A DNA stretch of 64,000 nt from positions 1-64,000 of the forward strand of contig JAKBAI010000004.1 of assembly GCA_021809185.1 (NCBI GenBank). The letters are read 5' to 3'. The first letter of the stretch is position 1. Each line of letters opens with the position of its first letter. The translations under genes were made by a program, and so were the position numbers. This document shows, piece after piece, positions 1 to 64,000 of the stretch. The DNA comes from Planctomycetota bacterium. Its GTDB lineage: Bacteria; Planctomycetota; Planctomycetia; Gemmatales; Gemmataceae. The notes beneath the pieces were generated by a model, which saw nothing but the letters and a program-made list of their open reading frames with translations, was not told where the DNA came from and did no database searches.

Positions 1-671
1 TAATAGGTTTTAACCGCTTTGTCCCAATTTCCAGAGGTTGTACCTTGAGCTACAAAATTTAAGAACGTTTGAGGATCACTAGATTCAACCATAAATCTTG
101 TTACGGAGTGGCCTTGCGCATAAAGAATTTCCATTCGAGAAGGATAGTCCGTTAATCGGAATAATCGGTTAAGGGTCATCCCATGACCGGTATTTAAGAT
201 TTGCCGACAGATTTGATCATGGCGCACCCGTTCTTGTTCATCTTCAGAATAAACGGAACCCCCTTCATCGGCCCAACGCGGAACCGGTCTTTTGAAATGA
301 TACGCAAAAACAGTATGGGTAATTTCATGTGGTAAAACGGAGTCTTTGAGACGATCGTACTTTCCAGAAATTCTCATCGATTGAGTTAAAGGATGAGCTT
401 GAAAGTTAAACTCTGTCGCTCCAAAAGTCCCGCTTTGATCAATGATAATTTGGAGTGGACACGGAGTCTGCCACTGTTTCATTTCATAACCTAACCAGTA
501 GAGAGCTTTTTCTTTTCTATACTTCTCAGCCAATTCCCCAAATTCTTCAGCTAATTTTACGTTCGGGGCGGTAACGATAAAATTCTTGGTTCGAATCGTT
601 GCTGCAGATATTTGAGTGACCCCAAAAATCGTACTAATCACTATTCCCAGGAGGAATTGTCTCATCATCAT
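1..671 (-). CDS. Secreted HExxH metallopeptidase-like protein (3' end beyond window)
   Basis: The reading frame is open from position 671 to the window edge, about 223 codons, so the C-terminus is missing. An N-terminal signal peptide (MMMRQFLLGIVIST...) predicts export. Around residue 115 the motif HEITH fits the zinc-binding HExxH of gluzincin-type metallopeptidases, and about 20 residues later WADEGG gives the likely third ligand and helix, as in the peptidase MA-like and DUF1570-type proteins that are common in planctomycetes. The start at 669-671 is one of three consecutive ATG codons; it is preferred because GGAGG lies at 681-685, nine bases upstream. The substrate is unknown. The next gene on the same strand lies 670 bp upstream, so this gene is probably transcribed alone. 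Confidence 0.8.
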   Translation of the reverse strand, partial: MMMRQFLLGIVISTIFGVTQISAATIRTKNFIVTAPNVKLAEEFGELAEKYRKEKALYWLGYEMKQWQTPCPLQIIIDQSGTFGATEFNFQAHPLTQSMRISGKYDRLKDSVLPHEITHTVFAYHFKRPVPRWADEGGSVYSEDEQERVRHDQICRQILNTGHGMTLNRLFRLTDYPSRMEILYAQGHSVTRFMVESSDPQTFLNFVAQGTTSGNWDKAVKTY

Positions 672-1341
672 GCTCAAAGACCTCCAAATTCTATGCTCCA
701 TTGATGTCGATCCAGTTCGACTTCAAATTCTTCTTACTTTCATCCTAATCGCAAAATCCAAGCCGAGAGCGTAAACTGAATCGAAAAAAATAAATATCCT
801 ACTAAAACCACGCTAATCCTGCATTTTTTAAGGGATGATTGAACTAAATCGATTATGATAGAATCATTGATCTGATTGTATTCTTTACAATGTACGAACC
901 ATTCTTCATGGATTTGTAATTGTTACATGGATCTGGGTTAATTCCATAACTTACGGTTTCAAACATTCAGTCAGTAATCTGATTCAATTCTTTGGGATAC
1001 ATTTAAAACTAAATAGGTGGATCAAAAATGGTTTTGATTGGACTAAATTTGAATTGATTCTTTTTGTATTAAGAATCTTCGAGTGACTTTATCAATAGAG
1101 GATCAGGGTCATTGATATTATTTATAGACGATTGTTTCTCTTGTTTGAATCACACATTATTGCAAGTGAGAAAAGCAAGTTGTTGGAATCCATTCTTTTC
1201 ATTGAGTTTGATTTAGAAAGTTGGATATGCAAAAGTAATTAGATGAATTCTGAACGAATAGTGGAAACTCTAGGAATAAGATAGGCTCTAATTCCAAAAT
1301 AATCTGATTAAGTACTGAAAAAGTTAAAGAGAAAAGCGACT
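672..1341. other. Intergenic, nothing recognised
   Basis: This AT-rich 670-bp stretch lies upstream of the metallopeptidase gene and downstream of the Rpn-like gene. It has no convincing coding frame, hairpin terminator or repeat. It must hold the promoter of the metallopeptidase gene, but I cannot pick it with confidence. Confidence 0.5.
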
Positions 1342-2436
1342 TTATTCTTTGGCAAGTTCAAGAATCTGTTGAATTGTTTTATCTTCTTCAATTGCTTGGA
1401 AAATCGCTTCTAACGTTTCCAATTTCTTTACTTTTGGTAAAATTGCTAAAAGAGGTGCGGCACTTTTACCAAACTTTAATCTTAAAGCTAGACTCAAACC
1501 TTCCAGCAATCCTTCTTTCTTGCCTTCTTTCTTGCCTTCTTTCTTGCCTTTCAGTTTACCTTCTTTTAATCCTTCTTTTAATCCTTCTTTTAATCCTTCT
1601 TTTTTGCCTTCTTTTCTACCCAGATTGCGGAAATCAACCATCGTTTGAGTAATTAATTCCATGCTTGTATCCCCTTCCAGAAATTTAATCCGCTCATAAA
1701 ACTGTTGTTGTAAATCTTTCGGTAATCGAAGTAATCCATCAAAGATTTGAAAGATTGCTTGTTTGTCCTTCTCCTGTAATATTTTACTCTTAGAAAATTC
1801 AATAGTCCAGCGAACTTTTTCTTCTAACCGTAACTTCGGATTGTTTTCTGTATCTCGACTTACAAAATGAGCTAAGAAAAACCAGCCAATGGGGTTGTCT
1901 TCGGATCTCAAATATTCCGATTTTATAACTTCATTTAATAATTTAAGAATCAAATAGACATGAGATTGTATATCCCCGTGCAAGTTATCTTCTGTAGATC
2001 CTGGATCCCAACTTAAATCCTTATCGACTAATATAGCGATCGAAATAACTCTGCGACCATGCTCATTCGCTAAATTTCGGTTATAACTGGTAATTCGTGC
2101 AGAAAAGTTGTCCTGAGGAGTCGCTTGAATATCGACATGAATAATCACATGATTCTGTCTACTTTTTAGAAAGACACGAAAAGCTAAGTCAGCAATCTGT
2201 TTCTCAAATCCGCCAATGTCCTTCATACTTTTGCGGACGTTTTCGGTACTAACTTCAATAAACTTTTGTGTCCAATCAATATCGTCGTAAAGTTTTGGGA
2301 AAAAGATTTTAATAAGCAGAGGGAAGTAAAAGATGACGCCGAATTTCCAGCTCTCATCGAACTGGGCATTCATGCCTATATTTTTTGCTTTTGTTTTGAG
2401 CTTTTTCTTGTTGCCCTGATTTTTATTCATCGTCAT
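1342..2436 (-). CDS. Rpn/YhgA-like PD-(D/E)XK nuclease family protein with KEG-repeat tail
   Basis: The 364-aa protein resembles the Rpn (recombination-promoting nuclease, formerly YhgA-like transposase) family. Residues about 20-200 form the nuclease-like domain: an Asp at about residue 83 and the strand motif HVDIQ at 100-104 match the D...(D/E)xQ/K core of PD-(D/E)XK enzymes. Residues about 273-313 are a repetitive charged tail of KEG(L/K) tetrads, encoded by 12-bp DNA repeats, followed by a helical C-terminal domain (LALRLKFG...) typical of these proteins. Family members act in DNA cleavage and horizontal transfer, and many genomes carry several copies. No terminal inverted repeats or target-site duplications are evident, so this is a stand-alone gene rather than a visible mobile element. 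The start could also be the Met at residue 22. Confidence 0.75.
   Translation of the reverse strand: MTMNKNQGNKKKLKTKAKNIGMNAQFDESWKFGVIFYFPLLIKIFFPKLYDDIDWTQKFIEVSTENVRKSMKDIGGFEKQIADLAFRVFLKSRQNHVIIHVDIQATPQDNFSARITSYNRNLANEHGRRVISIAILVDKDLSWDPGSTEDNLHGDIQSHVYLILKLLNEVIKSEYLRSEDNPIGWFFLAHFVSRDTENNPKLRLEEKVRWTIEFSKSKILQEKDKQAIFQIFDGLLRLPKDLQQQFYERIKFLEGDTSMELITQTMVDFRNLGRKEGKKEGLKEGLKEGLKEGKLKGKKEGKKEGKKEGLLEGLSLALRLKFGKSAAPLLAILPKVKKLETLEAIFQAIEEDKTIQQILELAKE
1502..1617. repeat. 12-bp coding tandem repeats (KEG tail)
   Basis: Two related 12-bp units, CCTTCTTTCTTG and CCTTCTTTTAAT on the plus strand, are repeated about three to four times each. Because 12 is a multiple of 3, copy-number change keeps the reading frame and only lengthens or shortens the KEG(L/K) tail of the Rpn-like protein. 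Confidence 0.85.
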
Positions 2437-2576
2437 GATTAGTTCCAGTCATTCATCGTTTACTATTTTCTCATTCGTTTCGTTTTGTCGCTTTCCTGAA
2501 AGTAGATGATCGAGTCCCCGATGATTAGAATTCCCCTATTTTTAGCAGAAATTTGCTTGATTAGGTTATAAACTCA

Positions 2577-3209
2577 TTAAGCTGCAACTGTCGATGATAG
2601 GGTAAAATGATGATTTGATTCAACTTGAATCAATCCTGAACACTCTGTAATTAGTGCTGCGATTACCAAATTCGGACATTGCAAAATTGCTTGTACTTCA
2701 AGGGGTTTAGCTTGTAGATGAGACAGATATAACCAACTAATTAGGGGGTGTGAAACAACTATTGTTGTTTGACCAGAATGAGCCAAAAGTAAATTAGACA
2801 TAGTGGAAACAATTCGCTGTCTAGCATGTTCGATCGATTCTCCAAGTGGGAATTGGTAAGATTGAGGAGAGCCGAAGAACCGTAAATAATTGCAGGAATC
2901 AAAAAATCGAATTTGTTGCCAATCCATCCCTTCCCATAAACCAAGATCGCATTCGGAAAGTTCGGGTAGAGTAATAGGATGGATGTTATGGGGATGAGAA
3001 ACAATTTTTGCGGTAATTAGTGCTCGTAACAGAGGAGAAGTGTAACAGGCTGAGATTGGTTCGTTTGCAAAAAGGGTTTGAAGAGCTCGTGCCTGATCGA
3101 TCCCCTGTTTGCTAGGAATTAAATTTAATTGGGATCCTTGCAATCTTGGGGGATGGGATTGATCCACAACCGTAGATACATGATTGAGAAGATATACTTT
3201 CGTCATCAT
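2577..3209 (-). CDS. Histidine phosphatase family protein lacking the RHG arginine
   Basis: The 210-aa protein has the phosphoglycerate-mutase-like fold: an N-terminal strand with the phosphorylated His (H10), SPLLRA at 58-63 with a phosphate-binding Arg (R62), the acid motif LSECDLGLWEG at about 84-93, GES at 123-125 and the second catalytic His in VVSHP (H154). This layout matches cobalamin/alpha-ribazole phosphatases and the general 2,3-bisphosphoglycerate phosphatase group. The usual first motif R-H-G-x-T reads N-H-V-S-T here, so the Arg before the catalytic His and the Gly after it are both changed. Activity may be reduced or altered. The start is supported by AGGAGA a few bases upstream. 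It stands between an Rpn-like gene and queA with long gaps, so context does not reveal a substrate. Confidence 0.8.
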   Translation of the reverse strand: MMTKVYLLNHVSTVVDQSHPPRLQGSQLNLIPSKQGIDQARALQTLFANEPISACYTSPLLRALITAKIVSHPHNIHPITLPELSECDLGLWEGMDWQQIRFFDSCNYLRFFGSPQSYQFPLGESIEHARQRIVSTMSNLLLAHSGQTTIVVSHPLISWLYLSHLQAKPLEVQAILQCPNLVIAALITECSGLIQVESNHHFTLSSTVAA

Positions 3210-3916
3210 CTTCTTTGTCTCCTTTTACAAAGTAAATCGATTCTTGGGACAATTCTGGTTGTGCCAATAAATCGTTTGCATCGTTAAATTTTGAGTGGTA
3301 TTTTTAATAATTCGGTATACCAGAATGGTTAATTGATAGAACTATCTAAAATTTAATTTCCATCAGAATTTCAACTCACCATAACTGCTAAGATCGATTT
3401 AAATGTATCTAATAGAAATGAAGGGAAGTTATAGAAGATAATTACTCGAAACTCAACCTCTTTGAATAAAATAACTTATTCAAATTAATTCGAATCGGTA
3501 ATTCTCATGATGGGAGAGAAATTTTAAAATGATACTAAGGAAATAATGATTTGCAATTTTGATGTGATCTAAGAAATCTATTCGAATGCTCTAGATCAAG
3601 TTTAATTCAGCTGTTCTGCTTGTGAGTTGTTGCAGAATCAGATAGGGAACTTTTATAAATAAAATTTTATAAAAGATAATAGGGAGACGAAGTTTGTTTG
3701 CTAGATGTTGCAATGAACCCTGTAAAATCAATTGATCGAGAAGAATACTTAAAATCTTGAGCGAGCGAGAATGGGAGATAGGATCAGGAGATAAGATCCA
3801 TCGAGGCGTGGTTTAATCGAGAGAAAATCTACAAAGGAATCGATGTGTCATGAATTGTCTAATTAGAGAGAGGATATGTCCGTTTGCCGGACCAGATTCG
3901 AGGAAAGATTGCAGTA
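3210..3916. other. Intergenic, nothing recognised
   Basis: This 700-bp AT-rich gap separates the phosphatase gene from queA, both on the minus strand. It contains only short A/T palindromes (around 3652-3675). I see no gene, terminator with a U-tract, or repeat array. Confidence 0.45.
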
Positions 3917-4996
3917 TTAGAGGATCAGCATTGCGTCGCCGTAGCTATAAAATCGATACCCTTCCTGAATGGCGATCCGATACGCTTTTTCCAATAATTC
4001 TGTTCCAGCTAAGGCAGAAACGAGTAATAACAGTGTTGTTTTAGGGAGATGGAAATTGGTGATTAATCCATCCAACACACAAAAAGGGTAGGGAGGATAA
4101 ATAAAAAGATTGGTTTGTCCTTGAAACGGCATTAATGTTCCATCTCGAGCCGCGGTTTCTAGAGTTCGCGCGGAAGTTGTTCCTACTGCTATGATTCTAC
4201 CCCCCTTGGAGCGGTGAGACTGAATAGTATCAACAGAAGTTTGATCGATCTGGCACCATTCCGAATGAATCGGATGCTGTTGAGGATCTTGAACTGTTAT
4301 TGGAGCAAAAGTTCCGTGGCCGACATGGAGGGTTAAATGCGTAGTAGCGATCTGATTTTGAGAAAGGCGTGAAAATAGTTGCTCCGAAAAGTGAAGCCCT
4401 GCCGTAGGTGCAGCAACTGAGCCGATAGGATTAGCGTAAATCGTCTGATAGCGGAGTTCATCTTCTTGATTCGGAATACCATTACGAATATAAGGGGGTA
4501 ACGGAACATGACCGAATTGTTCCAGAAGGGCGATGGCATTTAGTTTAGAATTCGGTTCGACAAGCCAAGTTTTCTCGGTTTTCTTGATTAAAGTTAGTTT
4601 TAATTCTTTTATAGGGTTGTTAAGATAATTGGTTGAAGGCGAAGGAATAACGATAACGTCCCCTGGTCTCAGTTTTCCCCCTGTGGACATCATCATTTCC
4701 CATTGATTGTCCGAAAGCGATCGCAAAAATAGTCCTTCCCATTTCCCATCTGTTTTTTCCCGAAACCCGAACAATCGAGCTGGCAAAACCTTAGAATTAT
4801 TCAAAACCAATAAATCGAAAGGAAGCAGAATTTTGGGTAAATCGCTAAACAAATGGTGTTGAATCTCCTCTGTTTGACGATGGAGAACCAAGAGACGAGA
4901 ATCTTCTCGATTGGCCGTAGGGTGTTGCGCGATCCTATCGGGAGGTAACTCGAAATCGAACCAGGAGTGGTTAGTGCTGAGGGCTGTATTGGACAT
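3917..4996 (-). CDS. queA: S-adenosylmethionine:tRNA ribosyltransferase-isomerase QueA
   Basis: QueA transfers the ribosyl part of S-adenosylmethionine to preQ1 in the tRNA wobble position, giving epoxyqueuosine. The 359-aa length is normal. Family signatures are visible: the N-terminal FDFELPPDRIAQHP, SRLLVLHR, then VLNNSKVLPARLFG, the central VAAPTAGLHFS with GHGTF after it, and the C-terminal ITNFHLPKTTLLLLVSALAG. No tgt or other queuosine gene is in the window. A perfect 17-bp direct duplication lies just upstream of the start (5003-5036). No clear Shine-Dalgarno sequence precedes the ATG. Confidence 0.97.
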   Translation of the reverse strand: MSNTALSTNHSWFDFELPPDRIAQHPTANREDSRLLVLHRQTEEIQHHLFSDLPKILLPFDLLVLNNSKVLPARLFGFREKTDGKWEGLFLRSLSDNQWEMMMSTGGKLRPGDVIVIPSPSTNYLNNPIKELKLTLIKKTEKTWLVEPNSKLNAIALLEQFGHVPLPPYIRNGIPNQEDELRYQTIYANPIGSVAAPTAGLHFSEQLFSRLSQNQIATTHLTLHVGHGTFAPITVQDPQQHPIHSEWCQIDQTSVDTIQSHRSKGGRIIAVGTTSARTLETAARDGTLMPFQGQTNLFIYPPYPFCVLDGLITNFHLPKTTLLLLVSALAGTELLEKAYRIAIQEGYRFYSYGDAMLIL

Positions 4997-5002
4997 GATG
5001 TC

Positions 5003-5036
5003 AAAGCCTATTCTCTAATAAAGCCTATTCTCTAAT
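5003..5036. repeat. Perfect 17-bp direct repeat upstream of queA
   Basis: The unit AAAGCCTATTCTCTAAT occurs twice back to back, immediately upstream of the queA start codon, so it lies in the queA leader or promoter region. Confidence 0.85.
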
Positions 5037-5203
5037 GCGGAAGTGGAAAATAAAAGTTGGATCATCAAGCAAAGTTTCTTGTTGTACACCCAAGATGAGT
5101 TAAAGGACCGAATTTCATTCCAAAAGTATCAAAGAGGCAAATTAGCTAAATCTGATGCGATTTTTTGGTAACCCATTTTTACTTTTGGAATGAATTGACT
5201 CGA

Positions 5204-5767
5204 TTACTTAAAGTTTTTTAAGAAGTCTTCAAAAGCTTTTTGATTTTTTTCAACGGTTTTAGCTGGACCGAGAACTCGGAAATAGTACTCCCCAGAATCG
5301 AGCTTGAGGATCACATAGAGTTCGACAAAATTGGGTTTAGGAGTTATTTTGGGATTTGGTGCAAACGGAGGGAATTTATCTAGATAAGTTCCTTTGATAA
5401 CCTGATAGGTAGCCTCTGTTTTACCAATATTGATTTTACTGACCTTATTTTCTACCTCTTTTTGACCTTCTGCTGGTTCAAAATTTTTAAGTTGGCGTTT
5501 CATATTATCTTCAGGGGATCCGCTTCCCGATCTGAAGAAAAAAATCACCATTTCAGAATCTTTGCTGTCCCCTTCTTCTTTGGGAATGCGAAACTGACTA
5601 AGGCGCATCTCAGATTTAGTAGGTTCTTTTACCCAATTTTTTGGGGCTTTTGATTTCATTCCACCAAGTTCAATCCCATTGTCCTCTGCTGCACGAACCG
5701 AGCTGGCACAAAACAAAAAGATGAATAAATTAAGAAAAAACATTCGCATGACTAACCGACATTGCAT
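5204..5767 (-). CDS. Secreted hypothetical protein
   Basis: The 187-aa protein begins with a signal peptide (hydrophobic core MFFLNLFIFLFCASS, cleavage near AxA at VRAAED). The mature part is a small soluble domain with KAPKNWVKEPTKSEMR followed by alternating strands (MVIFFFR, ATYQVIKGTY, FVELYVIL, EYYFRVLGPA) and a final helix KNQKAFEDFLKNF. This pattern, a W-containing first strand and a closing amphipathic helix, resembles PsbP/Mog1-like small exported domains, but I do not identify a family. GGGAG lies about eight bases before the chosen ATG. The gene is divergent from the Hsp90-like gene, sharing a 261-bp promoter region. Confidence 0.75.
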   Translation of the reverse strand: MQCRLVMRMFFLNLFIFLFCASSVRAAEDNGIELGGMKSKAPKNWVKEPTKSEMRLSQFRIPKEEGDSKDSEMVIFFFRSGSGSPEDNMKRQLKNFEPAEGQKEVENKVSKINIGKTEATYQVIKGTYLDKFPPFAPNPKITPKPNFVELYVILKLDSGEYYFRVLGPAKTVEKNQKAFEDFLKNFK

Positions 5768-6028
5768 AGATTATCTCCCTATGTAAAAATCAGGATTGTA
5801 ATACACACCCACAAAATATATTGTAATAAAGAACTTTCTAATGAACCAATCAAAAAGGAAGAGTTTCTTCTTATTTATATGTAAAGAATAATCTGTAAAA
5901 AGTAAAATGAAGTGAAGCATTATATTTAGAATCGGTAATTGGGGATAAAATTAAAAAAGTGGAGAACGAAAGAGAACCCTAACAAAAATCGAACTAAGTA
6001 CAAAAATATTAAAAGAGAAGATTAAGAT

Positions 6029-7900
6029 ATGGAACATCAATTTCGGATCAATTTACAGGGGATAATCGATTTATTATCCAATAATTTATATGGGGAATCG
6101 CGAGTATTTATTCGTGAATTGCTGCAAAACGGTGTCGATGCGATTCAGGCTCGCTCTCAACTGATCGACAAGGGGGCTGATGGGTCTGCTCTTGGAGACT
6201 CTCTTAGAGACAATGATATAAATTTTGGTCATTTAAAGATCGAATTAATCCCAGGAAATAGCGGATCATTGCCAGTTTTAAGTTTTGTGGATGATGGGAT
6301 CGGACTAACGGAAGAGGAGGTTCATCGATTCCTGGCAACGATCGGTCAGAGTTCGAAGACCAGCAATTTATGGAAAGCTCGAGAAAATTTTCTCGGGCAG
6401 TTTGGGATCGGATTGTTATCCTGTTTTATGGTGAGTGAAGAGATCGTGGTGATAACCAGATCGGCGCGATCGGAGGATGCGCCAACACTCGAATGGAAGG
6501 GGCGATCGGATGGCACCTATAAAATTCGCGTTTTGAATTATTCGATCGAACCAGGTACTCAAGTTTATCTGAATTGTAAACCGGGCTGCGAGTCGATGTT
6601 TGAGTTAGATGAACTTATAACCAATTTAGTTTATTATGGAGGATTGCTTCCCTATAAAATTGAAGTGATTTCTGGAAAAAAGCGGCAGATTATCAATCCA
6701 GAAGGAATTCCTTGGCATCAAGAATTCCCTTCAGAAACAAAGAAAATCGAGTATTTGCTTGAATATGGCAAAAAAACATTTGATGTCGATTTTATCGATG
6801 CCATTCCTCTGCGGTCCAAAATAGGAAAAGTCGATGGAGTTGCGTTTGTTCTTCCTTATGCCCCAACGGTTGCTCAAAATCCTACCCATCGGGTCTATCT
6901 GAAGCAGATGTTGCTTTCGGAAAAAGCGGAGAACCTGGTACCGAACTGGGCTTTTTTTGTTAAGTGCATCATCAATGTCAATGATTTGCGTCCAACGGCA
7001 TCGCGTGAATCGTTTTACGAAGATGAAAAACTGCAAAAAACTCGAGAAGCGATTGGGGATAATCTACGAAATTACCTGTTTCATTTACATCGAACGCAAC
7101 CGGATCGGTTACGCCGAGTGATTCAATTGCATAATTTGTCGATCAAAGCAATGGCTTTGGAAAACGACGATTGTTTCCATATGTTCATGGATTTATTGAC
7201 TTTCGAAACATCCAAGGGAAATATGACATTTGGCGAATATCGCCGTTCTACAGATCAAATACGTTATGTGACTCAGCTCGATGCTTTTCGTCAGATAGCG
7301 CCCGTCGCTGCTGCCCAACAGATTCAAATTCTCAATGCAGGTTATGTCTACGAAGAGGCTCTTTTGGAGAAATATCAGGCTCTGCATCCTGATGATGAAT
7401 TACAAAAGATTCAGCCTTCAGATCTCTCGCACGATCTAGAAGATTTGAGTATCGAGGAGAGAGAAAAAAGCCACCATCTAGCTCAGCTCGCTGATGTGGT
7501 ATTGCAGCCTTATCATTGCATGACACAAATTCGTAAATTTCAACCCGACGATTTGCCTGTTTTGTTGACGATCGATGGGGAAGCCGAGTTCCGCAGAGAT
7601 TTGGATCGATCCAAAGAGGTTGCCAACGAATTATGGTCCTCGATCATGGATCATCTAAGCCCCGCTGCTTCGATAAGTACTTATGCGCAGCTCTGCTTCA
7701 ATTATCGTAACCCCCTCGTGAAAAGGCTGATTTCGATTCGAGATAAAGAATTGCTTCGGCGGTGTATTGAAATGTTATATGTGCAATCTTTATTGCTGGG
7801 TCACCATCCCTTAGATGCTAAGGAAATGAAGTTGTTGAATCGCGGTTTATTAGGTCTCATTGAATGGGGGTTGAATCAAATTCCCATGAAAGATTCGTAA
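6029..7900 (+). CDS. Divergent Hsp90-family ATPase/chaperone
   Basis: The 623-aa protein has the full Hsp90 layout. Its GHKL ATP-binding domain carries the catalytic Glu and Mg-binding Asn in FIRELLQNGVDAI (E30, N34), the DDGIG loop at 88-92 and GQFGIG at 123-128. The middle domain has the catalytic loop TASRES (R326), preceded by RVYLKQMLLSEKAENLVPNW, which corresponds to the Hsp90 segment before the SRE motif. The C-terminal part ends in helices that could dimerise. The N-terminal wording (LSNNLY...RELLQN-VDAI) is that of the atypical HSP90 family known from actinomycetes and others, not of classical HtpG (ELISNASDA). It has no signal peptide, so it is cytoplasmic. Four paralogous TPR-like genes follow on the same strand and probably encode partners. 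A weak GAGAAG precedes the start. Confidence 0.92.
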   Translation: MEHQFRINLQGIIDLLSNNLYGESRVFIRELLQNGVDAIQARSQLIDKGADGSALGDSLRDNDINFGHLKIELIPGNSGSLPVLSFVDDGIGLTEEEVHRFLATIGQSSKTSNLWKARENFLGQFGIGLLSCFMVSEEIVVITRSARSEDAPTLEWKGRSDGTYKIRVLNYSIEPGTQVYLNCKPGCESMFELDELITNLVYYGGLLPYKIEVISGKKRQIINPEGIPWHQEFPSETKKIEYLLEYGKKTFDVDFIDAIPLRSKIGKVDGVAFVLPYAPTVAQNPTHRVYLKQMLLSEKAENLVPNWAFFVKCIINVNDLRPTASRESFYEDEKLQKTREAIGDNLRNYLFHLHRTQPDRLRRVIQLHNLSIKAMALENDDCFHMFMDLLTFETSKGNMTFGEYRRSTDQIRYVTQLDAFRQIAPVAAAQQIQILNAGYVYEEALLEKYQALHPDDELQKIQPSDLSHDLEDLSIEEREKSHHLAQLADVVLQPYHCMTQIRKFQPDDLPVLLTIDGEAEFRRDLDRSKEVANELWSSIMDHLSPAASISTYAQLCFNYRNPLVKRLISIRDKELLRRCIEMLYVQSLLLGHHPLDAKEMKLLNRGLLGLIEWGLNQIPMKDS

Positions 7901-8080
7901 TACAAATTCCAGTAGATGATATTAATAATCATTTGCTGGTTCGCTTGTCCCTAGATCATTTTGTTAAACAATTTAGAAGGGATAGGAGAAATCGTGATGA
8001 AGTGCCATTCCCTTGAGGGATATTAACCAACCAAAATGAAATTCTTCTTTCGGTAGCTGGTTCGAAAGAGAATGAACAAA

Positions 8081-8164
8081 AATAAATTTACTCTAATAAA
8101 TTTACTCTAATAAATTTACCCTAATAAAATTACCCTAATAAATTTACCCTAATAAATTTACCCT
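8081..8164. repeat. 14-bp tandem repeat, six copies
   Basis: The unit AATAAATTTACYCT is repeated six times with C/T variation at one place and one further substitution. It ends 14 bases before the first TPR-like gene and occupies the position where a ribosome-binding site would be expected; no Shine-Dalgarno sequence is visible there. Confidence 0.9.
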
Positions 8165-8178
8165 TATGAGAAAAAACG

Positions 8179-9351
8179 ATGAGTTCATTTTTAGATCAGA
8201 TCAATCAGATAATCGATCAAGTCAATAAACTTCCCAACGGTAATACCAAAATCGGATTACTAGAAGAGGGGATTCGATTAGCCGATCTTCACCAAAGGGA
8301 AGATATTGGCTACGAGCTTCGAGAGGAATTGATTGAAGTGAGTACCTTTTGGGGTGCTCCAGAAAAAGCTTTGCTAGCTTTTAGTTGGATTTTGGCCGAA
8401 TATGATCGTAACCCCGACCAATATGATTTGCACCATCTTTTATGGCAGTATAAATGGGTCATCGCTTCTTTGGATGATTTCCCCCATATTAGTTTGCAAC
8501 AGATCGATCAAGCGATGGAAGATATGTCTCGCCGCTATAAAGAAAGTGGATTGGGGCTGCGACCGCTGTATAAAATTGCCTGTGAACACGCTATGACCAG
8601 GAAAGATCGAGAGAAGGTCAAATATTTCCAAAAATTATGGCGATCCGAAAAGATTGATCACGGCAATGATTGCTCCGCCTGTGAGCGTGATTCACAAGTT
8701 TCGTATTATTTATTTGTGAACGATCTCGAACGCGCTTTAAAGGCCGCAGAGCCGATTCTTTCTGGCAAAATGAAATGTGGGGAAGTTCCGCATGTGACTT
8801 TACCAGAATTATTACTCCCACTTTTACGGAAAAAAGAAATCAATTTAGCGGTCGATTATTATCTTTGGGCTGCCAAAATTTTGAATCGTGACCCAGATTT
8901 TATTGCGGAATATGGAAAATTGATGACTTTCCTTGCCTTAACCAGTAATTTCAAAGAAGGGATCAAAATCTTTGAAAAGATGCTCCCCGCAGTCCTAGAA
9001 GCAAAAGCCCTATCGAGACGCTTTACGTTTCAATTAGGAGCTAGTTTATTATTTCATTATTTACAGGATTCTGGAAAAGATTCCATTTCGCTTCGTTTAC
9101 CACAAGAACTAAAATTATCGGGCTCGAAAGGGCTGGATAAAAATGGCACGGAAACCGATAAAGCAAAAAAAATACCTTCTCAGAACGTTCAAATTCAAAG
9201 CTTAATCGATTGGATCGATAACGATCTTCTCCATCTCGCCAAACTATTTGATGAACGGAATGGGACCAATGCCTTTCGAGCGGAAATCGATGAAGCAAAA
9301 AATCTCAAAGATCTTTGTTGCGTTATCCCCCTTAAAAAAGAAGAGGATTGA
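8179..9351 (+). CDS. TPR-like helical protein, paralogue A (Cys type)
   Basis: This 390-aa cytoplasmic protein is the first of four tandem paralogues behind the Hsp90-like gene. It is almost all helical, with antiparallel helix pairs such as REKVKYFQKLW, LERALKAAEPIL, INLAVDYYLWAAKIL and FKEGIKIFEKML, which look TPR-like without the strict TPR consensus. Landmarks shared by all four are the FSW motif (68-70), LLWxYKW (87-93), VPHxTL (203-208), a strongly conserved LALT segment near 252 and a C-terminal FDxRNG (358-362). This copy has C165-x2-C168 and C200, followed by H205. A charged linker at 312-337 separates the last helix pair from the C-terminus. I know no function; a co-chaperone or client-scaffold role is inferred from context only. 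The upstream 14-bp repeats replace a normal ribosome-binding site. Confidence 0.85.
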   Translation: MSSFLDQINQIIDQVNKLPNGNTKIGLLEEGIRLADLHQREDIGYELREELIEVSTFWGAPEKALLAFSWILAEYDRNPDQYDLHHLLWQYKWVIASLDDFPHISLQQIDQAMEDMSRRYKESGLGLRPLYKIACEHAMTRKDREKVKYFQKLWRSEKIDHGNDCSACERDSQVSYYLFVNDLERALKAAEPILSGKMKCGEVPHVTLPELLLPLLRKKEINLAVDYYLWAAKILNRDPDFIAEYGKLMTFLALTSNFKEGIKIFEKMLPAVLEAKALSRRFTFQLGASLLFHYLQDSGKDSISLRLPQELKLSGSKGLDKNGTETDKAKKIPSQNVQIQSLIDWIDNDLLHLAKLFDERNGTNAFRAEIDEAKNLKDLCCVIPLKKEED

Positions 9352-9576
9352 TCAGTCGAGTTGCTTCTGGATTCTAAAATTGCTTTATGGACGATGGTAG
9401 CGTCAGTACTTATTAGAAATCAGAAACGATGATCGAAATAAAAATCAGAAAATATAGAAAATGATTTTTAGTATTCTTGCAGAAAGCATGTAGGAGTTCG
9501 TGATAAAATAGTAGATTGATTGAGACCAAATAATGAGATTATAGTTTGGCCGTAATTCAAAAGATAAAAGTGAAGT

Positions 9577-10737
9577 ATGATGAAATCTATTTTAGATCAA
9601 ATAAATTCGATTATTGAGCAGGTCAATAAACTTCCGAATGGCAATACCAAGATAGAGCTGATGGAAGAAGCGATTCGGTTGGCAGATGTTCACCAACGTC
9701 CGGACATCGGCTTCGATCTTCGCGATCAGTTAATGACAGTAGCTACTTTTTGTGGGGCACCGGAAAAGACGCTGGTAGCTTTTAGTTGGTGTTTGGCTCA
9801 ATGCGATCAAAATCCAGAAGAATTTGATCAACTCCAGTTGCTGTGGAAATATAAATGGGTGGTAAGCTCGCTCAAATATTTTCCCCATATCCGTCTTGAT
9901 CAAATCAATCAAGCAATGGAGGATATGACAAAGCGTTATCAGGGATGTGGTCTAGGGCTTCGTCCAGTGTATAAATTGGCCTGTGAGCATGCCATGGCGC
10001 GTAAAGATTATCCTCAGGTTAAACATTTTCAGCGGTTGTGGCGCTCAAGTCCGATTGGTAGCGGTAACGATTGTGCGGCGTGCGAGCGTGATTCACAAGT
10101 TGGGTATTATTTATTCGATGGCGATATCGATCGCGCTTTCAAGGCTGCCGAACCGATCGTAACTGGTCAAATGAAGTGCGGGGAGGTTCCGCATGTAACT
10201 TTACCTCAGTTATTGGTTCCTTTATTACGCAGAAAAGATTATGCGAAGGCAACGCATTATTATTTCTGGGCGACGAGATTGTTAAAATATAATCCCGATT
10301 TTATTTCAGAATATGGTAAAATTCTCACTTTTTTGGCGCTAACAGGGAACCCTAATGAGGGCTTGCCGATTTTAGAAGCGATGCTACCGGCGGTCATGGA
10401 AACGAAAGCCTTGTCCAGAAGATTTTATTTCCAACTTGGGACAAGTTTATTATTGCATTATTTGCAGGAATCTGGATCTGAACAGATTTCGATCCGTATC
10501 CCCAAAGAATTGAAAGACCTTTTAGAAAAAGATTTTGCAGGAGCTAGCGGGGCTAAAGAAATAGATAAGAAGTCGATTTCTTTGCAATCGTTTATCCAAT
10601 GGGTCGATGCCGATCTGCAACGTATCGCCACTCTGTTCGATAAACGCAACGGAACCGATGCTTTTACCCGAAATATTGAAGATTCAAAAAACGATCGCGA
10701 GCTTTTCTGTTTAATCCCTCTTAAAGCGGTCGATTAG
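9577..10737 (+). CDS. TPR-like helical protein, paralogue B (Cys type)
   Basis: The 386-aa product is the closest relative of paralogue A, about two-thirds identical by eye over the first 180 residues. It keeps all landmarks: LPNGNTKIELMEEAIRLAD near the N-terminus, FSWCLAQCD, LLWKYKW, RPVYKLACEHAM, the C166-x2-C169 and C201 set followed by H206, VPHVTLPQLLVPLLRRK and FDKRNGTDAF near the end. There is no signal peptide or membrane segment. A 225-bp gap separates it from A, long for an operon, so it may have its own promoter. The close A/B similarity suggests a recent duplication relative to C and D. Confidence 0.85.
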   Translation: MMKSILDQINSIIEQVNKLPNGNTKIELMEEAIRLADVHQRPDIGFDLRDQLMTVATFCGAPEKTLVAFSWCLAQCDQNPEEFDQLQLLWKYKWVVSSLKYFPHIRLDQINQAMEDMTKRYQGCGLGLRPVYKLACEHAMARKDYPQVKHFQRLWRSSPIGSGNDCAACERDSQVGYYLFDGDIDRAFKAAEPIVTGQMKCGEVPHVTLPQLLVPLLRRKDYAKATHYYFWATRLLKYNPDFISEYGKILTFLALTGNPNEGLPILEAMLPAVMETKALSRRFYFQLGTSLLLHYLQESGSEQISIRIPKELKDLLEKDFAGASGAKEIDKKSISLQSFIQWVDADLQRIATLFDKRNGTDAFTRNIEDSKNDRELFCLIPLKAVD

Positions 10738-11081
10738 ATCATATCTATCGAACTCATGGAAATAGAAAGTTACCAAAAGAGCGAATGGGAAACTGAAATC
10801 GGTCTTAATATCTTATCGTTTAATCCAACTTAGTAACAAGGTCTTGAAGAATGTTAGGGTCTTGAAGAATCCTAATGGCAATTTGTAATCGCATTTCAAT
10901 TATTTGAGAACGCCGTTTAGCAATTGTTGATGAATTTTGCTTGATCATCAAGTATAATAATAGAAGCTATAACGAAATAGAGAAGGATTGGTTCTTTAAA
11001 CAAATAGAAGTTCAGCGATTGACCAAGAAAAAGAAAATGAAGTTCACTGCTGATCAACTGTTTTTCCAAGAAAGGGAAAAT
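10738..11081. other. Gap between paralogues B and C
   Basis: This 344-bp AT-rich gap contains a short imperfect duplication (GTCTTGAAGAAT at about 10841 and 10859). An in-frame upstream extension of gene C begins at 10941, but it has no counterpart in the other paralogues and is treated as non-coding. Confidence 0.4.
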
Positions 11082-12233
11082 ATGAAAGAAAGCGTTCAAT
11101 CGATTCGAGAGCTATTGAAACAAGCAAAGACAATGCCTCATGGTCCAACAAAAATATCGATGCTCAAGAAGGCGATCGATCTTAGCGATAGCTTTCAGCA
11201 AACTCGACTAGGGTTTAGATCACGTAGATATTATCTTGATGCATCCCGTTTTGGTGGGTCTCCATCGTTGCGTTTTGCAGTCTTTAGTTGGTGTTTAGGG
11301 CAATGTGATCGCGATCCAGATCAGTTTGATGAGAACGATCTATTGTGGGAATATAAATGGATGATTTCCGAAATGATTAATAATGCTGAAATACCACAAA
11401 GACAGCTTTTTGATGCCATAGCGGATATGAAGAAAAGGTATGAAAGGAATGGATTATCGCTCAAACCGGTATATAAGCTACAACGGATCGAAGCAACCGA
11501 TCGCGGCGATTTTGCTGCGGCAAAAGAGTACAATCGTTTATGGCAATCGGCTAGTAAAGATGGAATGAACGATCCCGATTACGGAGATCGAAACGATTTT
11601 GTTTCGTATTTGGTGCAGCAGAAGCTTTATGAAAAAGCGTTGAAAACGGCATTGCCGATCCTTGACAAATCGATTCCCATGGATGATAATCAGGTGGTGC
11701 CTCATTCGACGTTGGGACATATCGTTGTCCCTACCTTTCTACTGAAAAAATATGATGACGCCCGCCGATATCATCAGTGGGGAATACGACTGATTCGGAA
11801 TCAACTCGATTATCTAGAAGAATCGGGAAAGCATTTGATGTATACCGCCCTCAGCAAAAATTACGCAAAGGGATTACAGATCATCGAATGGAATGCTATC
11901 TTATATTCCGAGTCGATTAACGTAGGAAGCCGATTTGTTTTTTCTCTTGGCGCCGTGTTGTTGTTCCGATTGATGGTTCGGGATAATATCGAGAAAGTTT
12001 CGCTGCGTGTATCGAAAGAGAACAGCTGGTTTCGTCCAGATGGGGAGTATTCTGTCCCCGATTTGTTAGCGGTTTTTGAGGAAGATTGTAAAAGTACTGC
12101 TGATGCGTTTGATCAACGCAACGGTTCAAAAAGATATATGGAACAGTACCAGGACTTAGAGGAGTTAGCAAGTTTGGCAATCGACCAGCCAATTTCGTAT
12201 GAACGAACGGAGGGAGATCCGAGTGAAGATTAA
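11082..12233 (+). CDS. TPR-like helical protein, paralogue C (Cys-less type)
   Basis: Starting at 11082, the product is 383 aa and aligns end to end with the other three copies; AAGGG lies just upstream. An alternative start at 10941 would add 47 residues that have no counterpart in the paralogues. It keeps FSWCLGQCD, LLWEYKW, RFVFSLGAVLLFRL and FDQRNGSKRY. The cysteine motif of A and B is replaced: DCxACERD becomes DPDYGDRND, and the third Cys before VPH is also gone, while the His of VPHST remains. It is shared with paralogue D, so C and D form a second subtype. No signal peptide is present. Its role is unknown and is presumably linked to the Hsp90-like protein. Confidence 0.82.
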   Translation: MKESVQSIRELLKQAKTMPHGPTKISMLKKAIDLSDSFQQTRLGFRSRRYYLDASRFGGSPSLRFAVFSWCLGQCDRDPDQFDENDLLWEYKWMISEMINNAEIPQRQLFDAIADMKKRYERNGLSLKPVYKLQRIEATDRGDFAAAKEYNRLWQSASKDGMNDPDYGDRNDFVSYLVQQKLYEKALKTALPILDKSIPMDDNQVVPHSTLGHIVVPTFLLKKYDDARRYHQWGIRLIRNQLDYLEESGKHLMYTALSKNYAKGLQIIEWNAILYSESINVGSRFVFSLGAVLLFRLMVRDNIEKVSLRVSKENSWFRPDGEYSVPDLLAVFEEDCKSTADAFDQRNGSKRYMEQYQDLEELASLAIDQPISYERTEGDPSED

Positions 12234-12585
12234 GCAGAACGTGTACAAGGAGTCAAATATTCAAACCCAAATAAAATTTCATTTGAACAATCGGATTTAG
12301 GGATTCTAAAAGCTGGTTGAAATTGATGATCAAAAGTTGGAAGGGGGATAGAGTGACAAAGGAATCGGAAAATTTAGAGGCTCCCCTAACTAAAAATAGG
12401 GAGTGGAAATTTTAGTTGACGATGCCATTCAAAATAGCGAAAAGTGTTAGTTGGTAGAAAGAGATTTTTTTATTTTCGGATTGAATATAGTAGAGTTGAA
12501 AGTAGTAGAGTTGAATATAGTAGAAAAAATGAATGATTGTAAACGGAATATGAAAAATCGATCGATATTTTGATTTTTTGACAGG
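12234..12585. other. Gap between paralogues C and D, with repeat
   Basis: This 352-bp gap holds a 15-bp tandem repeat at 12481-12525 (listed separately). I see no terminator hairpin with a U-tract, so read-through from C into D is possible. Confidence 0.4.
12481..12525. repeat. 15-bp tandem repeat, three copies
   Basis: The unit TTGAATATAGTAGAG occurs three times; the middle copy has AAG in place of TAT and the last copy ends in A. It lies 60 bp upstream of paralogue D. Confidence 0.85.
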
Positions 12586-13722
12586 ATGATGAAAGTAGCT
12601 TTCATGAAAGATATACCCAGAGATATACTCGAATTGGTTAGCCAAGTTCAGAAATTACCACACGGGCCTGCCGAAATTGAACTGTTGGATGAGGCTATTC
12701 GTTTGGCGGATAATTACGGGAGAGCCGATTTGGGGTTTTCGCTTCGCAAGCTGATGCTTTCAGCAGCGGCCTTTGGAGGTGCACCGGATAAGCTTTTGGT
12801 GGCTTTTAGTTGGTGTTTATCGCAGTGTGATGAGGATCCTGAGCAATTTCCAGAAGTGGATATTTTATGGGAGTATAAATGGGTGATTGGCAATCTTCGC
12901 AACTTCCCGCAAATAAGCAGAGATAAAGTCGAAGAGTTGTATGTAGATATGGATCATCGTCTCAAGAAAAATGGTTTCAGCGATCGTCCTGTATTAAAGT
13001 TGAGATGGCGATCAGCGATGCACTCTGGCGAAATGGAGAAAGCGGCGATGATCTTCAATCGTTGGAAAATAGCGCCGATCGATCGTATAAATGACCCAGC
13101 AGTGGGGGACAGGAATGATGTAGTCGAATACGAATGTATTCGCGGGAATTATGAAAAGGCATTAAGGATAGCCGCCCCGATTTTATCTGGAGAACTGGTG
13201 AACGAAGGAGCGGTGCCACATACAACGTTAGGGATGGTTGTTTTACCTCTTTTTCACCTAAATCAAGTGAAAAGAGCGGTGAATTATCATTATTGGGGGA
13301 TTCAATTAATGAATAAAAACCCGCAATATTTATACCAATTTGGCCAGCATCTGGAATTCCTGGCTCTAACGGGGAATCTGGAGCGGGGATTGCGTATTTT
13401 AGAAGCGGTCTTTCTTCATTTTTTGCAGTCAAAAGCCTATTTTCGGAAGTTTCAATTTGCTCTAGGGGCGTTGCTATTATTTCGCATTTTACGAGAAGAT
13501 AATCGCCAGGAAATTGCGTTAAAGCTACCTAAATCATTTCCCCTCCATGAAAAGGAAGGCCGTTATTCAACGGAATCGATCATTACCTGGCTAGAAGCGG
13601 AATTAGAAGAGATAGCGAATTTATTTGCCAATCACTTTCAGAATCGGCATGCTCACCAGACAATCGCTCGGCAGGCCGATTTACAAAAACTCCGCAGGGA
13701 TTATCCGATTCATCGAAAATAA
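12586..13722 (+). CDS. TPR-like helical protein, paralogue D (Cys-less type)
   Basis: This 378-aa protein is the fourth member of the array. Landmarks retained are LPHGPAEIELLDEAIRLAD, FSWCLSQCD, LLWEYKW-like ILWEYKW, VPHTTL, the HYWG segment and RKFQFALGALLLFRIL. As in C, the A/B cysteines are replaced (INDPAVGDRND, and Glu in place of the third Cys), while the His of VPHTT stays. The C-terminal FDxRNG of the others has drifted to a form with HFQNRHA. The start is uncertain: two adjacent ATGs at 12586 and 12589 follow AGG too closely, and a Met at residue 7 is possible. It ends 44 bp before the convergent cytochrome/WD40 gene. Confidence 0.82.
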   Translation: MMKVAFMKDIPRDILELVSQVQKLPHGPAEIELLDEAIRLADNYGRADLGFSLRKLMLSAAAFGGAPDKLLVAFSWCLSQCDEDPEQFPEVDILWEYKWVIGNLRNFPQISRDKVEELYVDMDHRLKKNGFSDRPVLKLRWRSAMHSGEMEKAAMIFNRWKIAPIDRINDPAVGDRNDVVEYECIRGNYEKALRIAAPILSGELVNEGAVPHTTLGMVVLPLFHLNQVKRAVNYHYWGIQLMNKNPQYLYQFGQHLEFLALTGNLERGLRILEAVFLHFLQSKAYFRKFQFALGALLLFRILREDNRQEIALKLPKSFPLHEKEGRYSTESIITWLEAELEEIANLFANHFQNRHAHQTIARQADLQKLRRDYPIHRK

Positions 13723-13765
13723 TTGGGCTTGAATTTAAATACGGATAAAAACCCAACGGCGTAAT

Positions 13766-15538
13766 TTATTTCTTTTTTATAACAGGCCCCTTTTTACTAG
13801 GTGATTTTCCTGGTTGATCTTTCTGTTTGGCGATAGGCTCTTTGGGACTGGCTTTGGGAGGAATTGGTTGCGAAAATCCGGGGGAGCCGTTCCAACTTTT
13901 AACCACAGTTCCGGATTTGACATTCCATATTTTAATATCGCCATTGAAATCGGCACCCGCTAACAAATTCCCATCAGGAGAGAAAGCAATAGCAAAGACA
14001 AAATCGGTTAATCCTTGTAAAACTTTGGTTTGATTGCCGTTGGATCGATCCCAAAGTCGTACCGATTTATCGGCGGAGCAGGAAGCCATGATGGGTAGTT
14101 GAGCATGGGGGATCAATTTTAGGATTTGATCGCCGTGGCCGCCAACAGAGCGAATCTGTTTAGCATCGTTGCCAGTTTTCCATTGGCGAATCTGATTATC
14201 GCCCCCAGCGGAGAATACCGATTTCTTATCGATGTTTTCTGCCAGACCAACTACCGAATTTTGATGTTCTGGGAAGGTGGCGATCGATTCTTTGCTAGCG
14301 AGATCCCAAGCTTTAGCGGTTTTATCTCGGGAAGCGGAATAGAGCACTTTGCCGTCTTGGCTAAAAAGCAATGAAAAGACCCAATCGGCATGATTTTCTA
14401 TGCTCTGTTCGAGTTGCGGTTTAAGAGGGTCTTGAATATTCCATAGTCGGATCTGGCGATCGCATCCCGCCGCAGCTAATTTTTTTCCATCCGGCGATAG
14501 TGCTAAAGCTAGGATAGAATCGTCGCTATCGAGTAACTGTTTGCGCATGGTTTTTGGATCATCGACGCCATTTAGACGAGTAGCTTTATCGGAAGAACTA
14601 GCTTTATTGGTGGAACCTATCTTAGCAATGGCAGATAATTGGAGGTCATAGAGGCGAACATCCCCTTCTTGTCCTGGTCTTCCGCCCGCAACCGCCAAAA
14701 AGCTGTTTGGTAAGAAAAGCATCGCATAAGCTCTTTCGGCTCGTGTACTGACTCGGCATACTAACTGCTGATTATCCAGGCGATATACCAATAATTCATG
14801 GTAACCGCCCACGATTAAAAATTGGTTGTCAGGAGAAAAAACTAACGCATTGATCGGCATCGGAAAATCGTATTTTTCTGGTGGTGCGGGGGGATGCCAA
14901 CGCATGCGTAATTCCTTCACCAGATCGTTTTTGGGAGATACCTCGGAATCTAATTTCGCCCCCGCTGCGATCCAGCGTTTGATGATTTCCGCTTTTTCTT
15001 TGGGAACCGGAGAGAGATTATCCTTTCTAGGCGGCATTCGTCTTTCTGCATCGGTTACCATCAATTCCCATAAATCACTTTCTTCTGGTTTACCGGGTGT
15101 TATCGTTTCTCCAGAACTACCACCGGCCATCAATTTTTCGAAGGTGATCATTTCATATTTACCTGATCGCTTTTTGGAATCGTGGCAAGCAAAACAATAT
15201 TCTCCCAAAATGGGAGCTACGTCCCGAATAAAACTTATTTGCTTGGTATCGGTAATAGCTGATTCCTGTTTCTTTTTGTCTGAACTAGATGGTTGTTTTG
15301 GCAACGGTTTTTTTTCATCTATTCCTGAGTGCGCTATCATTCTCCTTTCTGTGTTTTCTACTGTGCTTCTTACTATACTTCTCTCTCTAATCCTATTAGT
15401 ATTCTCTTGAGTATTCTCTTGAGTTCTCTCGTTGGTGCTCCCCTCTGAAACAACCGGCATCCGCAACATCAGATAAAGAAGTAGAATAGCCATAAACCCG
15501 CAGAAAACACAGAGACGATATTTTTGTAAAGATAACAT
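13766..15538 (-). CDS. Planctomycete-type cytochrome c domain plus WD40 repeats, membrane-anchored
   Basis: The 590-aa protein starts with a signal anchor (VFCGFMAILLLYLML, about 11-25) and a Thr/Arg-rich spacer. Residues about 103-195 are a planctomycete cytochrome C (PSCyt1-like) domain with one haem motif CFACH (115-119) and a Met-Pro-Pro (168-170) that can give the sixth ligand. Residues about 210-545 carry WD40 repeats, seen as ALSPDGKKLAAAGCDRQIRLWN, LLFSQDGKVLYSASRDKTAKAWD and related units, likely one seven-bladed propeller. The tail is rich in Lys and Pro. It should lie outside the cytoplasmic membrane and may be an electron-transfer or haem-sensing scaffold. This fusion is typical of planctomycetes. 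It is convergent with paralogue D. Confidence 0.93.
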   Translation of the reverse strand: MLSLQKYRLCVFCGFMAILLLYLMLRMPVVSEGSTNERTQENTQENTNRIRERSIVRSTVENTERRMIAHSGIDEKKPLPKQPSSSDKKKQESAITDTKQISFIRDVAPILGEYCFACHDSKKRSGKYEMITFEKLMAGGSSGETITPGKPEESDLWELMVTDAERRMPPRKDNLSPVPKEKAEIIKRWIAAGAKLDSEVSPKNDLVKELRMRWHPPAPPEKYDFPMPINALVFSPDNQFLIVGGYHELLVYRLDNQQLVCRVSTRAERAYAMLFLPNSFLAVAGGRPGQEGDVRLYDLQLSAIAKIGSTNKASSSDKATRLNGVDDPKTMRKQLLDSDDSILALALSPDGKKLAAAGCDRQIRLWNIQDPLKPQLEQSIENHADWVFSLLFSQDGKVLYSASRDKTAKAWDLASKESIATFPEHQNSVVGLAENIDKKSVFSAGGDNQIRQWKTGNDAKQIRSVGGHGDQILKLIPHAQLPIMASCSADKSVRLWDRSNGNQTKVLQGLTDFVFAIAFSPDGNLLAGADFNGDIKIWNVKSGTVVKSWNGSPGFSQPIPPKASPKEPIAKQKDQPGKSPSKKGPVIKKK

Positions 15539-15993
15539 TTGTATTTAAGCCTTTTATTAATTTACATTTTCATTCATTTATGGTTGCTAATCCATAACTG
15601 GTTCTAAATAAGTTAAGTTAATCGCTTAGCTTTAAACCACAAGGTTGAAAGAGCATCTTGAGGATCAAGAATTTTTTTTTCATTCGTGTTCAATTCGTGT
15701 TCAATTCTTGAATTCATTGGCAGAATATTATTGTATGAGAGATTTTTATTGAATGGAAGAGCACTTCAGGAAAAAGTAGGATAAAGTCAAGAGATACGAT
15801 GAAAATGGACAAAGGAAGATAGACCGCGGTTTTCTGGTTTTCTCTGCATTTATGTCGTTTGATTTCAGTTAAAAACCAAAGATAGTTCGGAAAAGGTAAA
15901 AGCGAGCAGGAACTAGTAAGATCCTTGCTCGCTTTAGTGTTCTTTATCAATCCAATTGGAAATTGATTATTTCGATCCAAATTTATCTTAGAA
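15539..15993. other. Intergenic with the TolC terminator
   Basis: This 455-bp stretch lies between two minus-strand genes. It holds the strong hairpin at 15898-15935 that ends the TolC-like gene, then the promoter region of the cytochrome/WD40 gene. A short duplication (TTCGTGTTCAATTC-like) lies near 15683-15705. Confidence 0.5.
15898..15935 (-). terminator. Rho-independent terminator of the TolC-like gene
   Basis: AAAGCGAGCA pairs with TGCTCGCTTT (10 bp), continued past a one-base bulge by AGGA/TCCT. On the minus strand the stem is followed by TTTTACCTTTT. It lies about 60 bp after the TolC-like stop codon. Confidence 0.85.
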
Positions 15994-18420
15994 TCATTTG
16001 TCATCTAATAAGGACGAGATTCCTGAAAGGTTTGGAGGTAAACTGTTGGTATTCGAACCGCTCGTATTCGAATTGTTGGTCCTTTGTTGTTGTTGTGGAT
16101 TCCCGGTAGCAGGTTGAAATGGAGAGCCTATTGTTGGACCATTAGCAGGACCATTTGGCATTTTTTCAGGTGCGCTGGGAATATTGGAATTTTGCAAAGG
16201 ATTACCGATCGATGACCCCGGAATCCCAGGAGCATTGTTCGAAGCCCCTGGAGCAGAACTAGATCCTGAATTAGGTAGAGGAGTATTCACATCGTCATTT
16301 GCCTTAAGCTGATCGAGAGGAATACGATTATTCGTGACAATCGGGTAATTCGATTCGGGTTGGAATGGCGAGATAGTAGGTGCTTTTTGAGCCTGAGCAT
16401 TCGGCATCGATTTAATAAAATCTCCGAATGGATTGTACAGATTCAATTTCGATTGCGAATCGGGAGGCATAGGTAATTCTGTTTCGACTTTCGGAGCATT
16501 TTCTAATAAGTTAGGCAATGCGACCGGCCCATCGTTTTTAGGTGCTCCTGGTCGTTCTCTCAAAATGATACCACTGGTGCGCTCACGAAAATGATCGGTT
16601 GCCTTTTTGAGGGCATTGGTGGGTAGTTGCCCTTCGCCAATGGTGATATTGTTGTAGTCCAAAATCGTTCCTTTGGAATACTGGAATCTCGCTAAAAAGA
16701 TATTGTAGTTGGCAATCGCTTGATGTTCCTGGCCGAGAGAAGCGGCAAAGTTTTGCTGAGCGGTAAGCAAATTCAAGAGAGAATCTTTACCAAGACGAAC
16801 GCGGACGATCAAGCCCTCGAGCTGCTGCGCGTACGACTTTCGTTTCTCGCGTAACAGCTTGATTTGTTCGTAATAAGAGACTAATTGTTGCAGAGAGATC
16901 AGAACATCGATTTCTGCTTTTCGTTGAGTATTTTGTAACACGGTATAAGCTCGTGCTAGATTGAGCCGTGAATTCCTAGTCGCTGCATGGGCATCGCGGG
17001 TACCGAGTGGGACATTCAAACGGAATCCCATAGTCCAGCTATTAAAATGATCATGAACAAAGCTATTCAAAGCATTCGAATCTGGGCTGCCATCGAGAGA
17101 GTTTCCAATTCCGTTTACGTTATAACTACTGTAGAATCGGAGGTCGGGACGCATACCGTTTTTCTGCAACATTAAATCCATCTGACGGACTTTCATTTCC
17201 TGCCGGGCTTCATTCAATTCTGGCCGATACATGCGCATGTCATTCACTGCTTGCGAAAAGTTAGGCATGAAAGGAGAAAGAGTGGGGGCATCGGCAGGGA
17301 CGATTCGAGTACCATCTTGACCAGGTAGCCCCAGGAGGGATCGCAATTCTTTTTCAGCAGTTAGAACATTTTGCAAAGCGATCAATCGGCTATTGCGGAA
17401 GTCATAAAACTGCCCGCGAACCTGTGCTAATTCATATTCTGTATTTTTACCCGAAGCGACTAGAACGGTATACAAATCGTAAGTAGTACGTGCCTGCATA
17501 AGACCTTGTTCAGCGGCATAGAGATTCCAATAAGCGGCGTAGAGATTCCAATAAGCGGCTTCGACGTTGAAGATCATGTTATTGACGTGACGCTGAAATT
17601 CATAGCGGCCCTGATCAAAGCGGACGCGCGTCACCATAATCCCATCAACAGTGGTTCCGCCTGATGGCCCAAGATTGGCAATCTGAATAGAGCCTGGGTG
17701 CTGTGGCAAAAGCTGATTGATCCCCACCCCGAAACTCTTTAACAACGGTTGTTCAAATTGGAAAGTCAACGCGGGCTGATAGGCAGGATTGACCACTTGG
17801 AATCCTGTGGGAACTGCGGACAGTTTTGTATAGTTTGTACTTAGCGTGATTCCTGCCAGACCACCAGTAGGTAACGGTTTATAGACCCCGGAGCTGAGAG
17901 AGGCAAAATCCCCATTTTGGAAATTGGTCAAAGCATTCAAGACCGCATTATCTGCTTTTTGCCACTGCATGGTACTCAAAAATTGAGCATCGAATTTCGA
18001 TAAGGCACGCTCGATATTAGATCCCAGTACAGCAGGATCGACGGCAAAGGCCCGGATCGGATCATCTCCCCCAAACGCTCCCCCGGAGGAGTTGCCTAAT
18101 AGAGGATTCGATTGCCCCGTTAGAGTACTGATCCCTTCATTCCCCTTTTCCAGGGCGATTGAAAAGGCTTCTGCCATTGATAGATATTTTGGCGGTGCAT
18201 CCGGATTGAGCACCGTTCGAACTTGGCTCGGACCGTCATAGTATGGTACGTTAGTACCAATCCCAGGGTCGGTTTCTAACAATGGATTATTGGATAACCG
18301 AAGCATCTCATCCTGATCGTTTTCGGTTATATATAATGGTTGTTTGCAGCTCGCCAGTGAAATGGCTAAGAAAGCGATCCACATCATCATATGCTTCCGA
18401 ATTCTACGCCACCGAATCAT
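15994..18420 (-). CDS. TolC-family outer membrane efflux lipoprotein with long disordered tail
   Basis: From the ATG at 18420 the product is 808 aa. GGGGA six bases upstream supports this start over one 72 bp earlier. The N-terminus is basic, then hydrophobic, then LASC (Cys about 25), a lipobox, so it is probably a lipidated outer-membrane protein. The middle part (about 120-615) has two TolC-type helical hairpin repeats, including YWNLYAAEQGLMQARTTYDL, LRSLLGLPG and the second-half YEQIKLLREKRKSYAQQLEGL. These proteins form the outer-membrane exit channel of RND, ABC or MacAB exporters. The last 190 residues are rich in Pro, Asn, Ser and Gln and are probably disordered. No membrane-fusion or pump gene is nearby, so its partner is unknown. 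A strong terminator follows. Confidence 0.9.
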   Translation of the reverse strand: MIRWRRIRKHMMMWIAFLAISLASCKQPLYITENDQDEMLRLSNNPLLETDPGIGTNVPYYDGPSQVRTVLNPDAPPKYLSMAEAFSIALEKGNEGISTLTGQSNPLLGNSSGGAFGGDDPIRAFAVDPAVLGSNIERALSKFDAQFLSTMQWQKADNAVLNALTNFQNGDFASLSSGVYKPLPTGGLAGITLSTNYTKLSAVPTGFQVVNPAYQPALTFQFEQPLLKSFGVGINQLLPQHPGSIQIANLGPSGGTTVDGIMVTRVRFDQGRYEFQRHVNNMIFNVEAAYWNLYAAYWNLYAAEQGLMQARTTYDLYTVLVASGKNTEYELAQVRGQFYDFRNSRLIALQNVLTAEKELRSLLGLPGQDGTRIVPADAPTLSPFMPNFSQAVNDMRMYRPELNEARQEMKVRQMDLMLQKNGMRPDLRFYSSYNVNGIGNSLDGSPDSNALNSFVHDHFNSWTMGFRLNVPLGTRDAHAATRNSRLNLARAYTVLQNTQRKAEIDVLISLQQLVSYYEQIKLLREKRKSYAQQLEGLIVRVRLGKDSLLNLLTAQQNFAASLGQEHQAIANYNIFLARFQYSKGTILDYNNITIGEGQLPTNALKKATDHFRERTSGIILRERPGAPKNDGPVALPNLLENAPKVETELPMPPDSQSKLNLYNPFGDFIKSMPNAQAQKAPTISPFQPESNYPIVTNNRIPLDQLKANDDVNTPLPNSGSSSAPGASNNAPGIPGSSIGNPLQNSNIPSAPEKMPNGPANGPTIGSPFQPATGNPQQQQRTNNSNTSGSNTNSLPPNLSGISSLLDDK

Positions 18421-19083
18421 ATTTATCCCCATTTGATGCTCAATCATTTCCTTATGAAAGTCAAACCATGAAGCACAAACCATGAAGCACAAAACGATAA
18501 ATGGTCTATCTGCTTTCTTTCACATCGGTAATAAAACAGATAAACTTTAACGGTTTTATTGATTTTGCTTAGGCATTTTTTGTGGCAAATTCCATTTTTG
18601 GAAATCGTTTTAAATATTTTGTTTCTTTTCCTTAATTTATTTTTCTAGATCAACTAGCTAAAATAATTAAGATTAAGCGATTCTGATCGGTTCAAGAAAA
18701 TGGGGCAAACGTTATAGATTATTCGTGATAGAATGGGTTTTTTAGCTTATCCGAAATAGTTTAATTATTACCAGTGCCAAATTGATCGAGGCCAGTGTCA
18801 CGTTATTTACCTTCAGCTCTTATCAACTCAGCTTTTTAACATCCCTAATTTCAATTACCTAATTTCAATTAACTGATGTTAAAGGTGTTCACGAATATCG
18901 TAAACGATATAACTCCCCCTAAATATTATGCGTAAATATTATCTCTTTGGAATCAGAATCGAATCATGCTGTCATTACGCACCAATTTTTCATACAAGGA
19001 TATGGAAGGATAAACGTTTCTAGCTTCGAACCGTTTACCTTTCGGTACTCTGCATGAATCAATATAAAAGAAAGACAGCAATG
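18421..19083. other. Intergenic, small duplication only
   Basis: This AT-rich 660-bp gap has a perfect 14-bp tandem duplication (CCTAATTTCAATTA twice, 18844-18871). No gene or terminator is evident. Confidence 0.4.
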
Positions 19084-19413
19084 TTATTCGATGGAGGATT
19101 GCTTTTGTGAAACTTCTTCGACAACATTTTTGGATTCGCTCAAATATCTGGGAGCAATCGCCGTATACTTCCAGCCGAAAAGTTTTTTAATCGCAATCCA
19201 TTCCCCCATGTCGTTCCCCTCGACGCAATGCCCTAGATACTGCAAAATGTAACCAAAGACAATAGCAAAAATTCCCCACCAGGGGGAATCCGAAAAAACA
19301 ATCATGAAATAACCGACCCCTGTTATGGGAATACCAAGGAGATGGATAAAGAAACTAAAAGGATGTTGATGGCGTAACCGCCAGTTTTGCCAAAATGTCC
19401 TAAAAAGCTTCAT
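19084..19413 (-). CDS. Mpo1/DUF962-like small membrane protein
   Basis: The 109-aa protein shows the DUF962/Mpo1-like pattern: RHQHPFSFFIHLLGIPI near the N-terminus (H15, H17, H24), two hydrophobic segments (about 28-42 and 45-60) and LQYLGHCVEGN with H62 at the start of the tail. In yeast Mpo1, such histidines bind iron for alpha-oxidation of 2-hydroxy fatty acids; bacterial members are mostly uncharacterised. Here only three to four of the histidines are visible, so the role is inferred from the family. The gene stands alone, 413 bp downstream of acs on the same strand. Confidence 0.75.
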   Translation of the reverse strand: MKLFRTFWQNWRLRHQHPFSFFIHLLGIPITGVGYFMIVFSDSPWWGIFAIVFGYILQYLGHCVEGNDMGEWIAIKKLFGWKYTAIAPRYLSESKNVVEEVSQKQSSIE

Positions 19414-19826
19414 ATATTTATTGGATACCTCGAAATGAATGGAAGCATGGGAATCTCAAGAGCCATGAAAGATTGAATAGGGTGGGAAAGAAATAATCAC
19501 ATTAGAGTTACAAGTATTATACATAACAAAGTAAGCAAAAAATCGTGGTTAGGTATTGTTGTGAAAATAGGATATTCGAAAATTAGCCCAAAGTTAAATC
19601 TATCATTTCTTCATTATTTCATTCATTATTTCATTCATTATTTCATTCATCAAGGACTTCGCAAGAAGAAAACGGAGATGTTTAGAAACTAAGATCAGCA
19701 AACATCTCCGTGGTTAAAAGAAATGGGGAAGGTAAACCAAGGAAATCAGATAAGATTCGTTGACTAATTGCCAATTTCGAATAGTTGTCGATTTTCTGAG
19801 AAATATCAAAAGAGAGATCGACCAGG
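19414..19826. other. Intergenic with 12-bp repeat
   Basis: This gap lies between acs and the DUF962-like gene. It contains a 12-bp repeat (19609-19650) and otherwise AT-rich sequence with no clear terminator. Confidence 0.45.
19609..19650. repeat. 12-bp tandem repeat, about 3.5 copies
   Basis: The unit ATTCATTATTTC is repeated three times (first copy starts CTTC) plus a half copy, in the acs downstream region. Confidence 0.85.
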
Positions 19827-21779
<1,953 letters not shown>

Positions 21780-22339
21780 GATTGTTTCTTCTATTTTCTT
21801 GACATCATCTAGCTATACAAATCACGGTTTGTTCACTAGATCTGTTCCGGTCTATTTTTACTTTCGAGGTTAATCGACTTCTTCATTCGTTTTACACGTA
21901 GAATTGTTCTTGACAATCACGAAAATAAAAATTGTCTCCGCTTATTCTTAAAGAAATAGAGTTAAAGAAATAGAAAAGTAAAAGAAAAGGTTCTAATCAA
22001 TTATGCGAAGTTCGTTCGATATCCAGGATTGCGATTTCAAAAGCTCTGTCTGAAACTGCATTCAATCAAGTTTGATCGATTAAAAACTGGGAACGCAGTT
22101 TTATGTCTCTTCTACCAGATGAAGAAATGAAGAGAAATTAGGGAGAAAAATTAGGAAGAAAAAAATTAGGAAGAAGTTGAGAAACAGTTGAAAATGCGGT
22201 GCCAAGGGCGATGTTCACTCATTTCGGAATTTAATTTGGTCAAGGCAATCCAGAACATGAACGATTCGTAGCTAGTAGCATAAGATGAAGGTCTTTTGCT
22301 TTAAAGTTTAGCATAAAGCTAGAACTTTGAGCTATAGCT
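21780..22339. other. Intergenic between acs and the beta-CASP gene
   Basis: This 560-bp AT-rich region is upstream of acs. Near its far end is a large hairpin overlapping the stop codon of the MBL gene (22308-22348). Short A-rich duplications (GAAAAATTAGGAAG-like) lie at 22140-22175. Confidence 0.45.
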
Positions 22340-22348
22340 TTAAGCTAA
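22308..22348 (-). terminator. Hairpin overlapping the stop codon of the beta-CASP gene
   Basis: TTAGCATAAAGCTA (22308-22321) pairs with TAGCTTTAAGCTAA (22335-22348) except for one A/A mismatch, leaving a 13-base loop. The stem includes the last codons and the stop of the MBL gene. There is no U-tract on the minus strand, so it may be a 3'-end stabilising hairpin rather than a classical terminator. Confidence 0.55.
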
Positions 22349-23773
22349 GACCATGGCATCTCCTGGTTCTGGAATTTGAACATCGGGAAATCCCATGTTC
22401 TTCAAGACACTGGCCAGCGCCACTGCTTGTGTGCGTTCGCCATGGATAAGCCGAATGTGCTCGATTTTACCAACGAGGGGTTTGAGATAGGCAACGAAAT
22501 CTGCTTGGTCGGCATGGCCGGAAAATCCATCCAGATGAACGACCTCGATCCATTTGTTCCAGGTGCGATTTTGGAAACGAATCGTTGGAGATTTTTCGAG
22601 CAATTTCCTTCCCGTTGTACCAGGAGCCTGATAACTCACCAGGATGACTGTGGAACGCGGATCATCTAAATGCTCTTTAAGATAATGGACAATGCGTCCC
22701 GCGTCACACATTCCAGAGGAAGCAATCACGATTTTCGGATCGGGAGAACGGCTCAAATATTGACTTTCATCAAATTCACGAACATATCGAACCCAATCAT
22801 CAGTAACAAAGGTGTGATCCTGAATAAAACTACTCACGACTTCGGGATTCAATAGATGTTGATGTTTCCGATAGACATGCGCAATTTCCGCAGCGAGGGG
22901 ACTATCGACATAGATAGGAATTTCCGGAATTTGTTTGGTTTCTATCCCTTTTTGGAGATAGTATATCATGATTTGCGTTCTTCCTAAACTAAACGCAGGA
23001 ATAAATACTTTTCCGCCTCGTTCGATGGTTTTACGAACGGTTTCATATAGCTTTTGAACGGTGTTGTGGATCGATTCGTGGATTTGATTCCCGTAAGTGC
23101 TTTCACAGACCAAAAGTTGGGAGGGGGGGATAGGGGCGGTGGGCCGCAGTAATGGTAATTCCCTTCGTCCCAGATCGCCGGTAAAGGTCAAAGTATTTAT
23201 TTTTTCGGGGGTGCGAAATCGCAATTCTACCATCCCAGAACCCAGAATATGCCCCGCTTCGATAAATTGGAATTCGGTTGAATTCGTCAAGGAGGTCATG
23301 ACGTGAAAATCAAGCGAAACACACTGTTCAAGCACCTTGAAAACATCTCGGCGTGTGTATAGGGGTTGTAGGGGAGGGGTTCCTTGTGCCCGAGTTGAAT
23401 TTAGTTCTTCGGTATCTTCTTCCTGGATTTTGGCCGAATCTACCAACATGATAGCTAATAGATCTTTTGTTGCCGGGGTACAGTAGATCGGACCACGATA
23501 ACCACGGTTGATTAGTGTTGGAAGATTGCCACAATGATCGATATGGGCATGGCTAATGATCACCGCAGCGATGTTGTGGATATCAAAAGGGAAGGAATCG
23601 TTCCTTTGACGAGCCTCTTTCCGTTTTCCCTGATTTAGACCACAATCAAGTAAAATTTTTCGACCATCTGCTTCCAGCAAATGCATCGAGCCAGTTACCA
23701 TCTGAGTTGCTCCCCAGAAGGTAATGCTATTGGCTTTTAGGGTTGGTTTTTGAACCGAGTTTACTTCATTCAT
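22340..23773 (-). CDS. MBL-fold/beta-CASP/RMMBL RNase-like protein
   Basis: The 477-aa protein has the metallo-beta-lactamase core SHAHIDHCG (H75, H77, D79, H80), a third-motif His in EAGHILGSGM, the bridging Asp in FTGDLGRR, the beta-CASP insertion (FIPAFSLGRTQIMIYYL, VYVDSPLA-like YVDSPLAAEI, IASSGMCDAGRIVHYL) and the C-terminal RMMBL motif FSGHADQ. This is the CPSF-73/KH-less bacterial type, known as RNA endo/exonucleases and thus likely to act in RNA processing. All metal ligands appear intact. AGGA lies a few bases before the start. Confidence 0.93.
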   Translation of the reverse strand: MNEVNSVQKPTLKANSITFWGATQMVTGSMHLLEADGRKILLDCGLNQGKRKEARQRNDSFPFDIHNIAAVIISHAHIDHCGNLPTLINRGYRGPIYCTPATKDLLAIMLVDSAKIQEEDTEELNSTRAQGTPPLQPLYTRRDVFKVLEQCVSLDFHVMTSLTNSTEFQFIEAGHILGSGMVELRFRTPEKINTLTFTGDLGRRELPLLRPTAPIPPSQLLVCESTYGNQIHESIHNTVQKLYETVRKTIERGGKVFIPAFSLGRTQIMIYYLQKGIETKQIPEIPIYVDSPLAAEIAHVYRKHQHLLNPEVVSSFIQDHTFVTDDWVRYVREFDESQYLSRSPDPKIVIASSGMCDAGRIVHYLKEHLDDPRSTVILVSYQAPGTTGRKLLEKSPTIRFQNRTWNKWIEVVHLDGFSGHADQADFVAYLKPLVGKIEHIRLIHGERTQAVALASVLKNMGFPDVQIPEPGDAMVLA

Positions 23774-24697
23774 TTTCCTATTATAAGAACTTTGGTCAAG
23801 TTGGGGAGTAGGAAAATGAATTCGTTAGAGAATTCATTTCTAGTTAATCCTTTTAAACGAATCATTTCGAATAAATCTAATTGAATTGATTAAGTGGAGA
23901 CTTTTTTCTGAAGTATGAATAGAATGATTGTTCTCAAAATTTCTTGATGTAATTTGATTTAGTCAGGGAATTTCCGCAAAATATTAGTTGTATGTTAATT
24001 CAAATATTGGGGAATTGAGTTCGATCCTAATTCAACCAGTCTAAAAATCGGATAAAACGCATTGATTTTTTTTTATAATCTTGCTTTCCTCAATCACTTC
24101 TCTAATATATTTTTAACGGAGGAGAGATGATTCCGCCTAGAATTATACCTCTGTTTATCCTACCCCAATAGAGAATTTCAGAATAGAATTTCAGAATTTT
24201 ATTTCTGGGATTTACAGTAAGTTACAATAAATTGCTAAAAATATCTGGAAAAGTTCAATGATTTTTCAAAATGATTTAGAAAATCGTTAAGCGCTTATTT
24301 AATAGATACCGGTGATATTCTTTAATGAACAAAGACAATCATATTTCAGCTAAAGAAATTCACGGGAGTCTTTAAAGAGATACTTAAAAAGAGCTAATCG
24401 GTTTGCGTATTAGATGCGCAGAAATATGAATGGCCGGTCGATTTCAGATCCGGGTCGCTGCGTATTAGTTTCAAAGTGAATTCGATTTCCTTATCTATTT
24501 TTTAAGGTATTTTTTTAGTAGTTGTTGGTTTTTTGTTTACTGAATTAAATGGGGGCGGGGAAAAGCACCTATCTTGACTTTTCAAAACCTGATCCCACTT
24601 TTCTATGAAATGTAGAATCGCGTATTCGTACCGCTGTATTATCAGTTAGTGCAGATTTAACTTGGGCAATACGAGATCTATTATGGAGATATATTGA
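23774..24697. other. Long intergenic region, no gene recognised
   Basis: This 920-bp stretch lies between divergent genes and must hold both promoters. It is AT-rich with one GC-richer island near 24400-24470, where GCGTATTAG occurs twice (24407 and 24462) around a 45-bp spacer. I cannot assign a function to this island. Confidence 0.45.
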
Positions 24698-26029
24698 ATG
24701 ACAATAAGATTATTGATTCCTAGAAGAATAGTGTTTCCTGGCCTTCTAACGATGCTCCTATCGTTTAGCTTTTGCGGATTTGCTACAGCAGTTTCCCCCC
24801 AATTTGGAACTGCTAGTGAAACGTCGAAGGGGACTCAAAGAGAGAGCCAGGTTGCAAGTCAGCAGGCTAAATCTGATCCGTTGACCTCTGCTCCCAAGAA
24901 AAATGGGACTAAACCGTTAAAGGTCTTTATCCTAGCAGGTCAATCGAACATGCAGGGGCATGCCAATATTTCAACATTGAATTCGATGAAAGACGATCCC
25001 AAAACGGCACCGATTTTAAAAGAGATTCTGAATGACAAAGGGCAACCGCGTGTGTGTGAAAAAGTCTGGATCAGCTCTGTTGGTTGTGCTGGGGATGGCT
25101 GGTCGCAAGTGATTGAACAGAAAGGGAAATTGGGAGCAGGATTCGGTGCTTCGCCACAAAAAATTGGCCCAGAATATACATTTGGAATTTACATGGAAAA
25201 GATGTTGAACGAGCCAATTTTAATCATCAAGACTTCGTGGGGGGGTAGAAATTTACATACCGATTTTCGTCCTCCCAGTGCGGGTCCAAAGACCTTCAAT
25301 GAGTATACTCTCAGCCAGTGGAAAAAGCGTAAAATCGATGAAAAAGAGGAAATGGCTAAGATCAATAAAAACGTTGGTGTTTTCTATCGTCATATGATCG
25401 AGCATGTTAAAAAAGTCCTTGCCGATATTAAGCGAGTGGTACCCGATTATGACCCTGCTCAGGGCTATGAATTAGCAGGTTTTGCCTGGTTCCAAGGCTT
25501 TAACGATATTATCGATGACTGGACTTATCATGATCGAATGAAACCAGGAGGGTACGACCTTTATGCCGATCTATTCGCCCATTTTATCCGGGATGTCCGC
25601 AAAGATCTCAATGCCCCAAAGATGCCTTTTGTTATTGGTGTCATGGGGATTGGTGGAATTAAAGAGGGAAAGAAACCTCCTCATCTCTATTTCCGTGCCG
25701 CCCAAGCTGCACCCGCTTTGTTACCTGAATTCAAAGGGAATGTTTTTATTGTCAAAACAGAACTGTTCTGGGACGATGAGTTGGATCAGCTCAAAGAAAA
25801 ACGGGATGCTTTGAATCGCAAAATCGATCAGAACGCAAAGAAGAACAAAATCAGCAACCAAGAGAGAGAAAAGCTGTTCAAACAAGCTCTTGCAGAACAG
25901 TTTACTCCAACAGAACTAAAGAAACTAGAAGGGGCTTCGAATGGCGGATACCATTATCTCGGAGCTGCCAAGATTCTCGCCCCTATTGGTAAAGCCTTTG
26001 CAGAGGCCCTTGTCCCTACTAAAAAATAG
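24698..26029 (+). CDS. Secreted sialate O-acetylesterase-like SGNH esterase (first copy)
   Basis: The 443-aa protein has a signal peptide (about 1-32), a low-complexity Ser/Gln/Thr spacer, and a SASA (carbohydrate esterase family 6-like) domain from about 73. The nucleophile block FILAGQSNMQGH has S83; the central SWGGRNL and the block GFAWFQGFND follow; the catalytic His lies in GGYHYLG near the C-terminus. Such enzymes remove acetyl groups from carbohydrates outside the cytoplasm. A charged helical insertion with many Lys/Glu (about 355-410) precedes the His block. GGAG ten bases upstream supports the start. It heads a cluster of three secreted proteins. Confidence 0.88.
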   Translation: MTIRLLIPRRIVFPGLLTMLLSFSFCGFATAVSPQFGTASETSKGTQRESQVASQQAKSDPLTSAPKKNGTKPLKVFILAGQSNMQGHANISTLNSMKDDPKTAPILKEILNDKGQPRVCEKVWISSVGCAGDGWSQVIEQKGKLGAGFGASPQKIGPEYTFGIYMEKMLNEPILIIKTSWGGRNLHTDFRPPSAGPKTFNEYTLSQWKKRKIDEKEEMAKINKNVGVFYRHMIEHVKKVLADIKRVVPDYDPAQGYELAGFAWFQGFNDIIDDWTYHDRMKPGGYDLYADLFAHFIRDVRKDLNAPKMPFVIGVMGIGGIKEGKKPPHLYFRAAQAAPALLPEFKGNVFIVKTELFWDDELDQLKEKRDALNRKIDQNAKKNKISNQEREKLFKQALAEQFTPTELKKLEGASNGGYHYLGAAKILAPIGKAFAEALVPTKK

Positions 26030-26159
26030 ACCCACAAAAAATAGGGGCAAAGTCGATTGTTAGAAATGTCGATCGACCTGGCAAAGCCTATGCGGATCTC
26101 TTTTTTTGCCAATCGGTAAGAAAACTGGTCATTGCAGAATCGCATTGCTAGGTTCTTCG

Positions 26160-26227
26160 TTCTGTATAATCCTTTGTTCTGTATAATCCTTTGTTCTGGA
26201 TAATCCTTTGTTCTGTATAATCCTTAT
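26160..26227. repeat. 17-bp tandem repeat, four copies
   Basis: The unit TTCTGTATAATCCTTTG is repeated four times; the third has GG in place of GT and the last diverges at the end. Each copy contains TATAAT-like TATAATCC, so the array could supply several -10-like boxes ahead of the next gene, though this is only an inference. Confidence 0.9.
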
Positions 26228-26267
26228 CAGCTTAGTCATCGTTAGCTAAATTACCTGGAGTGCATGT

Positions 26268-27959
26268 TTGATCATGAGAATTAGTTTATCTTTCATGTGG
26301 ATAGTCGTTTGGGCAATCACGTTGTCATCCTCACTTTGCCTTGCGCAGGATCGATCTGAGCAGAATAAAGCGAAAAAGGAACCAGGAAAAATCGTCAATC
26401 GATCGAACGGATTACATGGCTATATTAGTTTTAATCATGAGCCAGTACCTAAGAAAGGGGATTATACCACGGGGATGGGTTTCTATGCAGCGGTTTGGTC
26501 TCTGATTGATCAACCGCTTGCGAACTTTCAGATCGGTTTACCGAGTGCTTGGATCCAACCCGATAACTCGGATAACAAAGATCGTCCTTTAGCGCCCGAA
26601 GGAACACTCGCAAGGACTTGGAAGCCCCGTGGACCCACTTTTAGTAGTGTATTTCAAACTGTGGAAGGGGGACTTGGGTATTGGGCAGGAAATCATTTTC
26701 GCTATGGTCCTCCCAAATTTAGTATGAACGCTACCCCTCAATGTTACGATTATGAAGTAGGTTCCCCAGGGTGGTCTTTTTTCTATGACAATAAAGCTCT
26801 ACCGGACAATCGGCTTGGCATTGCTCAATTAAGTAATCGCTTACTGATACCCCCTGATGCTTTGCCCTTTAAGGGCCACCCGAAAGGGGAGTTTCTTGGT
26901 TATACCTGGATGGCTCTCCCGTTTACAGATTCTACCACGGGAGATCCTACCAAGGGAGATCCCCCAACAGGTGATCAGAGTTGGACGTGCTTTTTGAGTG
27001 CAGAAAATTTCAAAGGTCCAATCGCCTATTATATTCCAGAAACCTGGAGCAAAATAGGTAAACTTTTCAATTACCCTTTTATCTACGGGCGCGGGCTCGA
27101 TGCCCGCCCTGCACGAATGGATGGTGGGGCGATGGAGATAAATACCGTTCCTTGTTTCGAAGCCTATGATAAAAAGGGGGTTCTTTATTCAAAATTGCCG
27201 AAATTGCAATTTCCTGTCGATGAACAGGGGCGAGCCTATTTGGTTCAGGATGTTACCTATTATTCCAAAAAATCTCTCTACGATTCTTTTAAATCTTGGC
27301 GAGATGGAAAAGGGAATTGTTCAGGAATATTTGATAAAAAAGGGAGCTGGCAACCTAAATTAAGCACACGCACCACTAAATATGATCAGGTAAAACAGGA
27401 TCTGAAGGATGTTGAAAAAGCCTTTAATACTCGAATTTTTGACGGGAATGTTTGGGGATTGCAGTGGTCGAAAACCGATATCGCTTCCCAGGGAGAATTC
27501 CCGCAATATTATAAACAAATCGGGAACAAAAGATTTGCTATCCCCGCATCGGAAGTACCAGTGGAAACAGGTTTGCATAAGCAGGAATTTTTACTTGCCA
27601 AGCCTGGTGAAACGTATACATCTCCAAACAAGGGAGCATGGACCAACCCTGGTGCCAAGATTGGCCCATTCACTGTCGAGTTAGTGGATGGTTCGGTGGT
27701 CACCTATTCCTGGTACCGATTTGTGGATCAGCCCGCGTTCCAGCAGTATCATTGGGATGAGGCAAAAAAGGCCAAACTCCAAGCATTTATCGAGAAAATT
27801 CATGCCAATTGGCCAATCGATCGGGAATATATGCCCCCGCCTACGCACGGGAAATTGGTTTCCCTCGATCCTGCTCTGATGGTGACACCGCCAAAAGGTT
27901 TAGAAGTAGGGTATGTGCCGATTGTTATCAAACAATCTGCTCGGAAAAAGTCTCGATAA
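26268..27959 (+). CDS. Secreted protein of unknown function between two SGNH esterases
   Basis: The 563-aa protein carries a signal peptide (MIMRISLSFMWIVVWAITLS..., cleavage near LAQD). The mature part is rich in Trp, Tyr, Pro and Gly, with segments such as GLHGYISFNHEPVPKKG, GGLGYWAGNHFRYGPP, YTWMALPFTD and KGPIAYYIPETWSK, which resemble beta-sandwich or polysaccharide-active proteins, but I recognise no family. The segment at about 322-337 (PVDEQGRAYLVQDVTYY) suggests a further beta domain. Its place between two SASA esterases suggests that it acts on, or binds, the same polysaccharide. The start may be TTG at 26268 (GGAG ten bases upstream) or ATG at 26274. A perfect 11-bp stem hairpin follows. 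Confidence 0.75.
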   Translation: MIMRISLSFMWIVVWAITLSSSLCLAQDRSEQNKAKKEPGKIVNRSNGLHGYISFNHEPVPKKGDYTTGMGFYAAVWSLIDQPLANFQIGLPSAWIQPDNSDNKDRPLAPEGTLARTWKPRGPTFSSVFQTVEGGLGYWAGNHFRYGPPKFSMNATPQCYDYEVGSPGWSFFYDNKALPDNRLGIAQLSNRLLIPPDALPFKGHPKGEFLGYTWMALPFTDSTTGDPTKGDPPTGDQSWTCFLSAENFKGPIAYYIPETWSKIGKLFNYPFIYGRGLDARPARMDGGAMEINTVPCFEAYDKKGVLYSKLPKLQFPVDEQGRAYLVQDVTYYSKKSLYDSFKSWRDGKGNCSGIFDKKGSWQPKLSTRTTKYDQVKQDLKDVEKAFNTRIFDGNVWGLQWSKTDIASQGEFPQYYKQIGNKRFAIPASEVPVETGLHKQEFLLAKPGETYTSPNKGAWTNPGAKIGPFTVELVDGSVVTYSWYRFVDQPAFQQYHWDEAKKAKLQAFIEKIHANWPIDREYMPPPTHGKLVSLDPALMVTPPKGLEVGYVPIVIKQSARKKSR

Positions 27960-27978
27960 AACGGTTTGAATCGTATCA

Positions 27979-28007
27979 CGATATCGATTTTCTTTGAATC
28001 GATATCG
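27979..28007 (+). terminator. Perfect 11-bp hairpin after the unknown secreted gene
   Basis: CGATATCGATT pairs with AATCGATATCG around a seven-base loop, followed by ACTTTTATT. It lies 20 bp after the stop codon and fits a terminator, or a transcript-stabilising hairpin inside the three-gene cluster. Confidence 0.7.
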
Positions 28008-28087
28008 ACTTTTATTATGGAACTATTTGCTTTTCTAAACGACTAATCATCTGTCAACTATTTCCGCTTGAATAACAGGAGTCAAAA

Positions 28088-29167
28088 ATGTCTTTGTTTC
28101 GAATGTTTCGTGGTGTTCCTATCTGGACACTGATCGTATTTCTCCCCTTTACTAATTCGCTTTCAGCTCAGAAGATTCCCGATGTTTCTTTGAAACCGGA
28201 CGATAAACCAGGAGCGGCAAACAAACCGATCAAAGTATTTATATTGATGGGCCAATCCAATATGGTTGGTATGGGGGATATCAATCCAGAAACTACCAAA
28301 GGAACTCTCACTTATCTCACCAAAAAAGAAAATAAATACCCGTGGTTGCTCGATAAAGATGGAAAATGGACCGAACGAAAAGATGTCTATTATTATGATG
28401 CGCGAGTAAAGAAAGGATCTTTTCTTAGTCCACTATCGAATAATGGTAAATCGGTAGGGCCGGAGTTAGGTTTTGGATATGTGATGGGCCATTTGCTCGA
28501 TGAACCGGTCTTAGTTCTGAAATCGTGCATTGGAAATCGGAGTTTAGGATGGGATCTTTTACCTCCAGGAAGCAAATCTTATGAATTTGAGGGGCGTACC
28601 TATGCCGGTTATAAAGATACTCCCGATTCCTGGATAGAAGGACAACCTAAAAAAGTGGTCAAATGGTATGCTGGGAAACAGTACGATGATGATATGACCA
28701 ATGCCAAAGAGGCTCTGAAAAACATCGCGAAGTGGTATCCCCATTACAACAATCAAGGATATGAGATTACAGGATTTGTCTGGTGGCAAGGGCATAAAGA
28801 TACGGGCAGTAAAGCGCATGCCAGCAAATACGAAGAAAATATGGAACGCTTGATTTTAAGTTTGCGAAAAGATTATAATGCCCCGGATGCCAAATTTGTG
28901 CTTGCTACGATCGGTTTTGGTGGCATGAAAATGAATGGGAATACGTTGACCGTGGCGAATGCGCAGCTCGGCGTTGGAGATCCGAAAAAGCATCCGAAAC
29001 TGGCAGGGAATGTTAAAGTAATCGAAAGCCGAGATTTGTGGAGAGAAACCGATCAGTCCCCAAAAAATCAAGGTTATCATTACAATCGAAATGCAGAGAC
29101 CTATACCGAAGTCGGTCTACGACTCGGTTGGGCTATGGCAGATCTTCTCAAGCTGGAAAAAAAGTAA
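28088..29167 (+). CDS. Secreted sialate O-acetylesterase-like SGNH esterase (second copy)
   Basis: The 359-aa protein has a signal peptide (about 1-27) and a SASA-type domain: FILMGQSNMVG with S57, LKSCIGNRSLGWD, the block GFVWWQGHKDTGS and the catalytic His in QGYHYNRNAETY. It is shorter than the first copy, because it lacks the Lys/Glu-rich insertion, and differs enough in sequence to suggest a different substrate. AGGAG lies six bases upstream. It likely shares a polysaccharide-processing role with the two preceding secreted proteins. Confidence 0.88.
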   Translation: MSLFRMFRGVPIWTLIVFLPFTNSLSAQKIPDVSLKPDDKPGAANKPIKVFILMGQSNMVGMGDINPETTKGTLTYLTKKENKYPWLLDKDGKWTERKDVYYYDARVKKGSFLSPLSNNGKSVGPELGFGYVMGHLLDEPVLVLKSCIGNRSLGWDLLPPGSKSYEFEGRTYAGYKDTPDSWIEGQPKKVVKWYAGKQYDDDMTNAKEALKNIAKWYPHYNNQGYEITGFVWWQGHKDTGSKAHASKYEENMERLILSLRKDYNAPDAKFVLATIGFGGMKMNGNTLTVANAQLGVGDPKKHPKLAGNVKVIESRDLWRETDQSPKNQGYHYNRNAETYTEVGLRLGWAMADLLKLEKK

Positions 29168-29206
29168 TTCGGTTTCATTGAGAATCTGTATCTCATTTTT
29201 CAAATA

Positions 29207-29228
29207 GGACAGGTATTCTTGCCTGTCC
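29207..29228 (+). terminator. GGACAGG/CCTGTCC hairpin
   Basis: A seven-bp stem with an eight-base loop lies 40 bp after the second SASA gene, preceded by CAAATA and followed by ATTCAATTTTC. The same TAGGACAG core is found at two other gene ends (55965 and 62416). Confidence 0.6.
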
Positions 29229-29337
29229 ATTCAATTTTCTTGGTACAAACATTTCCATCAAAAATAATCATCAAGAACGTATGGTAAATCTTTTCAAAAG
29301 ACGGTCAAAGTCTTCGAGCCTTGCTGGGTCAAGGGGG

Positions 29338-29369
29338 AATAGAGAGATTATTCTCTCTATTGGTTTTTC
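29338..29369 (+). terminator. Perfect 10-bp hairpin plus U-tract
   Basis: AATAGAGAGA pairs with TCTCTCTATT around the loop TTAT, followed by GGTTTTTC. It looks like a second, stronger terminator for the secreted-protein cluster, or the end of an unannotated short RNA. Confidence 0.65.
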
Positions 29370-29647
29370 AATGAGAATTACCGGGTAGTATCGGTAACAA
29401 TTAAATCTATTGCACCAGGAATCTTCATTATACGTAGCTCAAATTTGATCGATGAACTAGCCCGAGATATTAGCAAGAGGAAGATCGGGATGGATTCGAG
29501 TGACCATAACAGGCCTATCGAATTCAACTATAAAAAACTATGAGAAGAATGCTAAGATGACAGTTTTTCGGAGGATTCGCTTGTCGATCGCTGAAGTAAA
29601 TATGTGATAGCAGGAAAGAGATCATGAAAATTTTTTTTAATGAACCA

Positions 29648-29676
29648 TTGCGATTCATGAGTACTCTTTATAAGAT
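29648..29676 (+). promoter_or_regulatory. Probable promoter of tRNA-Arg
   Basis: TTGCGA at 29648-29653 and TAAGAT at 29671-29676 are separated by 17 bp, so transcription would start just before the tRNA at 29693. Confidence 0.4.
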
Positions 29677-29692
29677 AATAGAGTGAATGAAT

Positions 29693-29766
<74 letters not shown>

Positions 29767-30171
29767 CTTTTACTTAATTTCTCTCTATCCCCTTTAATAT
29801 TAATTTTACTTATTTCATTTGGTTTTCGGATAAATTTTACTTTTGTGGTCGGTTTTAGTCTCTTTTTAATTCAAGATTGTGTAGAAATTCTCCATTTTTA
29901 TTACCAAAATGATTAACGGATCCAAACACCCCAAAGTCTAATGTTCTGGCGAATCTCAAAGCGATAAGTGAAAATAGTATCTGCAAATACAGATCATTTC
30001 GAAAGAATAAATATTTTCGTAAAAACTTATTTTTGGTATTCAATTTACTTGGCAAAGATCCAACAGGATTGCTTGGGCCGATCTATTTTGAATCATAATG
30101 AAAAAAGGTTGTAAAAAGGATTTACGAGTGGAAATGAAGATAAATTCGGGCGGTGGTGGTCTCCATTTATA
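29767..30171. other. Intergenic between tRNA-Arg and rph, no gene supported
   Basis: This 405-bp AT-rich gap separates converging transcripts. It holds a minus-strand frame of about 66 codons (29855-30055), which I do not consider real. No clear bidirectional terminator was found. Confidence 0.4.
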
Positions 30172-30891
30172 TTAAGAAGATTTTTGGAGTACTTTTTGTT
30201 GCAGCTCGGTGATTTGGCGTGTACCAAGAGTCCCGATTTCGATGAGTTGATTGAGCTGAGTACGATCGAAAGTAGCTTCTTCCCCCGATCCCTGAACTTC
30301 AACAAATTTACCGGATCCGGTCATCACGATATTCATATCGACTTCTGCCTCTTTATCTTCTACATATTCGAGATCGAGAAGAATTTCCTGATTCAAGATC
30401 CCAACACTCACCGCAGCAACACTATCGATGATAAGGTCTGAAATAGGTGGGAAACCTTCAGGTTGGCGCTGAAGAGCTAAAACCAGAGCAACAAAAGCGC
30501 CGTTAATCGAAGCGGTTCGAGTTCCCCCATCGGCTTCGAGGACATCACAATCGATCCAGATCGTACGTTCGCCTAGTTTGTCGAGATTAACAGCGGTTCG
30601 AAGACTGCGACCGATAAGTCTTTGGATTTCGATGGTGCGACCATCGACCTTAGCACCGCGATCCCTTGGTTTACGAGAATGGGTGGAAGCAGGGAGCATG
30701 CCGTATTCGGCAGTCAACCAACCTTTGCCGGTACCAACGAGGAAGGGAGGGACAGATTGCTCGATCATACAAGTACAAAGGACGGTGGTATGCCCCATGC
30801 GAATGAGTGCGCTGCCACTAGCGTTGCGTATCCAATGGGTATCGATCGATATAGGACGCAGCGCGGTTGAAGCGCGGTTGTTTGGTCTCAT
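30172..30891 (-). CDS. rph: Ribonuclease PH
   Basis: RNase PH trims tRNA 3' ends phosphorolytically. From ATG at 30891 the product is 239 aa, the family's normal length, starting MRPNNRASTALRPISI; a start 51 bp further upstream would add a non-conserved basic leader. Signatures seen are GSALIRMGHTTVLC, GWLTAEYGMLPASTHSR with the conserved basic residues, GRTIEIQRLIGRSLR, WIDCDVLEADGGTRTASI, and LDLEYVEDKEAEVDMN, whose Asp pair binds metal. AAGGA lies upstream of this start. It is 89 bp after argF on the same strand, a possible but not necessary co-transcription. Confidence 0.96.
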   Translation of the reverse strand: MRPNNRASTALRPISIDTHWIRNASGSALIRMGHTTVLCTCMIEQSVPPFLVGTGKGWLTAEYGMLPASTHSRKPRDRGAKVDGRTIEIQRLIGRSLRTAVNLDKLGERTIWIDCDVLEADGGTRTASINGAFVALVLALQRQPEGFPPISDLIIDSVAAVSVGILNQEILLDLEYVEDKEAEVDMNIVMTGSGKFVEVQGSGEEATFDRTQLNQLIEIGTLGTRQITELQQKVLQKSS

Positions 30892-30980
30892 AGCCTGTTT
30901 TCCTTTATGCGTTGGGCAATAATAACGGCGAGAATGGCTCAAGTTTCAAAAAAGCAAACGATTCGGTGATTCCTATTTAT

Positions 30981-31895
30981 TTATTTTTTGGCGAAAAGGC
31001 AATGGAGAATCGCTTTTTGGGCATGGAGTCGATTGCCTGCTTGCTGAAAAATCGTATCAGCAAATTTTTCAAAACAAGTATGGGTGATCTCTTCTTCCCG
31101 GTGAGCCGGTAAACAATGAAAGATCTGAACATGTTTTGGTGCTTTCTTCAAGAGAGAATCGTTTACTTGGTAAGAGCGGAAAGCTTTCAGGCGGTGTTCT
31201 TGTTCTGCTTCCTGTCCCATGCTAGTCCAGACATCGGTATAGATGATATCCGCGCGGGGGAGAGCAGAATCGGGATTGCGTAACTCAGGAGGAATAGGGC
31301 GCTCAAACATTTCCTGGTATTGTTTAGCAAAGGTGGCATCGAAGCCATAACCTTCGGGGCAAACCAGCGTGAACTCCAACCCGAGTTTCGCACAGCCAAC
31401 GGCCAGAGAGCGGGAGACATTGTTGCCATCGCCGACAAAGACGATCGATTTTCCTTTAATATCGCCGAACAATTCCTGAATGGTGAGGAAATCGCCCATG
31501 ACTTGGCAGGGGTGGGATAAATCGGAAAGGCCGTTAATGACTGGGATGGTCGCGAATTTCGAAGTCTCTTCCACGGTGTGTTGTTTGAAAACGCGCATGA
31601 CCAAGCCATCGACATATTGCGACATGGTTCGGGCGAAGTCGCAGATCGATTCGCGTGTACCGAGTCCAACTTCATTCCCGCTGATGAATAGACTTCTTCC
31701 CCCTAGATGAGTGACCGCAGCTTCAAAGCTGACTCGAGTGCGCAGAGATGGTTTTTCGAAAATGAGAGCGATAATTCGATTGCGTAAAGTTTCATAGGGT
31801 TTGGGGAGACCAGGAGATTTCATCAATTTTGCGGTTTGCAAAATCTCGGCTAGAAATTCAGATTCCTGAGCGAATAAATTCAAAAAATGTCGCAT
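30981..31895 (-). CDS. argF: Ornithine carbamoyltransferase
   Basis: ArgF joins carbamoyl phosphate and ornithine to citrulline. The 304-aa length is normal. The carbamoyl-phosphate motif SLRTR is at 50-54, HPCQ at 128-131, the ornithine-binding region DVWTSMGQE near 215-225, and HCLPAHR near the C-terminus holds the catalytic Cys. TTAGG lies upstream of the start. It is part of the minus-strand set argB, argD, argF, with 350-380-bp gaps between the genes, so they may be separate transcripts under shared control rather than one tight operon. Confidence 0.97.
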   Translation of the reverse strand: MRHFLNLFAQESEFLAEILQTAKLMKSPGLPKPYETLRNRIIALIFEKPSLRTRVSFEAAVTHLGGRSLFISGNEVGLGTRESICDFARTMSQYVDGLVMRVFKQHTVEETSKFATIPVINGLSDLSHPCQVMGDFLTIQELFGDIKGKSIVFVGDGNNVSRSLAVGCAKLGLEFTLVCPEGYGFDATFAKQYQEMFERPIPPELRNPDSALPRADIIYTDVWTSMGQEAEQEHRLKAFRSYQVNDSLLKKAPKHVQIFHCLPAHREEEITHTCFEKFADTIFQQAGNRLHAQKAILHCLFAKK

Positions 31896-32251
31896 AATTA
31901 ACCTAAATATACTTGACTAGTTAAATCACATTAAAAGATTAGTTGGTTTCTTCCCGGTTCGGCGCGGGAGTTGTATTTGTAATTGAGAAAGTCTCGAGAA
32001 AAATTCTTATTTTACTTTCGGAGCGAGAGGGATTCGTGTTACGGCATCTTTCCCAATGATTAAAATTATTCTAAACGTATGACCTGTGCTTTTCGGAACT
32101 TCCATACTGCAAATTACCTTGCTAGGAGTAAGAAAACTATCAGAAAATCGAGAGCGATGATTGGTAAGCTATTCAAGATCGACTTGGATGATCTTGAATA
32201 AATCTTTCAGCCATTGCCGATAAGTTTCTCATGTAAGTTTCTCATGTGGTA
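31896..32251. other. Gap between argD and argF
   Basis: This 356-bp stretch is upstream of argF. Apart from a short GC-rich inverted pair (TCCCG/CGGGA, about 31954-31971) nothing is recognised. I see no arginine repressor box that I would defend. Confidence 0.4.
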
Positions 32252-33478
32252 TTATTGGTATTTTGGGAGAATTTTTTCGAGAATATCGCAGCCTTGATCG
32301 ATATCGGAGCTTTTAATGCGTAAACTCGGCAAAAGTCGTAAAACGGTCTGGTGCGTGCAGTTGATGAGTAGCCCGTGTTTCATCGCTTCCTGGACTATAG
32401 GAGCACCATCGGCAATCAGCTGAACCCCGATCATCGCACCTAGTATTCGAATCTCTTGGATGATTGGAGATTTTTCTTTCATTTTGAGGAGGCGTTGGTG
32501 AAAATGTTCCCCAATTTCGGTAGCCCGTTTCAACAATCCCTCTTCTTCGATCGTTTCAATGGTTGCTAACGCAGCGGAGCAAGCGATTGGGTTACCGCCA
32601 AAGGTTGCGGCATGAGTCCCCGGTTTAAGCTTTTCGGCAATTTCTGGTTTGGCAATAAGTCCTCCTGCGGCAACTCCTCCAGCAAGTGCTTTGGCTAGAG
32701 TGACAATATCTGGTTGTACAGACCAGTGCTGATGGGAGTACCATTTGCCCGTTCGGCCCATGCCGGTTTGAACTTCATCGCAAATCATTAATAAATGATG
32801 GCGATCACAAATTTCACGAACTATTTCGATATAGCCTTGTGGTGGGAGATTGATTCCTCCTTCCCCTTGAATCGGTTCGAGCATTACGGCGACCGTTTCC
32901 TTGTCGATTAATTTTTCAATGGCTTCGGCATCGCCGAAGGGGGCATACTGAAAGCCGGGTAATAAAGGTTCGACACCTCGATGATACTTGGGTTGGCCAG
33001 TGGCACTCAATGCTCCCATCGTTCGCCCATGAAAGCTATTCAGCATCGTGATAATTTTGTAGCGATTGCTATTAGTGGAGTTCGAAGAGGAACTCGAGGT
33101 GGTTGATTGACTTTTTCCCCATAATCTCGCTAGTTTTATAGCGGCTTCGTTGGCTTCGGTACCGCTATTACAGAAAAAACAGCGACCATTGAAGTTCGTC
33201 CGTTTGCTCAACGCTTCCGCGAGCTGACCCTGCAATTTCATATACCAAGTATTAGGAACATGAATCAACTCCGCAATCTGTTTTTGTACTGCTTCGACCA
33301 CCTTGGGGGGGCAATGACCGATGAGACCACATCCCCATCCCGGAAAAAAGTCTAGATAGCGGTTCCCGTCAATGTCCCATACCGTCGATTCTTCCCCGCG
33401 TTCTAAACAGACCGGATAACGGGTATAATTGCTAATTACATAGTCTTGAAATTGCTGAATTACCTGTTCGTTTGTCAT
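32252..33478 (-). CDS. argD: Acetylornithine aminotransferase (class III PLP enzyme)
   Basis: The 408-aa enzyme converts N-acetylglutamate semialdehyde to N-acetylornithine, with PLP. The cofactor lysine is K263 in TLAKALAGG; CDEVQTGMGRTG (about 233-244) contains the PLP-binding Asp; FCNSGTEANEAAIKLAR binds the phosphate. Residues 123-138 are an unusual Ser/Thr/Asn tract (SQSTTSSSSSNSTNSN) inserted in a loop before the SFHGRT motif. Close relatives act on ornithine, succinylornithine or GABA, but the place beside argB and argF supports ArgD. Confidence 0.93.
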   Translation of the reverse strand: MTNEQVIQQFQDYVISNYTRYPVCLERGEESTVWDIDGNRYLDFFPGWGCGLIGHCPPKVVEAVQKQIAELIHVPNTWYMKLQGQLAEALSKRTNFNGRCFFCNSGTEANEAAIKLARLWGKSQSTTSSSSSNSTNSNRYKIITMLNSFHGRTMGALSATGQPKYHRGVEPLLPGFQYAPFGDAEAIEKLIDKETVAVMLEPIQGEGGINLPPQGYIEIVREICDRHHLLMICDEVQTGMGRTGKWYSHQHWSVQPDIVTLAKALAGGVAAGGLIAKPEIAEKLKPGTHAATFGGNPIACSAALATIETIEEEGLLKRATEIGEHFHQRLLKMKEKSPIIQEIRILGAMIGVQLIADGAPIVQEAMKHGLLINCTHQTVLRLLPSLRIKSSDIDQGCDILEKILPKYQ

Positions 33479-33852
33479 TACTTCGTTACTCTTTTATTTT
33501 ATGCCAATCATCACTTTTCGTGTCCATTCGCTAGGTCGATTCCTATTTTACTTCCTAAATTCTGATCTAGGAACCGTTTATGGACTCTATTATATAAAAT
33601 ATATTTTATTCATTCTTTCGTTGTTTCGCTATTTTATTTTGAATTTCTCTTTTCTCAGATCAGAACTAAACAAAAAGAACCAGCGATAAGAACCAAAGGA
33701 AATTTAGGACCGGTTCATGCGGTTCCGTAGGGCGGTTGCTGGTAATAAAATAACTTACTTTATTCTTATGAAAATCTATCCATCGGTCTTAATTCCGGTT
33801 AATCTTTATCTTTTTGGGAGAAAACCTTTGTTTTTTGCTGATCCTATAAAAA
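33479..33852. other. Gap between argB and argD
   Basis: This 374-bp gap holds a short imperfect GGACCG/CGGTTCC inverted pair near 33708-33726 that could fold on the minus strand as an attenuator or terminator, but it lacks a good U-tract. Otherwise nothing is recognised. Confidence 0.4.
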
Positions 33853-34743
33853 TTAGAACGTGGGGGGTGTCATAATAATCTCGGTACCAATGCCATGATT
33901 CGTGAAAATCTCTAATAATAGAGCATGTCGCACCCGACCATCGATGATATGCACTTTTTTAACTCCGGATGACAGACTAGTTAAACAGGCTTCGACTTTG
34001 GGAATCATTCCCGCATCGATAATCCCTTCAGCAATTAATTGGCGGCATTCCGGCGCTGTCAAGCTGGGAATGAGACTATTCGGATCGTGCCGATTGCGGA
34101 GTATGCCTGGAGTATCGGTCAACAAAATGAGTTTGGATGCCTGGATTTGAGCCGCTAGACCTGCTGCTGCGGTATCAGCATTGACATTCAGATAGTTCCC
34201 TTCGGAATCGTATGCCAAGGAAGGAATGACGGGGATCATACCGACGCGCGTAAAATCTTGCAAAAGTTCGGTATCGACTCGATTGACCTCGCCAACGAAA
34301 CCCAGATCGATTTTCTCTCCTGTTTCGCTTTCCAGTCTAATTCTTTCCCCAAATAATACTTGCAGAGATTCTCCATATAGTCCGATTGCTTTGCCTCCTA
34401 GCAATCTTAACTTATGCACAATCGATTGATTGATTTCTCTGGTCAAAACATCGACAACAATCTTTAATGTATCTTGATCCGTATAACGCCGACCCAGAAT
34501 TTTTTTAGCTTTTAACCCCGCTTGTGCCATAGCTCGATCGATCGGCTTGCCTCCGCCATGAACAAGGATCGGTCTCAGGCCAACGGTTTGCATCACCACA
34601 ATCGATTGCAGCGTAGATTGCAGCGCATCTTCCTCTTCCATCGCGCTGCCACCCAATTTTATTAGTGTAAGATGGTCTTTAAACTGCCGCAGATGATTCA
34701 AGGTCTCAATTAATACTTCCACCTTCTGAATGGCTGTTTCCAT
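33853..34743 (-). CDS. argB: Acetylglutamate kinase
   Basis: ArgB phosphorylates N-acetylglutamate, the second arginine step. The 296-aa product has the amino acid kinase motifs: TLIKLGGSAM near the N-terminus, PILVHGGGKPID (about 58-69), VNADTAAAGLAAQI (about 203-216) with the conserved Asn/Asp, and the C-terminal HIIDGRVRHALLLEIFTNHGIGTEI. It could be feedback-inhibited by arginine, but the N-terminal extension typical of inhibited forms is short here. GGAGAA lies upstream. It is the first of three arg genes on this strand. Confidence 0.97.
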   Translation of the reverse strand: METAIQKVEVLIETLNHLRQFKDHLTLIKLGGSAMEEEDALQSTLQSIVVMQTVGLRPILVHGGGKPIDRAMAQAGLKAKKILGRRYTDQDTLKIVVDVLTREINQSIVHKLRLLGGKAIGLYGESLQVLFGERIRLESETGEKIDLGFVGEVNRVDTELLQDFTRVGMIPVIPSLAYDSEGNYLNVNADTAAAGLAAQIQASKLILLTDTPGILRNRHDPNSLIPSLTAPECRQLIAEGIIDAGMIPKVEACLTSLSSGVKKVHIIDGRVRHALLLEIFTNHGIGTEIIMTPPTF

Positions 34744-35528
34744 TTAGATTGTGATTTCTCCAATTACGTAAAAGTAAAAAAAACAGTTTAGAATCCGATG
34801 ATCCGCTAGTCAATAGCTGGACGACCGACAATTGTGAATTTTTCGAGTATACTCCCTAGTATTTAAGTCTTTCTAGATGATTTACCTCAAAAAATCGATT
34901 TTTCTTTGAGACTATTTTATTTCTTAACTGGTTCGTTCAAAATAGATTATCTGTTTCTTGATCTTTTCTAAAACTGCAACCAAGAGTCATTTTTATGTAA
35001 AGTTCCAGTTTTAGATGGTGATTATTCAAACTATTAGGGAGGCAAACGAGCTTTTACGGTACGCAGAATCACGACCTCGACAACATCTGTTAAGTCATAA
35101 TAATTGACTCAAGAGTCGAATCGCGAAAAATATCTATATCTAGCTACCGATCTTATTCTGCTCTTCCTTTGTTGGATTTGATTTGAATTTGGGGAGAGCA
35201 ATCAACCGAATTCAGATTCAGTGTAGGAAAAGATAGGAATAGGATTCTCTTAACCCCTCTTTATCTCTTCAATTTAATGATATTTCCCCTTTATTTTGCC
35301 AACATTCTCTGATTCAAAAATTGGAAAAAATAAGCACACCATAAAACTGGCTTTATTCAGTCAAAAAAAATTAAAAAAAATGGATAATTATTGATAGAGT
35401 TCTCTTGAAGATCGTCAACTTTATTGGTAGAGTAATTATGCTACCTCGTACTCGATGAGTTCTTAATTTAGAATTCATCTCGATTTTTGTTTGTGGATTA
35501 AAGTGGATTATTTTAGGAGAATTTACTT
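34744..35528. other. Long intergenic region upstream of argB
   Basis: This 785-bp divergent gap is upstream of both argB and the small secreted gene. A short perfect palindrome TTGACTCAAGAGTCGA lies near 35105. It must hold promoters, but I cannot place them safely, and no reading frame stands out. Confidence 0.4.
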
Positions 35529-35852
35529 ATGGCTCGATTAATCGGTCTGTTGACCCTCAGCTTTGTTGCTATCGCATTAGCTTTCAACGTTCAGGCAGAT
35601 GACAAAAAAGAAACCAAATTAACAGGTACTGTTACTTGTGCTAAATGCGGTTTAAAGAAATCCAAAAAATGTGAAACTGTTATTGTTGTAAAAAATGGTA
35701 AAAAAGAAACCGTTTACTACTTTGATGCAGCTGGTCACAAGAAATTCCATGGCGATACCTGTACTGAAGCCAAAGAAGGCACCGTAACTGGAACCGTTGC
35801 CAAAGACGGTAAGAAAATGGTAATCACTGTAGAAAAAGTGGAATACAAGTAA
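35529..35852 (+). CDS. Small secreted cysteine-containing protein (DUF6370-like)
   Basis: The 107-aa protein has a signal peptide cut near VQAD and a compact mature domain: TGTVTCAKCGLKKSKKC, with C-x2-C and a third Cys, then VIVVKNGKKETVYYFDAAGHKK, H in KKFHGDTC, and a repeat-like GTVTGTVAKDGKKMVITVEKVE at the end. It matches my memory of DUF6370, small proteins found in many planctomycetes, although this cannot be checked here. Four cysteines and nearby histidines could bind a metal or form disulphides outside the cytoplasm. AGGAGA lies well placed before the ATG, and a very strong terminator follows the stop, which suggests a well-expressed single-gene transcript. Confidence 0.85.
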   Translation: MARLIGLLTLSFVAIALAFNVQADDKKETKLTGTVTCAKCGLKKSKKCETVIVVKNGKKETVYYFDAAGHKKFHGDTCTEAKEGTVTGTVAKDGKKMVITVEKVEYK

Positions 35853-35880
35853 TCGCTTTCTATTGGTTTGATTCTGTAAA

Positions 35881-35916
35881 AGGCACTTTCGATTGATTTC
35901 GAAAGTGCCTTTTTTT
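35881..35916 (+). terminator. Very strong Rho-independent terminator
   Basis: AGGCACTTTCGA pairs perfectly with TCGAAAGTGCCT (12 bp, six-base loop), followed by TTTTTTT. It ends the small secreted gene. Confidence 0.95.
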
Positions 35917-36020
35917 GTGCTATTTTTCGTGTGGTTTTGTGCTATTTTTCGTGTGGTTTTGTGCTATTTTTCGTGTGGTTTTGTGCTATTTTTCGTGTGG
36001 TTTTGTGCTATTTTTCGTGT
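35917..36020. repeat. 22-bp tandem repeat, about 4.7 copies
   Basis: Copies begin at 35917, 35939, 35961, 35983 and 36005. Each reads GTGCTATTTTTCGTGTGG followed by TTTT; the last is cut short. The array begins at the U-tract of the preceding terminator, so the U-tract is effectively the first repeated T run. It contains a repeat-made open frame that is not a gene. Confidence 0.92.
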
Positions 36021-36173
36021 TTTTTGAGATCCCTCTCTTAAAAGTCCCTTTGTTATCTTTTTTTTTCCTGATTTCTTCTCTGGAAAATACTTACTAAAGA
36101 ATAACCGATTCGATTTGATCTACTCAATCTGATCTGCAATTGATAAAATAAAATTACAGTAAGGAGTGAGTGC

Positions 36174-37115
36174 ATGAAGATAATTTTGGCAAATCCACGT
36201 GGTTTTTGCGCTGGGGTCAATATGGCGATCGATAGTTTGGATCAGGCGATTCAACTTTTTGGGATCCCGATATACGTTTACCATGAAATCGTCCATAATC
36301 GCCCGATTGTGGATAAGTACCGAAAGCTAGGAGTTGTTTTTGTCGATTCGATAGATGAGATACCGGCCAATTCAACAGTGCTTTACAGTGCTCATGGCAT
36401 TGCCCCGGCTATTCGAGAGGCTTCTGCACGCAGAAATCTGCGCACGATCGATGCCACTTGCCCTCTAGTTACCAAAGTTCATATGGAAGCGATTCGCTAT
36501 GCTCGCGAAGGTTATCAGATCATTTTGATTGGACATGCAGGTCATGATGAAGTGATTGGCACCATGGGGGAAGTGCCGGATCGAATGATCCTCGTACAAC
36601 ATCGAGACGAAGTAGACCAATTAACTTTCCCTAGTGATTCGAAATTGGCTTATCTTACTCAAACAACTCTAAGTGTGGATGAGACTAGGGATATTATCGA
36701 TGCCCTGCGCCAGAAATATCCTCAAATTGTTGGTCCTGCCAAAGCTGATATTTGTTATGCGACTCAAAATCGACAAGAAGCCGTAACGATCCTATCCGAA
36801 ACTGCAGATTTGGTTCTTGTGCTTGGGAGTCAAAATAGTTCTAATTCCAATCGTTTAGCCGAGATTGCTCGAAGCCAGGGGAAACCAGCTTATTTAGTAG
36901 ATACTGTCCATGAATTAAAGCCTGATTGGTTTCATAATAACCAGACGGTTTTGATTACGGCTGGGGCGAGTGCACCTGAAGAAAACGTGCAAGCCTGTGT
37001 TGACTATCTAAAGAATCGATTCCAGGTGCAGCTTGAAAGCCATACCGTTCGTGAAGAACATGTTAGCTTTCCCATCCCGCGAGAATTAAGAACCATTCTG
37101 GCAACGAAGATCTAA
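36174..37115 (+). CDS. ispH: 4-hydroxy-3-methylbut-2-enyl diphosphate reductase
   Basis: IspH makes IPP and DMAPP, the last step of the MEP isoprenoid route, and carries a [4Fe-4S] cluster. The 313-aa length is normal. The three cluster cysteines are C12 (RGFCAGV), C96 (ATCPLV) and C194 (DICYATQNRQ); the active-site histidines H41, H74 and H124 and the Glu in HDEVIGT (E126) are all in place. AAGGAG lies before the ATG. No other MEP gene is in the window. Confidence 0.97.
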   Translation: MKIILANPRGFCAGVNMAIDSLDQAIQLFGIPIYVYHEIVHNRPIVDKYRKLGVVFVDSIDEIPANSTVLYSAHGIAPAIREASARRNLRTIDATCPLVTKVHMEAIRYAREGYQIILIGHAGHDEVIGTMGEVPDRMILVQHRDEVDQLTFPSDSKLAYLTQTTLSVDETRDIIDALRQKYPQIVGPAKADICYATQNRQEAVTILSETADLVLVLGSQNSSNSNRLAEIARSQGKPAYLVDTVHELKPDWFHNNQTVLITAGASAPEENVQACVDYLKNRFQVQLESHTVREEHVSFPIPRELRTILATKI

Positions 37116-37554
37116 CCCATTCCACGATGACTTACTAGCCTTCTTCAATCGAAGAACGGTTTTGTTGATATTCTTAGAGTAACGATTTGCAATCGTATTC
37201 TGTATGGGGGTAATCATGGGGGTAATCATTGGAGCATTCCCCCTGCCATCTCCCCATCTTCTCCTCCCTACCTTTTCCTTCCTCTCCCTACTGCCTACTT
37301 CCCTCTCCCTACTTCCCTCTTCTTCTTCTCTGCCTACTGCCTACTTCCTCTTCTCTGCCTACTGCCTACTGCCTACTTCCTCTTCTCTGCCTACTGCCAT
37401 CTGCCTACTTCCTCTTCTCTGCCTACTGCATACTTTCTCCTGACCACTGCTCAGCAATCAGAGTAGTCTTGACAAATCGAGTAAGTCAGATATGAGGGGA
37501 TGAAAATAGGGAATCTTAAGCGATTGAATCATTCGAGTTGGGAGCAGGAAAACC
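37116..37554. other. Intergenic with pyrimidine-rich repeat tract
   Basis: This 439-bp gap holds a short TTCTTC/GAAGAA hairpin after ispH (about 37141-37156) and then the C/T-rich repeat array at 37240-37440. GGGAG and AGGAAA before 37555 give the ribosome-binding site of the methyltransferase gene. Confidence 0.55.
37240..37440. repeat. Pyrimidine-rich heptamer-based repeat tract
   Basis: The plus strand is almost purely C and T, with CTGCCTA heptamers in runs of two to three, separated by CTTCCTCTTCT blocks; the larger module CTTCCTCTTCTCTGCCTA recurs about three to four times. The open frames that cross it are products of the repetition. Heptamer arrays like this resemble the short tandemly repeated repetitive sequences known from cyanobacteria. 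Confidence 0.85.
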
Positions 37555-38826
37555 ATGCAGGTACAAACGATTGAGAAATGCCGAATATGTGGACAGAACA
37601 ATTTTTACACACTTCTAGATCTGGGAGAACAGGCATTGACCGGTGTATTTCCCAAAAGTGCTCACGACCGGATTGAAGAAGGTCCGCTAGAATTGGTAAA
37701 ATGCGATGAGGGTAAAGGAGGATGCGGGTTAGTTCAATTGCGTCATTCCTATGCTCCCGAACGTATGTACGGGGATACATATGGTTATCGCTCTGGGTTA
37801 AACCGGGCCATGGTTCGTCATTTACAACACCGAATCCAGGAAGTCTGTACCATCGCTCAACCAGCGAACGACGATCTGGTGCTAGATATTGGCAGTAACG
37901 ATGGAACCAGTTTGAGCTTTTATCCCAAAAGCTTTCAGCGTGTTGGGATGGATCCCAGTGGGAAAAAATTCTATCACCATTATCCAGAAAATGTGCCGTT
38001 AATTCCTGAATTCTTCTCCGCAAAAGCTTTTCGTGAACATTTTCCGAAACTCAAGGCCAAAATCGTCACCTCTTTCGCTATGTTTTACGATCTGGATGAC
38101 CCTCTTGGCTTTATGAATGATATTCATAGTATTCTTGCCGATGATGGGGTTTGGGCATTTGAACAGAGCTATTTGCCTGCAATGCTTCGCGCCAATGCCT
38201 ACGATACGATCTGCCATGAACATCTGAGCTATTATGCCATGAAACAGATCCATTGGATGACCGAACGGGCTGACTTGAAAATTATCGATGTCGAAACCAA
38301 TGATACCAACGGCGGTAGTTTCTGTATCACGGTTGCTAAAAAGAACTCTTCGTATCCAGAAGCAATAGCGATATTAGATCGGTTGCTTAAAGAAGAACAG
38401 CAACTAAGTTTGGATTCTTTACGAGGGTATCAGCGCTTCCATGACGAAGTTCTGCATCACCGCAATCAACTTCGCAGTTTTATTGCGGATACTCTATTGC
38501 GAAACAAAACGATTTACGGATATGGGGCTTCGACTAAAGGAAATGTCCTGTTACAGTTTTGCGGTTTGCGTGCTTGGGATCTTCCTGCGATTGCTGAAGT
38601 CAATCCCGATAAATTTGGGTCGTATACCCCCGGATCACAAATTCCTATTCTTTCCGAACAGGATGTCCATGCGAAAAACCCCGATTATTTAATCGTGTTA
38701 CCTTGGCATTTCCGGGAAGAGATCATGCGCCGAGAAAATAACTATCTCGCCAAAGGGGGCCAACTGGTGTTCCCATTACCTCATCTTGATGTTGTTGGCA
38801 GGGTTAGTCTACGAAAATCGGCATAA
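37555..38826 (+). CDS. SAM-dependent sugar C-methyltransferase-like protein
   Basis: The 423-aa protein has the three-part layout of NDP-hexose C-methyltransferases. An N-terminal zinc-binding part (Methyltransf_13-like) has CRICG with a later Cys pair (VKCDEGKGGCGLVQL). The SAM-binding domain has LDIGSNDGTSLSFY (about 110-122) and WAFEQSYLPAML. The C-terminal domain (Methyltransf_14-like) has YGYGASTKGNVLLQF-type glycine motif and PDYLIVLPWHFREEIMRRE. Family members methylate C-3 of nucleotide sugars in deoxysugar or O-antigen routes. The window has no other sugar-nucleotide gene beside it. GGGAGCAGGA precedes the start. Confidence 0.85.
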   Translation: MQVQTIEKCRICGQNNFYTLLDLGEQALTGVFPKSAHDRIEEGPLELVKCDEGKGGCGLVQLRHSYAPERMYGDTYGYRSGLNRAMVRHLQHRIQEVCTIAQPANDDLVLDIGSNDGTSLSFYPKSFQRVGMDPSGKKFYHHYPENVPLIPEFFSAKAFREHFPKLKAKIVTSFAMFYDLDDPLGFMNDIHSILADDGVWAFEQSYLPAMLRANAYDTICHEHLSYYAMKQIHWMTERADLKIIDVETNDTNGGSFCITVAKKNSSYPEAIAILDRLLKEEQQLSLDSLRGYQRFHDEVLHHRNQLRSFIADTLLRNKTIYGYGASTKGNVLLQFCGLRAWDLPAIAEVNPDKFGSYTPGSQIPILSEQDVHAKNPDYLIVLPWHFREEIMRRENNYLAKGGQLVFPLPHLDVVGRVSLRKSA

Positions 38827-38860
38827 TCGATATTCGAGTCAATCACGATTGCAAAATAAA

Positions 38861-38901
38861 GACGCAAGGAATGTGTGGACACCCTACATGTTCTTTGCGT
38901 C
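38861..38901. terminator. Hairpin between convergent genes
   Basis: GACGCAAGGAATGT pairs with ACATGTTCTTTGCGTC (7-bp outer stem, one G-T pair, small bulge). It sits between the methyltransferase gene and the convergent MoxR-like gene and could serve both directions, although neither side has a good U-tract. Confidence 0.55.
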
Positions 38902-38942
38902 GCCATGTTTGATGACGATTCGAAGACGAAAAATTGGAGCCG

Positions 38943-40037
38943 TTAAGATCGTTTCTTTTTTTCGCTCGAGGTTTCCGAATGGGGTGCGGGTAGTTGCTGC
39001 AAGATTTTTTTGAGAAACAGATGGGCTTGAAAATTCTCCATTTGTCCCTGGAAGGAGGGTAAAATTTGATGGCGCATGATGGGGATCAGTACTTCGCGAA
39101 TATCTTCACTTGTAACATTCAACCGGCCGTACATTAATGCCCTGGCTTTAGCCGCAACGATTAGAGATTTATTGATCGAAGTCGCCCCACCCGAGGCAAT
39201 AACATCCTGAAAGCCTTTCGGGAAATGGGGGTCTCCGGGCCTGGTGGCTCGGATCAGATCGACCGCATAACGGATAAGGTAATCGGGAATAAGAATGTTT
39301 TTGATCAAATCTTGTAACAGTTGCAGCGTAACCAGACTAAGGCGGGGATAATTTGCCGGAGTATTGGGAATGGAACTTAATCCTGTTGCAGATTTGGCAT
39401 ATTGAAATTCTTCTTCTTTGCCGGGAGTGAGTAGTACCGAATTCATGAAAAAACTGATTCGGACCGGGTCGATAATCGACTGGGTGATTTCTGTTTCCAG
39501 AGGATTTAATACCAACAAACTACTCCAGTCTCCTGAATAATCTCGTTTCTTCCCTTCACCTTGAAGATGCTGTTCCGAATTGGTTCCTAAATTGGTCCCT
39601 AAGATCTGCTTCTCTTTAGATGGTTCTGAATTTTTTGTTCGCAAAGAAGAAACAACCCCGAGCTGCAACCCCGGTGGTGCCAGATGGAGGCTTTCGGCGA
39701 TGAGCCAGTGTATTGAACCGAAATCTTTACTGAAATCTTTATGGCTCCATTTCGTCTCGACTGCCCCATCTTTGAGCCAACCTTCAGGACAAAATAAAAC
39801 CGTTTTTGACTGAAACTGAAAAAATTTCTCGAACATGCGCAAAAAATCGCATTCATTTTGACCAACTGGAACCGATAATAAAAGATTTTCTTGACAGAGC
39901 AGGCAAATGATTATTTGATCAATAAGTGCTGCTCGCCCAGGAAACATTCGAGCAATTTCAACCTTCATCTGTTCAAAGTATGAAGCGGTATCACGGATAA
40001 GTTGAGATGCTGCCGATGCTGTTTGAACGGTTGCCAT
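38943..40037 (-). CDS. MoxR-like AAA protein with eroded ATPase motifs
   Basis: The 364-aa protein follows the MoxR AAA+ layout, but the nucleotide motifs are changed. Where a Walker A (GVPGxGKT) is expected it reads SVPVGQNE (55-62), without Lys or Thr. Where Walker B (LADEINRAPP) is expected it reads IAESLHLAPP (113-122), losing the Asp-Glu pair. The sensor-1 region LVLNP aligns with ATQNP and keeps Asn. The C-terminal lid is well preserved (IRYAVDLIRATRPG, AAKARALMYGRLNVTSEDI, MRHQILPSF), but the sensor-2 Arg of GASPRA is absent (GGATSIN). It is therefore probably unable to hydrolyse ATP. There is no DUF58 or VWA partner gene next to it. A Lys/Gln-rich insertion lies at about 136-170. Confidence 0.75.
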   Translation of the reverse strand: MATVQTASAASQLIRDTASYFEQMKVEIARMFPGRAALIDQIIICLLCQENLLLSVPVGQNECDFLRMFEKFFQFQSKTVLFCPEGWLKDGAVETKWSHKDFSKDFGSIHWLIAESLHLAPPGLQLGVVSSLRTKNSEPSKEKQILGTNLGTNSEQHLQGEGKKRDYSGDWSSLLVLNPLETEITQSIIDPVRISFFMNSVLLTPGKEEEFQYAKSATGLSSIPNTPANYPRLSLVTLQLLQDLIKNILIPDYLIRYAVDLIRATRPGDPHFPKGFQDVIASGGATSINKSLIVAAKARALMYGRLNVTSEDIREVLIPIMRHQILPSFQGQMENFQAHLFLKKILQQLPAPHSETSSEKKKRS

Positions 40038-40255
40038 GAAGGATCAACCCTCTCCACTCCCAATAGGAATTTAGCTACAGAATATTCCCAAATGTTCCCA
40101 ATTCCAAAACTAGAATGACTTCAATTATTATTCCTTCTCTTATCTCTATACAGATTCTCAAACAAAGGAAAAGTAAGCATAATTAAAAAAACGGCAAATG
40201 CGAGTCGATTGGGTGACGCCCTTTAGAGTCGAAGAAATTCGATTAAATAACCCTT

Positions 40256-40978
40256 TTAAGAGTGCCAATCAATCCCCACAAATAGATCGTAAGCGGCATG
40301 AGTACCAACAGCAATACCAAAACCACGTAGCCAAAAGACTAAACAAAAATATAAACCAGCGGTAACTCGGAAACTGAAAACATAGGCTTGAAACGGTTCA
40401 CCAAAAGGTCCAAGATGATGTGCCCCCGCAAAGAGCAGAGAAGAGATAATCCCTGAAATCGGAATCGCGAGTAGGGAGGGGATGAACGCAAATCGGAAGA
40501 GAAAAACTAGACCAGCAAACAGTATGAATCGGAACAGAACCTCTTCGTATATTCCTGCCCCGATGTAAGTAATTACCTGTGAAGAAACTTCCTGTGGCAA
40601 AGGGAACGCCGCAGGGATATGAATGCCAAATTTATCCAAAATGAGGGAATAATTTCTGCTAATCGACCATAATCCATAGGAATAAATCAGCGACTCGAGA
40701 GTCATTCCGAAAACCGTGCTGAATGGATGCTGTGGGCGGCTTTCCCAATGCCGCAACGTCCATAAAAATAGAAATGCCAGGAGTAAAGCAGGAGCAGCTA
40801 AGAATTGATGGACACCAACGGTCTCTAGCCCCCAGCGAATCCAAGCATCGGCCCCATTGCGTAATATTGGCGAATCGGTGCGTGAATAGTAGATCACCCC
40901 CCCTTCGTAGAGGAGGATCAGGGGCAATAAAAATAAAAAACAGCACCAAGCGTGCCGCGAAGCGGAGAAATATCCCAT
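40256..40978 (-). CDS. CPBP (Abi/CAAX-type) intramembrane protease family protein
   Basis: The 240-aa protein has six to seven hydrophobic segments and the three family motifs: EEVLFR (E145, E146, R150), FAGAHHLG (H187/H188) and GTHAAYDL (H227). These residues sit in the membrane and form the putative metal-dependent active site. In eukaryotes relatives process CAAX-prenylated proteins; bacterial members process or protect against peptides, and many have no known substrate. It is 218 bp upstream of the MoxR-like gene on the same strand. Confidence 0.88.
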   Translation of the reverse strand: MGYFSASRHAWCCFLFLLPLILLYEGGVIYYSRTDSPILRNGADAWIRWGLETVGVHQFLAAPALLLAFLFLWTLRHWESRPQHPFSTVFGMTLESLIYSYGLWSISRNYSLILDKFGIHIPAAFPLPQEVSSQVITYIGAGIYEEVLFRFILFAGLVFLFRFAFIPSLLAIPISGIISSLLFAGAHHLGPFGEPFQAYVFSFRVTAGLYFCLVFWLRGFGIAVGTHAAYDLFVGIDWHS

Positions 40979-41442
40979 CGGTTGTGTCTCTTAGATCTTT
41001 TATGCCAAGTTATTATGCGGTTTTTCTCAAGCTTGCTTTAATTCCATTTTTTATTGCAACTTCCTTGTTTTTGTTGTTTTGATGTTTCTGCAATAATCGG
41101 TTGATTGGACTTGCACCCTATTCGATCATTCCACCTAGGGATCTTTCCCTCTGAATTCGACTCTCTTGCTCCTACTTCGTTTTCATCCTTCTTCCAGAAA
41201 GTTAACGAATAAGTCATTATTTACGATCAAATCAATAAATCGGATTTTGTTTTTTCTTTCTCCTTTTTGATTACTTTTTAATTACTCTGTTTATCAAAGG
41301 GGTATAAAGTCCTTTTGACTTAAGTTTCCGTAAGGTTATTCGTCTATCATGACCAAATCTTTGTTCCAAGTCCTAGAAGTTTGTTGAAAAGAGGGAATTT
41401 TTTTCTCTTCGAGAATCATTTGCAATACTTGTAGTTCAAATA
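40979..41442. other. Intergenic, nothing recognised
   Basis: This 464-bp stretch separates the HD-GYP gene from the CPBP gene (both minus strand) and is T-rich on the plus strand. No gene, repeat or convincing terminator was found. Confidence 0.4.
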
Positions 41443-43050
41443 TTAATAATAGAGATAGTGCAAATGATCTGGATAAAGATAGTTATTCCTTTCAGGAGAA
41501 CCAATCGTTCTTATGATCAGATCTCGCTCTATTTCTGCTAGATCGACGATAGTGGTCACGGCAACTCGGTTTTTGTTTTCATCGGTCAATAATTGGATAA
41601 CCGGTCGAATCGCGGACCGGAAATGCGATTTCCCATAATGGCTAGCAATCACAATTCCTATCGATCCATTTAATAATTCTACCACGGACCCTATCGGGTA
41701 GAAGGTCAAGTCGACGAGAGTGGGGGTCAATTGTTTATCGAGAATTCCCTGCTCCCCGATCATTAGCGTATCCGTCAATGCGGTGCGGGGGTCGATTGGC
41801 GGACGATAGGGGCGGGCTGAAACCATCGAAACAAAACTATCCACAATCCCAAGTAGTCTAGCAAGTGGGGGGATTTGATCTTCTAGTTTCCCGCTTGGGT
41901 AGCCGGTACCGTCCATGCGCTCATGATGATCAGCGATTGCTGATAGAATTTCTGGGTGATTGAATGCTTTTGCCAGTTTCTCTAATCCCAGCGGAACGTG
42001 ATTCTCGATTGCTCTTTTTTGCTCGATCCTTAATTTGTTATTGGGATGATACCAATTTTCTGGTGCAACTTCCAACATGCCGACATCGTGGAGTAATGAA
42101 GCAAGGATTGCATCGAGAAAGGAAGATTTCCCTATCTGTTTTCGATAGAATAAGCGAGCAACCACACGCGCTACCATTATACTGTGTGCGGCAATCACTC
42201 GTCCTAAAACGGGTACCGATTCTGATACATTCCCACTGGGAACCTCCGCTAAGAACGGGAGCTGAAGCCACCTGAACGGTGAATCATTGCTCTGTTCTTG
42301 AATAATCGTCTCGCAAAGATTTTGCCAGCTCGCCAGTTCAAACTTCTGTTCTTGCATCAGCAAAGCAATCAGATTGGTTAATTGACTGACCTGATCCGAT
42401 TCCTTTGACAATATTTGTAATGCGTTCTCGACACGCTCATGATTGCGCTCAACCGTTTTGAGAACCGATTCGACATGAAGACATCGTTGCACCTGCTCGC
42501 TTGGTGAAGCAGGAAGAGTTGATAGGACGATCGTTGCAATCTGGACCCAGTGCAGGTTATCTTGTTGAAGTTTTAAAATGGGGGAGATATGATCAGTACC
42601 CAGTGGTGCTGATTGCGGATAATGAATCCATGGATGGTTTTGGATCGCTCTTAGTTTTTTTACCCAGGTGTGGGTTTGTTGTAATAAATCACGACTTTGA
42701 TGAGTGCTAAAGGTTGGTGTTTTTGCTGTTGGGAGTTGGTTCTCTGGATTTTCAAAATGGCGGAGAACCAACTGAATTTTTTCTTGTTCCGATTCCGATT
42801 TCTTTAAAGATTCTTCTAATTCGGAAATGGGAGAACTGGGGGGAGAGACCTGAGCGATTCGTGGAAAAGATGGGTGATTTTGCTCTGGATTAAAGGTATT
42901 ACCTGTTCCAGGCTTAGTAGATTTTGAGAGCGAACCGGCTTGTAGTTTTGGCATCGCTTCCAGCTTTTGCCGAAACTCAATAATCTGATTAAGTAGCGAG
43001 CGAGTATCTATGGCCATTTTAGTCGTGTCCGATCGCTTAGTTTTTACCAC
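41443..43050 (-). CDS. HD-GYP domain protein, probable cyclic-di-GMP phosphodiesterase
   Basis: The 535-aa protein has a long N-terminal region (about 1-270) of helical and Pro/Ser-rich sequence with no clear sensor, and an HD-GYP domain from about 280. H289, the HD pair H321-D322 (LLHDVGM), H351, the HH pair H375-H376 and DGTGYP (380-385) are all present, which is the full metal-binding and signature set of c-di-GMP phosphodiesterases. A C-terminal part (about 430-535) resembles a small beta domain (SVVELLNGSIGIVIASHYGK). The start is uncertain: GTG at 43050 gives 535 aa, and the ATG at 43017 removes 11 residues; neither has a good Shine-Dalgarno sequence. Confidence 0.88.
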   Translation of the reverse strand: MVKTKRSDTTKMAIDTRSLLNQIIEFRQKLEAMPKLQAGSLSKSTKPGTGNTFNPEQNHPSFPRIAQVSPPSSPISELEESLKKSESEQEKIQLVLRHFENPENQLPTAKTPTFSTHQSRDLLQQTHTWVKKLRAIQNHPWIHYPQSAPLGTDHISPILKLQQDNLHWVQIATIVLSTLPASPSEQVQRCLHVESVLKTVERNHERVENALQILSKESDQVSQLTNLIALLMQEQKFELASWQNLCETIIQEQSNDSPFRWLQLPFLAEVPSGNVSESVPVLGRVIAAHSIMVARVVARLFYRKQIGKSSFLDAILASLLHDVGMLEVAPENWYHPNNKLRIEQKRAIENHVPLGLEKLAKAFNHPEILSAIADHHERMDGTGYPSGKLEDQIPPLARLLGIVDSFVSMVSARPYRPPIDPRTALTDTLMIGEQGILDKQLTPTLVDLTFYPIGSVVELLNGSIGIVIASHYGKSHFRSAIRPVIQLLTDENKNRVAVTTIVDLAEIERDLIIRTIGSPERNNYLYPDHLHYLYY

Positions 43051-43384
43051 TATGAATTATTTATCCAATCTTATTCATCGGAATTCGAATACCCTCACCT
43101 TTATTCAAGGAAAAAAAATGATGAGTTATCTTACTCTAATATGGAGAATCAAACTCATTTTTGTTTAATAATGCTTCTGTTTATATTATCCCCTCTGAAA
43201 ATTAACGAATATATGGATGATGTCTGTATTAATCGATTAAACAATTTCGAATAGGAATAAAGTGATAAAATGGGCAAAAAATACTGATTGGGACGAGATT
43301 GCCGAATGGTGTTCCTGATGCACTTAAAAATTAATATGAAAAATAATTATGAAAAGGTAGATTTAGAGTTACCACGATACTTTC
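43051..43384. other. Intergenic, nothing recognised
   Basis: This 334-bp AT-rich gap separates the kinase from the HD-GYP gene, both on the minus strand. No terminator with U-tract was identified. Confidence 0.4.
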
Positions 43385-46300
43385 TTAGTTAATCCGGTCA
43401 CTTTTTGGTATACGAGAGCGGTTCTTTCTTAACTGGACGATCAACTTCATGGCCTCATCGTAAATATTTTTATCACGTTCTTGTAAGTTGGTTAGTAATT
43501 GTTCTAGTTCCGCTCGCCGTTTGGTTTCAAATAATTTTTTAATGAGACGCAACGAATTCCATTTTAAATTCCCATCCAAGCAACCGCATTCTTCAGGTAA
43601 GAGCAGCTCAAAATAACCATCTTCCGTCGCATAAAGAACTTCATTCCCATCGGACGAAAAGATTGCACTTTCGATATCTTGCTTGCCCGTATTAATAGCG
43701 ATTAATTGTTTATTTTTTTCTAGATCCCAGAGCAGGAGCTGGTTTCCCCGATAAAGAATCGCTCGTTGGGAGGTAACGGTAAAGCCCTCCGCTTGGACTA
43801 AACCGGGAAGTGCTATCCTGTTTGATTGATTGTTGTGTATTTCTTGTAAGAACGATTGTTGATTATCTTGAATAATGAAGTATCGCTCATCGGGGGTGAT
43901 GCCGGCCCAATTGCCCTGGAAGAGTGGAGGGCTGACCTGAACGATTTTCCCAGTCTTACAATCGATTCGCACAATTTCCCAAGACTTGGACCCGAACAGT
44001 AATTCAAATTGATCCGATTGGTGTAATCGAGAAACGAAGAGGGATTTCCCATCTGCAGAAAAGTAACATCGGCTGGCAAAGAATGGACTTATTAAAGGAA
44101 CGGAAATCGCCTTCGATTTATTCGGGTTGGATAGATCGATTAAAATCACTTTTTGATCCGTCACAGCTGCCGCATACGTTTTTTTATCATGGAAGGCTAG
44201 GTCATGAATAATATAACCCATCGAACCTTTGCGCGGGATCGCTATCTGTTGCCATTTACTACCCGGAACAAGAGAAATCCATTGTAAGTCAAAACGCCAA
44301 TTCCAAGAAATCGTCGCTAAAGCAAGCGCATTGCCGTTATCGATCACTTTAGTAGCTCGCGAGATGATCAAGGCAGAGTTGAGGGCCGAAGAAAGATCGA
44401 TCGATTCCCATTTTTGTTGGAACTGTTTGACAACCGGATGAGCGCCACGGATGATGACCACTGGTTTTCGATCGGATTGTAAGTAAATATCGCGATCGTT
44501 GGGGGGATGAGGAGAGGAAGGTAGTGGGATGGATGTAAGCTCTTTTTTTTGTAAAGAATAGATACCTAAGCAAGCTTCTTCCATAAACATAACTGTTTGT
44601 TGGTCTTGATTCCATAAGAACGGTTGGACCTTTTGCGTAATCAAAGGCACCGTTTGTTGTTTATTCAATTCTGGGAGATTCCAGATTTCCAGTTTCCCTT
44701 TAACCAATCGGGCCAATCGGGTTTGATCGTTGGAGACAACAAGGGGAGAACCGTTGTTGTTGATTGGAGTAGTGGAAACCAATTCTCCAATTTTGGTTTG
44801 ACTGATCGTATCCCAGATCGTCAACCGTTTCGCTTCTTCAATGATGAGCCACTCGCTACGATTGGCCAGAGTGGCATTAAGAATCGTGAAAGAACTGGAA
44901 TCGATCGCTTCGCGATTGTCCCAGGTGGAGGGATTTATTTTTTTGCGATTTTGAATCGGTCGTATTTGATATTGGTCACTTTTCGGGAATCTCAATAAAG
45001 ACCGCTGGAACGAATGATTCGTAACATCGATTTGCCAAACTTCTAATTGACCATCCCAAAAAATCAGGAATTCATTCGGTTTGCGATATTTGCCGATAAT
45101 TTTTGGCTGTTTAAAGCTCATTTGGAAGCGCAAAGGTAGATGCCAATCCCAGTTATTTTGAGCAATATTCCAGATGCCCAGATCGATACTACTTAGAATC
45201 AAAAGTTGATGGGGAGAGATCCAGAGACGATTCATTTGGCCGCGCAGATAATTGACTGAGGGCATGTTAGGATCTTTTTTAAGGAAGTAAGGGGTCGTGG
45301 AGGTCAACCATCTCGGTAGGTCATCCTGAGTCGGTAAGCTGATTCTTTGGGTAATTTCCTTTGGATTTTCTAAACGATGAATGGTAGTCAACCCTTTATG
45401 AAAATAACCTATTGCGAGCTGAGTTTGATCAGGAGAAAAATGTAAATCCATGATAATACCATGCGGGGACTTCCAGGAGGTGATCTTTTCCCAAGATTTG
45501 GCATCGTATAAAGTTATCAGATCATCTTCGGCAATTGCTGCTATGCGCGAGTCCTTGGATAGTGCACAAGCAAAATTCTTTGCATCGGCTTTTTGCAAAG
45601 GAAGCCCTAATTCGCGCGAAAAGCGGCGGTACAGATTCCAGATGCGAAACTCGGCTCGATGATCATCAAGCTCTGATTGGGTCAAATAGGATTGCCACCA
45701 AGCCTCTTCTGCTTGGGCTAGTTCTTTTTGTTCATCCAGTAAATCGCCGCGAAGCAAGGTTGTTTCCCAAAACTCCTTTTGGATCAATTTGCGGCTATTA
45801 AGCAATTCTTCGGCTTGTTTTTCCGCGCGGTCGCGTTGATCATTCGCCCGTTTTCGTTCGGTTTCCGCCCGTTTTCGCTCTGCTTCGGCAATGGCCCGTT
45901 CCCCTTCGGCCACTGCTTTTTCATTCTCCGCTTGTTGCAAAGCCAATTCTTGAGCTTCACGCGCTTGATTGGTCAACCACCATTCATAGGAAATGACCCA
46001 ATAAGAACTTATAAAAAGAATCAAACAGGCTAACGATAATATGGCGGTGGTCGGGTGTCTTCTGGACCATTTCATAACACGTTCAAAAGGGGTAATCGAA
46101 CGCGCCTGAATTGGCTCTCGCCGTAACCACCGTTCCAGATCTTCTGCAAAGGAATTGGCCGAGGAATAGCGCCTTTCTGGCTCTTTTTCGAGGCATTTCA
46201 GAGTGATTACTGCTAAGTCGTGATCAATTTTAGGGTTGAATTTTTGTGGCGATTGCGGCTCCGAATTCTGTACTTGATCCAGAATATTAAAAATGTTCTC

Positions 46301-47410
46301 CCCTTCAAACGGGGGCTTTCCTGTCAATAATTCATAAAAGACCGCTCCAAGAGAATATACATCGACCGAAGTGGTGATGAATTTATCGGCACGTGCCTGT
46401 TCTGGGGACATATAAGCAGGGGTGCCAACTACCATCCCTGAATTGTTTGCTTCGGAATATTTCTCTTCACTCGAAAATCGTTTCGCCAGCCCAAAATCGG
46501 TTATAATCGGTTTGTATTGTGTTTTCGAGCCTTCTTTAGCCCTCTGCTCGGGGATCCTCTCGATCGAATCCAGAGTAGTTCGTTTTGAACTGGAGCCTGC
46601 CGAAGGGGGATCTAAAAGAATATTCCCTGGTTTAATATCCCGGTGTAAAATGCCATGAAGATGAGCATAATGTACCGCTTTCGCGAGCTGAATCATCAGA
46701 TGAACACTTGCATAAGGGTCTCCAGCAAAATCTGAAATAGAGGAACTCAATGCTCCCCCTTCGACAAGTTTCATACTCAGAAACGGAACCCCATATAACT
46801 CCCCAATTTCATAGATGGGAACAATATTAGGGTGATCCAGAATAGCCACTGCCGCCGCTTCCGCTCGGAACTTTTCTTTAGCCTGATCACTAACAAATGA
46901 ACTACTGATCAGTGTTTTAATAGCAACCTGCCGATTTAATTTAATCTGGTTTGCTCTAAAAACGACCCCCATTCCCCCGCGCCCAATTTCTTCCAATAGC
47001 TCGTAATCGGTTGAATGAAAAGGGGATCGGTGGGGATTATCAATATTTTGATTAGGACAAAACTCACCAAAGGATTTCAGGGAAGGCTTGATTCCCATTT
47101 GCAGAGATTTTTCCTCGATTGGTTGCTTCAGTTCAACCGTTGGTTGAGTGCCGAAATGAGGATTCTCTTGAAAATTCAACTCAGCTCTGACTGAATTTGG
47201 TTCCGCTTGAGTGTCTTCTTGGGTCGGATTCTGGGTAGTAATTTCCTCTTGGGTTATCCCTTCGATCCGATCCGAATTATTGGTATGCCCGTTTTCTTTC
47301 TTGAGCTTTGCAGCAAGATCGGAACTATCAATGGTCTGATGATCAGGGATATTGCCAAGCAAGGGATGTTTTTCTCGCATCAAATATGGCTCCATCTCCA
47401 TGGATAGCAA
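43385..47410 (-). CDS. Membrane Ser/Thr protein kinase with WD40-like C-terminal region
   Basis: Up to 1341 aa. After a 135-residue Gln/Thr/Glu-rich leader comes a PknB-type kinase domain: GRGGMGVV (143-150), K165, HRDIKPGN (256-263), DFG (305-307) and GTPAYMSPEQ (329-338), all intact. A 30-residue insertion lies between HRD and DFG. One transmembrane segment follows at about 455-478, then a coiled coil of A/E/R repeats (480-545). The rest is a long beta-propeller-like region (for example ALSKDSRIAAIAEDDLITLYDAKSW, AIFSSDGNEVLYATEDG). Propeller-bearing kinases of this kind are abundant in planctomycetes. The first codon here would be TTG; ATGs follow at 47401, 47395 and 47380, and the last has GGAG nine bases upstream and may be the real start. 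Confidence 0.92.
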   Translation of the reverse strand: MLSMEMEPYLMREKHPLLGNIPDHQTIDSSDLAAKLKKENGHTNNSDRIEGITQEEITTQNPTQEDTQAEPNSVRAELNFQENPHFGTQPTVELKQPIEEKSLQMGIKPSLKSFGEFCPNQNIDNPHRSPFHSTDYELLEEIGRGGMGVVFRANQIKLNRQVAIKTLISSSFVSDQAKEKFRAEAAAVAILDHPNIVPIYEIGELYGVPFLSMKLVEGGALSSSISDFAGDPYASVHLMIQLAKAVHYAHLHGILHRDIKPGNILLDPPSAGSSSKRTTLDSIERIPEQRAKEGSKTQYKPIITDFGLAKRFSSEEKYSEANNSGMVVGTPAYMSPEQARADKFITTSVDVYSLGAVFYELLTGKPPFEGENIFNILDQVQNSEPQSPQKFNPKIDHDLAVITLKCLEKEPERRYSSANSFAEDLERWLRREPIQARSITPFERVMKWSRRHPTTAILSLACLILFISSYWVISYEWWLTNQAREAQELALQQAENEKAVAEGERAIAEAERKRAETERKRANDQRDRAEKQAEELLNSRKLIQKEFWETTLLRGDLLDEQKELAQAEEAWWQSYLTQSELDDHRAEFRIWNLYRRFSRELGLPLQKADAKNFACALSKDSRIAAIAEDDLITLYDAKSWEKITSWKSPHGIIMDLHFSPDQTQLAIGYFHKGLTTIHRLENPKEITQRISLPTQDDLPRWLTSTTPYFLKKDPNMPSVNYLRGQMNRLWISPHQLLILSSIDLGIWNIAQNNWDWHLPLRFQMSFKQPKIIGKYRKPNEFLIFWDGQLEVWQIDVTNHSFQRSLLRFPKSDQYQIRPIQNRKKINPSTWDNREAIDSSSFTILNATLANRSEWLIIEEAKRLTIWDTISQTKIGELVSTTPINNNGSPLVVSNDQTRLARLVKGKLEIWNLPELNKQQTVPLITQKVQPFLWNQDQQTVMFMEEACLGIYSLQKKELTSIPLPSSPHPPNDRDIYLQSDRKPVVIIRGAHPVVKQFQQKWESIDLSSALNSALIISRATKVIDNGNALALATISWNWRFDLQWISLVPGSKWQQIAIPRKGSMGYIIHDLAFHDKKTYAAAVTDQKVILIDLSNPNKSKAISVPLISPFFASRCYFSADGKSLFVSRLHQSDQFELLFGSKSWEIVRIDCKTGKIVQVSPPLFQGNWAGITPDERYFIIQDNQQSFLQEIHNNQSNRIALPGLVQAEGFTVTSQRAILYRGNQLLLWDLEKNKQLIAINTGKQDIESAIFSSDGNEVLYATEDGYFELLLPEECGCLDGNLKWNSLRLIKKLFETKRRAELEQLLTNLQERDKNIYDEAMKLIVQLRKNRSRIPKSDRIN

Positions 47411-48031
47411 TCGATTCGGTTTTCTGATGTTAAGATGCTTCGAAATTGGGGATGATAATTCAGTAAATTCATCAGTTTCTTTCTTAAGATTTCAATCTCA
47501 TTATCCTAAGACTTCATTTTTACTTAGGGATCAGGCTTTATTCGTTGTTAACATTCCTGTTTCATCGGTTCCTGTTTTCATTGTTAATTATGAGTTCTTA
47601 AAATATTAGACGCTGTCGAATTCATTAATAACAAAAACCTTCCTTTTTTATTCATCTCTTCTTAAAAGACGCTAATTTATTCATTAAGTTATTCATTTCT
47701 TCTCTCTTTTCTTAGTTAGTCCTGGTGGGAATACCCTAATAGGTTCCCATGGTGATACTTCTCTTTGATTAAAAAAGATTCACTTTGATTCAAATCGTAA
47801 GGAAAATATTAAAATCATACCGTGATCTAAATTTCGTTTCTCAAATTACTTCGTTGAAATAATTCAAATATTCTTTTTGTTTTGCCTGGTTTGCTTAACT
47901 AGCAAATTTTAGGTATTTTTTTTGACTTTCGAGGTCGATGTCGATTTTCTGATTGCGTTGATATTACCGATTTTGACGATTGATTGGGGTAAGTGCTGAA
48001 TATAAAGAAAACCGAAAAATCAGGAGAAATA
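47411..48031. other. Divergent intergenic region, nothing recognised
   Basis: This 620-bp AT-rich stretch lies between the kinase and the lipoprotein gene, transcribed away from each other. It must carry two promoters. No repeat or RNA structure stands out. Confidence 0.4.
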
Positions 48032-48910
48032 ATGATAATCAACCCACCCTGGCAATATTGTGCCATCTGGCGCAAAGAGTCAATCCAAATGGTTTTCTTT
48101 TTAATGATTTCAATAACCTTGACTGGTTGCTTAGGATTTATCCATCCTATCCAATCATTTCCTGAAGATGAAACGAAAATAATGGCCTCTGTGGAACAGG
48201 ATAAAAGAGATGAAGTAACTATTTTTATATTTGGAGGGACGGATATATTAGATATTTCCAATCTAAATGGGTTGGTAGATCAGATAAATCGATTTGGTTT
48301 TAACAGAACCTATTTAGGAAGCTTTATTCATCTCGATGATTTTGGGAAGGAAGCTCGAGCAATTGCCGAAAACCATCCCCGATCCCGATTTGCTGTTATC
48401 GGTTATGATCTTGGGGTTAAAAGTGCGATTCAGCTCGCATATGAATTAAGCGAAGATGAAATTCCCGTAGATTTCCTGTTATTGCTTGACTCACGAGGCC
48501 TAAAAAACGCTGAACTACCTCAATTACCCGGCTCTATGATGGTACAAACTATCCAAGCAGAAAAAAAAGATCAATTACTCCAAACCGGTCAAAATAGCGA
48601 ACCTATAATCTTAAATGATAGTGGGCATTATGGGGTGCCTACTCACCCAGTTACTATCAAGTGTATAGAGGATCAACTTTTATTATGTGCGAATCGTGTT
48701 CCCAATAAAATTAAGCCGGGAGTTATACCGAATCCATTGATATTACCAGCTCCCACCCCGCGAGAAATAAATTTTTCGGAAAAAAGTTCAGAAAAAGATT
48801 GGGATTTTCTGAGTTTTCGCCAAGGTGATAATAGTTCTAAGTTATTACCAAATAAAAACTTCAACTTAATTCGTCCTAAAAATGAAGCTAAAATGAATTC
48901 GAATCCGTAA
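48032..48910 (+). CDS. Lipoprotein with alpha/beta-hydrolase-like features
   Basis: From the ATG at 48032, preceded by AGGAG, the product is 292 aa. A hydrophobic stretch ends in LTGC (C33), a lipobox, so it is probably a lipid-anchored protein outside the inner membrane. The segment at about 62-200 looks like an alpha/beta-hydrolase core: VTIFIFGG strand, RFAVIGYDLGVKSAIQLAYEL with the nucleophile-elbow shape G-Y-D-L-G (D126), FLLLLDSRG (D153) and a late His in SGHYG (H199). The elbow has Asp where Ser is usual, which occurs in dehalogenase/epoxide-hydrolase-type enzymes but may here mean a catalytically inactive protein. The C-terminal 80 residues are polar. The function is unknown. Confidence 0.68.
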   Translation: MIINPPWQYCAIWRKESIQMVFFLMISITLTGCLGFIHPIQSFPEDETKIMASVEQDKRDEVTIFIFGGTDILDISNLNGLVDQINRFGFNRTYLGSFIHLDDFGKEARAIAENHPRSRFAVIGYDLGVKSAIQLAYELSEDEIPVDFLLLLDSRGLKNAELPQLPGSMMVQTIQAEKKDQLLQTGQNSEPIILNDSGHYGVPTHPVTIKCIEDQLLLCANRVPNKIKPGVIPNPLILPAPTPREINFSEKSSEKDWDFLSFRQGDNSSKLLPNKNFNLIRPKNEAKMNSNP

Positions 48911-49010
48911 CTTTATTTCCCAAAAAATTCGATTATTTTCTTAATTCGCTATTGCCACTTTTACTTAGGGAAGATATGATAAGAATAGGTTATTTAATTA
49001 ACCTTATGAT

Positions 49011-49081
49011 GAGATCGAGATTGTTCGAGTCTAAAACTGAGTGGGCGACAGTTTTAGATTCACATCTCGATCTCTTTTTTT
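49011..49081 (+). terminator. Two-tier hairpin with U-tract
   Basis: An outer 11-bp stem GAGATCGAGAT/ATCTCGATCTC encloses an inner 10-bp stem TCTAAAACTG/CAGTTTTAGA with a nine-base loop. The outer stem is followed directly by TTTTTTT. It lies 100 bp after the lipoprotein gene. It works as a terminator by shape, but the inner stem makes it larger than needed, so a small structured RNA is a second reading. Confidence 0.7.
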
Positions 49082-49153
49082 ATTTCTATTGTTAATTTCT
49101 ATTGTTAATTTCTATTGTTAATTTCTATTGTTAATTTCTATTGTTAATTTCTT
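49082..49153. repeat. 13-bp tandem repeat, five copies plus part
   Basis: The unit ATTTCTATTGTTA is repeated without change five times (copies start at 49082, 49095, 49108, 49121 and 49134), and a partial sixth follows. It directly follows the U-tract of the two-tier hairpin. Confidence 0.92.
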
Positions 49154-49486
49154 TTAACTACTGTTTCAAGTCTTTACTTAAATGGCTTGAGTTGGGTCGA
49201 TCGGATCTATATTTGCGACGATTATTTTACACATCCTATTCTGCATATTTTCGAATTTTATTCCTGCCAAATTTATTACTAATTGTTCATAATTTCGGCT
49301 ATAAATTCGGAATCAGCAAAACTTTTCCAAAAATCTCCAAATGTGATTAATTCAATTCATTTCTTTTTAAGTTAAATTTTGTCATAAAGATTTTTATATC
49401 AAAGACTTAGTGTTTTTATGAAACAGTTGTTTTAAAGTAGATTCTTCTGATTATTCTTGGCTATTACCAGGTGTATACTTACTCTT

Positions 49487-50764
49487 ATGAAAATAAAATG
49501 TTTGCCGCAAGATTTTCAAGTTCATGAACAAACTTTGTGTGTAGCGACCAAACTTGGCCATTTTTCTTTCTACAAATTAGAAAAAGAAAATTGGACTACT
49601 CACGATGCCCTAAATCTACTTCGCCGGAAGTGGAATATCAATTCTGCTTCATTATCGTATGGGGGGTTGAAGGATCGTCATGCAACAACCTCCCAATACT
49701 TCACCATTCAGCGTGGACCAGAGAGATGTTTTGCTCAAATGGGGATTCGAGTAACCTATCTTGGTCGGCTGGGTCACGCTTTCGGTCCAAGAGATATTTC
49801 AGGAAACCGATTCGATCTTGTTTTGCGTGATTTGACGGAATCCGAAATCGAGCCGTTAAGGAACAATCTCGAAGGAATCAAAAACTTTGGGCTGATCAAT
49901 TATTTTGATGATCAGCGTTTCGGCTCGGTGCCACGAAGTGGAAAATTCATTGCCAAAGAGATGATTCTTGGGAATTTCGAAGAGGCATTGCGGTTGGCCT
50001 TGACCGCTCCCTATGAGCATGATTTGGCTAAAGATAAGAAAGAGAAAGAGATTCTCAATAAATATTGGCTGCGCTGGGTCGAATGCAAACAAAATCTCGA
50101 GCGTGGGCATGCACGAAGTTTAGTCGATTATCTGGTCAGTCATCCAGACGATTTTCGCGGGGCCTGTTTGCGGTTACGGCCAGATTTACGTTCGCTTTAT
50201 CTGTTTGCCTATCAAAGTAAAATCTGGAATCGTCTGGTTGCTACCTGGATGGAAGATAATATCCCTAAATCTGAATTAATCTATTTGCAATTGAAAACCG
50301 ATTCATTACCTTCCCCAATTACAATCCCAGATTCGTTGCGATCGGATTGGAATTCTTTGACCTTTCCTTATCCGTCCGCACGGCTCAAAATGCCTGAAGG
50401 GGCATTTTATACCGCGGCTCTGGAAAAAGTGATGTCAAAAGAGGGCTTTCCGCTTCAAGAGATGAAAATTCGCCAGATGCAAAAACCGTTTTTTGCTAAA
50501 GGGGAGCGAGCTTTGGTTTCGTTTCCAAAAGATTTGACTTATGAAATGGGTAGCGACGAACTCCACCCGCAAAAATGGAAAGCTTCGGTCTCTTTTCAAC
50601 TCCCTGCCGGAAGTTATGCAACGATGTTGATAAAACGCTTACAAGCCGTCATTTATGATCGAAAAAAGAAACAACCAAGTGAGAAAACGGAAAATCAAAC
50701 AAAGTCCTGTTCTCATCAAGAACAGGTTAATCAAGAACAGGATTTAGAACAAATACTAGAGTAG
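49487..50764 (+). CDS. truD: tRNA pseudouridine(13) synthase TruD
   Basis: TruD converts U13 of tRNA to pseudouridine. From the ATG at 49487 the product is 425 aa; a TTG 30 bp upstream would add ten non-conserved residues. The start MKIKCLPQDFQVHEQ is typical of TruD (PEDFxVxE), the catalytic motif is YGGLKDRHA with D63 (the equivalent of E. coli D80), and NYFDDQRFGS follows at about 140-149. The TRUD insertion domain lies in the middle. The C-terminal 30 residues are a polar, Gln/Glu-rich tail. No Shine-Dalgarno sequence is apparent. Confidence 0.95.
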   Translation: MKIKCLPQDFQVHEQTLCVATKLGHFSFYKLEKENWTTHDALNLLRRKWNINSASLSYGGLKDRHATTSQYFTIQRGPERCFAQMGIRVTYLGRLGHAFGPRDISGNRFDLVLRDLTESEIEPLRNNLEGIKNFGLINYFDDQRFGSVPRSGKFIAKEMILGNFEEALRLALTAPYEHDLAKDKKEKEILNKYWLRWVECKQNLERGHARSLVDYLVSHPDDFRGACLRLRPDLRSLYLFAYQSKIWNRLVATWMEDNIPKSELIYLQLKTDSLPSPITIPDSLRSDWNSLTFPYPSARLKMPEGAFYTAALEKVMSKEGFPLQEMKIRQMQKPFFAKGERALVSFPKDLTYEMGSDELHPQKWKASVSFQLPAGSYATMLIKRLQAVIYDRKKKQPSEKTENQTKSCSHQEQVNQEQDLEQILE

Positions 50765-50796
50765 TAAATACTAGAGTAATAGGGCGAAATATCGAG

Positions 50797-52107
50797 TTAA
50801 TTTGTTTTCAGAGAATTAAAGACAATACCTGTTAGCGGTTTTGGATAAAAATAGGTCGACTTTGGAGGCATTTTTTCTCGGTTTCCAGCAATCATTTCAA
50901 TATGAGTAAGTGTTGCAGGAGGAACGAGAGCTGCGGAGACGAATGATCCTTGTTTTAGGGCATCGACTACTTCTTGAACCAGATGAACATATTGACAGGT
51001 TGCGTTGCCTGGTATCGATTGAGGCAACAGATGTTCTAATACTAAGCGATGTAAAATACTGACCCCCAGTTCCTGCCATTCCCGCGAATGATCGGCAGCG
51101 AGACGATTGATCAACTGCCGATCTTCCAGTTTCAAGATACACCAACAGTCTCCTATTTGGCAATAGATCCCCAAAGTAGATTGGGATTCATCGCGGGCAA
51201 CGATTTCCCAAACGGTATCGGCCTGATCTTTGCCAGCAAATTGACCCGTTATAGAAAAAATAGGGGTGACGGCTTTTTGCAGAGTAGCTACATCCCACGG
51301 GGCAAAGCCGTTGATGAGCCGATGAGTAGGCAGAACGAGTAAACCAGGGTCGCTCATCCCCACTAAATAGATAAGTGTATAGTTGGCAGGATGATCGTCG
51401 CTCGTTAGTTGACCGTTTGCTTTCAATTCTTGTTGATAGCGCAATGCGGTTTCATAACGGTGGTGGCCATCGGCTATAAAAATGGGACGAGAGCTCATTT
51501 GCCCAATCACTGCTGTTATCAATTTTTCATCCATGATAGGCCACCAACGGCTAACTACTCCCAGATCGTCCTTAGCAACCAGAGGTAAATGTTTATGGAG
51601 ATAATTTTGAAATGGGGAAATCACTTCTTGATCGGCATCGGGGTACAAACCAAAGAGCGGGCTGAAATTGGCGCCGGTGGCCCGATATAATTTCAAGCGA
51701 TCTTCTTTAGGGCCGCTCATGGTCTGTTCGTGGGGATAAACACTGCCGCTTTCAAAGGGTTCTAGCTTGAGTCTGGTCAGAAAGCCTTTACGAGTGCATA
51801 TTTGGCCCTGCCAATTGAAATCCTGTTCGTAATAGTATAAACAACGCAAACTGTCTTGCTGGACAATGTTTTTTTGTTGCCAATCGTTCCAGGATTGTGC
51901 TGCTCGGGAATAGCGATTATTATTGTCGGTATCCCCCGGCTCATCCCGTGTCAGTTCTAGTCGGATTGCATTATATGGGCTGCGCTCATACAATCGGTTT
52001 TGCAGTTGGGAATCGATTATATCATAGGGTGGGGCCACCACCTGCGATAATTCTCCAACTTTCCCTAGATCATAACGGTAACCGCGGAATGCTCTTATTT
52101 CTGCCAT
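50797..52107 (-). CDS. DUF1015 family protein
   Basis: From the ATG at 52107 the product is 436 aa and starts MAEIRAFRGYRYD, the conserved DUF1015 beginning. A longer frame adds 33 residues that are only translation of the 11-bp repeat upstream, so I reject it. Other family features are VVAPPYDII, LELTRDE near 60, then a basic segment FIADGHHRYETALRYQ (about 226-241) that is the family hallmark, and YLVGMSDPGLLVLPTHRL. DUF1015 proteins are widespread and have no established reaction; some are linked by fusion to phosphoserine-related genes. GAGAG inside the last repeat copy may act as the ribosome-binding site. Confidence 0.88.
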   Translation of the reverse strand: MAEIRAFRGYRYDLGKVGELSQVVAPPYDIIDSQLQNRLYERSPYNAIRLELTRDEPGDTDNNNRYSRAAQSWNDWQQKNIVQQDSLRCLYYYEQDFNWQGQICTRKGFLTRLKLEPFESGSVYPHEQTMSGPKEDRLKLYRATGANFSPLFGLYPDADQEVISPFQNYLHKHLPLVAKDDLGVVSRWWPIMDEKLITAVIGQMSSRPIFIADGHHRYETALRYQQELKANGQLTSDDHPANYTLIYLVGMSDPGLLVLPTHRLINGFAPWDVATLQKAVTPIFSITGQFAGKDQADTVWEIVARDESQSTLGIYCQIGDCWCILKLEDRQLINRLAADHSREWQELGVSILHRLVLEHLLPQSIPGNATCQYVHLVQEVVDALKQGSFVSAALVPPATLTHIEMIAGNREKMPPKSTYFYPKPLTGIVFNSLKTN

Positions 52108-52109
52108 TT

Positions 52110-52183
52110 GTACTCTCTTGGTACTCTCTTGGTACTCTCTTGGTACTCTCTTGGTACTCTCTTGGTACTCTCTTGGTACTCTC
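52110..52183. repeat. 11-bp tandem repeat at the start of the DUF1015 gene
   Basis: The unit GTACTCTCTTG occurs six times exactly, with a partial seventh (52176-52183). On the minus strand every copy gives AAGAGAGTAC, a Shine-Dalgarno-like purine run, the last one ending two bases before the DUF1015 ATG. The period is not a multiple of 3. Confidence 0.93.
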
Positions 52184-52281
52184 GAATTCTCTCCTACATA
52201 GAACACATTTTTATATGGTTTTTTTAACGATTGGAAATACCAATTTCAAAATTAAAAGCCCCTTCTTTCGTTGAGTTCGCT

Positions 52282-54087
52282 TTACTTTTTGAGTTGATTT
52301 TCTGTCCAGTTTCTCATGCGTTCTTCCAGTAAATCTAACGGTAGAGGTCCAGCTCGGAGGAGAGTATCGTGGAACGAGCGGAGATCGAATTTACTACCGA
52401 GTGCTTTTTCTGCGTTTTGCCGCAATTTTTTGATTTTCAGCTCACCTATTTTGTAGCCGAGTGCTTGGCCAGGCCATGCGGCAAATCGGTCGATTTCGTT
52501 TTCGATATCGACTTGAGAAGAGGCCGAGTTTTCCAGAGCAAAGGCGATCGCTTGAGCACGCGACCACTTTTTACTATGGATCCCTGTATCGACAACCAAA
52601 CGAACCGCGCGCCAAATTTCATACGATAGTTGGCCAAAGCGGTCGTAGGGATTATTGTACATTCCCAAAGTTTCTCCCAAACTTTCGCTGTACAAAGCCC
52701 AACCTTCGACAAATGCATTGTAACCGAGAGACAATCTTCGGAATGCCGGTAACCCATCCTCTTCGAAAGCCAGAGAGATTTGAAAATGATGACCTGGAAT
52801 ACATTCATGTAGCGACAAAGCGACTAATTGATAACGAGCTCGTTTGTTCGGTTGATCGAGATTCACAAAATAGGTTCCGGGCCTTTTCCCATCGGCGGAA
52901 GGCCAGAGATAGTAACCGCTGGTAGAAGAAGAGGCCATGTGCGCGGGAATGGCTTCGATTAGATAAGGGGTTTTAGGCAATCGCCCAAACAATTTGGGTA
53001 GTTGTTTTTCCACCGTTGCGGTGATTTTTTTGGCAGAGGATAAGATTTCTTGTTCATTGGCGAAATGCTGTTTCGGATCCTCTCTCAACTGTTTGGTGAA
53101 TTCTTGAAATGTACCTTGAAACCCGATTTTTTTCATCACCTTTTGCATCTCGATTTGAATTCGTTTAACCTCTTGTAAACCGATTTCATGAATAGTAGTT
53201 GGGCTTTCCTTGGTGGTCGTTTGCAATTCGATCTGAAATGGATATAGAGTAGCACCATCCCGCAGATGCCAGATTCCTAATTCATCATAACAGCTAGGGA
53301 TGTATTCTTTTTCCAGAAAAGTGAGCAGTTTTTCGTACGCAGGGATCACCACTTCTTCGATCTGTTTTTTTCCAGCTCGGCTCAATTCTTTCTGCTTTTC
53401 TGGATCTAGCGAACGCGGGAATTGTTGAAACGGTTTGAATAATGGATGGTTTTCCAGATTTTGCCGATTGATTAATTTGCGAATTTGACCCGGTACTCGC
53501 TTCATGACGATTTTTGATTGAACTCGATCCTTTTTTACCCCTTCTTTCAGCAGATCGATTGTTTGGTCCATATATTCAGAAAATTTCCCCAATCGAGCTA
53601 ACCAATCCTGATAATCTTTTTCCGATGTAAACGATATCGAACTCAAAACGGGGGTCAAATCGTGAATGCCCTCGAGCTGATTCAAAGGTAACAAATGAAG
53701 TCGATAGCGATGGGATTGGCAATCCCATTCTATTTCTTGTTTGTAAATCTGATAATACATTTGCCAAGTAGGGGAGAGCTTCTGGGAAGGGATTTTGTTT
53801 AATTTGTCGATGATTTTTAGGCGATGGGTTTGCCGTCTTTCAAACCCCTCTAACGATAAATCTGGCCAGCGATTGTTATATTTTTTATATCCGTAAATCG
53901 AGGAGACATCAGGATAATCCTGGAGATGAATCTCCCATTCGTACTGAAACAGTATTTGTAGTTCCTGTTCTTCTTTGGAAAGACTTGATTGCCCAAAGAT
54001 ACCATTGGACTTTAGAACAAATAGAGATATCACTAGACAACAACGAAACCAGAATGTTCTTGATCTTCTCATCGATTTTATTCCCAT
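52282..54087 (-). CDS. Secreted DUF885-family metallopeptidase
   Basis: The 601-aa protein has an N-terminal signal segment (about 12-32) and a DUF885 domain over the rest. The zinc-binding motif HECIPGH lies at 427-433, and FVEGWALYSE supplies a third ligand (E461). Other conserved pieces are YYIWPSADG-like GYYLWPSADGKRPGTYFVNL (391-410) and, near the end, RAGPLPLDLLEERM. DUF885 enzymes resemble M32-type carboxypeptidases, and many planctomycetes have secreted members. The substrate is unknown. The gene is divergent from the J-like protein gene. Confidence 0.92.
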   Translation of the reverse strand: MGIKSMRRSRTFWFRCCLVISLFVLKSNGIFGQSSLSKEEQELQILFQYEWEIHLQDYPDVSSIYGYKKYNNRWPDLSLEGFERRQTHRLKIIDKLNKIPSQKLSPTWQMYYQIYKQEIEWDCQSHRYRLHLLPLNQLEGIHDLTPVLSSISFTSEKDYQDWLARLGKFSEYMDQTIDLLKEGVKKDRVQSKIVMKRVPGQIRKLINRQNLENHPLFKPFQQFPRSLDPEKQKELSRAGKKQIEEVVIPAYEKLLTFLEKEYIPSCYDELGIWHLRDGATLYPFQIELQTTTKESPTTIHEIGLQEVKRIQIEMQKVMKKIGFQGTFQEFTKQLREDPKQHFANEQEILSSAKKITATVEKQLPKLFGRLPKTPYLIEAIPAHMASSSTSGYYLWPSADGKRPGTYFVNLDQPNKRARYQLVALSLHECIPGHHFQISLAFEEDGLPAFRRLSLGYNAFVEGWALYSESLGETLGMYNNPYDRFGQLSYEIWRAVRLVVDTGIHSKKWSRAQAIAFALENSASSQVDIENEIDRFAAWPGQALGYKIGELKIKKLRQNAEKALGSKFDLRSFHDTLLRAGPLPLDLLEERMRNWTENQLKK

Positions 54088-54456
54088 TTTAGATTATTTC
54101 TTTAGATGATTTATGGATAGATTGTGAAAAGATCAATCTATTTTAGGGATTAACGATTTCCGTGAGATCTTTTCAATCATCTTGTTAGTTCGAGAATATT
54201 TTCCTGAAAATAAAGAGCAGATGTTGTAGCGAACTCCATTGCTAGTATAGCCTCGAAAACAGAGAAATTACCAAATGATTGCCTATCACTTTTTAAAGTT
54301 ATCGTATAATAGAGCAGGGATCAACGATTCAGAAACAGAGAGGATAGGGGAGAGATGGGGGTATTCCGTTGCTTTCTGGATCAAATTTGCATAGCCTAAA
54401 AAGCCAGAGATGATAAACTAAGCAAAGCAAAAATTAAATAATATTAATAAGAGACC
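54088..54456. other. Divergent promoter region
   Basis: A 369-bp stretch between divergent genes. A TATAAT at 54305-54310 is a possible -10 box for the J-like gene, but no convincing -35 box stands at the right distance. Confidence 0.4.
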
Positions 54457-55830
54457 ATGAAAGAAAAATTGATTTGTCAATGGCTAAAACTTCCTGGAGG
54501 GGTTTGGCCACCCGATTATTATACGCTTCTGGGACTGGAGAAAGGGGCCGGAAACAGAGATGATATTGAATTAGCTGTTTTAGAACGGATGGAACTGCTT
54601 CGCCATTATCAACTCAAACATCCCGAACATGTTACCGAGGCCATGAATGTGCTTGCCCAGGCCATGAATTGCTTGACCGACAATAACTCGAGAACGGGGT
54701 ACGATCGTTCTCTAGGATTGGCCCCCGCAAAATCGACTTCAGAAACTAATCCGAGTATTCCTTCTAAAACGGTACCAAATCAAACGGCTCCTGCCTCGTC
54801 TTCTCCTTCTCTCCTTTCATCGACTCAGCCAATTTCGAAATCGGCAGATAAGATAGGTGCTCTCGATGGTTCTCCACCGGTAGCTAATCAAACTGCGGGA
54901 AGTATCCCTATTCGTCCTGCGCTTCCAAATTCGATTGGGGCAACAGTTCCCAAAACGATCGATTTACCAAAGGGCACTTCGCGAGCGAATTTCAAATCTC
55001 AGGTGCAAAAGGTTCTTAGCACGACGCGCGAAGTCGATAGTAATATGCAAATACCGGAACAAATCCAGTTGATTTCGGTGATCGATGGCTCGCTTATCGC
55101 TCCGCCAGAACCGGTTGATGCCGCGATCCTACCGTTTGCCGAAGAGTCGAACGAATGGAGCGAGCCTGAGGAAACTCAATCTCGAGAGGGGCGTAATCCT
55201 TCTCTCCGCCGACCTCCGAGGCCGAGACCAGAACGTGTCCGACCTAAAGATGCAGATAAATTTGTTTATCTACCCGAATATGCTCCCCGACTTCTGCCAG
55301 CCGATGTCATTACTCCTAACAAGGCAGTAATCGATCGAACCATGCGTAGGAAAATCTCTGGCGAGTCTTTTCGATTGGAAAGAATTCAAGATCTGATTCG
55401 CGAGGTTCTTGCTTCTTTACATCCGGAACGTAGTTTTCAGTGGCGCGGCGATGCCATTAATTGCCTCTATCAGTTCTTACGCTTAAACCAAGCTTGCCCT
55501 TTTATCGATGATCTGGTTATTGGACGAGATCGTCCTGGCGGACTTATCTGCCGAGTTGCTCAACAACGTCTCTCCATTGATCGATTTCGTAGCTTTACGA
55601 TCGATCAGATCGAGCAATTGAAAGAAGATTGCAACTCCTTTATTGACATTTTGGAAGATAAGAAAAACCGCTTACGAGAGCAGTTAATGATTGGCCGCGG
55701 AAAAATTTGGTATAAGCAACTCTTCCGCCGAATTGCTTACGAAGTAAAAACCGATCCTCTTTGGATGATGATGGGACTAAGCGGAATTGCTCTTTTCATT
55801 TCGGTTATGAAAACGGTTTCTACTAAGTAA
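54457..55830 (+). CDS. J-domain-like, tail-anchored protein of planctomycete type
   Basis: The 457-aa protein begins with about 90 residues of J-domain shape (WPPDYYTLLGLEKGAGNRDD, then helices and YDRSLGL at the end), but the HPD tripeptide that activates Hsp70 is missing; helix II has LLRHYQLKHPEHV in its place. Next comes a Ser/Pro/Thr-rich linker (about 90-240), an Arg/Pro-rich segment (RRPPRPRPERVRP), a helical domain (300-425) with many charged residues, and a C-terminal membrane segment MMMGLSGIALFISVM, so it is likely tail-anchored in the inner membrane. Planctomycetes carry several such J-like proteins. I infer a scaffold or adaptor role; no enzyme motif is seen. Confidence 0.78.
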   Translation: MKEKLICQWLKLPGGVWPPDYYTLLGLEKGAGNRDDIELAVLERMELLRHYQLKHPEHVTEAMNVLAQAMNCLTDNNSRTGYDRSLGLAPAKSTSETNPSIPSKTVPNQTAPASSSPSLLSSTQPISKSADKIGALDGSPPVANQTAGSIPIRPALPNSIGATVPKTIDLPKGTSRANFKSQVQKVLSTTREVDSNMQIPEQIQLISVIDGSLIAPPEPVDAAILPFAEESNEWSEPEETQSREGRNPSLRRPPRPRPERVRPKDADKFVYLPEYAPRLLPADVITPNKAVIDRTMRRKISGESFRLERIQDLIREVLASLHPERSFQWRGDAINCLYQFLRLNQACPFIDDLVIGRDRPGGLICRVAQQRLSIDRFRSFTIDQIEQLKEDCNSFIDILEDKKNRLREQLMIGRGKIWYKQLFRRIAYEVKTDPLWMMMGLSGIALFISVMKTVSTK

Positions 55831-55880
55831 TTCTCTCTTTTAGATTATCGATTCCGTTAAGATGTCGAAAAGCTAATTTA

Positions 55881-55972
55881 GGGATAAATCATTCTAGTCT
55901 GTCCTAGAGATCGGTCCAAGAGAATGATCCCTCATGAAGACTCTCCCTATCTTCGCAGACAAAATAGGACAG
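55881..55972. terminator. Structured bidirectional 3'-end region
   Basis: ATCATTCT (inside 55881-55895) pairs with AGAATGAT (55921-55928), extended by GGG/CCC. A second pair, CTGTCCTA (55899-55906) with TAGGACAG (55965-55972), is 58 bases apart. The region lies between the convergent J-like and acyl-CoA dehydrogenase genes. The TAGGACAG core is shared with two other gene ends. Confidence 0.5.
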
Positions 55973-56042
55973 GATTATCTTAAATATCCATAAATATAAT
56001 TTTGTCTATAAATAGAATAGCTGAAAATCTTGAACATTTCAG

Positions 56043-57281
56043 CTATTTAAATGCTTCGTATTCTTTGCCGAGCAGGGAGGAGGCGATTTTAAGTTGGAGA
56101 ATCTCATCGGTTCCCTCATAGATTCGGCAAACGCGAACATCCATCAAATGGCGACCGGGCCTATAGAGCGTCGACCAACCGCGTCCACCCAATATTTGTA
56201 CGGCGTGATCTGCGGCTCGCCAGGCGGCATTGCTGGCAAACCATTTGGCCTTAGCCGCGAACATATCCGCTGCTTTTTCTTTTTCTGGATTATCTGGGTC
56301 GGCATTGGCAGCATCTTTGGCCATTGCAGCTTCCGTTATGAGAGCGGACGATGCTGCGCGGGCCAATTCAATCTCCGCGAGATGAGACTGCACTAACTGA
56401 TGTTTCGCTATGGGTTTCCCGTGTTGGTGCCGTTCTTTGCTATAGTTTATTGCTTCCTGCAAACAATCTTCAATCACTCCCAGACAACCTGCCGCAACGC
56501 TCAATCGACCACTTACCAGAGTTGCCATTGCTATTCGAAATCCGTTTCCTTCTTCCCCCAGAAGATTCTCCATCGGCACTTCTACGTCTTGCATTTCAAA
56601 CATAGCGGTATTCGAGGTCGGCATTCCCATTTTTGCTTGTGCCGTGAACGATTCTGCCTGGAATCCTTTCGCGTTCGTATCAACGACAAAGGCACTCACT
56701 CGCCTATTCTTGGCGCTTGAAGCTCCGCTTTCCTCTTCTGGATAGGCAAATACGATAACCGCATCGGCAATTCCTCCATTAGAAATGAGATATTTAACTC
56801 CATTGAGACGATACGAATTCCCTGTTTTTCGATAGGTGGACTGCATCTCGAGCGGGTTACTTCCCGCTTCTGGTTCGGTCAACCCAAAAGCCAATATCTT
56901 ATCACCACGAGCTGCTGCAAAAAGATATTTGTTCTTCAGCTCGGGACTCCCAAACCGAACAATAGGATAGCTACCAATCGAGACATGCCCCGAAAAAAAG
57001 GTGCGAACCCCTGTTCCTTCACGACCAATCCGCGCTAAGCTCCGTAAATAGGTTACGGTATCCGCTTGTCGGCCATGGTATTCTTCTGGAATCAACATCC
57101 CTAAAAGCTGATATTTGCGCGCGAGCGGAATTACCTTTTCATTTGGCTTACGCTCCAGATAACATAATTCTTCTTCCGGGCGTATTTCTTGGCAGAAATT
57201 TTCGACATCGGTCAATAAGGATTTTACTTTATTTTCGTCTGATTGATGGGTTTTCGAAAGGGTATTCGTATGAATATTCAT
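56043..57281 (-). CDS. Acyl-CoA dehydrogenase family protein
   Basis: The 412-aa protein has the ACAD layout: an N-terminal helical domain, the beta domain with AFGLTEPEAGSNPLEM (FAD/substrate side), and the C-terminal helices with ILGGRGW and the catalytic-base region CRIYEGTDEILQLKIA near the end. It oxidises a fatty or amino-acid-derived acyl-CoA to the enoyl-CoA, passing electrons to ETF. The chain-length class cannot be told from the sequence alone. AAGGAG stands before the ATG. It is a single gene, convergent with the J-like gene. Confidence 0.92.
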   Translation of the reverse strand: MNIHTNTLSKTHQSDENKVKSLLTDVENFCQEIRPEEELCYLERKPNEKVIPLARKYQLLGMLIPEEYHGRQADTVTYLRSLARIGREGTGVRTFFSGHVSIGSYPIVRFGSPELKNKYLFAAARGDKILAFGLTEPEAGSNPLEMQSTYRKTGNSYRLNGVKYLISNGGIADAVIVFAYPEEESGASSAKNRRVSAFVVDTNAKGFQAESFTAQAKMGMPTSNTAMFEMQDVEVPMENLLGEEGNGFRIAMATLVSGRLSVAAGCLGVIEDCLQEAINYSKERHQHGKPIAKHQLVQSHLAEIELARAASSALITEAAMAKDAANADPDNPEKEKAADMFAAKAKWFASNAAWRAADHAVQILGGRGWSTLYRPGRHLMDVRVCRIYEGTDEILQLKIASSLLGKEYEAFK

Positions 57282-57701
57282 ATTTTGGCTCCTTACTTCA
57301 CGTTTTTCGGAAAGCTATCTCTATTTTACCTCAAAGAACCAAAAATAGAAATCGAAATCGTTTATTTTATCGCAGCCCAAATGCATTAAAGATTTAATCT
57401 GGTAGGGATCTTCCGTTCTGAGATCAATCTCTGCCTTTATCATAATGGGGGTACAAAATCACCCGCTTTTGATCTCGATTTCAGTGAAAGAACTTGCAAT
57501 TTCTGGGAAATTATCGTAAAGCGAGATTCCCAAAAGCAGGAAAATATTAAAAATGGTTCATTTTGTTGAAGGGATCGCATTTTTGGGATCATTTTGGGAG
57601 ATTTTTCGCGAACTTCCGCTTGTCAAAAGTCTCTTGTATTATAAATTATTCCCTTTGATATAAATTAAAAAATGGGGCGATTCCCATAGGAGAATATCAT
57701 T
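57282..57701. other. Divergent region before rpmB
   Basis: A 420-bp stretch between divergent genes. A fair promoter for rpmB is seen at 57620-57647; the promoter of the acyl-CoA dehydrogenase gene must also be here but was not located. Confidence 0.45.
57620..57647 (+). promoter_or_regulatory. Possible rpmB promoter
   Basis: TTGTCA (57620-57625) and TAAATT (57642-57647) with 16 bp between them; AGGAG follows a little before the rpmB start. Confidence 0.35.
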
Positions 57702-57962
57702 ATGGGTATGGAATGTGTTTTGTGTGGTAAAAAGCCAATTGTTGGTAACCAGAAAACTTATCGCGGGAAAGCGAAATATTTAGGCGGAGTTGGTAAGAAA
57801 ATTACGGGTACCTCTCGCCGAGTTTTCTACCCGAATTTGCAACGAATCCAGATAGAACTTGATGGCATCGTTTCTCGGAAACGTGTTTGCGTTCAATGTA
57901 TTCGCAGTGGTAAAGCAAAGCGACCTATCAAGCGAAAACCGTTCGCACTTCCCCAAGTTTAA
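57702..57962 (+). CDS. rpmB: 50S ribosomal protein L28
   Basis: The 86-aa protein matches bacterial L28: MECVLCGKKPIVGN at the start, RRVFYPNLQRIQIE, and VCVQCIRSGKAKR near the C-terminus. Two Cys pairs (C5/C8 and C63/C66) give the zinc-ribbon form of L28; zinc-less paralogues are known in other bacteria, and only this form is in the window. The AGGAG ribosome-binding site is well placed. A hairpin follows. Confidence 0.96.
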   Translation: MGMECVLCGKKPIVGNQKTYRGKAKYLGGVGKKITGTSRRVFYPNLQRIQIELDGIVSRKRVCVQCIRSGKAKRPIKRKPFALPQV

Positions 57963-58051
57963 TCAGTTTCTGAAGCTTATTTTCAGAGGGGTGGGGGTAT
58001 AAAGTGCGCACAATCATTGTGAACAATCATGCTTGATATTTGATGATTTAT

Positions 58052-58078
58052 GCGTTGCTGGTTTTTTGCTAGCAACGC
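58052..58078 (+). terminator. Hairpin after rpmB
   Basis: GCGTTGCT pairs with AGCAACGC (8 bp, loop GGTTTTTTGCT), followed by TTCGTTTCTC. It is 90 bp after the rpmB stop. The U-tract is imperfect. Confidence 0.6.
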
Positions 58079-58267
58079 TTCGTTTCTCTAATTCCTCTCT
58101 ATTCGTAAATTAAATCGTAAATTATATCTTTAAACCATATATGCTCTATTATCGATTCAATCTCTCTATTTCATTCTGATGGTTTAAGAAAACGATTTTA
58201 TCAGGAGGGTATAACGATTTTGCAGCCTCAAACAATCATATAGATGTTAGGGTAATGCGATCAATCA

Positions 58268-58417
58268 ATGAAAAATGAAAGCAATTCAAAATCCGCTTCT
58301 TCTCAAATTCGATTAGCTGATGATTTATTGCTTTTAGCCCTAATTATTTATGGCTTAAATGGAAGAGAGATATTTACAATCTTGAAACCTAGTTTGTGCC
58401 ATTCTCTGGTGAATTGA
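58268..58417 (+). CDS. Possible small protein, 49 aa
   Basis: ATG at 58268, stop at 58415-58417. The translation begins MKNESNSKSASS and then has a hydrophobic helix (LADDLLLLALIIYGL) and a short polar tail. There is no clear ribosome-binding site. It could be a small membrane protein or chance. No family recognised. Confidence 0.25.
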   Translation: MKNESNSKSASSQIRLADDLLLLALIIYGLNGREIFTILKPSLCHSLVN

Positions 58418-58642
58418 ATAAGAGCTCAATGAATAATCAAATCGGGAAAAGGTATCGTGGTTTGATTTCTAAAGAGGATGAAAAATGAGCGATTCATTCC
58501 ACACAGGGAGAAGAGTACTTCAGGAGTGAATAGTAAAGAGCAATAAGAAAATTGGGGAAATTTTTAGAAAAATAATCTTCATAATCTATCTCCAGATATT
58601 CTAACGGAAATATAAAGCGAGAAGAATTAAGGAAAGAACCAA

Positions 58643-58945
58643 ATGGATATAAGAGATATTCGAAAGGTAGCTCGGTTAGCCCGGTTAGAGATGAGCGAAG
58701 CGGAACTCGAGACGATGACACGACAACTCACTTCTATCTTAAATTACGTCGATCAACTTCAAGAATTGGATACCTCGAATGTAGAACCGCTTGCGCATCC
58801 GTTACCTTTACAGAATGTCTTTCGTCCCGATGTTCCTGGGGAATCATTGAGTGTGGAAGAGGCATTACGGAATGCTCCTGTTCGTGCAGGTCAATTTTTT
58901 GCTGTCCCCGCAGTTCTGGATCCTGCGGACGATCTCAGCCATTGA
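58643..58945 (+). CDS. gatC: Asp/Glu-tRNA amidotransferase subunit GatC
   Basis: The 100-aa GatC has the usual pattern: RKVARLARLEMSEAELETMTRQL, ILNYVDQLQELDTSNVEPLAHP, then a C-terminal loop LRNAPVRAGQFFAVPAVLD. It holds GatA and GatB together in the amidotransferase complex. AAGGAAAG stands before the ATG. It is the first of three gat genes on this strand, 284 bp before gatA. Confidence 0.96.
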   Translation: MDIRDIRKVARLARLEMSEAELETMTRQLTSILNYVDQLQELDTSNVEPLAHPLPLQNVFRPDVPGESLSVEEALRNAPVRAGQFFAVPAVLDPADDLSH

Positions 58946-59229
58946 TTTTGTCGATCATAAATAGTTCGACGCGAAAATCCTCAATAATTTCCCTAAATAT
59001 TGTCCCTAAATATTATAACTTATAATTATGTTAAATACACGTACGAGATAGTTAAAAGAAAAGTGCGGACCGATCGAGGGGAAGGGAAGAACTTTTTTTC
59101 GGGCAGTTATTGAACTTCAGAGGAAAGAGCTGTTCGCTGGTGTCAAACTCAATAAGGTTGAACACAGAAAGTTGAAGATAAACCGGTAAAATAATAATCA
59201 AATCATCAGATTGGGAAGATAGGGTCGCA

Positions 59230-60690
59230 ATGTCATTGATTGAGAAAACTGCACTAGAAATACGAGAATTGCAAAATAATGGCAGTGTTACTGCCGAGGA
59301 AATCGCGAAGCAATTTTTGTCCCAAGTAAAAACGCATGATGGCCAAATCAAGGCTTTTTTACATATCGATCCAGAAAACATTCTTGATCAAGCCAAAAAG
59401 ATCGATGAAAAACGGAAGCAGGGAAAAGCTCTAGGTGCATTAGCAGGGATTCCGGTAGCCATTAAAGATGTGCTTTGCTGCCGAGGCGTACCCACGACCT
59501 GCGGGAGCAAAATGTTGCAAAATTTTGTGCCGCCCTATGATGCTTTTGTTATTGATCGACTGAAAAAAGCCGATGCGATTCTTTTTGGCAAAACGAATAT
59601 GGATGAATTTGCCATGGGTTCATCTACTGAAAATAGTGCCTATTTCACCACCCGGAATCCATGGGATACTACTCGCATACCGGGAGGCTCTTCTGGGGGT
59701 TCGGCGGCAGCGGTTGCAGCTTGTGAAGCACCGTTGGCTTTAGGTACCGATACGGGGGGGTCGATCCGTCAACCTGCGGGATTATGCGGAATTGTCGGTA
59801 TTAAACCGACCTATGGTAGAGTCTCCCGATTCGGATTAATTGCTTTCGCTAGTTCTCTAGATCAGGTCGGTCCGTTTACCCATGATGTTGCTGATGCGGC
59901 CTTACTCATGGAAGTGATTTCCGGCCATGATGCTAAAGATAGCACCTGTGTAAATGTGCCTGTCCCTTCGTATCTCGCTCAGCTCGATCAGCCGATAAAA
60001 AATTTAACGATCGGGGTGGCCAAAGAATTTTTTGGGGAGGGATTAGATAGCGAGGTAGAAAGCTCGATACGATCTGCTTTGAAGGTCTATCAGAGTATGG
60101 GAGCAACAATAAAAGAGATTTCTTTGCCGCACAGTAAATATAGCGTTGCAGTATATTACCTCGTAGCCACGGCAGAGGCATCGAGTAACCTGGCCCGTTA
60201 TGACGGGATGCACTATGGGCACCGTACCGCGCAAAAGAAAGATCTCATCTCAGCGTATAGCAACTCGCGCGGGGAAGGGTTTGGTAAAGAGGTGCAGCGG
60301 CGAATCATGCTCGGCTCCTACGCTCTTTCCAGCGGATATAAAGATGCTTATTATCTGAAAGCACTGAAAGTTCGGCGATTAATCAAAAACGACTTCGATA
60401 AAGCATTTGCCGATTGCGATGTTATTCTTGGCCCAACTTCCCCTACCGCTGCTTTCAAAATCGGTGAGAAAGCCGATAATCCTCTCGCGATGTATCTATC
60501 CGATATCTACACCATCAGTTGTAATCTTGCTGGTATTGCGGGGATGAGTATCCCTTGCGGATTTACCAAAGGGGGATTGCCCATAGGATTGCAAATCCTT
60601 GCTGCTCCCTTTGAAGAAGAGAAAATGCTTCGAGTGGCACGGATGTTTGAAAAACAGACCGAGTATCATCAGCGCCGACCAAAATTATAA
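59230..60690 (+). CDS. gatA: Asp/Glu-tRNA amidotransferase subunit GatA
   Basis: The 486-aa GatA is an amidase-signature enzyme that releases ammonia from glutamine. The catalytic triad is intact: K79 (VAIKDV), S154 ([10 protein letters not shown]) and S178 (GGSIRQPA), at the same numbers as in the well-studied S. aureus enzyme. [17 protein letters not shown] and [10 protein letters not shown] follow in the expected order. The GatCAB complex makes Gln-tRNA(Gln) and/or Asn-tRNA(Asn) from misacylated precursors, so this organism probably lacks one or both direct synthetases. Confidence 0.97.
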
Positions 60691-60875
60691 ACAGAGTTCA
60701 ACTACAATCAGTCATTCTGCAAAAGGGGGCTTTGAGAGTCGGAACTGATTATACAAAACCATTATGTCCAATAATATTATGTGCAAAACCAAAATGTAGA
60801 ATATCATTGGCTCCCTCTAGAAGTAACTTATTTAGAAATCGAATAGGAAATTAAGGATTGCGAGAGAATTTCTCC

Positions 60876-62363
60876 ATGAATACACCATATCAAATTATTG
60901 TTGGGCTGGAAGTTCACGTGCAGTTAATGACTAAAACTAAGCTGTTTTGTAGCTGCAAGACGGTTTTTGGCGCTCCGCCCAATAGCCAAGTTTGTCCTAT
61001 CTGTTTAGGGATGCCGGGTGTTTTGCCGGTTATGAACGAACAAGCCTTTCAGCTCGGGTTGCGTGCGGCCCTCGCTTTGAATTGCCAGATCGCCAACTTC
61101 ACTAAATGGGATCGAAAGAACTATTATTATCCCGATTTACCCAAGAATTATCAGATTAGCCAATACGATCTTCCTTTCAGTTATGAAGGTTATTTAGATA
61201 TTGATACGAGTTCTGGTAGTCGTAGAATCGGAATTATCCGCGCTCATTTGGAAGAGGATGCGGGTAAATCGATGCACGATGAAAGTGGGCGCGGCGGGGA
61301 TAGTAAAGTCGATTTAAATCGTACGGGAACTCCACTACTGGAAATTGTCAGCAAGCCAGATATTCGTTCGGCGGAAGATGCCGAAACTTATTTACGTGAA
61401 CTGCGCTTATTACTCCGAGAGATTGGGGTATCGGATTGCGAAATGCAAGAAGGTTCGCTGCGCTGTGATGCAAACGTCAATATTCACATTCTTTATTCGA
61501 GTGACAATGGCGAAGAGATTGCGGCAACTCCTCTGGTCGAGATTAAAAATCTGAATAGTATCGGTTCTGTTGGTCGCGCGATTCAATACGAAGCGGAACG
61601 GCAGTATGAAGCGTTTCAAAAAGATCCGAAGAATTATCGATTCGGCAAATTGCTTAAAACTACTGCGGGGTGGAACGAAGCTCGAGGGATGACCCAAGTT
61701 CAACGGCATAAAGAAGAAGCTGCTGATTATCGATATTTCCCTGATCCCGATCTGGTTCCTGTGGTGGTTACTGCTGAGCAGATCGAAGAGGTTAAGCGCT
61801 CTCTAGGCGAACTGCCTTCCCAACAGCGAACACGATTGCAGGCAGCCCCTTTTTCCCTTTCGGCTTACGATGCTCAGGTCTTGACAGGGCAGGGCCGAAA
61901 AATGGTTGCTTATTTCGAAGAAGTGGCCAAAATCAGTGATCCGAAATCGGCTTGCAATTGGTTGACGAACGAAGTTTTTGCTAGTCTCAAAGAGCGAAGC
62001 GAAGAGATTGATCAGTTTCCGATCCGTGCTCCTCAGTTAGGGGAGTTGATTAATGAAATGAAACAGCTCGGGATTAAACGAGAAAAGGCGCGCGATGTTT
62101 ATCAGAAAATGCTTGCAGAAAATGTCGATGCCAAAACAGCGATTGATCAATTAGGCTATAAACCTTTTGATGATAACTTGTTACTCGATTTGATTCGCAA
62201 GGCGATCGAGGGGAATCGAAAAGCGGTTTTGGATTACAAAAAAGGAAACGAAAAGGCTCTCGATCGTGTTTTTGGAACGGTCATGCGCGAGACCAAAGGG
62301 ATGGGACGACCCGATCGTATCAAACAGCTTTTGCTAGAAGAAGTTGCTAAAATCGAAGCTTAA
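60876..62363 (+). CDS. gatB: Asp/Glu-tRNA amidotransferase subunit GatB
   Basis: GatB binds the misacylated tRNA and carries out the kinase and transamidation steps. With the ATG at 60876 the protein is 495 aa; a TTG 18 bp upstream (AAGGA just before it) is an alternative. Key pieces are the start YQIIVGLEVHVQL, FCSCKTVFGAPPNSQVCPICLGMPG with the zinc cysteines, DRKNYYYPDLPKNYQISQYD, HLEEDAGKSMHD and, in the tail, the YqeY-like domain ending RIKQLLLEEVAKIEA. It is 185 bp after gatA; the three gat genes form one functional unit. Confidence 0.97.
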   Translation: MNTPYQIIVGLEVHVQLMTKTKLFCSCKTVFGAPPNSQVCPICLGMPGVLPVMNEQAFQLGLRAALALNCQIANFTKWDRKNYYYPDLPKNYQISQYDLPFSYEGYLDIDTSSGSRRIGIIRAHLEEDAGKSMHDESGRGGDSKVDLNRTGTPLLEIVSKPDIRSAEDAETYLRELRLLLREIGVSDCEMQEGSLRCDANVNIHILYSSDNGEEIAATPLVEIKNLNSIGSVGRAIQYEAERQYEAFQKDPKNYRFGKLLKTTAGWNEARGMTQVQRHKEEAADYRYFPDPDLVPVVVTAEQIEEVKRSLGELPSQQRTRLQAAPFSLSAYDAQVLTGQGRKMVAYFEEVAKISDPKSACNWLTNEVFASLKERSEEIDQFPIRAPQLGELINEMKQLGIKREKARDVYQKMLAENVDAKTAIDQLGYKPFDDNLLLDLIRKAIEGNRKAVLDYKKGNEKALDRVFGTVMRETKGMGRPDRIKQLLLEEVAKIEA

Positions 62364-62406
62364 AGACTAGCAAACAATCTTAGAAGAAAGATGTTCTTGT
62401 GAAGGG

Positions 62407-62430
62407 TAGGATTGTCTGTCCTATTTTGTC
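62407..62430 (+). terminator. Hairpin after gatB with GGACAG core
   Basis: TAGGA (62407-62411) pairs with TCCTA (62420-62424), followed by TTTTGTC. On the minus strand it carries GACAAAATAGGACAG, identical over 15 bases to the site at 55958-55972. It lies 45 bp after gatB, between convergent genes. Confidence 0.5.
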
Positions 62431-62547
62431 AAACTCTCTTCGATTAAATCTTTTTGAACGGTTCTCTTTCGCAAGGGATAAAAAGCTAACTAGTAGTAGC
62501 TATTAGCTACTGATCGCATGAATGCTCGTAAAACATCCATTATCATT

Positions 62548-63471
62548 TTATGATTTCAACGAATTGATATTCTGAAATGCTACTTTTTCTTCAGCTACTT
62601 TTTCTTCAGCTACTGCTTGGGTAAGCCCAAGCTGATAGTTGGGGTAACGCAGATTTAGATGGAGATCGTTGATCAATTTTGCGTTATCGATCCGGCGATT
62701 CGCGCGGTGCTCCCCTGTAATCTTGCTAGACCATTGCACCGGTGGGGCATGGAGGATTTTAGCCATGAATTCATAGAAATTTCGCCTCGTAACCGGGTGA
62801 CCATCTGCAACGAGATAGGTACTTCCAGGAACTATCTGAGCAAAAGCGCGGAGAATAATATCAGCGGAATCATCGGCATGAATGAGATTTAAATAACCAT
62901 CCGGGTTTGCGGGGATAGCCTCCCCTGCCACGATCGATTTTTTGCGTATTATCCGTTCCGGGCCATAAATCCCGGCATGGCGGAGGATAATCGAGTCGGG
63001 AATCGATGTGCGAAGCTTTGTTTCTGCGGCAAGGACTATTTTGCCATTTTCTTCATCCGGTTTCGTTGGGGTATCTTCGTTAACAATCTCCCCTGATAAA
63101 TCTCCATAAACACTAGTACTGCTAACATAGATCCATTTGGCCGATTTTTGCGATGGAAGGAATCCGGCCAGAACATTTTGTAAACCATCCAGATAGATCT
63201 CTTGAAAGCTCGCGCCGCTAAGTCGATCCCACCCAACGGCATAGAGAACATAGTCGAATGAGGGTAAATCGATTTTGGGCCAAGGGGAACGGATATCGGC
63301 AAGGATAGGTTGAATCCCAACGGAAGCGAGTTGGCTCTGGCGTTGCCGGGTTACGGCATGAACCTCCCATTGTTGGGATAATGCACGCATAGCGACGCGA
63401 TGGCCGATATAGCCACAGCCAATAATCAATAATCTCGGCTTAGGGATTGGCCGATTTTGATTCGAGGTCAT
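62548..63471 (-). CDS. NAD(P)-dependent epimerase/dehydratase-like (extended SDR) protein
   Basis: The 307-aa protein has a Rossmann N-terminus (LLIIGCGYIGHRVA, about 14-27), an acidic end of strand two region, the middle part with YVSSTSVYGD (about 118-127) holding the Ser and Tyr of the SDR active site, and RHAGIYGPERIIRKKS with NLIHADDSADII further on. The layout is like YeeZ and related small epimerase-like proteins, acting on nucleotide sugars or unknown substrates. The Lys expected four residues after the Tyr is not clear (YGDLSG), which weakens an enzyme call. The C-terminus has a duplicated 15-bp unit giving EEKVAEEKVA. GGAGAG stands before the start. Confidence 0.82.
   Translation of the reverse strand: MTSNQNRPIPKPRLLIIGCGYIGHRVAMRALSQQWEVHAVTRQRQSQLASVGIQPILADIRSPWPKIDLPSFDYVLYAVGWDRLSGASFQEIYLDGLQNVLAGFLPSQKSAKWIYVSSTSVYGDLSGEIVNEDTPTKPDEENGKIVLAAETKLRTSIPDSIILRHAGIYGPERIIRKKSIVAGEAIPANPDGYLNLIHADDSADIILRAFAQIVPGSTYLVADGHPVTRRNFYEFMAKILHAPPVQWSSKITGEHRANRRIDNAKLINDLHLNLRYPNYQLGLTQAVAEEKVAEEKVAFQNINSLKS
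62578..62612. repeat. 15-bp coding duplication in the SDR gene
   Basis: GCTACTTTTTCTTCA occurs twice in a row, then GCTACT again. In frame it lengthens the C-terminal tail by one AEEKV unit without a frameshift. Confidence 0.8.
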
Positions 63472-63598
63472 TTTAGATCTCTCCGCAAGGGAAACAAAGG
63501 GACCAGGGGGAAACGTTCAATGGGGGATTATGCAAATCGGTTATTTGAAATTCGGGTTGGGTTGATTTTTCAGTATGGTAAAATATAACATAGCAAGA

Positions 63599-64000
63599 TT
63601 AATTAGAAGAGTTTTCCGCGGGCACAAATCGTTGCAGGAATTTGACCCCAGCTTTGAGATCGGTTAATGGGTCACTCCCACTTTCGCGTTCGAGAACGAT
63701 AAAGCCTCGATATTCGATTGCCGATAAGGTTGCAAAATAAGAGAGCCAATCGATATCGCCATGGCCAACAGCGACTTCTTGAGGGCCGCGGCTTAGACCA
63801 CTCCGGCGAACATCTCTAGCATGAGTGTGAGCGATGCGCCCACTCAAAGGGAACAGTTGTTGGCTGGGATTGTGACCGTGAATCAAAAAATTGGCTGGAT
63901 CGAAATTGATCTGGATGGAATTCAATCCTTTTGTTTCCAGATAAGCCGTGACAATTTCAGCGGAATCGATCCCAATTTCTAAGGCGAGTGTGACCCCAAT
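63599..64000 (-). CDS. Sugar phosphate isomerase/epimerase (TIM barrel), 5' end beyond window
   Basis: The frame is open from the right edge to the stop at 63599; about 133 residues of the C-terminal part are visible. The fragment shows family motifs: LNSIQINFDPANFLIHGHNP (a metal-binding Asp-region strand), GRIAHTHARDVRR with the metal-binding His, VGHGDIDWLSYFATL, then YRGFIVLERE with the conserved Glu. This is the AP-endonuclease-2-like family (xylose isomerase-like TIM barrel), common in planctomycetes for sugar or inositol breakdown. The start lies outside. It is 127 bp upstream of the SDR gene on the same strand. Confidence 0.88.
   Translation of the reverse strand: MGVTLALEIGIDSAEIVTAYLETKGLNSIQINFDPANFLIHGHNPSQQLFPLSGRIAHTHARDVRRSGLSRGPQEVAVGHGDIDWLSYFATLSAIEYRGFIVLERESGSDPLTDLKAGVKFLQRFVPAENSSN

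Follow-up and report, generated by a model that had tools for sequence, protein, structure and literature searches.

The Hsp90-TPR array in the window

The window, by which we mean the whole stretch of 64,000 nucleotides of planctomycete DNA under analysis, carries on its forward strand a gene for an HSP90 family protein (NF010683/PRK14083; positions 6029-7900, 623 aa), followed on the same strand by four tandem paralogues, A to D. The Hsp90 protein reaches 724.6 bits with the NF010683 model, well over the curated NCBIfam cut-off of 455, and its gene, which is the conserved upstream partner of the family described below, is separated from A by 278 nt. Paralogue A (8179-9351, 390 aa), a TPR-like protein characterized by its open reading frame, by alignment and by an AlphaFold2 model, and paralogue B (9577-10737, 386 aa) are 63% identical in alignment and share an intact site of three cysteines. 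Paralogues C (11082-12233) and D (12586-13722, 378 aa) lack these cysteines and align with A at 32-36% identity. The 383 aa of C are counted from the ATG at about 11082, chosen because it aligns with the start of A; the longest open reading frame opens at 10941. A second family hallmark, the near-invariant motif FDxRNGN, is lost at the C-terminus of D, where positions 13624-13644 read FANHFQN, while the FDxRNG motif is present in C.

The same genome has a separate HtpG-like gene (G000:C323). It also has a fifth, distant and Cys-less paralogue outside the window (L213:4064-5176, G000:C45), which adjoins a HEAT-repeat gene and has no Hsp90 gene nearby. A promoter scan of the array was uninformative, with 13 sites compared to 20.7 in shuffled sequences, thus fewer than in the shuffles.

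A widespread and unnamed protein family

Judged by their sequences, A to D are members of an unnamed and uncharacterized TPR-like family, of which the three-Cys site is the hallmark. Profile searches recovered relatives in Planctomycetota, Bacillota (Listeria, Paenibacillus and Clostridiaceae), Bacteroidota (Pedobacter and Bacteroides) and Actinomycetota, and in one metagenome-assembled genome (MAG) of Deinococcota (Deinococcales). Neither Pfam nor NCBIfam holds a family that matches A to D at E<=1. Among solved structures in the PDB, the profile matches are designed PPR/TPR proteins and NprR. Like TPR and other alpha-solenoid proteins, the family consists of all-helical hairpin repeats; it differs from them in that no Pfam TPR model matches A to D, and the invariant three-Cys site and FDxRNGN mark it as a separate family.

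Many actinomycete proteins of the family (L051, L055-L069 and L238-L249) are extended at the C-terminus by several hundred residues, and in some of them the Pfam model TPR_12 weakly matches this extension. A presumed Hsp90 fusion in Glutamicibacter (L064) was rejected, as no Hsp90 domain was found in the long frame. The possibility of an anti-phage defence system was likewise rejected, because PADLOC-DB gave no match: A, D and two further members had no hit at E<=0.1, and the window Hsp90 has only weak ATPase-domain matches to TmtA. Among phage records, pieces of the family turned up in just three, of which two are unannotated Listeria phages and the third is a gut phage.

The three-cysteine site

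The initial annotation had described a C-x2-C-x31-C pattern in A and B, and this reading of the letters is correct, with equal spacing in both proteins (C165, C168 and C200 in A; C166, C169 and C201 in B). In A, the CxxC element C165-S-A-C168 is encoded at positions 8671-8682 (C165 at 8671-8673 and C168 at 8680-8682), C200 at 8776-8778 and H205, which follows C200 after four residues, at 8791-8793, all on the forward strand. Also as described, C and D have Pro and Gly in place of the first two cysteines and a non-Cys residue in place of the third (Asn in C, Glu in D), and the surrounding RD/RN and VPH framework is kept in the alignment. The site reads NDPDYG (11568-11585) and DNQVVPH (11685-11705) in C, and NDPAVG (13090-13107) and NEGAVPH (13201-13221) in D. 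A further cysteine common to A and B (C135/C136) is not generally conserved in the family.

AlphaFold2 predicts A as an all-helical TPR solenoid (pLDDT 93.7, pTM 0.91), with hairpins including residues 128-156, 166-194 and 203-235, that is, with the helix-hairpin repeat expected of a TPR protein. Foldseek matches of the model include LGN, an APC/C subunit and domain III of MalT, besides others. In this model the CxxC element opens helix 166-179, and C200 lies three residues ahead of helix 203-217, its counterpart in the hairpin that follows, so that the CxxC and the third cysteine stand about one repeat of 34-35 residues apart. Since TPR geometry makes these helix ends neighbours, one shared three-Cys site across two adjacent repeats is plausible. 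The same fold is predicted for D, also at pLDDT 93.7. The D loop 201-210, which holds the third Cys position, drops to pLDDT 77, as against 97 in the matching block of A; this would fit a Cys site that normally pins the loop, as no more than a hint, since the two models were built on different alignments.

The family alignment argues for linkage of the three positions, as had been proposed from the array alone. Among 132 full-length members, counted after removal of duplicates and with the split open reading frames of 'CC-' or '--C' pattern left out (L040, with masked bases, and L081), all three cysteines are present in 112 and none in 17, whereas one is present in 2 and two in 1. A model of independent columns with the observed frequencies would expect 0.37 members with none and about 41 with exactly one lost, which puts the observed pattern far outside chance. 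Homologues with one or two cysteines, which would have spoken against a linked site, are therefore limited to three of the 132: one member with S/C/C (L199:7760-8947) and one with the third cysteine alone (L215:450-1604), both of which group with intact copies, and one single-Cys member on a long branch that is doubtfully aligned (L236). Taken together, the joint retention across phyla, the repeated joint loss and the placement at equivalent ends of adjacent predicted repeats support the view that the three cysteines behave as a single linked site, which may be of metal (probably zinc) or of redox type.

In a non-redundant set of 64 intact members (60% identity cut), the cysteines are invariant (64 of 64), as follows from the way the set was chosen, and R360 is the sole other fully invariant position. 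None of the nearby Asp, Glu and His residues is invariant in these members. The best candidates for a fourth ligand, D160, D164, E169, E202 and H205, are conserved in 55-77%, with D160 and D164 at 77%. The histidine, included in the originally proposed motif, cannot be counted among the constant residues of the site, since it is found in 35 of the 64 intact members (55%), the others having Glu, Ala or further residues, and is kept in the Cys-less paralogues C and D. On the same grounds, H205 was ruled out as a conserved fourth ligand. A search for a covarying fourth ligand could draw on five independent pairs with support, a number too small to reach significance. Two residues that flank the cysteines follow the state of the site, A167 falling from 88% in intact to 6% in altered copies and P204 from 92% to 29%; K92 falls from 89% to 24%, yet is kept in C and D.

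Repeated loss of the site

When the three Cys columns are removed before the tree is built, 8 changes between the intact and the altered state are needed, and at least 5 of these changes are forced by well-supported branches; the tree is of a quick kind with several long branches, and the exact number is accordingly soft. Parsimony by itself gives no direction of change. The intact state occurs in five phyla (Deinococcota by the one MAG) and the altered state in Planctomycetota alone, which makes loss the economical reading. The sequences thus indicate that the cysteines were lost several times independently, and all three at once.

The four paralogues of the window fall into a single clade (SH-aLRT 98, starred), which places the change in C and D within this local expansion. 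A comparable event is seen in a tandem pair of close sisters in another genome (L216, genome G205), one of which has all three cysteines and the other K/A/K at these positions. Of the 13 planctomycete genomes with altered copies, 12 have an intact copy as well. The description of a site present in half of the array applies to the window but does not extend to other arrays, which combine one intact with four altered copies, three intact copies, or other numbers. In one genome (G423), the Hsp90 gene is followed by five tandem members (L199:2268-10047): three Cys-less, one with S/C/C and one intact. Among the altered copies, one Gemmataceae clade shares a distinctive motif, SDDxETE ... HFFG, that recurs in several genomes, which suggests that some altered copies are maintained.

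A proposed partnership with a second Hsp90

The main context of the array, missing from its earlier reading, is a two-gene partnership with a specialized Hsp90. In 84 of 113 family loci, the TPR gene is immediately preceded on the same strand by an NF010683-type Hsp90 gene, which in 82 of these 84 overlaps the TPR gene or lies within 100 nt of it. At some loci the Hsp90 gene is missing because the contig ends. Across 102 genomes of the window's order, with Hsp90 presence taken as an NF010683 gene over the cut-off, 19 have both genes, none has the Hsp90 only, 2 have the TPR gene only and 81 have neither (Fisher p 1e-18, before correction for relatedness). The two TPR-only genomes, which lack an NF010683 gene, belong to one genus. 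The association persists in three genomes in which the two genes are on different contigs or far apart (G1290, G430 and G1282). The Hsp90 and the TPR family are thus joined both by genomic linkage and by co-occurrence.

In the Hsp90 partner family, the motifs of the ATPase domain are strongly conserved. A conserved acidic tail resembling MEEVD was not found: the tails of 45 of the 82 aligned partners, which were compared for this purpose, are variable and share no acidic motif. Two cysteines of the partner are conserved (C133 in 94% and C498 in 80%) and are possibly linked to the Cys site of the TPR protein.

In RefSeq-derived annotation of Listeria and Streptomyces, the two genes appear as 'HSP90 family protein' and 'hypothetical protein'. 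In Listeria monocytogenes (L288, NZ_LR134399.1), the ferritin gene fri lies beside the pair in divergent orientation, and the pair is followed by an SMI1/KNR4 gene. This record of 394 kb is labelled a plasmid, carries queG and trmL, and may be a piece of the chromosome.

Nature of the site and proposed function

We propose that A to D are tandem duplicates that would work together with the Hsp90 paralogue whose gene precedes them, a contact suggested by linkage and co-occurrence. In A and B, and likewise in nearly all relatives, the three cysteines, located at matching ends of two neighbouring TPR hairpins, would form one linked site. Zinc would be its likeliest occupant; the fourth ligand would vary or be supplied from elsewhere, and the zinc would pin both hairpins together with the loop that precedes residue 203. 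After duplication, C and D may have been freed of the constraint on the site, keeping the fold and losing the cysteines, which probably changes what they bind and may set them apart functionally from A and B, perhaps, as first suggested, in the conditions to which the two subtypes respond. The chances are about even that A to D are, in this way, dedicated co-chaperones or client adaptors of the second Hsp90, with a zinc-type site in A and B and with C and D as site-less extras. The cysteines themselves are best read as a site that duplicates can dispense with, binding a metal (probably zinc) or acting in redox chemistry. Several observations count against this explanation: no fourth metal ligand is conserved, the Hsp90 has no conserved acidic tail, two TPR-bearing genomes have no NF010683 gene, and a CxxC at the start of a helix would suit a redox function, too.

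The last point leads to the main rival of a zinc-type site, a redox switch, in which the CxxC would form a disulfide and the third cysteine would act as resolving or sensing thiol, an arrangement that would tune the Hsp90-TPR pair during thiol stress and leave C and D as redox-blind copies. The position of the CxxC at a helix N-terminus in the model of A, the number of just three conserved ligands, the conserved C133 and C498 of the Hsp90 and the location of the divergent Listeria pair beside fri would all agree with such a switch. However, the three cysteines are strict even in anaerobes such as Bacteroides and Clostridiaceae, which is more typical of metal binding, and with a redox pair one would expect to see the third cysteine lost more often, so that we regard the switch as unlikely. 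It is very unlikely that three protein thiolates hold an iron-sulphur cluster or another metal: three invariant cysteines with no fixed fourth ligand would allow it, but we know of no iron-sulphur motif which the spacing resembles, and no gene related to iron-sulphur clusters recurs among the neighbours, on an unsystematic view of these.

A different question is whether C and D are simply decaying duplicates, their joint loss of cysteines reflecting relaxed constraint instead of a second functional subtype. D has lost FDxRNGN as well, and altered copies almost always occur alongside intact ones and within a single phylum. Nevertheless, C and D are full length with core motifs, the fold of D is predicted with confidence, and the alternative motif of the Gemmataceae clade is kept over several genomes; decay is therefore a rather improbable account. 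Whatever their fate, the copies produced by repeated joint loss in tandem arrays are natural site-minus variants from which the role of the site could be learned.

Relation to known chaperone systems

TPR co-chaperones of Hsp90 are a textbook feature of eukaryotes, in which Hop, FKBP52 and Cpr7 grip the MEEVD tail of Hsp90. The family described here resembles them as a TPR protein partnered with Hsp90, in this case via gene linkage only, and differs in that the bacterial Hsp90 has no conserved acidic tail and its TPR proteins carry a Cys site. Bacteria are described in one study as having no ortholog of Hop, the best known TPR co-chaperone (PMC7688965). That several bacterial phyla possess a second, specialized Hsp90 with its own obligate TPR co-chaperone, bearing a metal or redox site in the solenoid, seems to us possible, at somewhat less than even chances. 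If true, it would be a bacterial counterpart of a partnership thought to be eukaryotic, which planctomycetes have expanded into arrays of site-bearing and site-less co-chaperones. Through a conserved Hsp90-TPR unit, the question whether bacterial Hsp90 has co-chaperones could also be put to the test in Bacteroides, Streptomyces or Paenibacillus; single-copy pairs occur in Bacteroides and Paenibacillus.

Cysteine metal sites are known from the stress and quality-control proteins Hsp33 and LapB, the latter of which has TPRs, too. In both, four cysteines form the site in a separate domain, whereas the three cysteines of A and B lie inside the solenoid. The Hsp33-type motif CxC-x(27-32)-CxxC was considered and dismissed, as A and B have CxxC-x31-C in a TPR fold.

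No description of an HtpG-TPR operon or a PRK14083 pair was found in the open-licence literature, an absence that is weak evidence. The existence of two HtpG proteins in Bacteroides fragilis and Streptomyces coelicolor has been noted (Chen et al., 2006; PMC1525184), and the sections of that study consulted make no mention of a TPR partner of the second HtpG. The same sections give HTPG2, the second HtpG of B. fragilis, as 588 aa (Chen et al., 2006), a length near that of the B. fragilis Hsp90 in the present data (L062, a 590-codon frame). From this match in length we infer that the Hsp90 partner may correspond to one of the HTPG groups of that study.

Follow-up and report, generated by a model that had tools for sequence, protein, structure and literature searches.

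The locus at 38943..40037 on the minus strand of the DNA stretch that we analysed (64,000 nucleotides, hereafter the window) raises the question of whether a gene for a MoxR-like AAA+ protein that has lost its ATPase site is kept as something other than an enzyme or is decaying. The gene starts with ATG, ends with TAA and keeps all 364 codons open with zero internal stops; the coordinates and the unbroken 364-aa frame given in the initial annotation are thus exact. The source genome, an assembly of 407 contigs, totals 5,466,582 bases at a completeness of 94.91%. Upstream of the gene, a gap of 218 bases (40038..40255, minus strand) contains a run of purines, GGAGAGG, close to the start codon. 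A promoter scan of the region detected no site resembling sigma-70 on the minus strand, and fewer such sites overall than in shuffles, so that the scan says little about a promoter.

Residues of the ATPase site

The encoded protein consists of a degenerate AAA+ core (39333..40037, minus strand; residues 1-235), which reads SVPVGQNEC at the Walker A position and IAESLHL at the Walker B position, and a conserved lid or helical subdomain (38946..39332, minus strand; residues 236-364). The latter is matched by Pfam AAA_lid_2 at residues 292-335 (E 6.6e-8, 32.6 bits, cut-off 22.7) and by a lid profile at E 3e-32 (best shuffle 0.14), in agreement with the MoxR lid that had been recognised initially. 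In the core, nothing exceeded the Pfam cut-offs, and this includes AAA_3, for which no match was obtained; NCBIfam yielded no matches for the protein. The bpMoxR family of Pfam reached E 0.025 and 14.1 bits, under its cut-off of 27. This weak likeness recalls the MoxR-vWA-beta-propeller systems, from which the locus differs in having neither a vWA nor a propeller partner adjacent to it.

The protein was aligned with 87 other MoxR sequences from its own genome and from relatives, of which one is partial and one was joined from two contigs, while the fragment L030 was left out. At the Walker A position the Lys is replaced by Glu and the Thr by Cys, and the Walker B Asp-Glu pair is replaced by Glu-Ser, so that the loss of both motifs, previously read from the sequence, is borne out. 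The same is true for the sensor-2 Arg, which is Ser here and Arg in 87 of the 87 other sequences. To judge from the alignment, the loss of residues for ATP binding and hydrolysis clearly exceeds the earlier description: the arginine finger has likewise become Ser, and the Asn and Arg that follow the Walker B Asp-Glu are absent as well, with the sensor-1 Asn being retained as in 87/87 other rows. Among these rows, 87/87 agree at the Walker B Asp and Glu, at the Asn and Arg that come next, and at the arginine finger and sensor-2 positions. Of the Walker A residues, Lys occurs in 85/87, with Arg in one row and a gap in another, and Thr in 86/87, with a gap in one row. ATP binding through the usual MoxR site is, on these grounds, very unlikely. 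Sequencing error was considered as the cause of the motif loss and rejected, since substitutions and in-frame indels are scattered over the whole core.

Two of these length differences stand out in comparison with the MoxR genes that we refer to as group A, which are defined by a match to the copy in genome G074 at E <= 1e-150, a threshold that fragments at contig ends may miss. Compared with 16 group-A sequences, the protein is 8 residues shorter between strand 2 and Walker B. The shortening would fall in the region of the helix-2 insert, a feature of the MoxR AAA+ ATPase core described in PMC7159879, and the structure model is unsure there. Furthermore, an insertion of 21 residues relative to group A (39576..39638, minus strand; residues 134-154), which contains a repeated LGTN, precedes the sensor-1 strand in the alignment. 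The protein therefore resembles group A in its near full-length homology, its lid subdomain and its sensor-1 Asn, but departs from it in these indels, in the absence of the Walker A/B residues, arginine finger and sensor 2, and in lacking an adjacent DUF58 gene.

Degenerate AAA+ modules are already known in several machines, ChlD of magnesium chelatase and an FtsH-type protein of MoxR-vWA systems among them. The latter has one AAA+ domain that lacks the P-loop and Walker B, according to PMC7159879, but it belongs to a different AAA+ family from MoxR. Within the MoxR subfamily proper, no member without an ATPase site was found among the open-licence papers listed by the searches.

Whole-genome searches with the protein itself, a better test than the pattern scans described below, found no orthologue sharing the loss in three overlapping sets: 95 genomes of the family, 397 of the class and 392 of the phylum. 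For the family, motifs were examined in the best 29 non-self matches (L017-L045), down to approximately 104.8 bits, so that a degenerate copy with a lower score would have escaped notice; for class and phylum, where motifs were likewise read in the best-scoring matches, matches at E <= 1e-30 were listed, with five candidates per genome scored in the rows listed. One match outside the family, in G358, reached 108 bits and lies outside the motif check. Peptide patterns derived from the MoxR-like protein gave no match in a pattern scan of contigs. A second scan, based on an alignment of group-A sequences, retained 80 MoxR loci, and both Walker motifs were present by a loose pattern in 76 of the 77 loci checked, although its patterns come from the canonical core and are therefore blind to copies that share the loss; the remaining match, L240, is truncated and covers the later portion of the protein. 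The observation of a degenerate yet intact MoxR gene is confirmed, and one genome shows it.

Divergence of core and lid

Profile comparison indicates that the homology of the degenerate core to the MoxR core is real: residues 1-235 alone match a group-A core profile at E 6.1e-9, compared with E 0.075 for the best of 999 shuffles. The two parts of the protein differ in how far they preserve the columns conserved in group A: the core retains 27 of 119, and the lid retains 24 of 53 (Fisher p 0.004). This is opposite to the canonical gradient, as mean retention in 63 canonical non-A rows (one partial row was dropped) is 0.78 for the core, with a minimum of 0.60, and 0.62 for the lid. A marginally reversed gradient was seen in 2 of these 63 rows, and 9 of the 63 retain less of the lid than the MoxR-like protein does. 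We therefore read the ATPase core as having been let go and the lid as having been held. The lid identity of the protein is tied, at 0.38 to group-A rows and 0.38 to group-B rows, and by itself does not favour group A.

A structure model computed with 58 canonical relatives as the alignment shows a MoxR fold with a mean pLDDT of 75.9. Values were 94-98 at residues 241-350 and roughly 47-92 over the core (in blocks of ten), falling under 50 at residues 136-168. A single-sequence control failed (pLDDT 34.1), so the MoxR fold of the core is a prediction that draws on the canonical sequences in the alignment. The best fold match of the alignment-based model was CHU_0153, a putative ATPase (PDB 2r44; Z 29.8, rmsd 3.1, 308 aligned, 18% identity), which is also the nearest solved structure by sequence (E 1.6e-7), followed by RavA (3nbx; Z 23.9, rmsd 4.0, 284 aligned, 14% identity), according to its entry title an ATPase solved with ADP.

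Ancestry and genomic context

Group-A members show 70-83% identity, apart from the MoxR-like query itself. They occur as one match per genome in 36 of the 95 family genomes, and 59 of the 95, including the source genome, are without a match. The source assembly, 94.9% complete, contains no match at E <= 1e-150, and a canonical A gene could sit in its missing part. The best non-self matches of the MoxR-like protein in the 95 family genomes are group-A genes, mostly at 25-28% identity near full length, with partial matches to the lid of up to 34% identity.

In a MoxR tree of 88 rows, the degenerate protein groups with 23 group-A rows (SH-aLRT 99), and in a more careful tree of 51 rows, from which 37 of the 88 had been omitted (mostly distant clades and near duplicates), it groups with 18 group-A rows (bootstrap/SH-aLRT 100/99). 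An AU test rejected placement with the C203/C391 clade (p-AU 0.000255), a test that was picked after the tree had been seen and that covers this one rival clade. The end branch of the protein, at approximately 10 changes per column, is at the limit of what trees place, and because of this extreme length we regard the group-A placement as a reasoned best guess. All eight orthodox MoxR rows of the source genome fall in non-A clades. In the 88-row tree, five of these rows sit next to their G071 counterpart, which makes G071 the nearest relative among the MoxR sets compared. The group-A gene of G071 has normal motifs. The degenerate protein shares 7 of 47 private residues with it, compared with 0 to 0.20 in other rows, a value not clearly above the others as a sign of a sister relation.

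Most simply, the degenerate gene would be its own lineage's group-A gene, stripped of ATPase site and operon, a reading that calls for caution given the very long branch. That same branch could also suit an additional, divergent paralogue or a gene imported from elsewhere, as could the position of the gene outside the group-A neighbourhood and its patchy methyltransferase neighbour (matches in 38/95 genomes, most at ~30% identity). Yet the trees and the AU test favour group A, the top matches other than the protein itself are group-A genes from its own family, the 397 class genomes contain no better match than these, and the 392 phylum genomes contain no other match at E <= 1e-30. We consider a non-orthologous origin improbable.

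The initial annotation had named orthologues with normal Walker motifs in close relatives as something that would refute its reading. Group-A orthologues with normal motifs do exist, but in other genera and not in close relatives, the source genome being the sole member of its genus among the 95 family genomes; this places the loss in its own lineage and does not prove decay.

The absence of an adjacent DUF58/VWA partner, another point of the initial annotation, agrees with the domain matches of the neighbouring genes, which encode a CAAX protease, an HD-domain protein and a methyltransferase. In relatives, group-A MoxR genes adjoin DUF58 in five cases (G071, G074, G004, G033 and G061), and these group-A-linked DUF58 proteins form their own clade in a DUF58 tree (5 rows, 100/99). 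The source genome's own five full-length DUF58 proteins all lie outside this clade, in a tree that omitted two shorter own-genome matches on contigs C345 and C337. A BatA match follows the group-A DUF58 in G074 and G061; next to the G071 group-A gene, DUF58 is present and no BatA match was found. No DUF58 was found in the stretches fetched around the canonical group-A genes of three further relatives (G094, G001 and G005; L079, L080 and L082), with the contig of G005 ending approximately 1.1 kb after the gene. With no BatA match in G071 and DUF58 not found in these three, erosion of the group-A operon seems to have occurred in more than one lineage, and the degenerate gene looks like the furthest case seen. 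In G005, a gene that we labelled carrier-protein-like from reading its sequence follows the group-A MoxR.

Agreement of the argB-IspH part of the contig with G071 indicates that the contig belongs to the source lineage. The CAAX protease gene (Rce1-like; 40256..40978, minus strand) has no MoxR-like match nearby in the eight relatives examined, and the HD-domain gene (41443..43050, minus strand) adjoins the CAAX protease gene in five of these eight. An ancestral operon with the CAAX protease was therefore rejected, as 8 of 8 CAAX stretches from relatives lack a MoxR-like match at E 1e-4. Adjoining the HD gene, the stretch at 43385-47410 encodes a large protein that has a kinase domain as well as matches of beta-propeller type. 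On the other side, the C-methyltransferase gene (37555..38826, plus strand) is patchy in the family: any match was found in 38/95 genomes, and an identity of at least 50% in 4, the source genome included. The identities are 59, 51 and 50% in three genomes and ~30% or less elsewhere, and this gene is perhaps mobile.

Retention, decay and possible function

Whether the gene is kept was addressed by a simulation of neutral decay, using substitutions only under a simple model of our own and starting from the G071 group-A gene and from the C314 gene of the source genome. By the time amino-acid identity had fallen to 26%, each of the 200 runs had acquired 6 or more stops; the MoxR-like frame is open at ~26% identity to its nearest kin. 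Furthermore, the codon preference of the gene is 0.071 per codon, compared with a mean of 0.058 (sd 0.027) for 30 other genes of the window; the other frames of its strand score -0.042 and -0.043, and those of the opposite strand 0.028, -0.010 and -0.020. Judged by its reading frame and codon usage, the gene is probably kept as a non-enzyme.

The initial annotation had gone further in describing a kept pseudo-ATPase and not a decaying gene. The open frame at ~26% identity and the native codon preference support this claim indirectly, and recent decay is a real rival. Under slow decay, constraint would have been relaxed or would recently have gone, and the frame would merely not yet have broken. 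Several observations fit: an A-type DUF58 was not found in the source genome; 59 of the 95 family genomes, the source genome among them, are without a group-A match at the threshold (contig-end fragments may count as absent); and the G071 copy, with DUF58 but no BatA match beside it, has the longest branch among the other group-A rows (0.43). However, full neutrality over the whole divergence would give stops, as it did in every simulated run, codon usage is normal, and the lid is plainly still that of a MoxR. We rate slow decay as a serious but rather unlikely explanation.

We favour, at roughly even chances, a reading in which the gene is its own lineage's group-A MoxR copy that has lost both the DUF58 operon and the ATPase site but has been retained as a non-ATPase, serving as a passive adaptor through its lid. 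A group-A MoxR gene would have lost operon and ATPase site in this lineage, leaving a protein without MoxR-type ATP binding and presumably unable to drive a ring. Its C-terminal helical lid subdomain may then act as a passive adaptor or scaffold that holds a former MoxR client or partner without remodelling it. We think that a passive adaptor acting via the lid is likeliest and that membership of mixed rings is less likely, with slow decay as a real rival.

As a subunit of mixed rings, the protein would be non-catalytic and would join and tune hexamers of orthodox MoxR, by analogy with ChlD. ChlD has further domains, including a C-terminal VWA; the MoxR-like protein ends 29 residues past its AAA_lid_2 match and has no VWA match in Pfam. 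Both are AAA+ modules of the same broad clade (PMC7159879), and ChlD is not an active ATPase. A precedent for mixed rings is provided by magnesium chelatase, in which the AAA+ domain of ChlI is active and that of ChlD is inactive, with an allosteric role (PMC3789969). The search suggested in the initial annotation for a complete MoxR elsewhere in the genome was successful, with eight orthodox genes scoring >200 bits for the AAA_3 core, and for five of these DUF58 was matched on the contig itself or on the one that probably continues it, so that mixed hexamers could form. On the other hand, the protein has lost its arginine finger and its sensor 2, the ring-face core is the least conserved part of the protein, and the stretch before Walker B is shortened. 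Moreover, the ChlD site is inferred in PMC3789969 to bind nucleotide and to need its Walker A Lys, but this Lys is absent here, where a single module without such a site is encoded. We consider a mixed-ring subunit unlikely and retain the passive adaptor as the preferred reading.

Tentatively, the locus may represent a MoxR chaperone that has turned into a dedicated non-ATPase in one lineage while still recognising clients or joining orthodox MoxR rings, and, as part of the same joint reading, a MoxR counterpart of the inactive subunits in magnesium chelatase and other AAA+ machines. If it is kept by selection, this case, which rests on a single genome, would separate MoxR client recognition (the lid side) from client movement (the core).

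Among the other MoxR genes of the source genome, one orthodox copy is apparently split by a contig break between C203 (17531-18324, plus strand) and C391 (about 9048-9296, minus strand). The two ends share no overlap and their join is inferred from homology; a DUF58 gene lies downstream on C391. Two further DUF58 genes of this genome, at C27:23141-23749 and C117:5519-6112, have counterparts in the complete G071 genome that lie >90 kb from any listed MoxR, and these are possible partners in trans.
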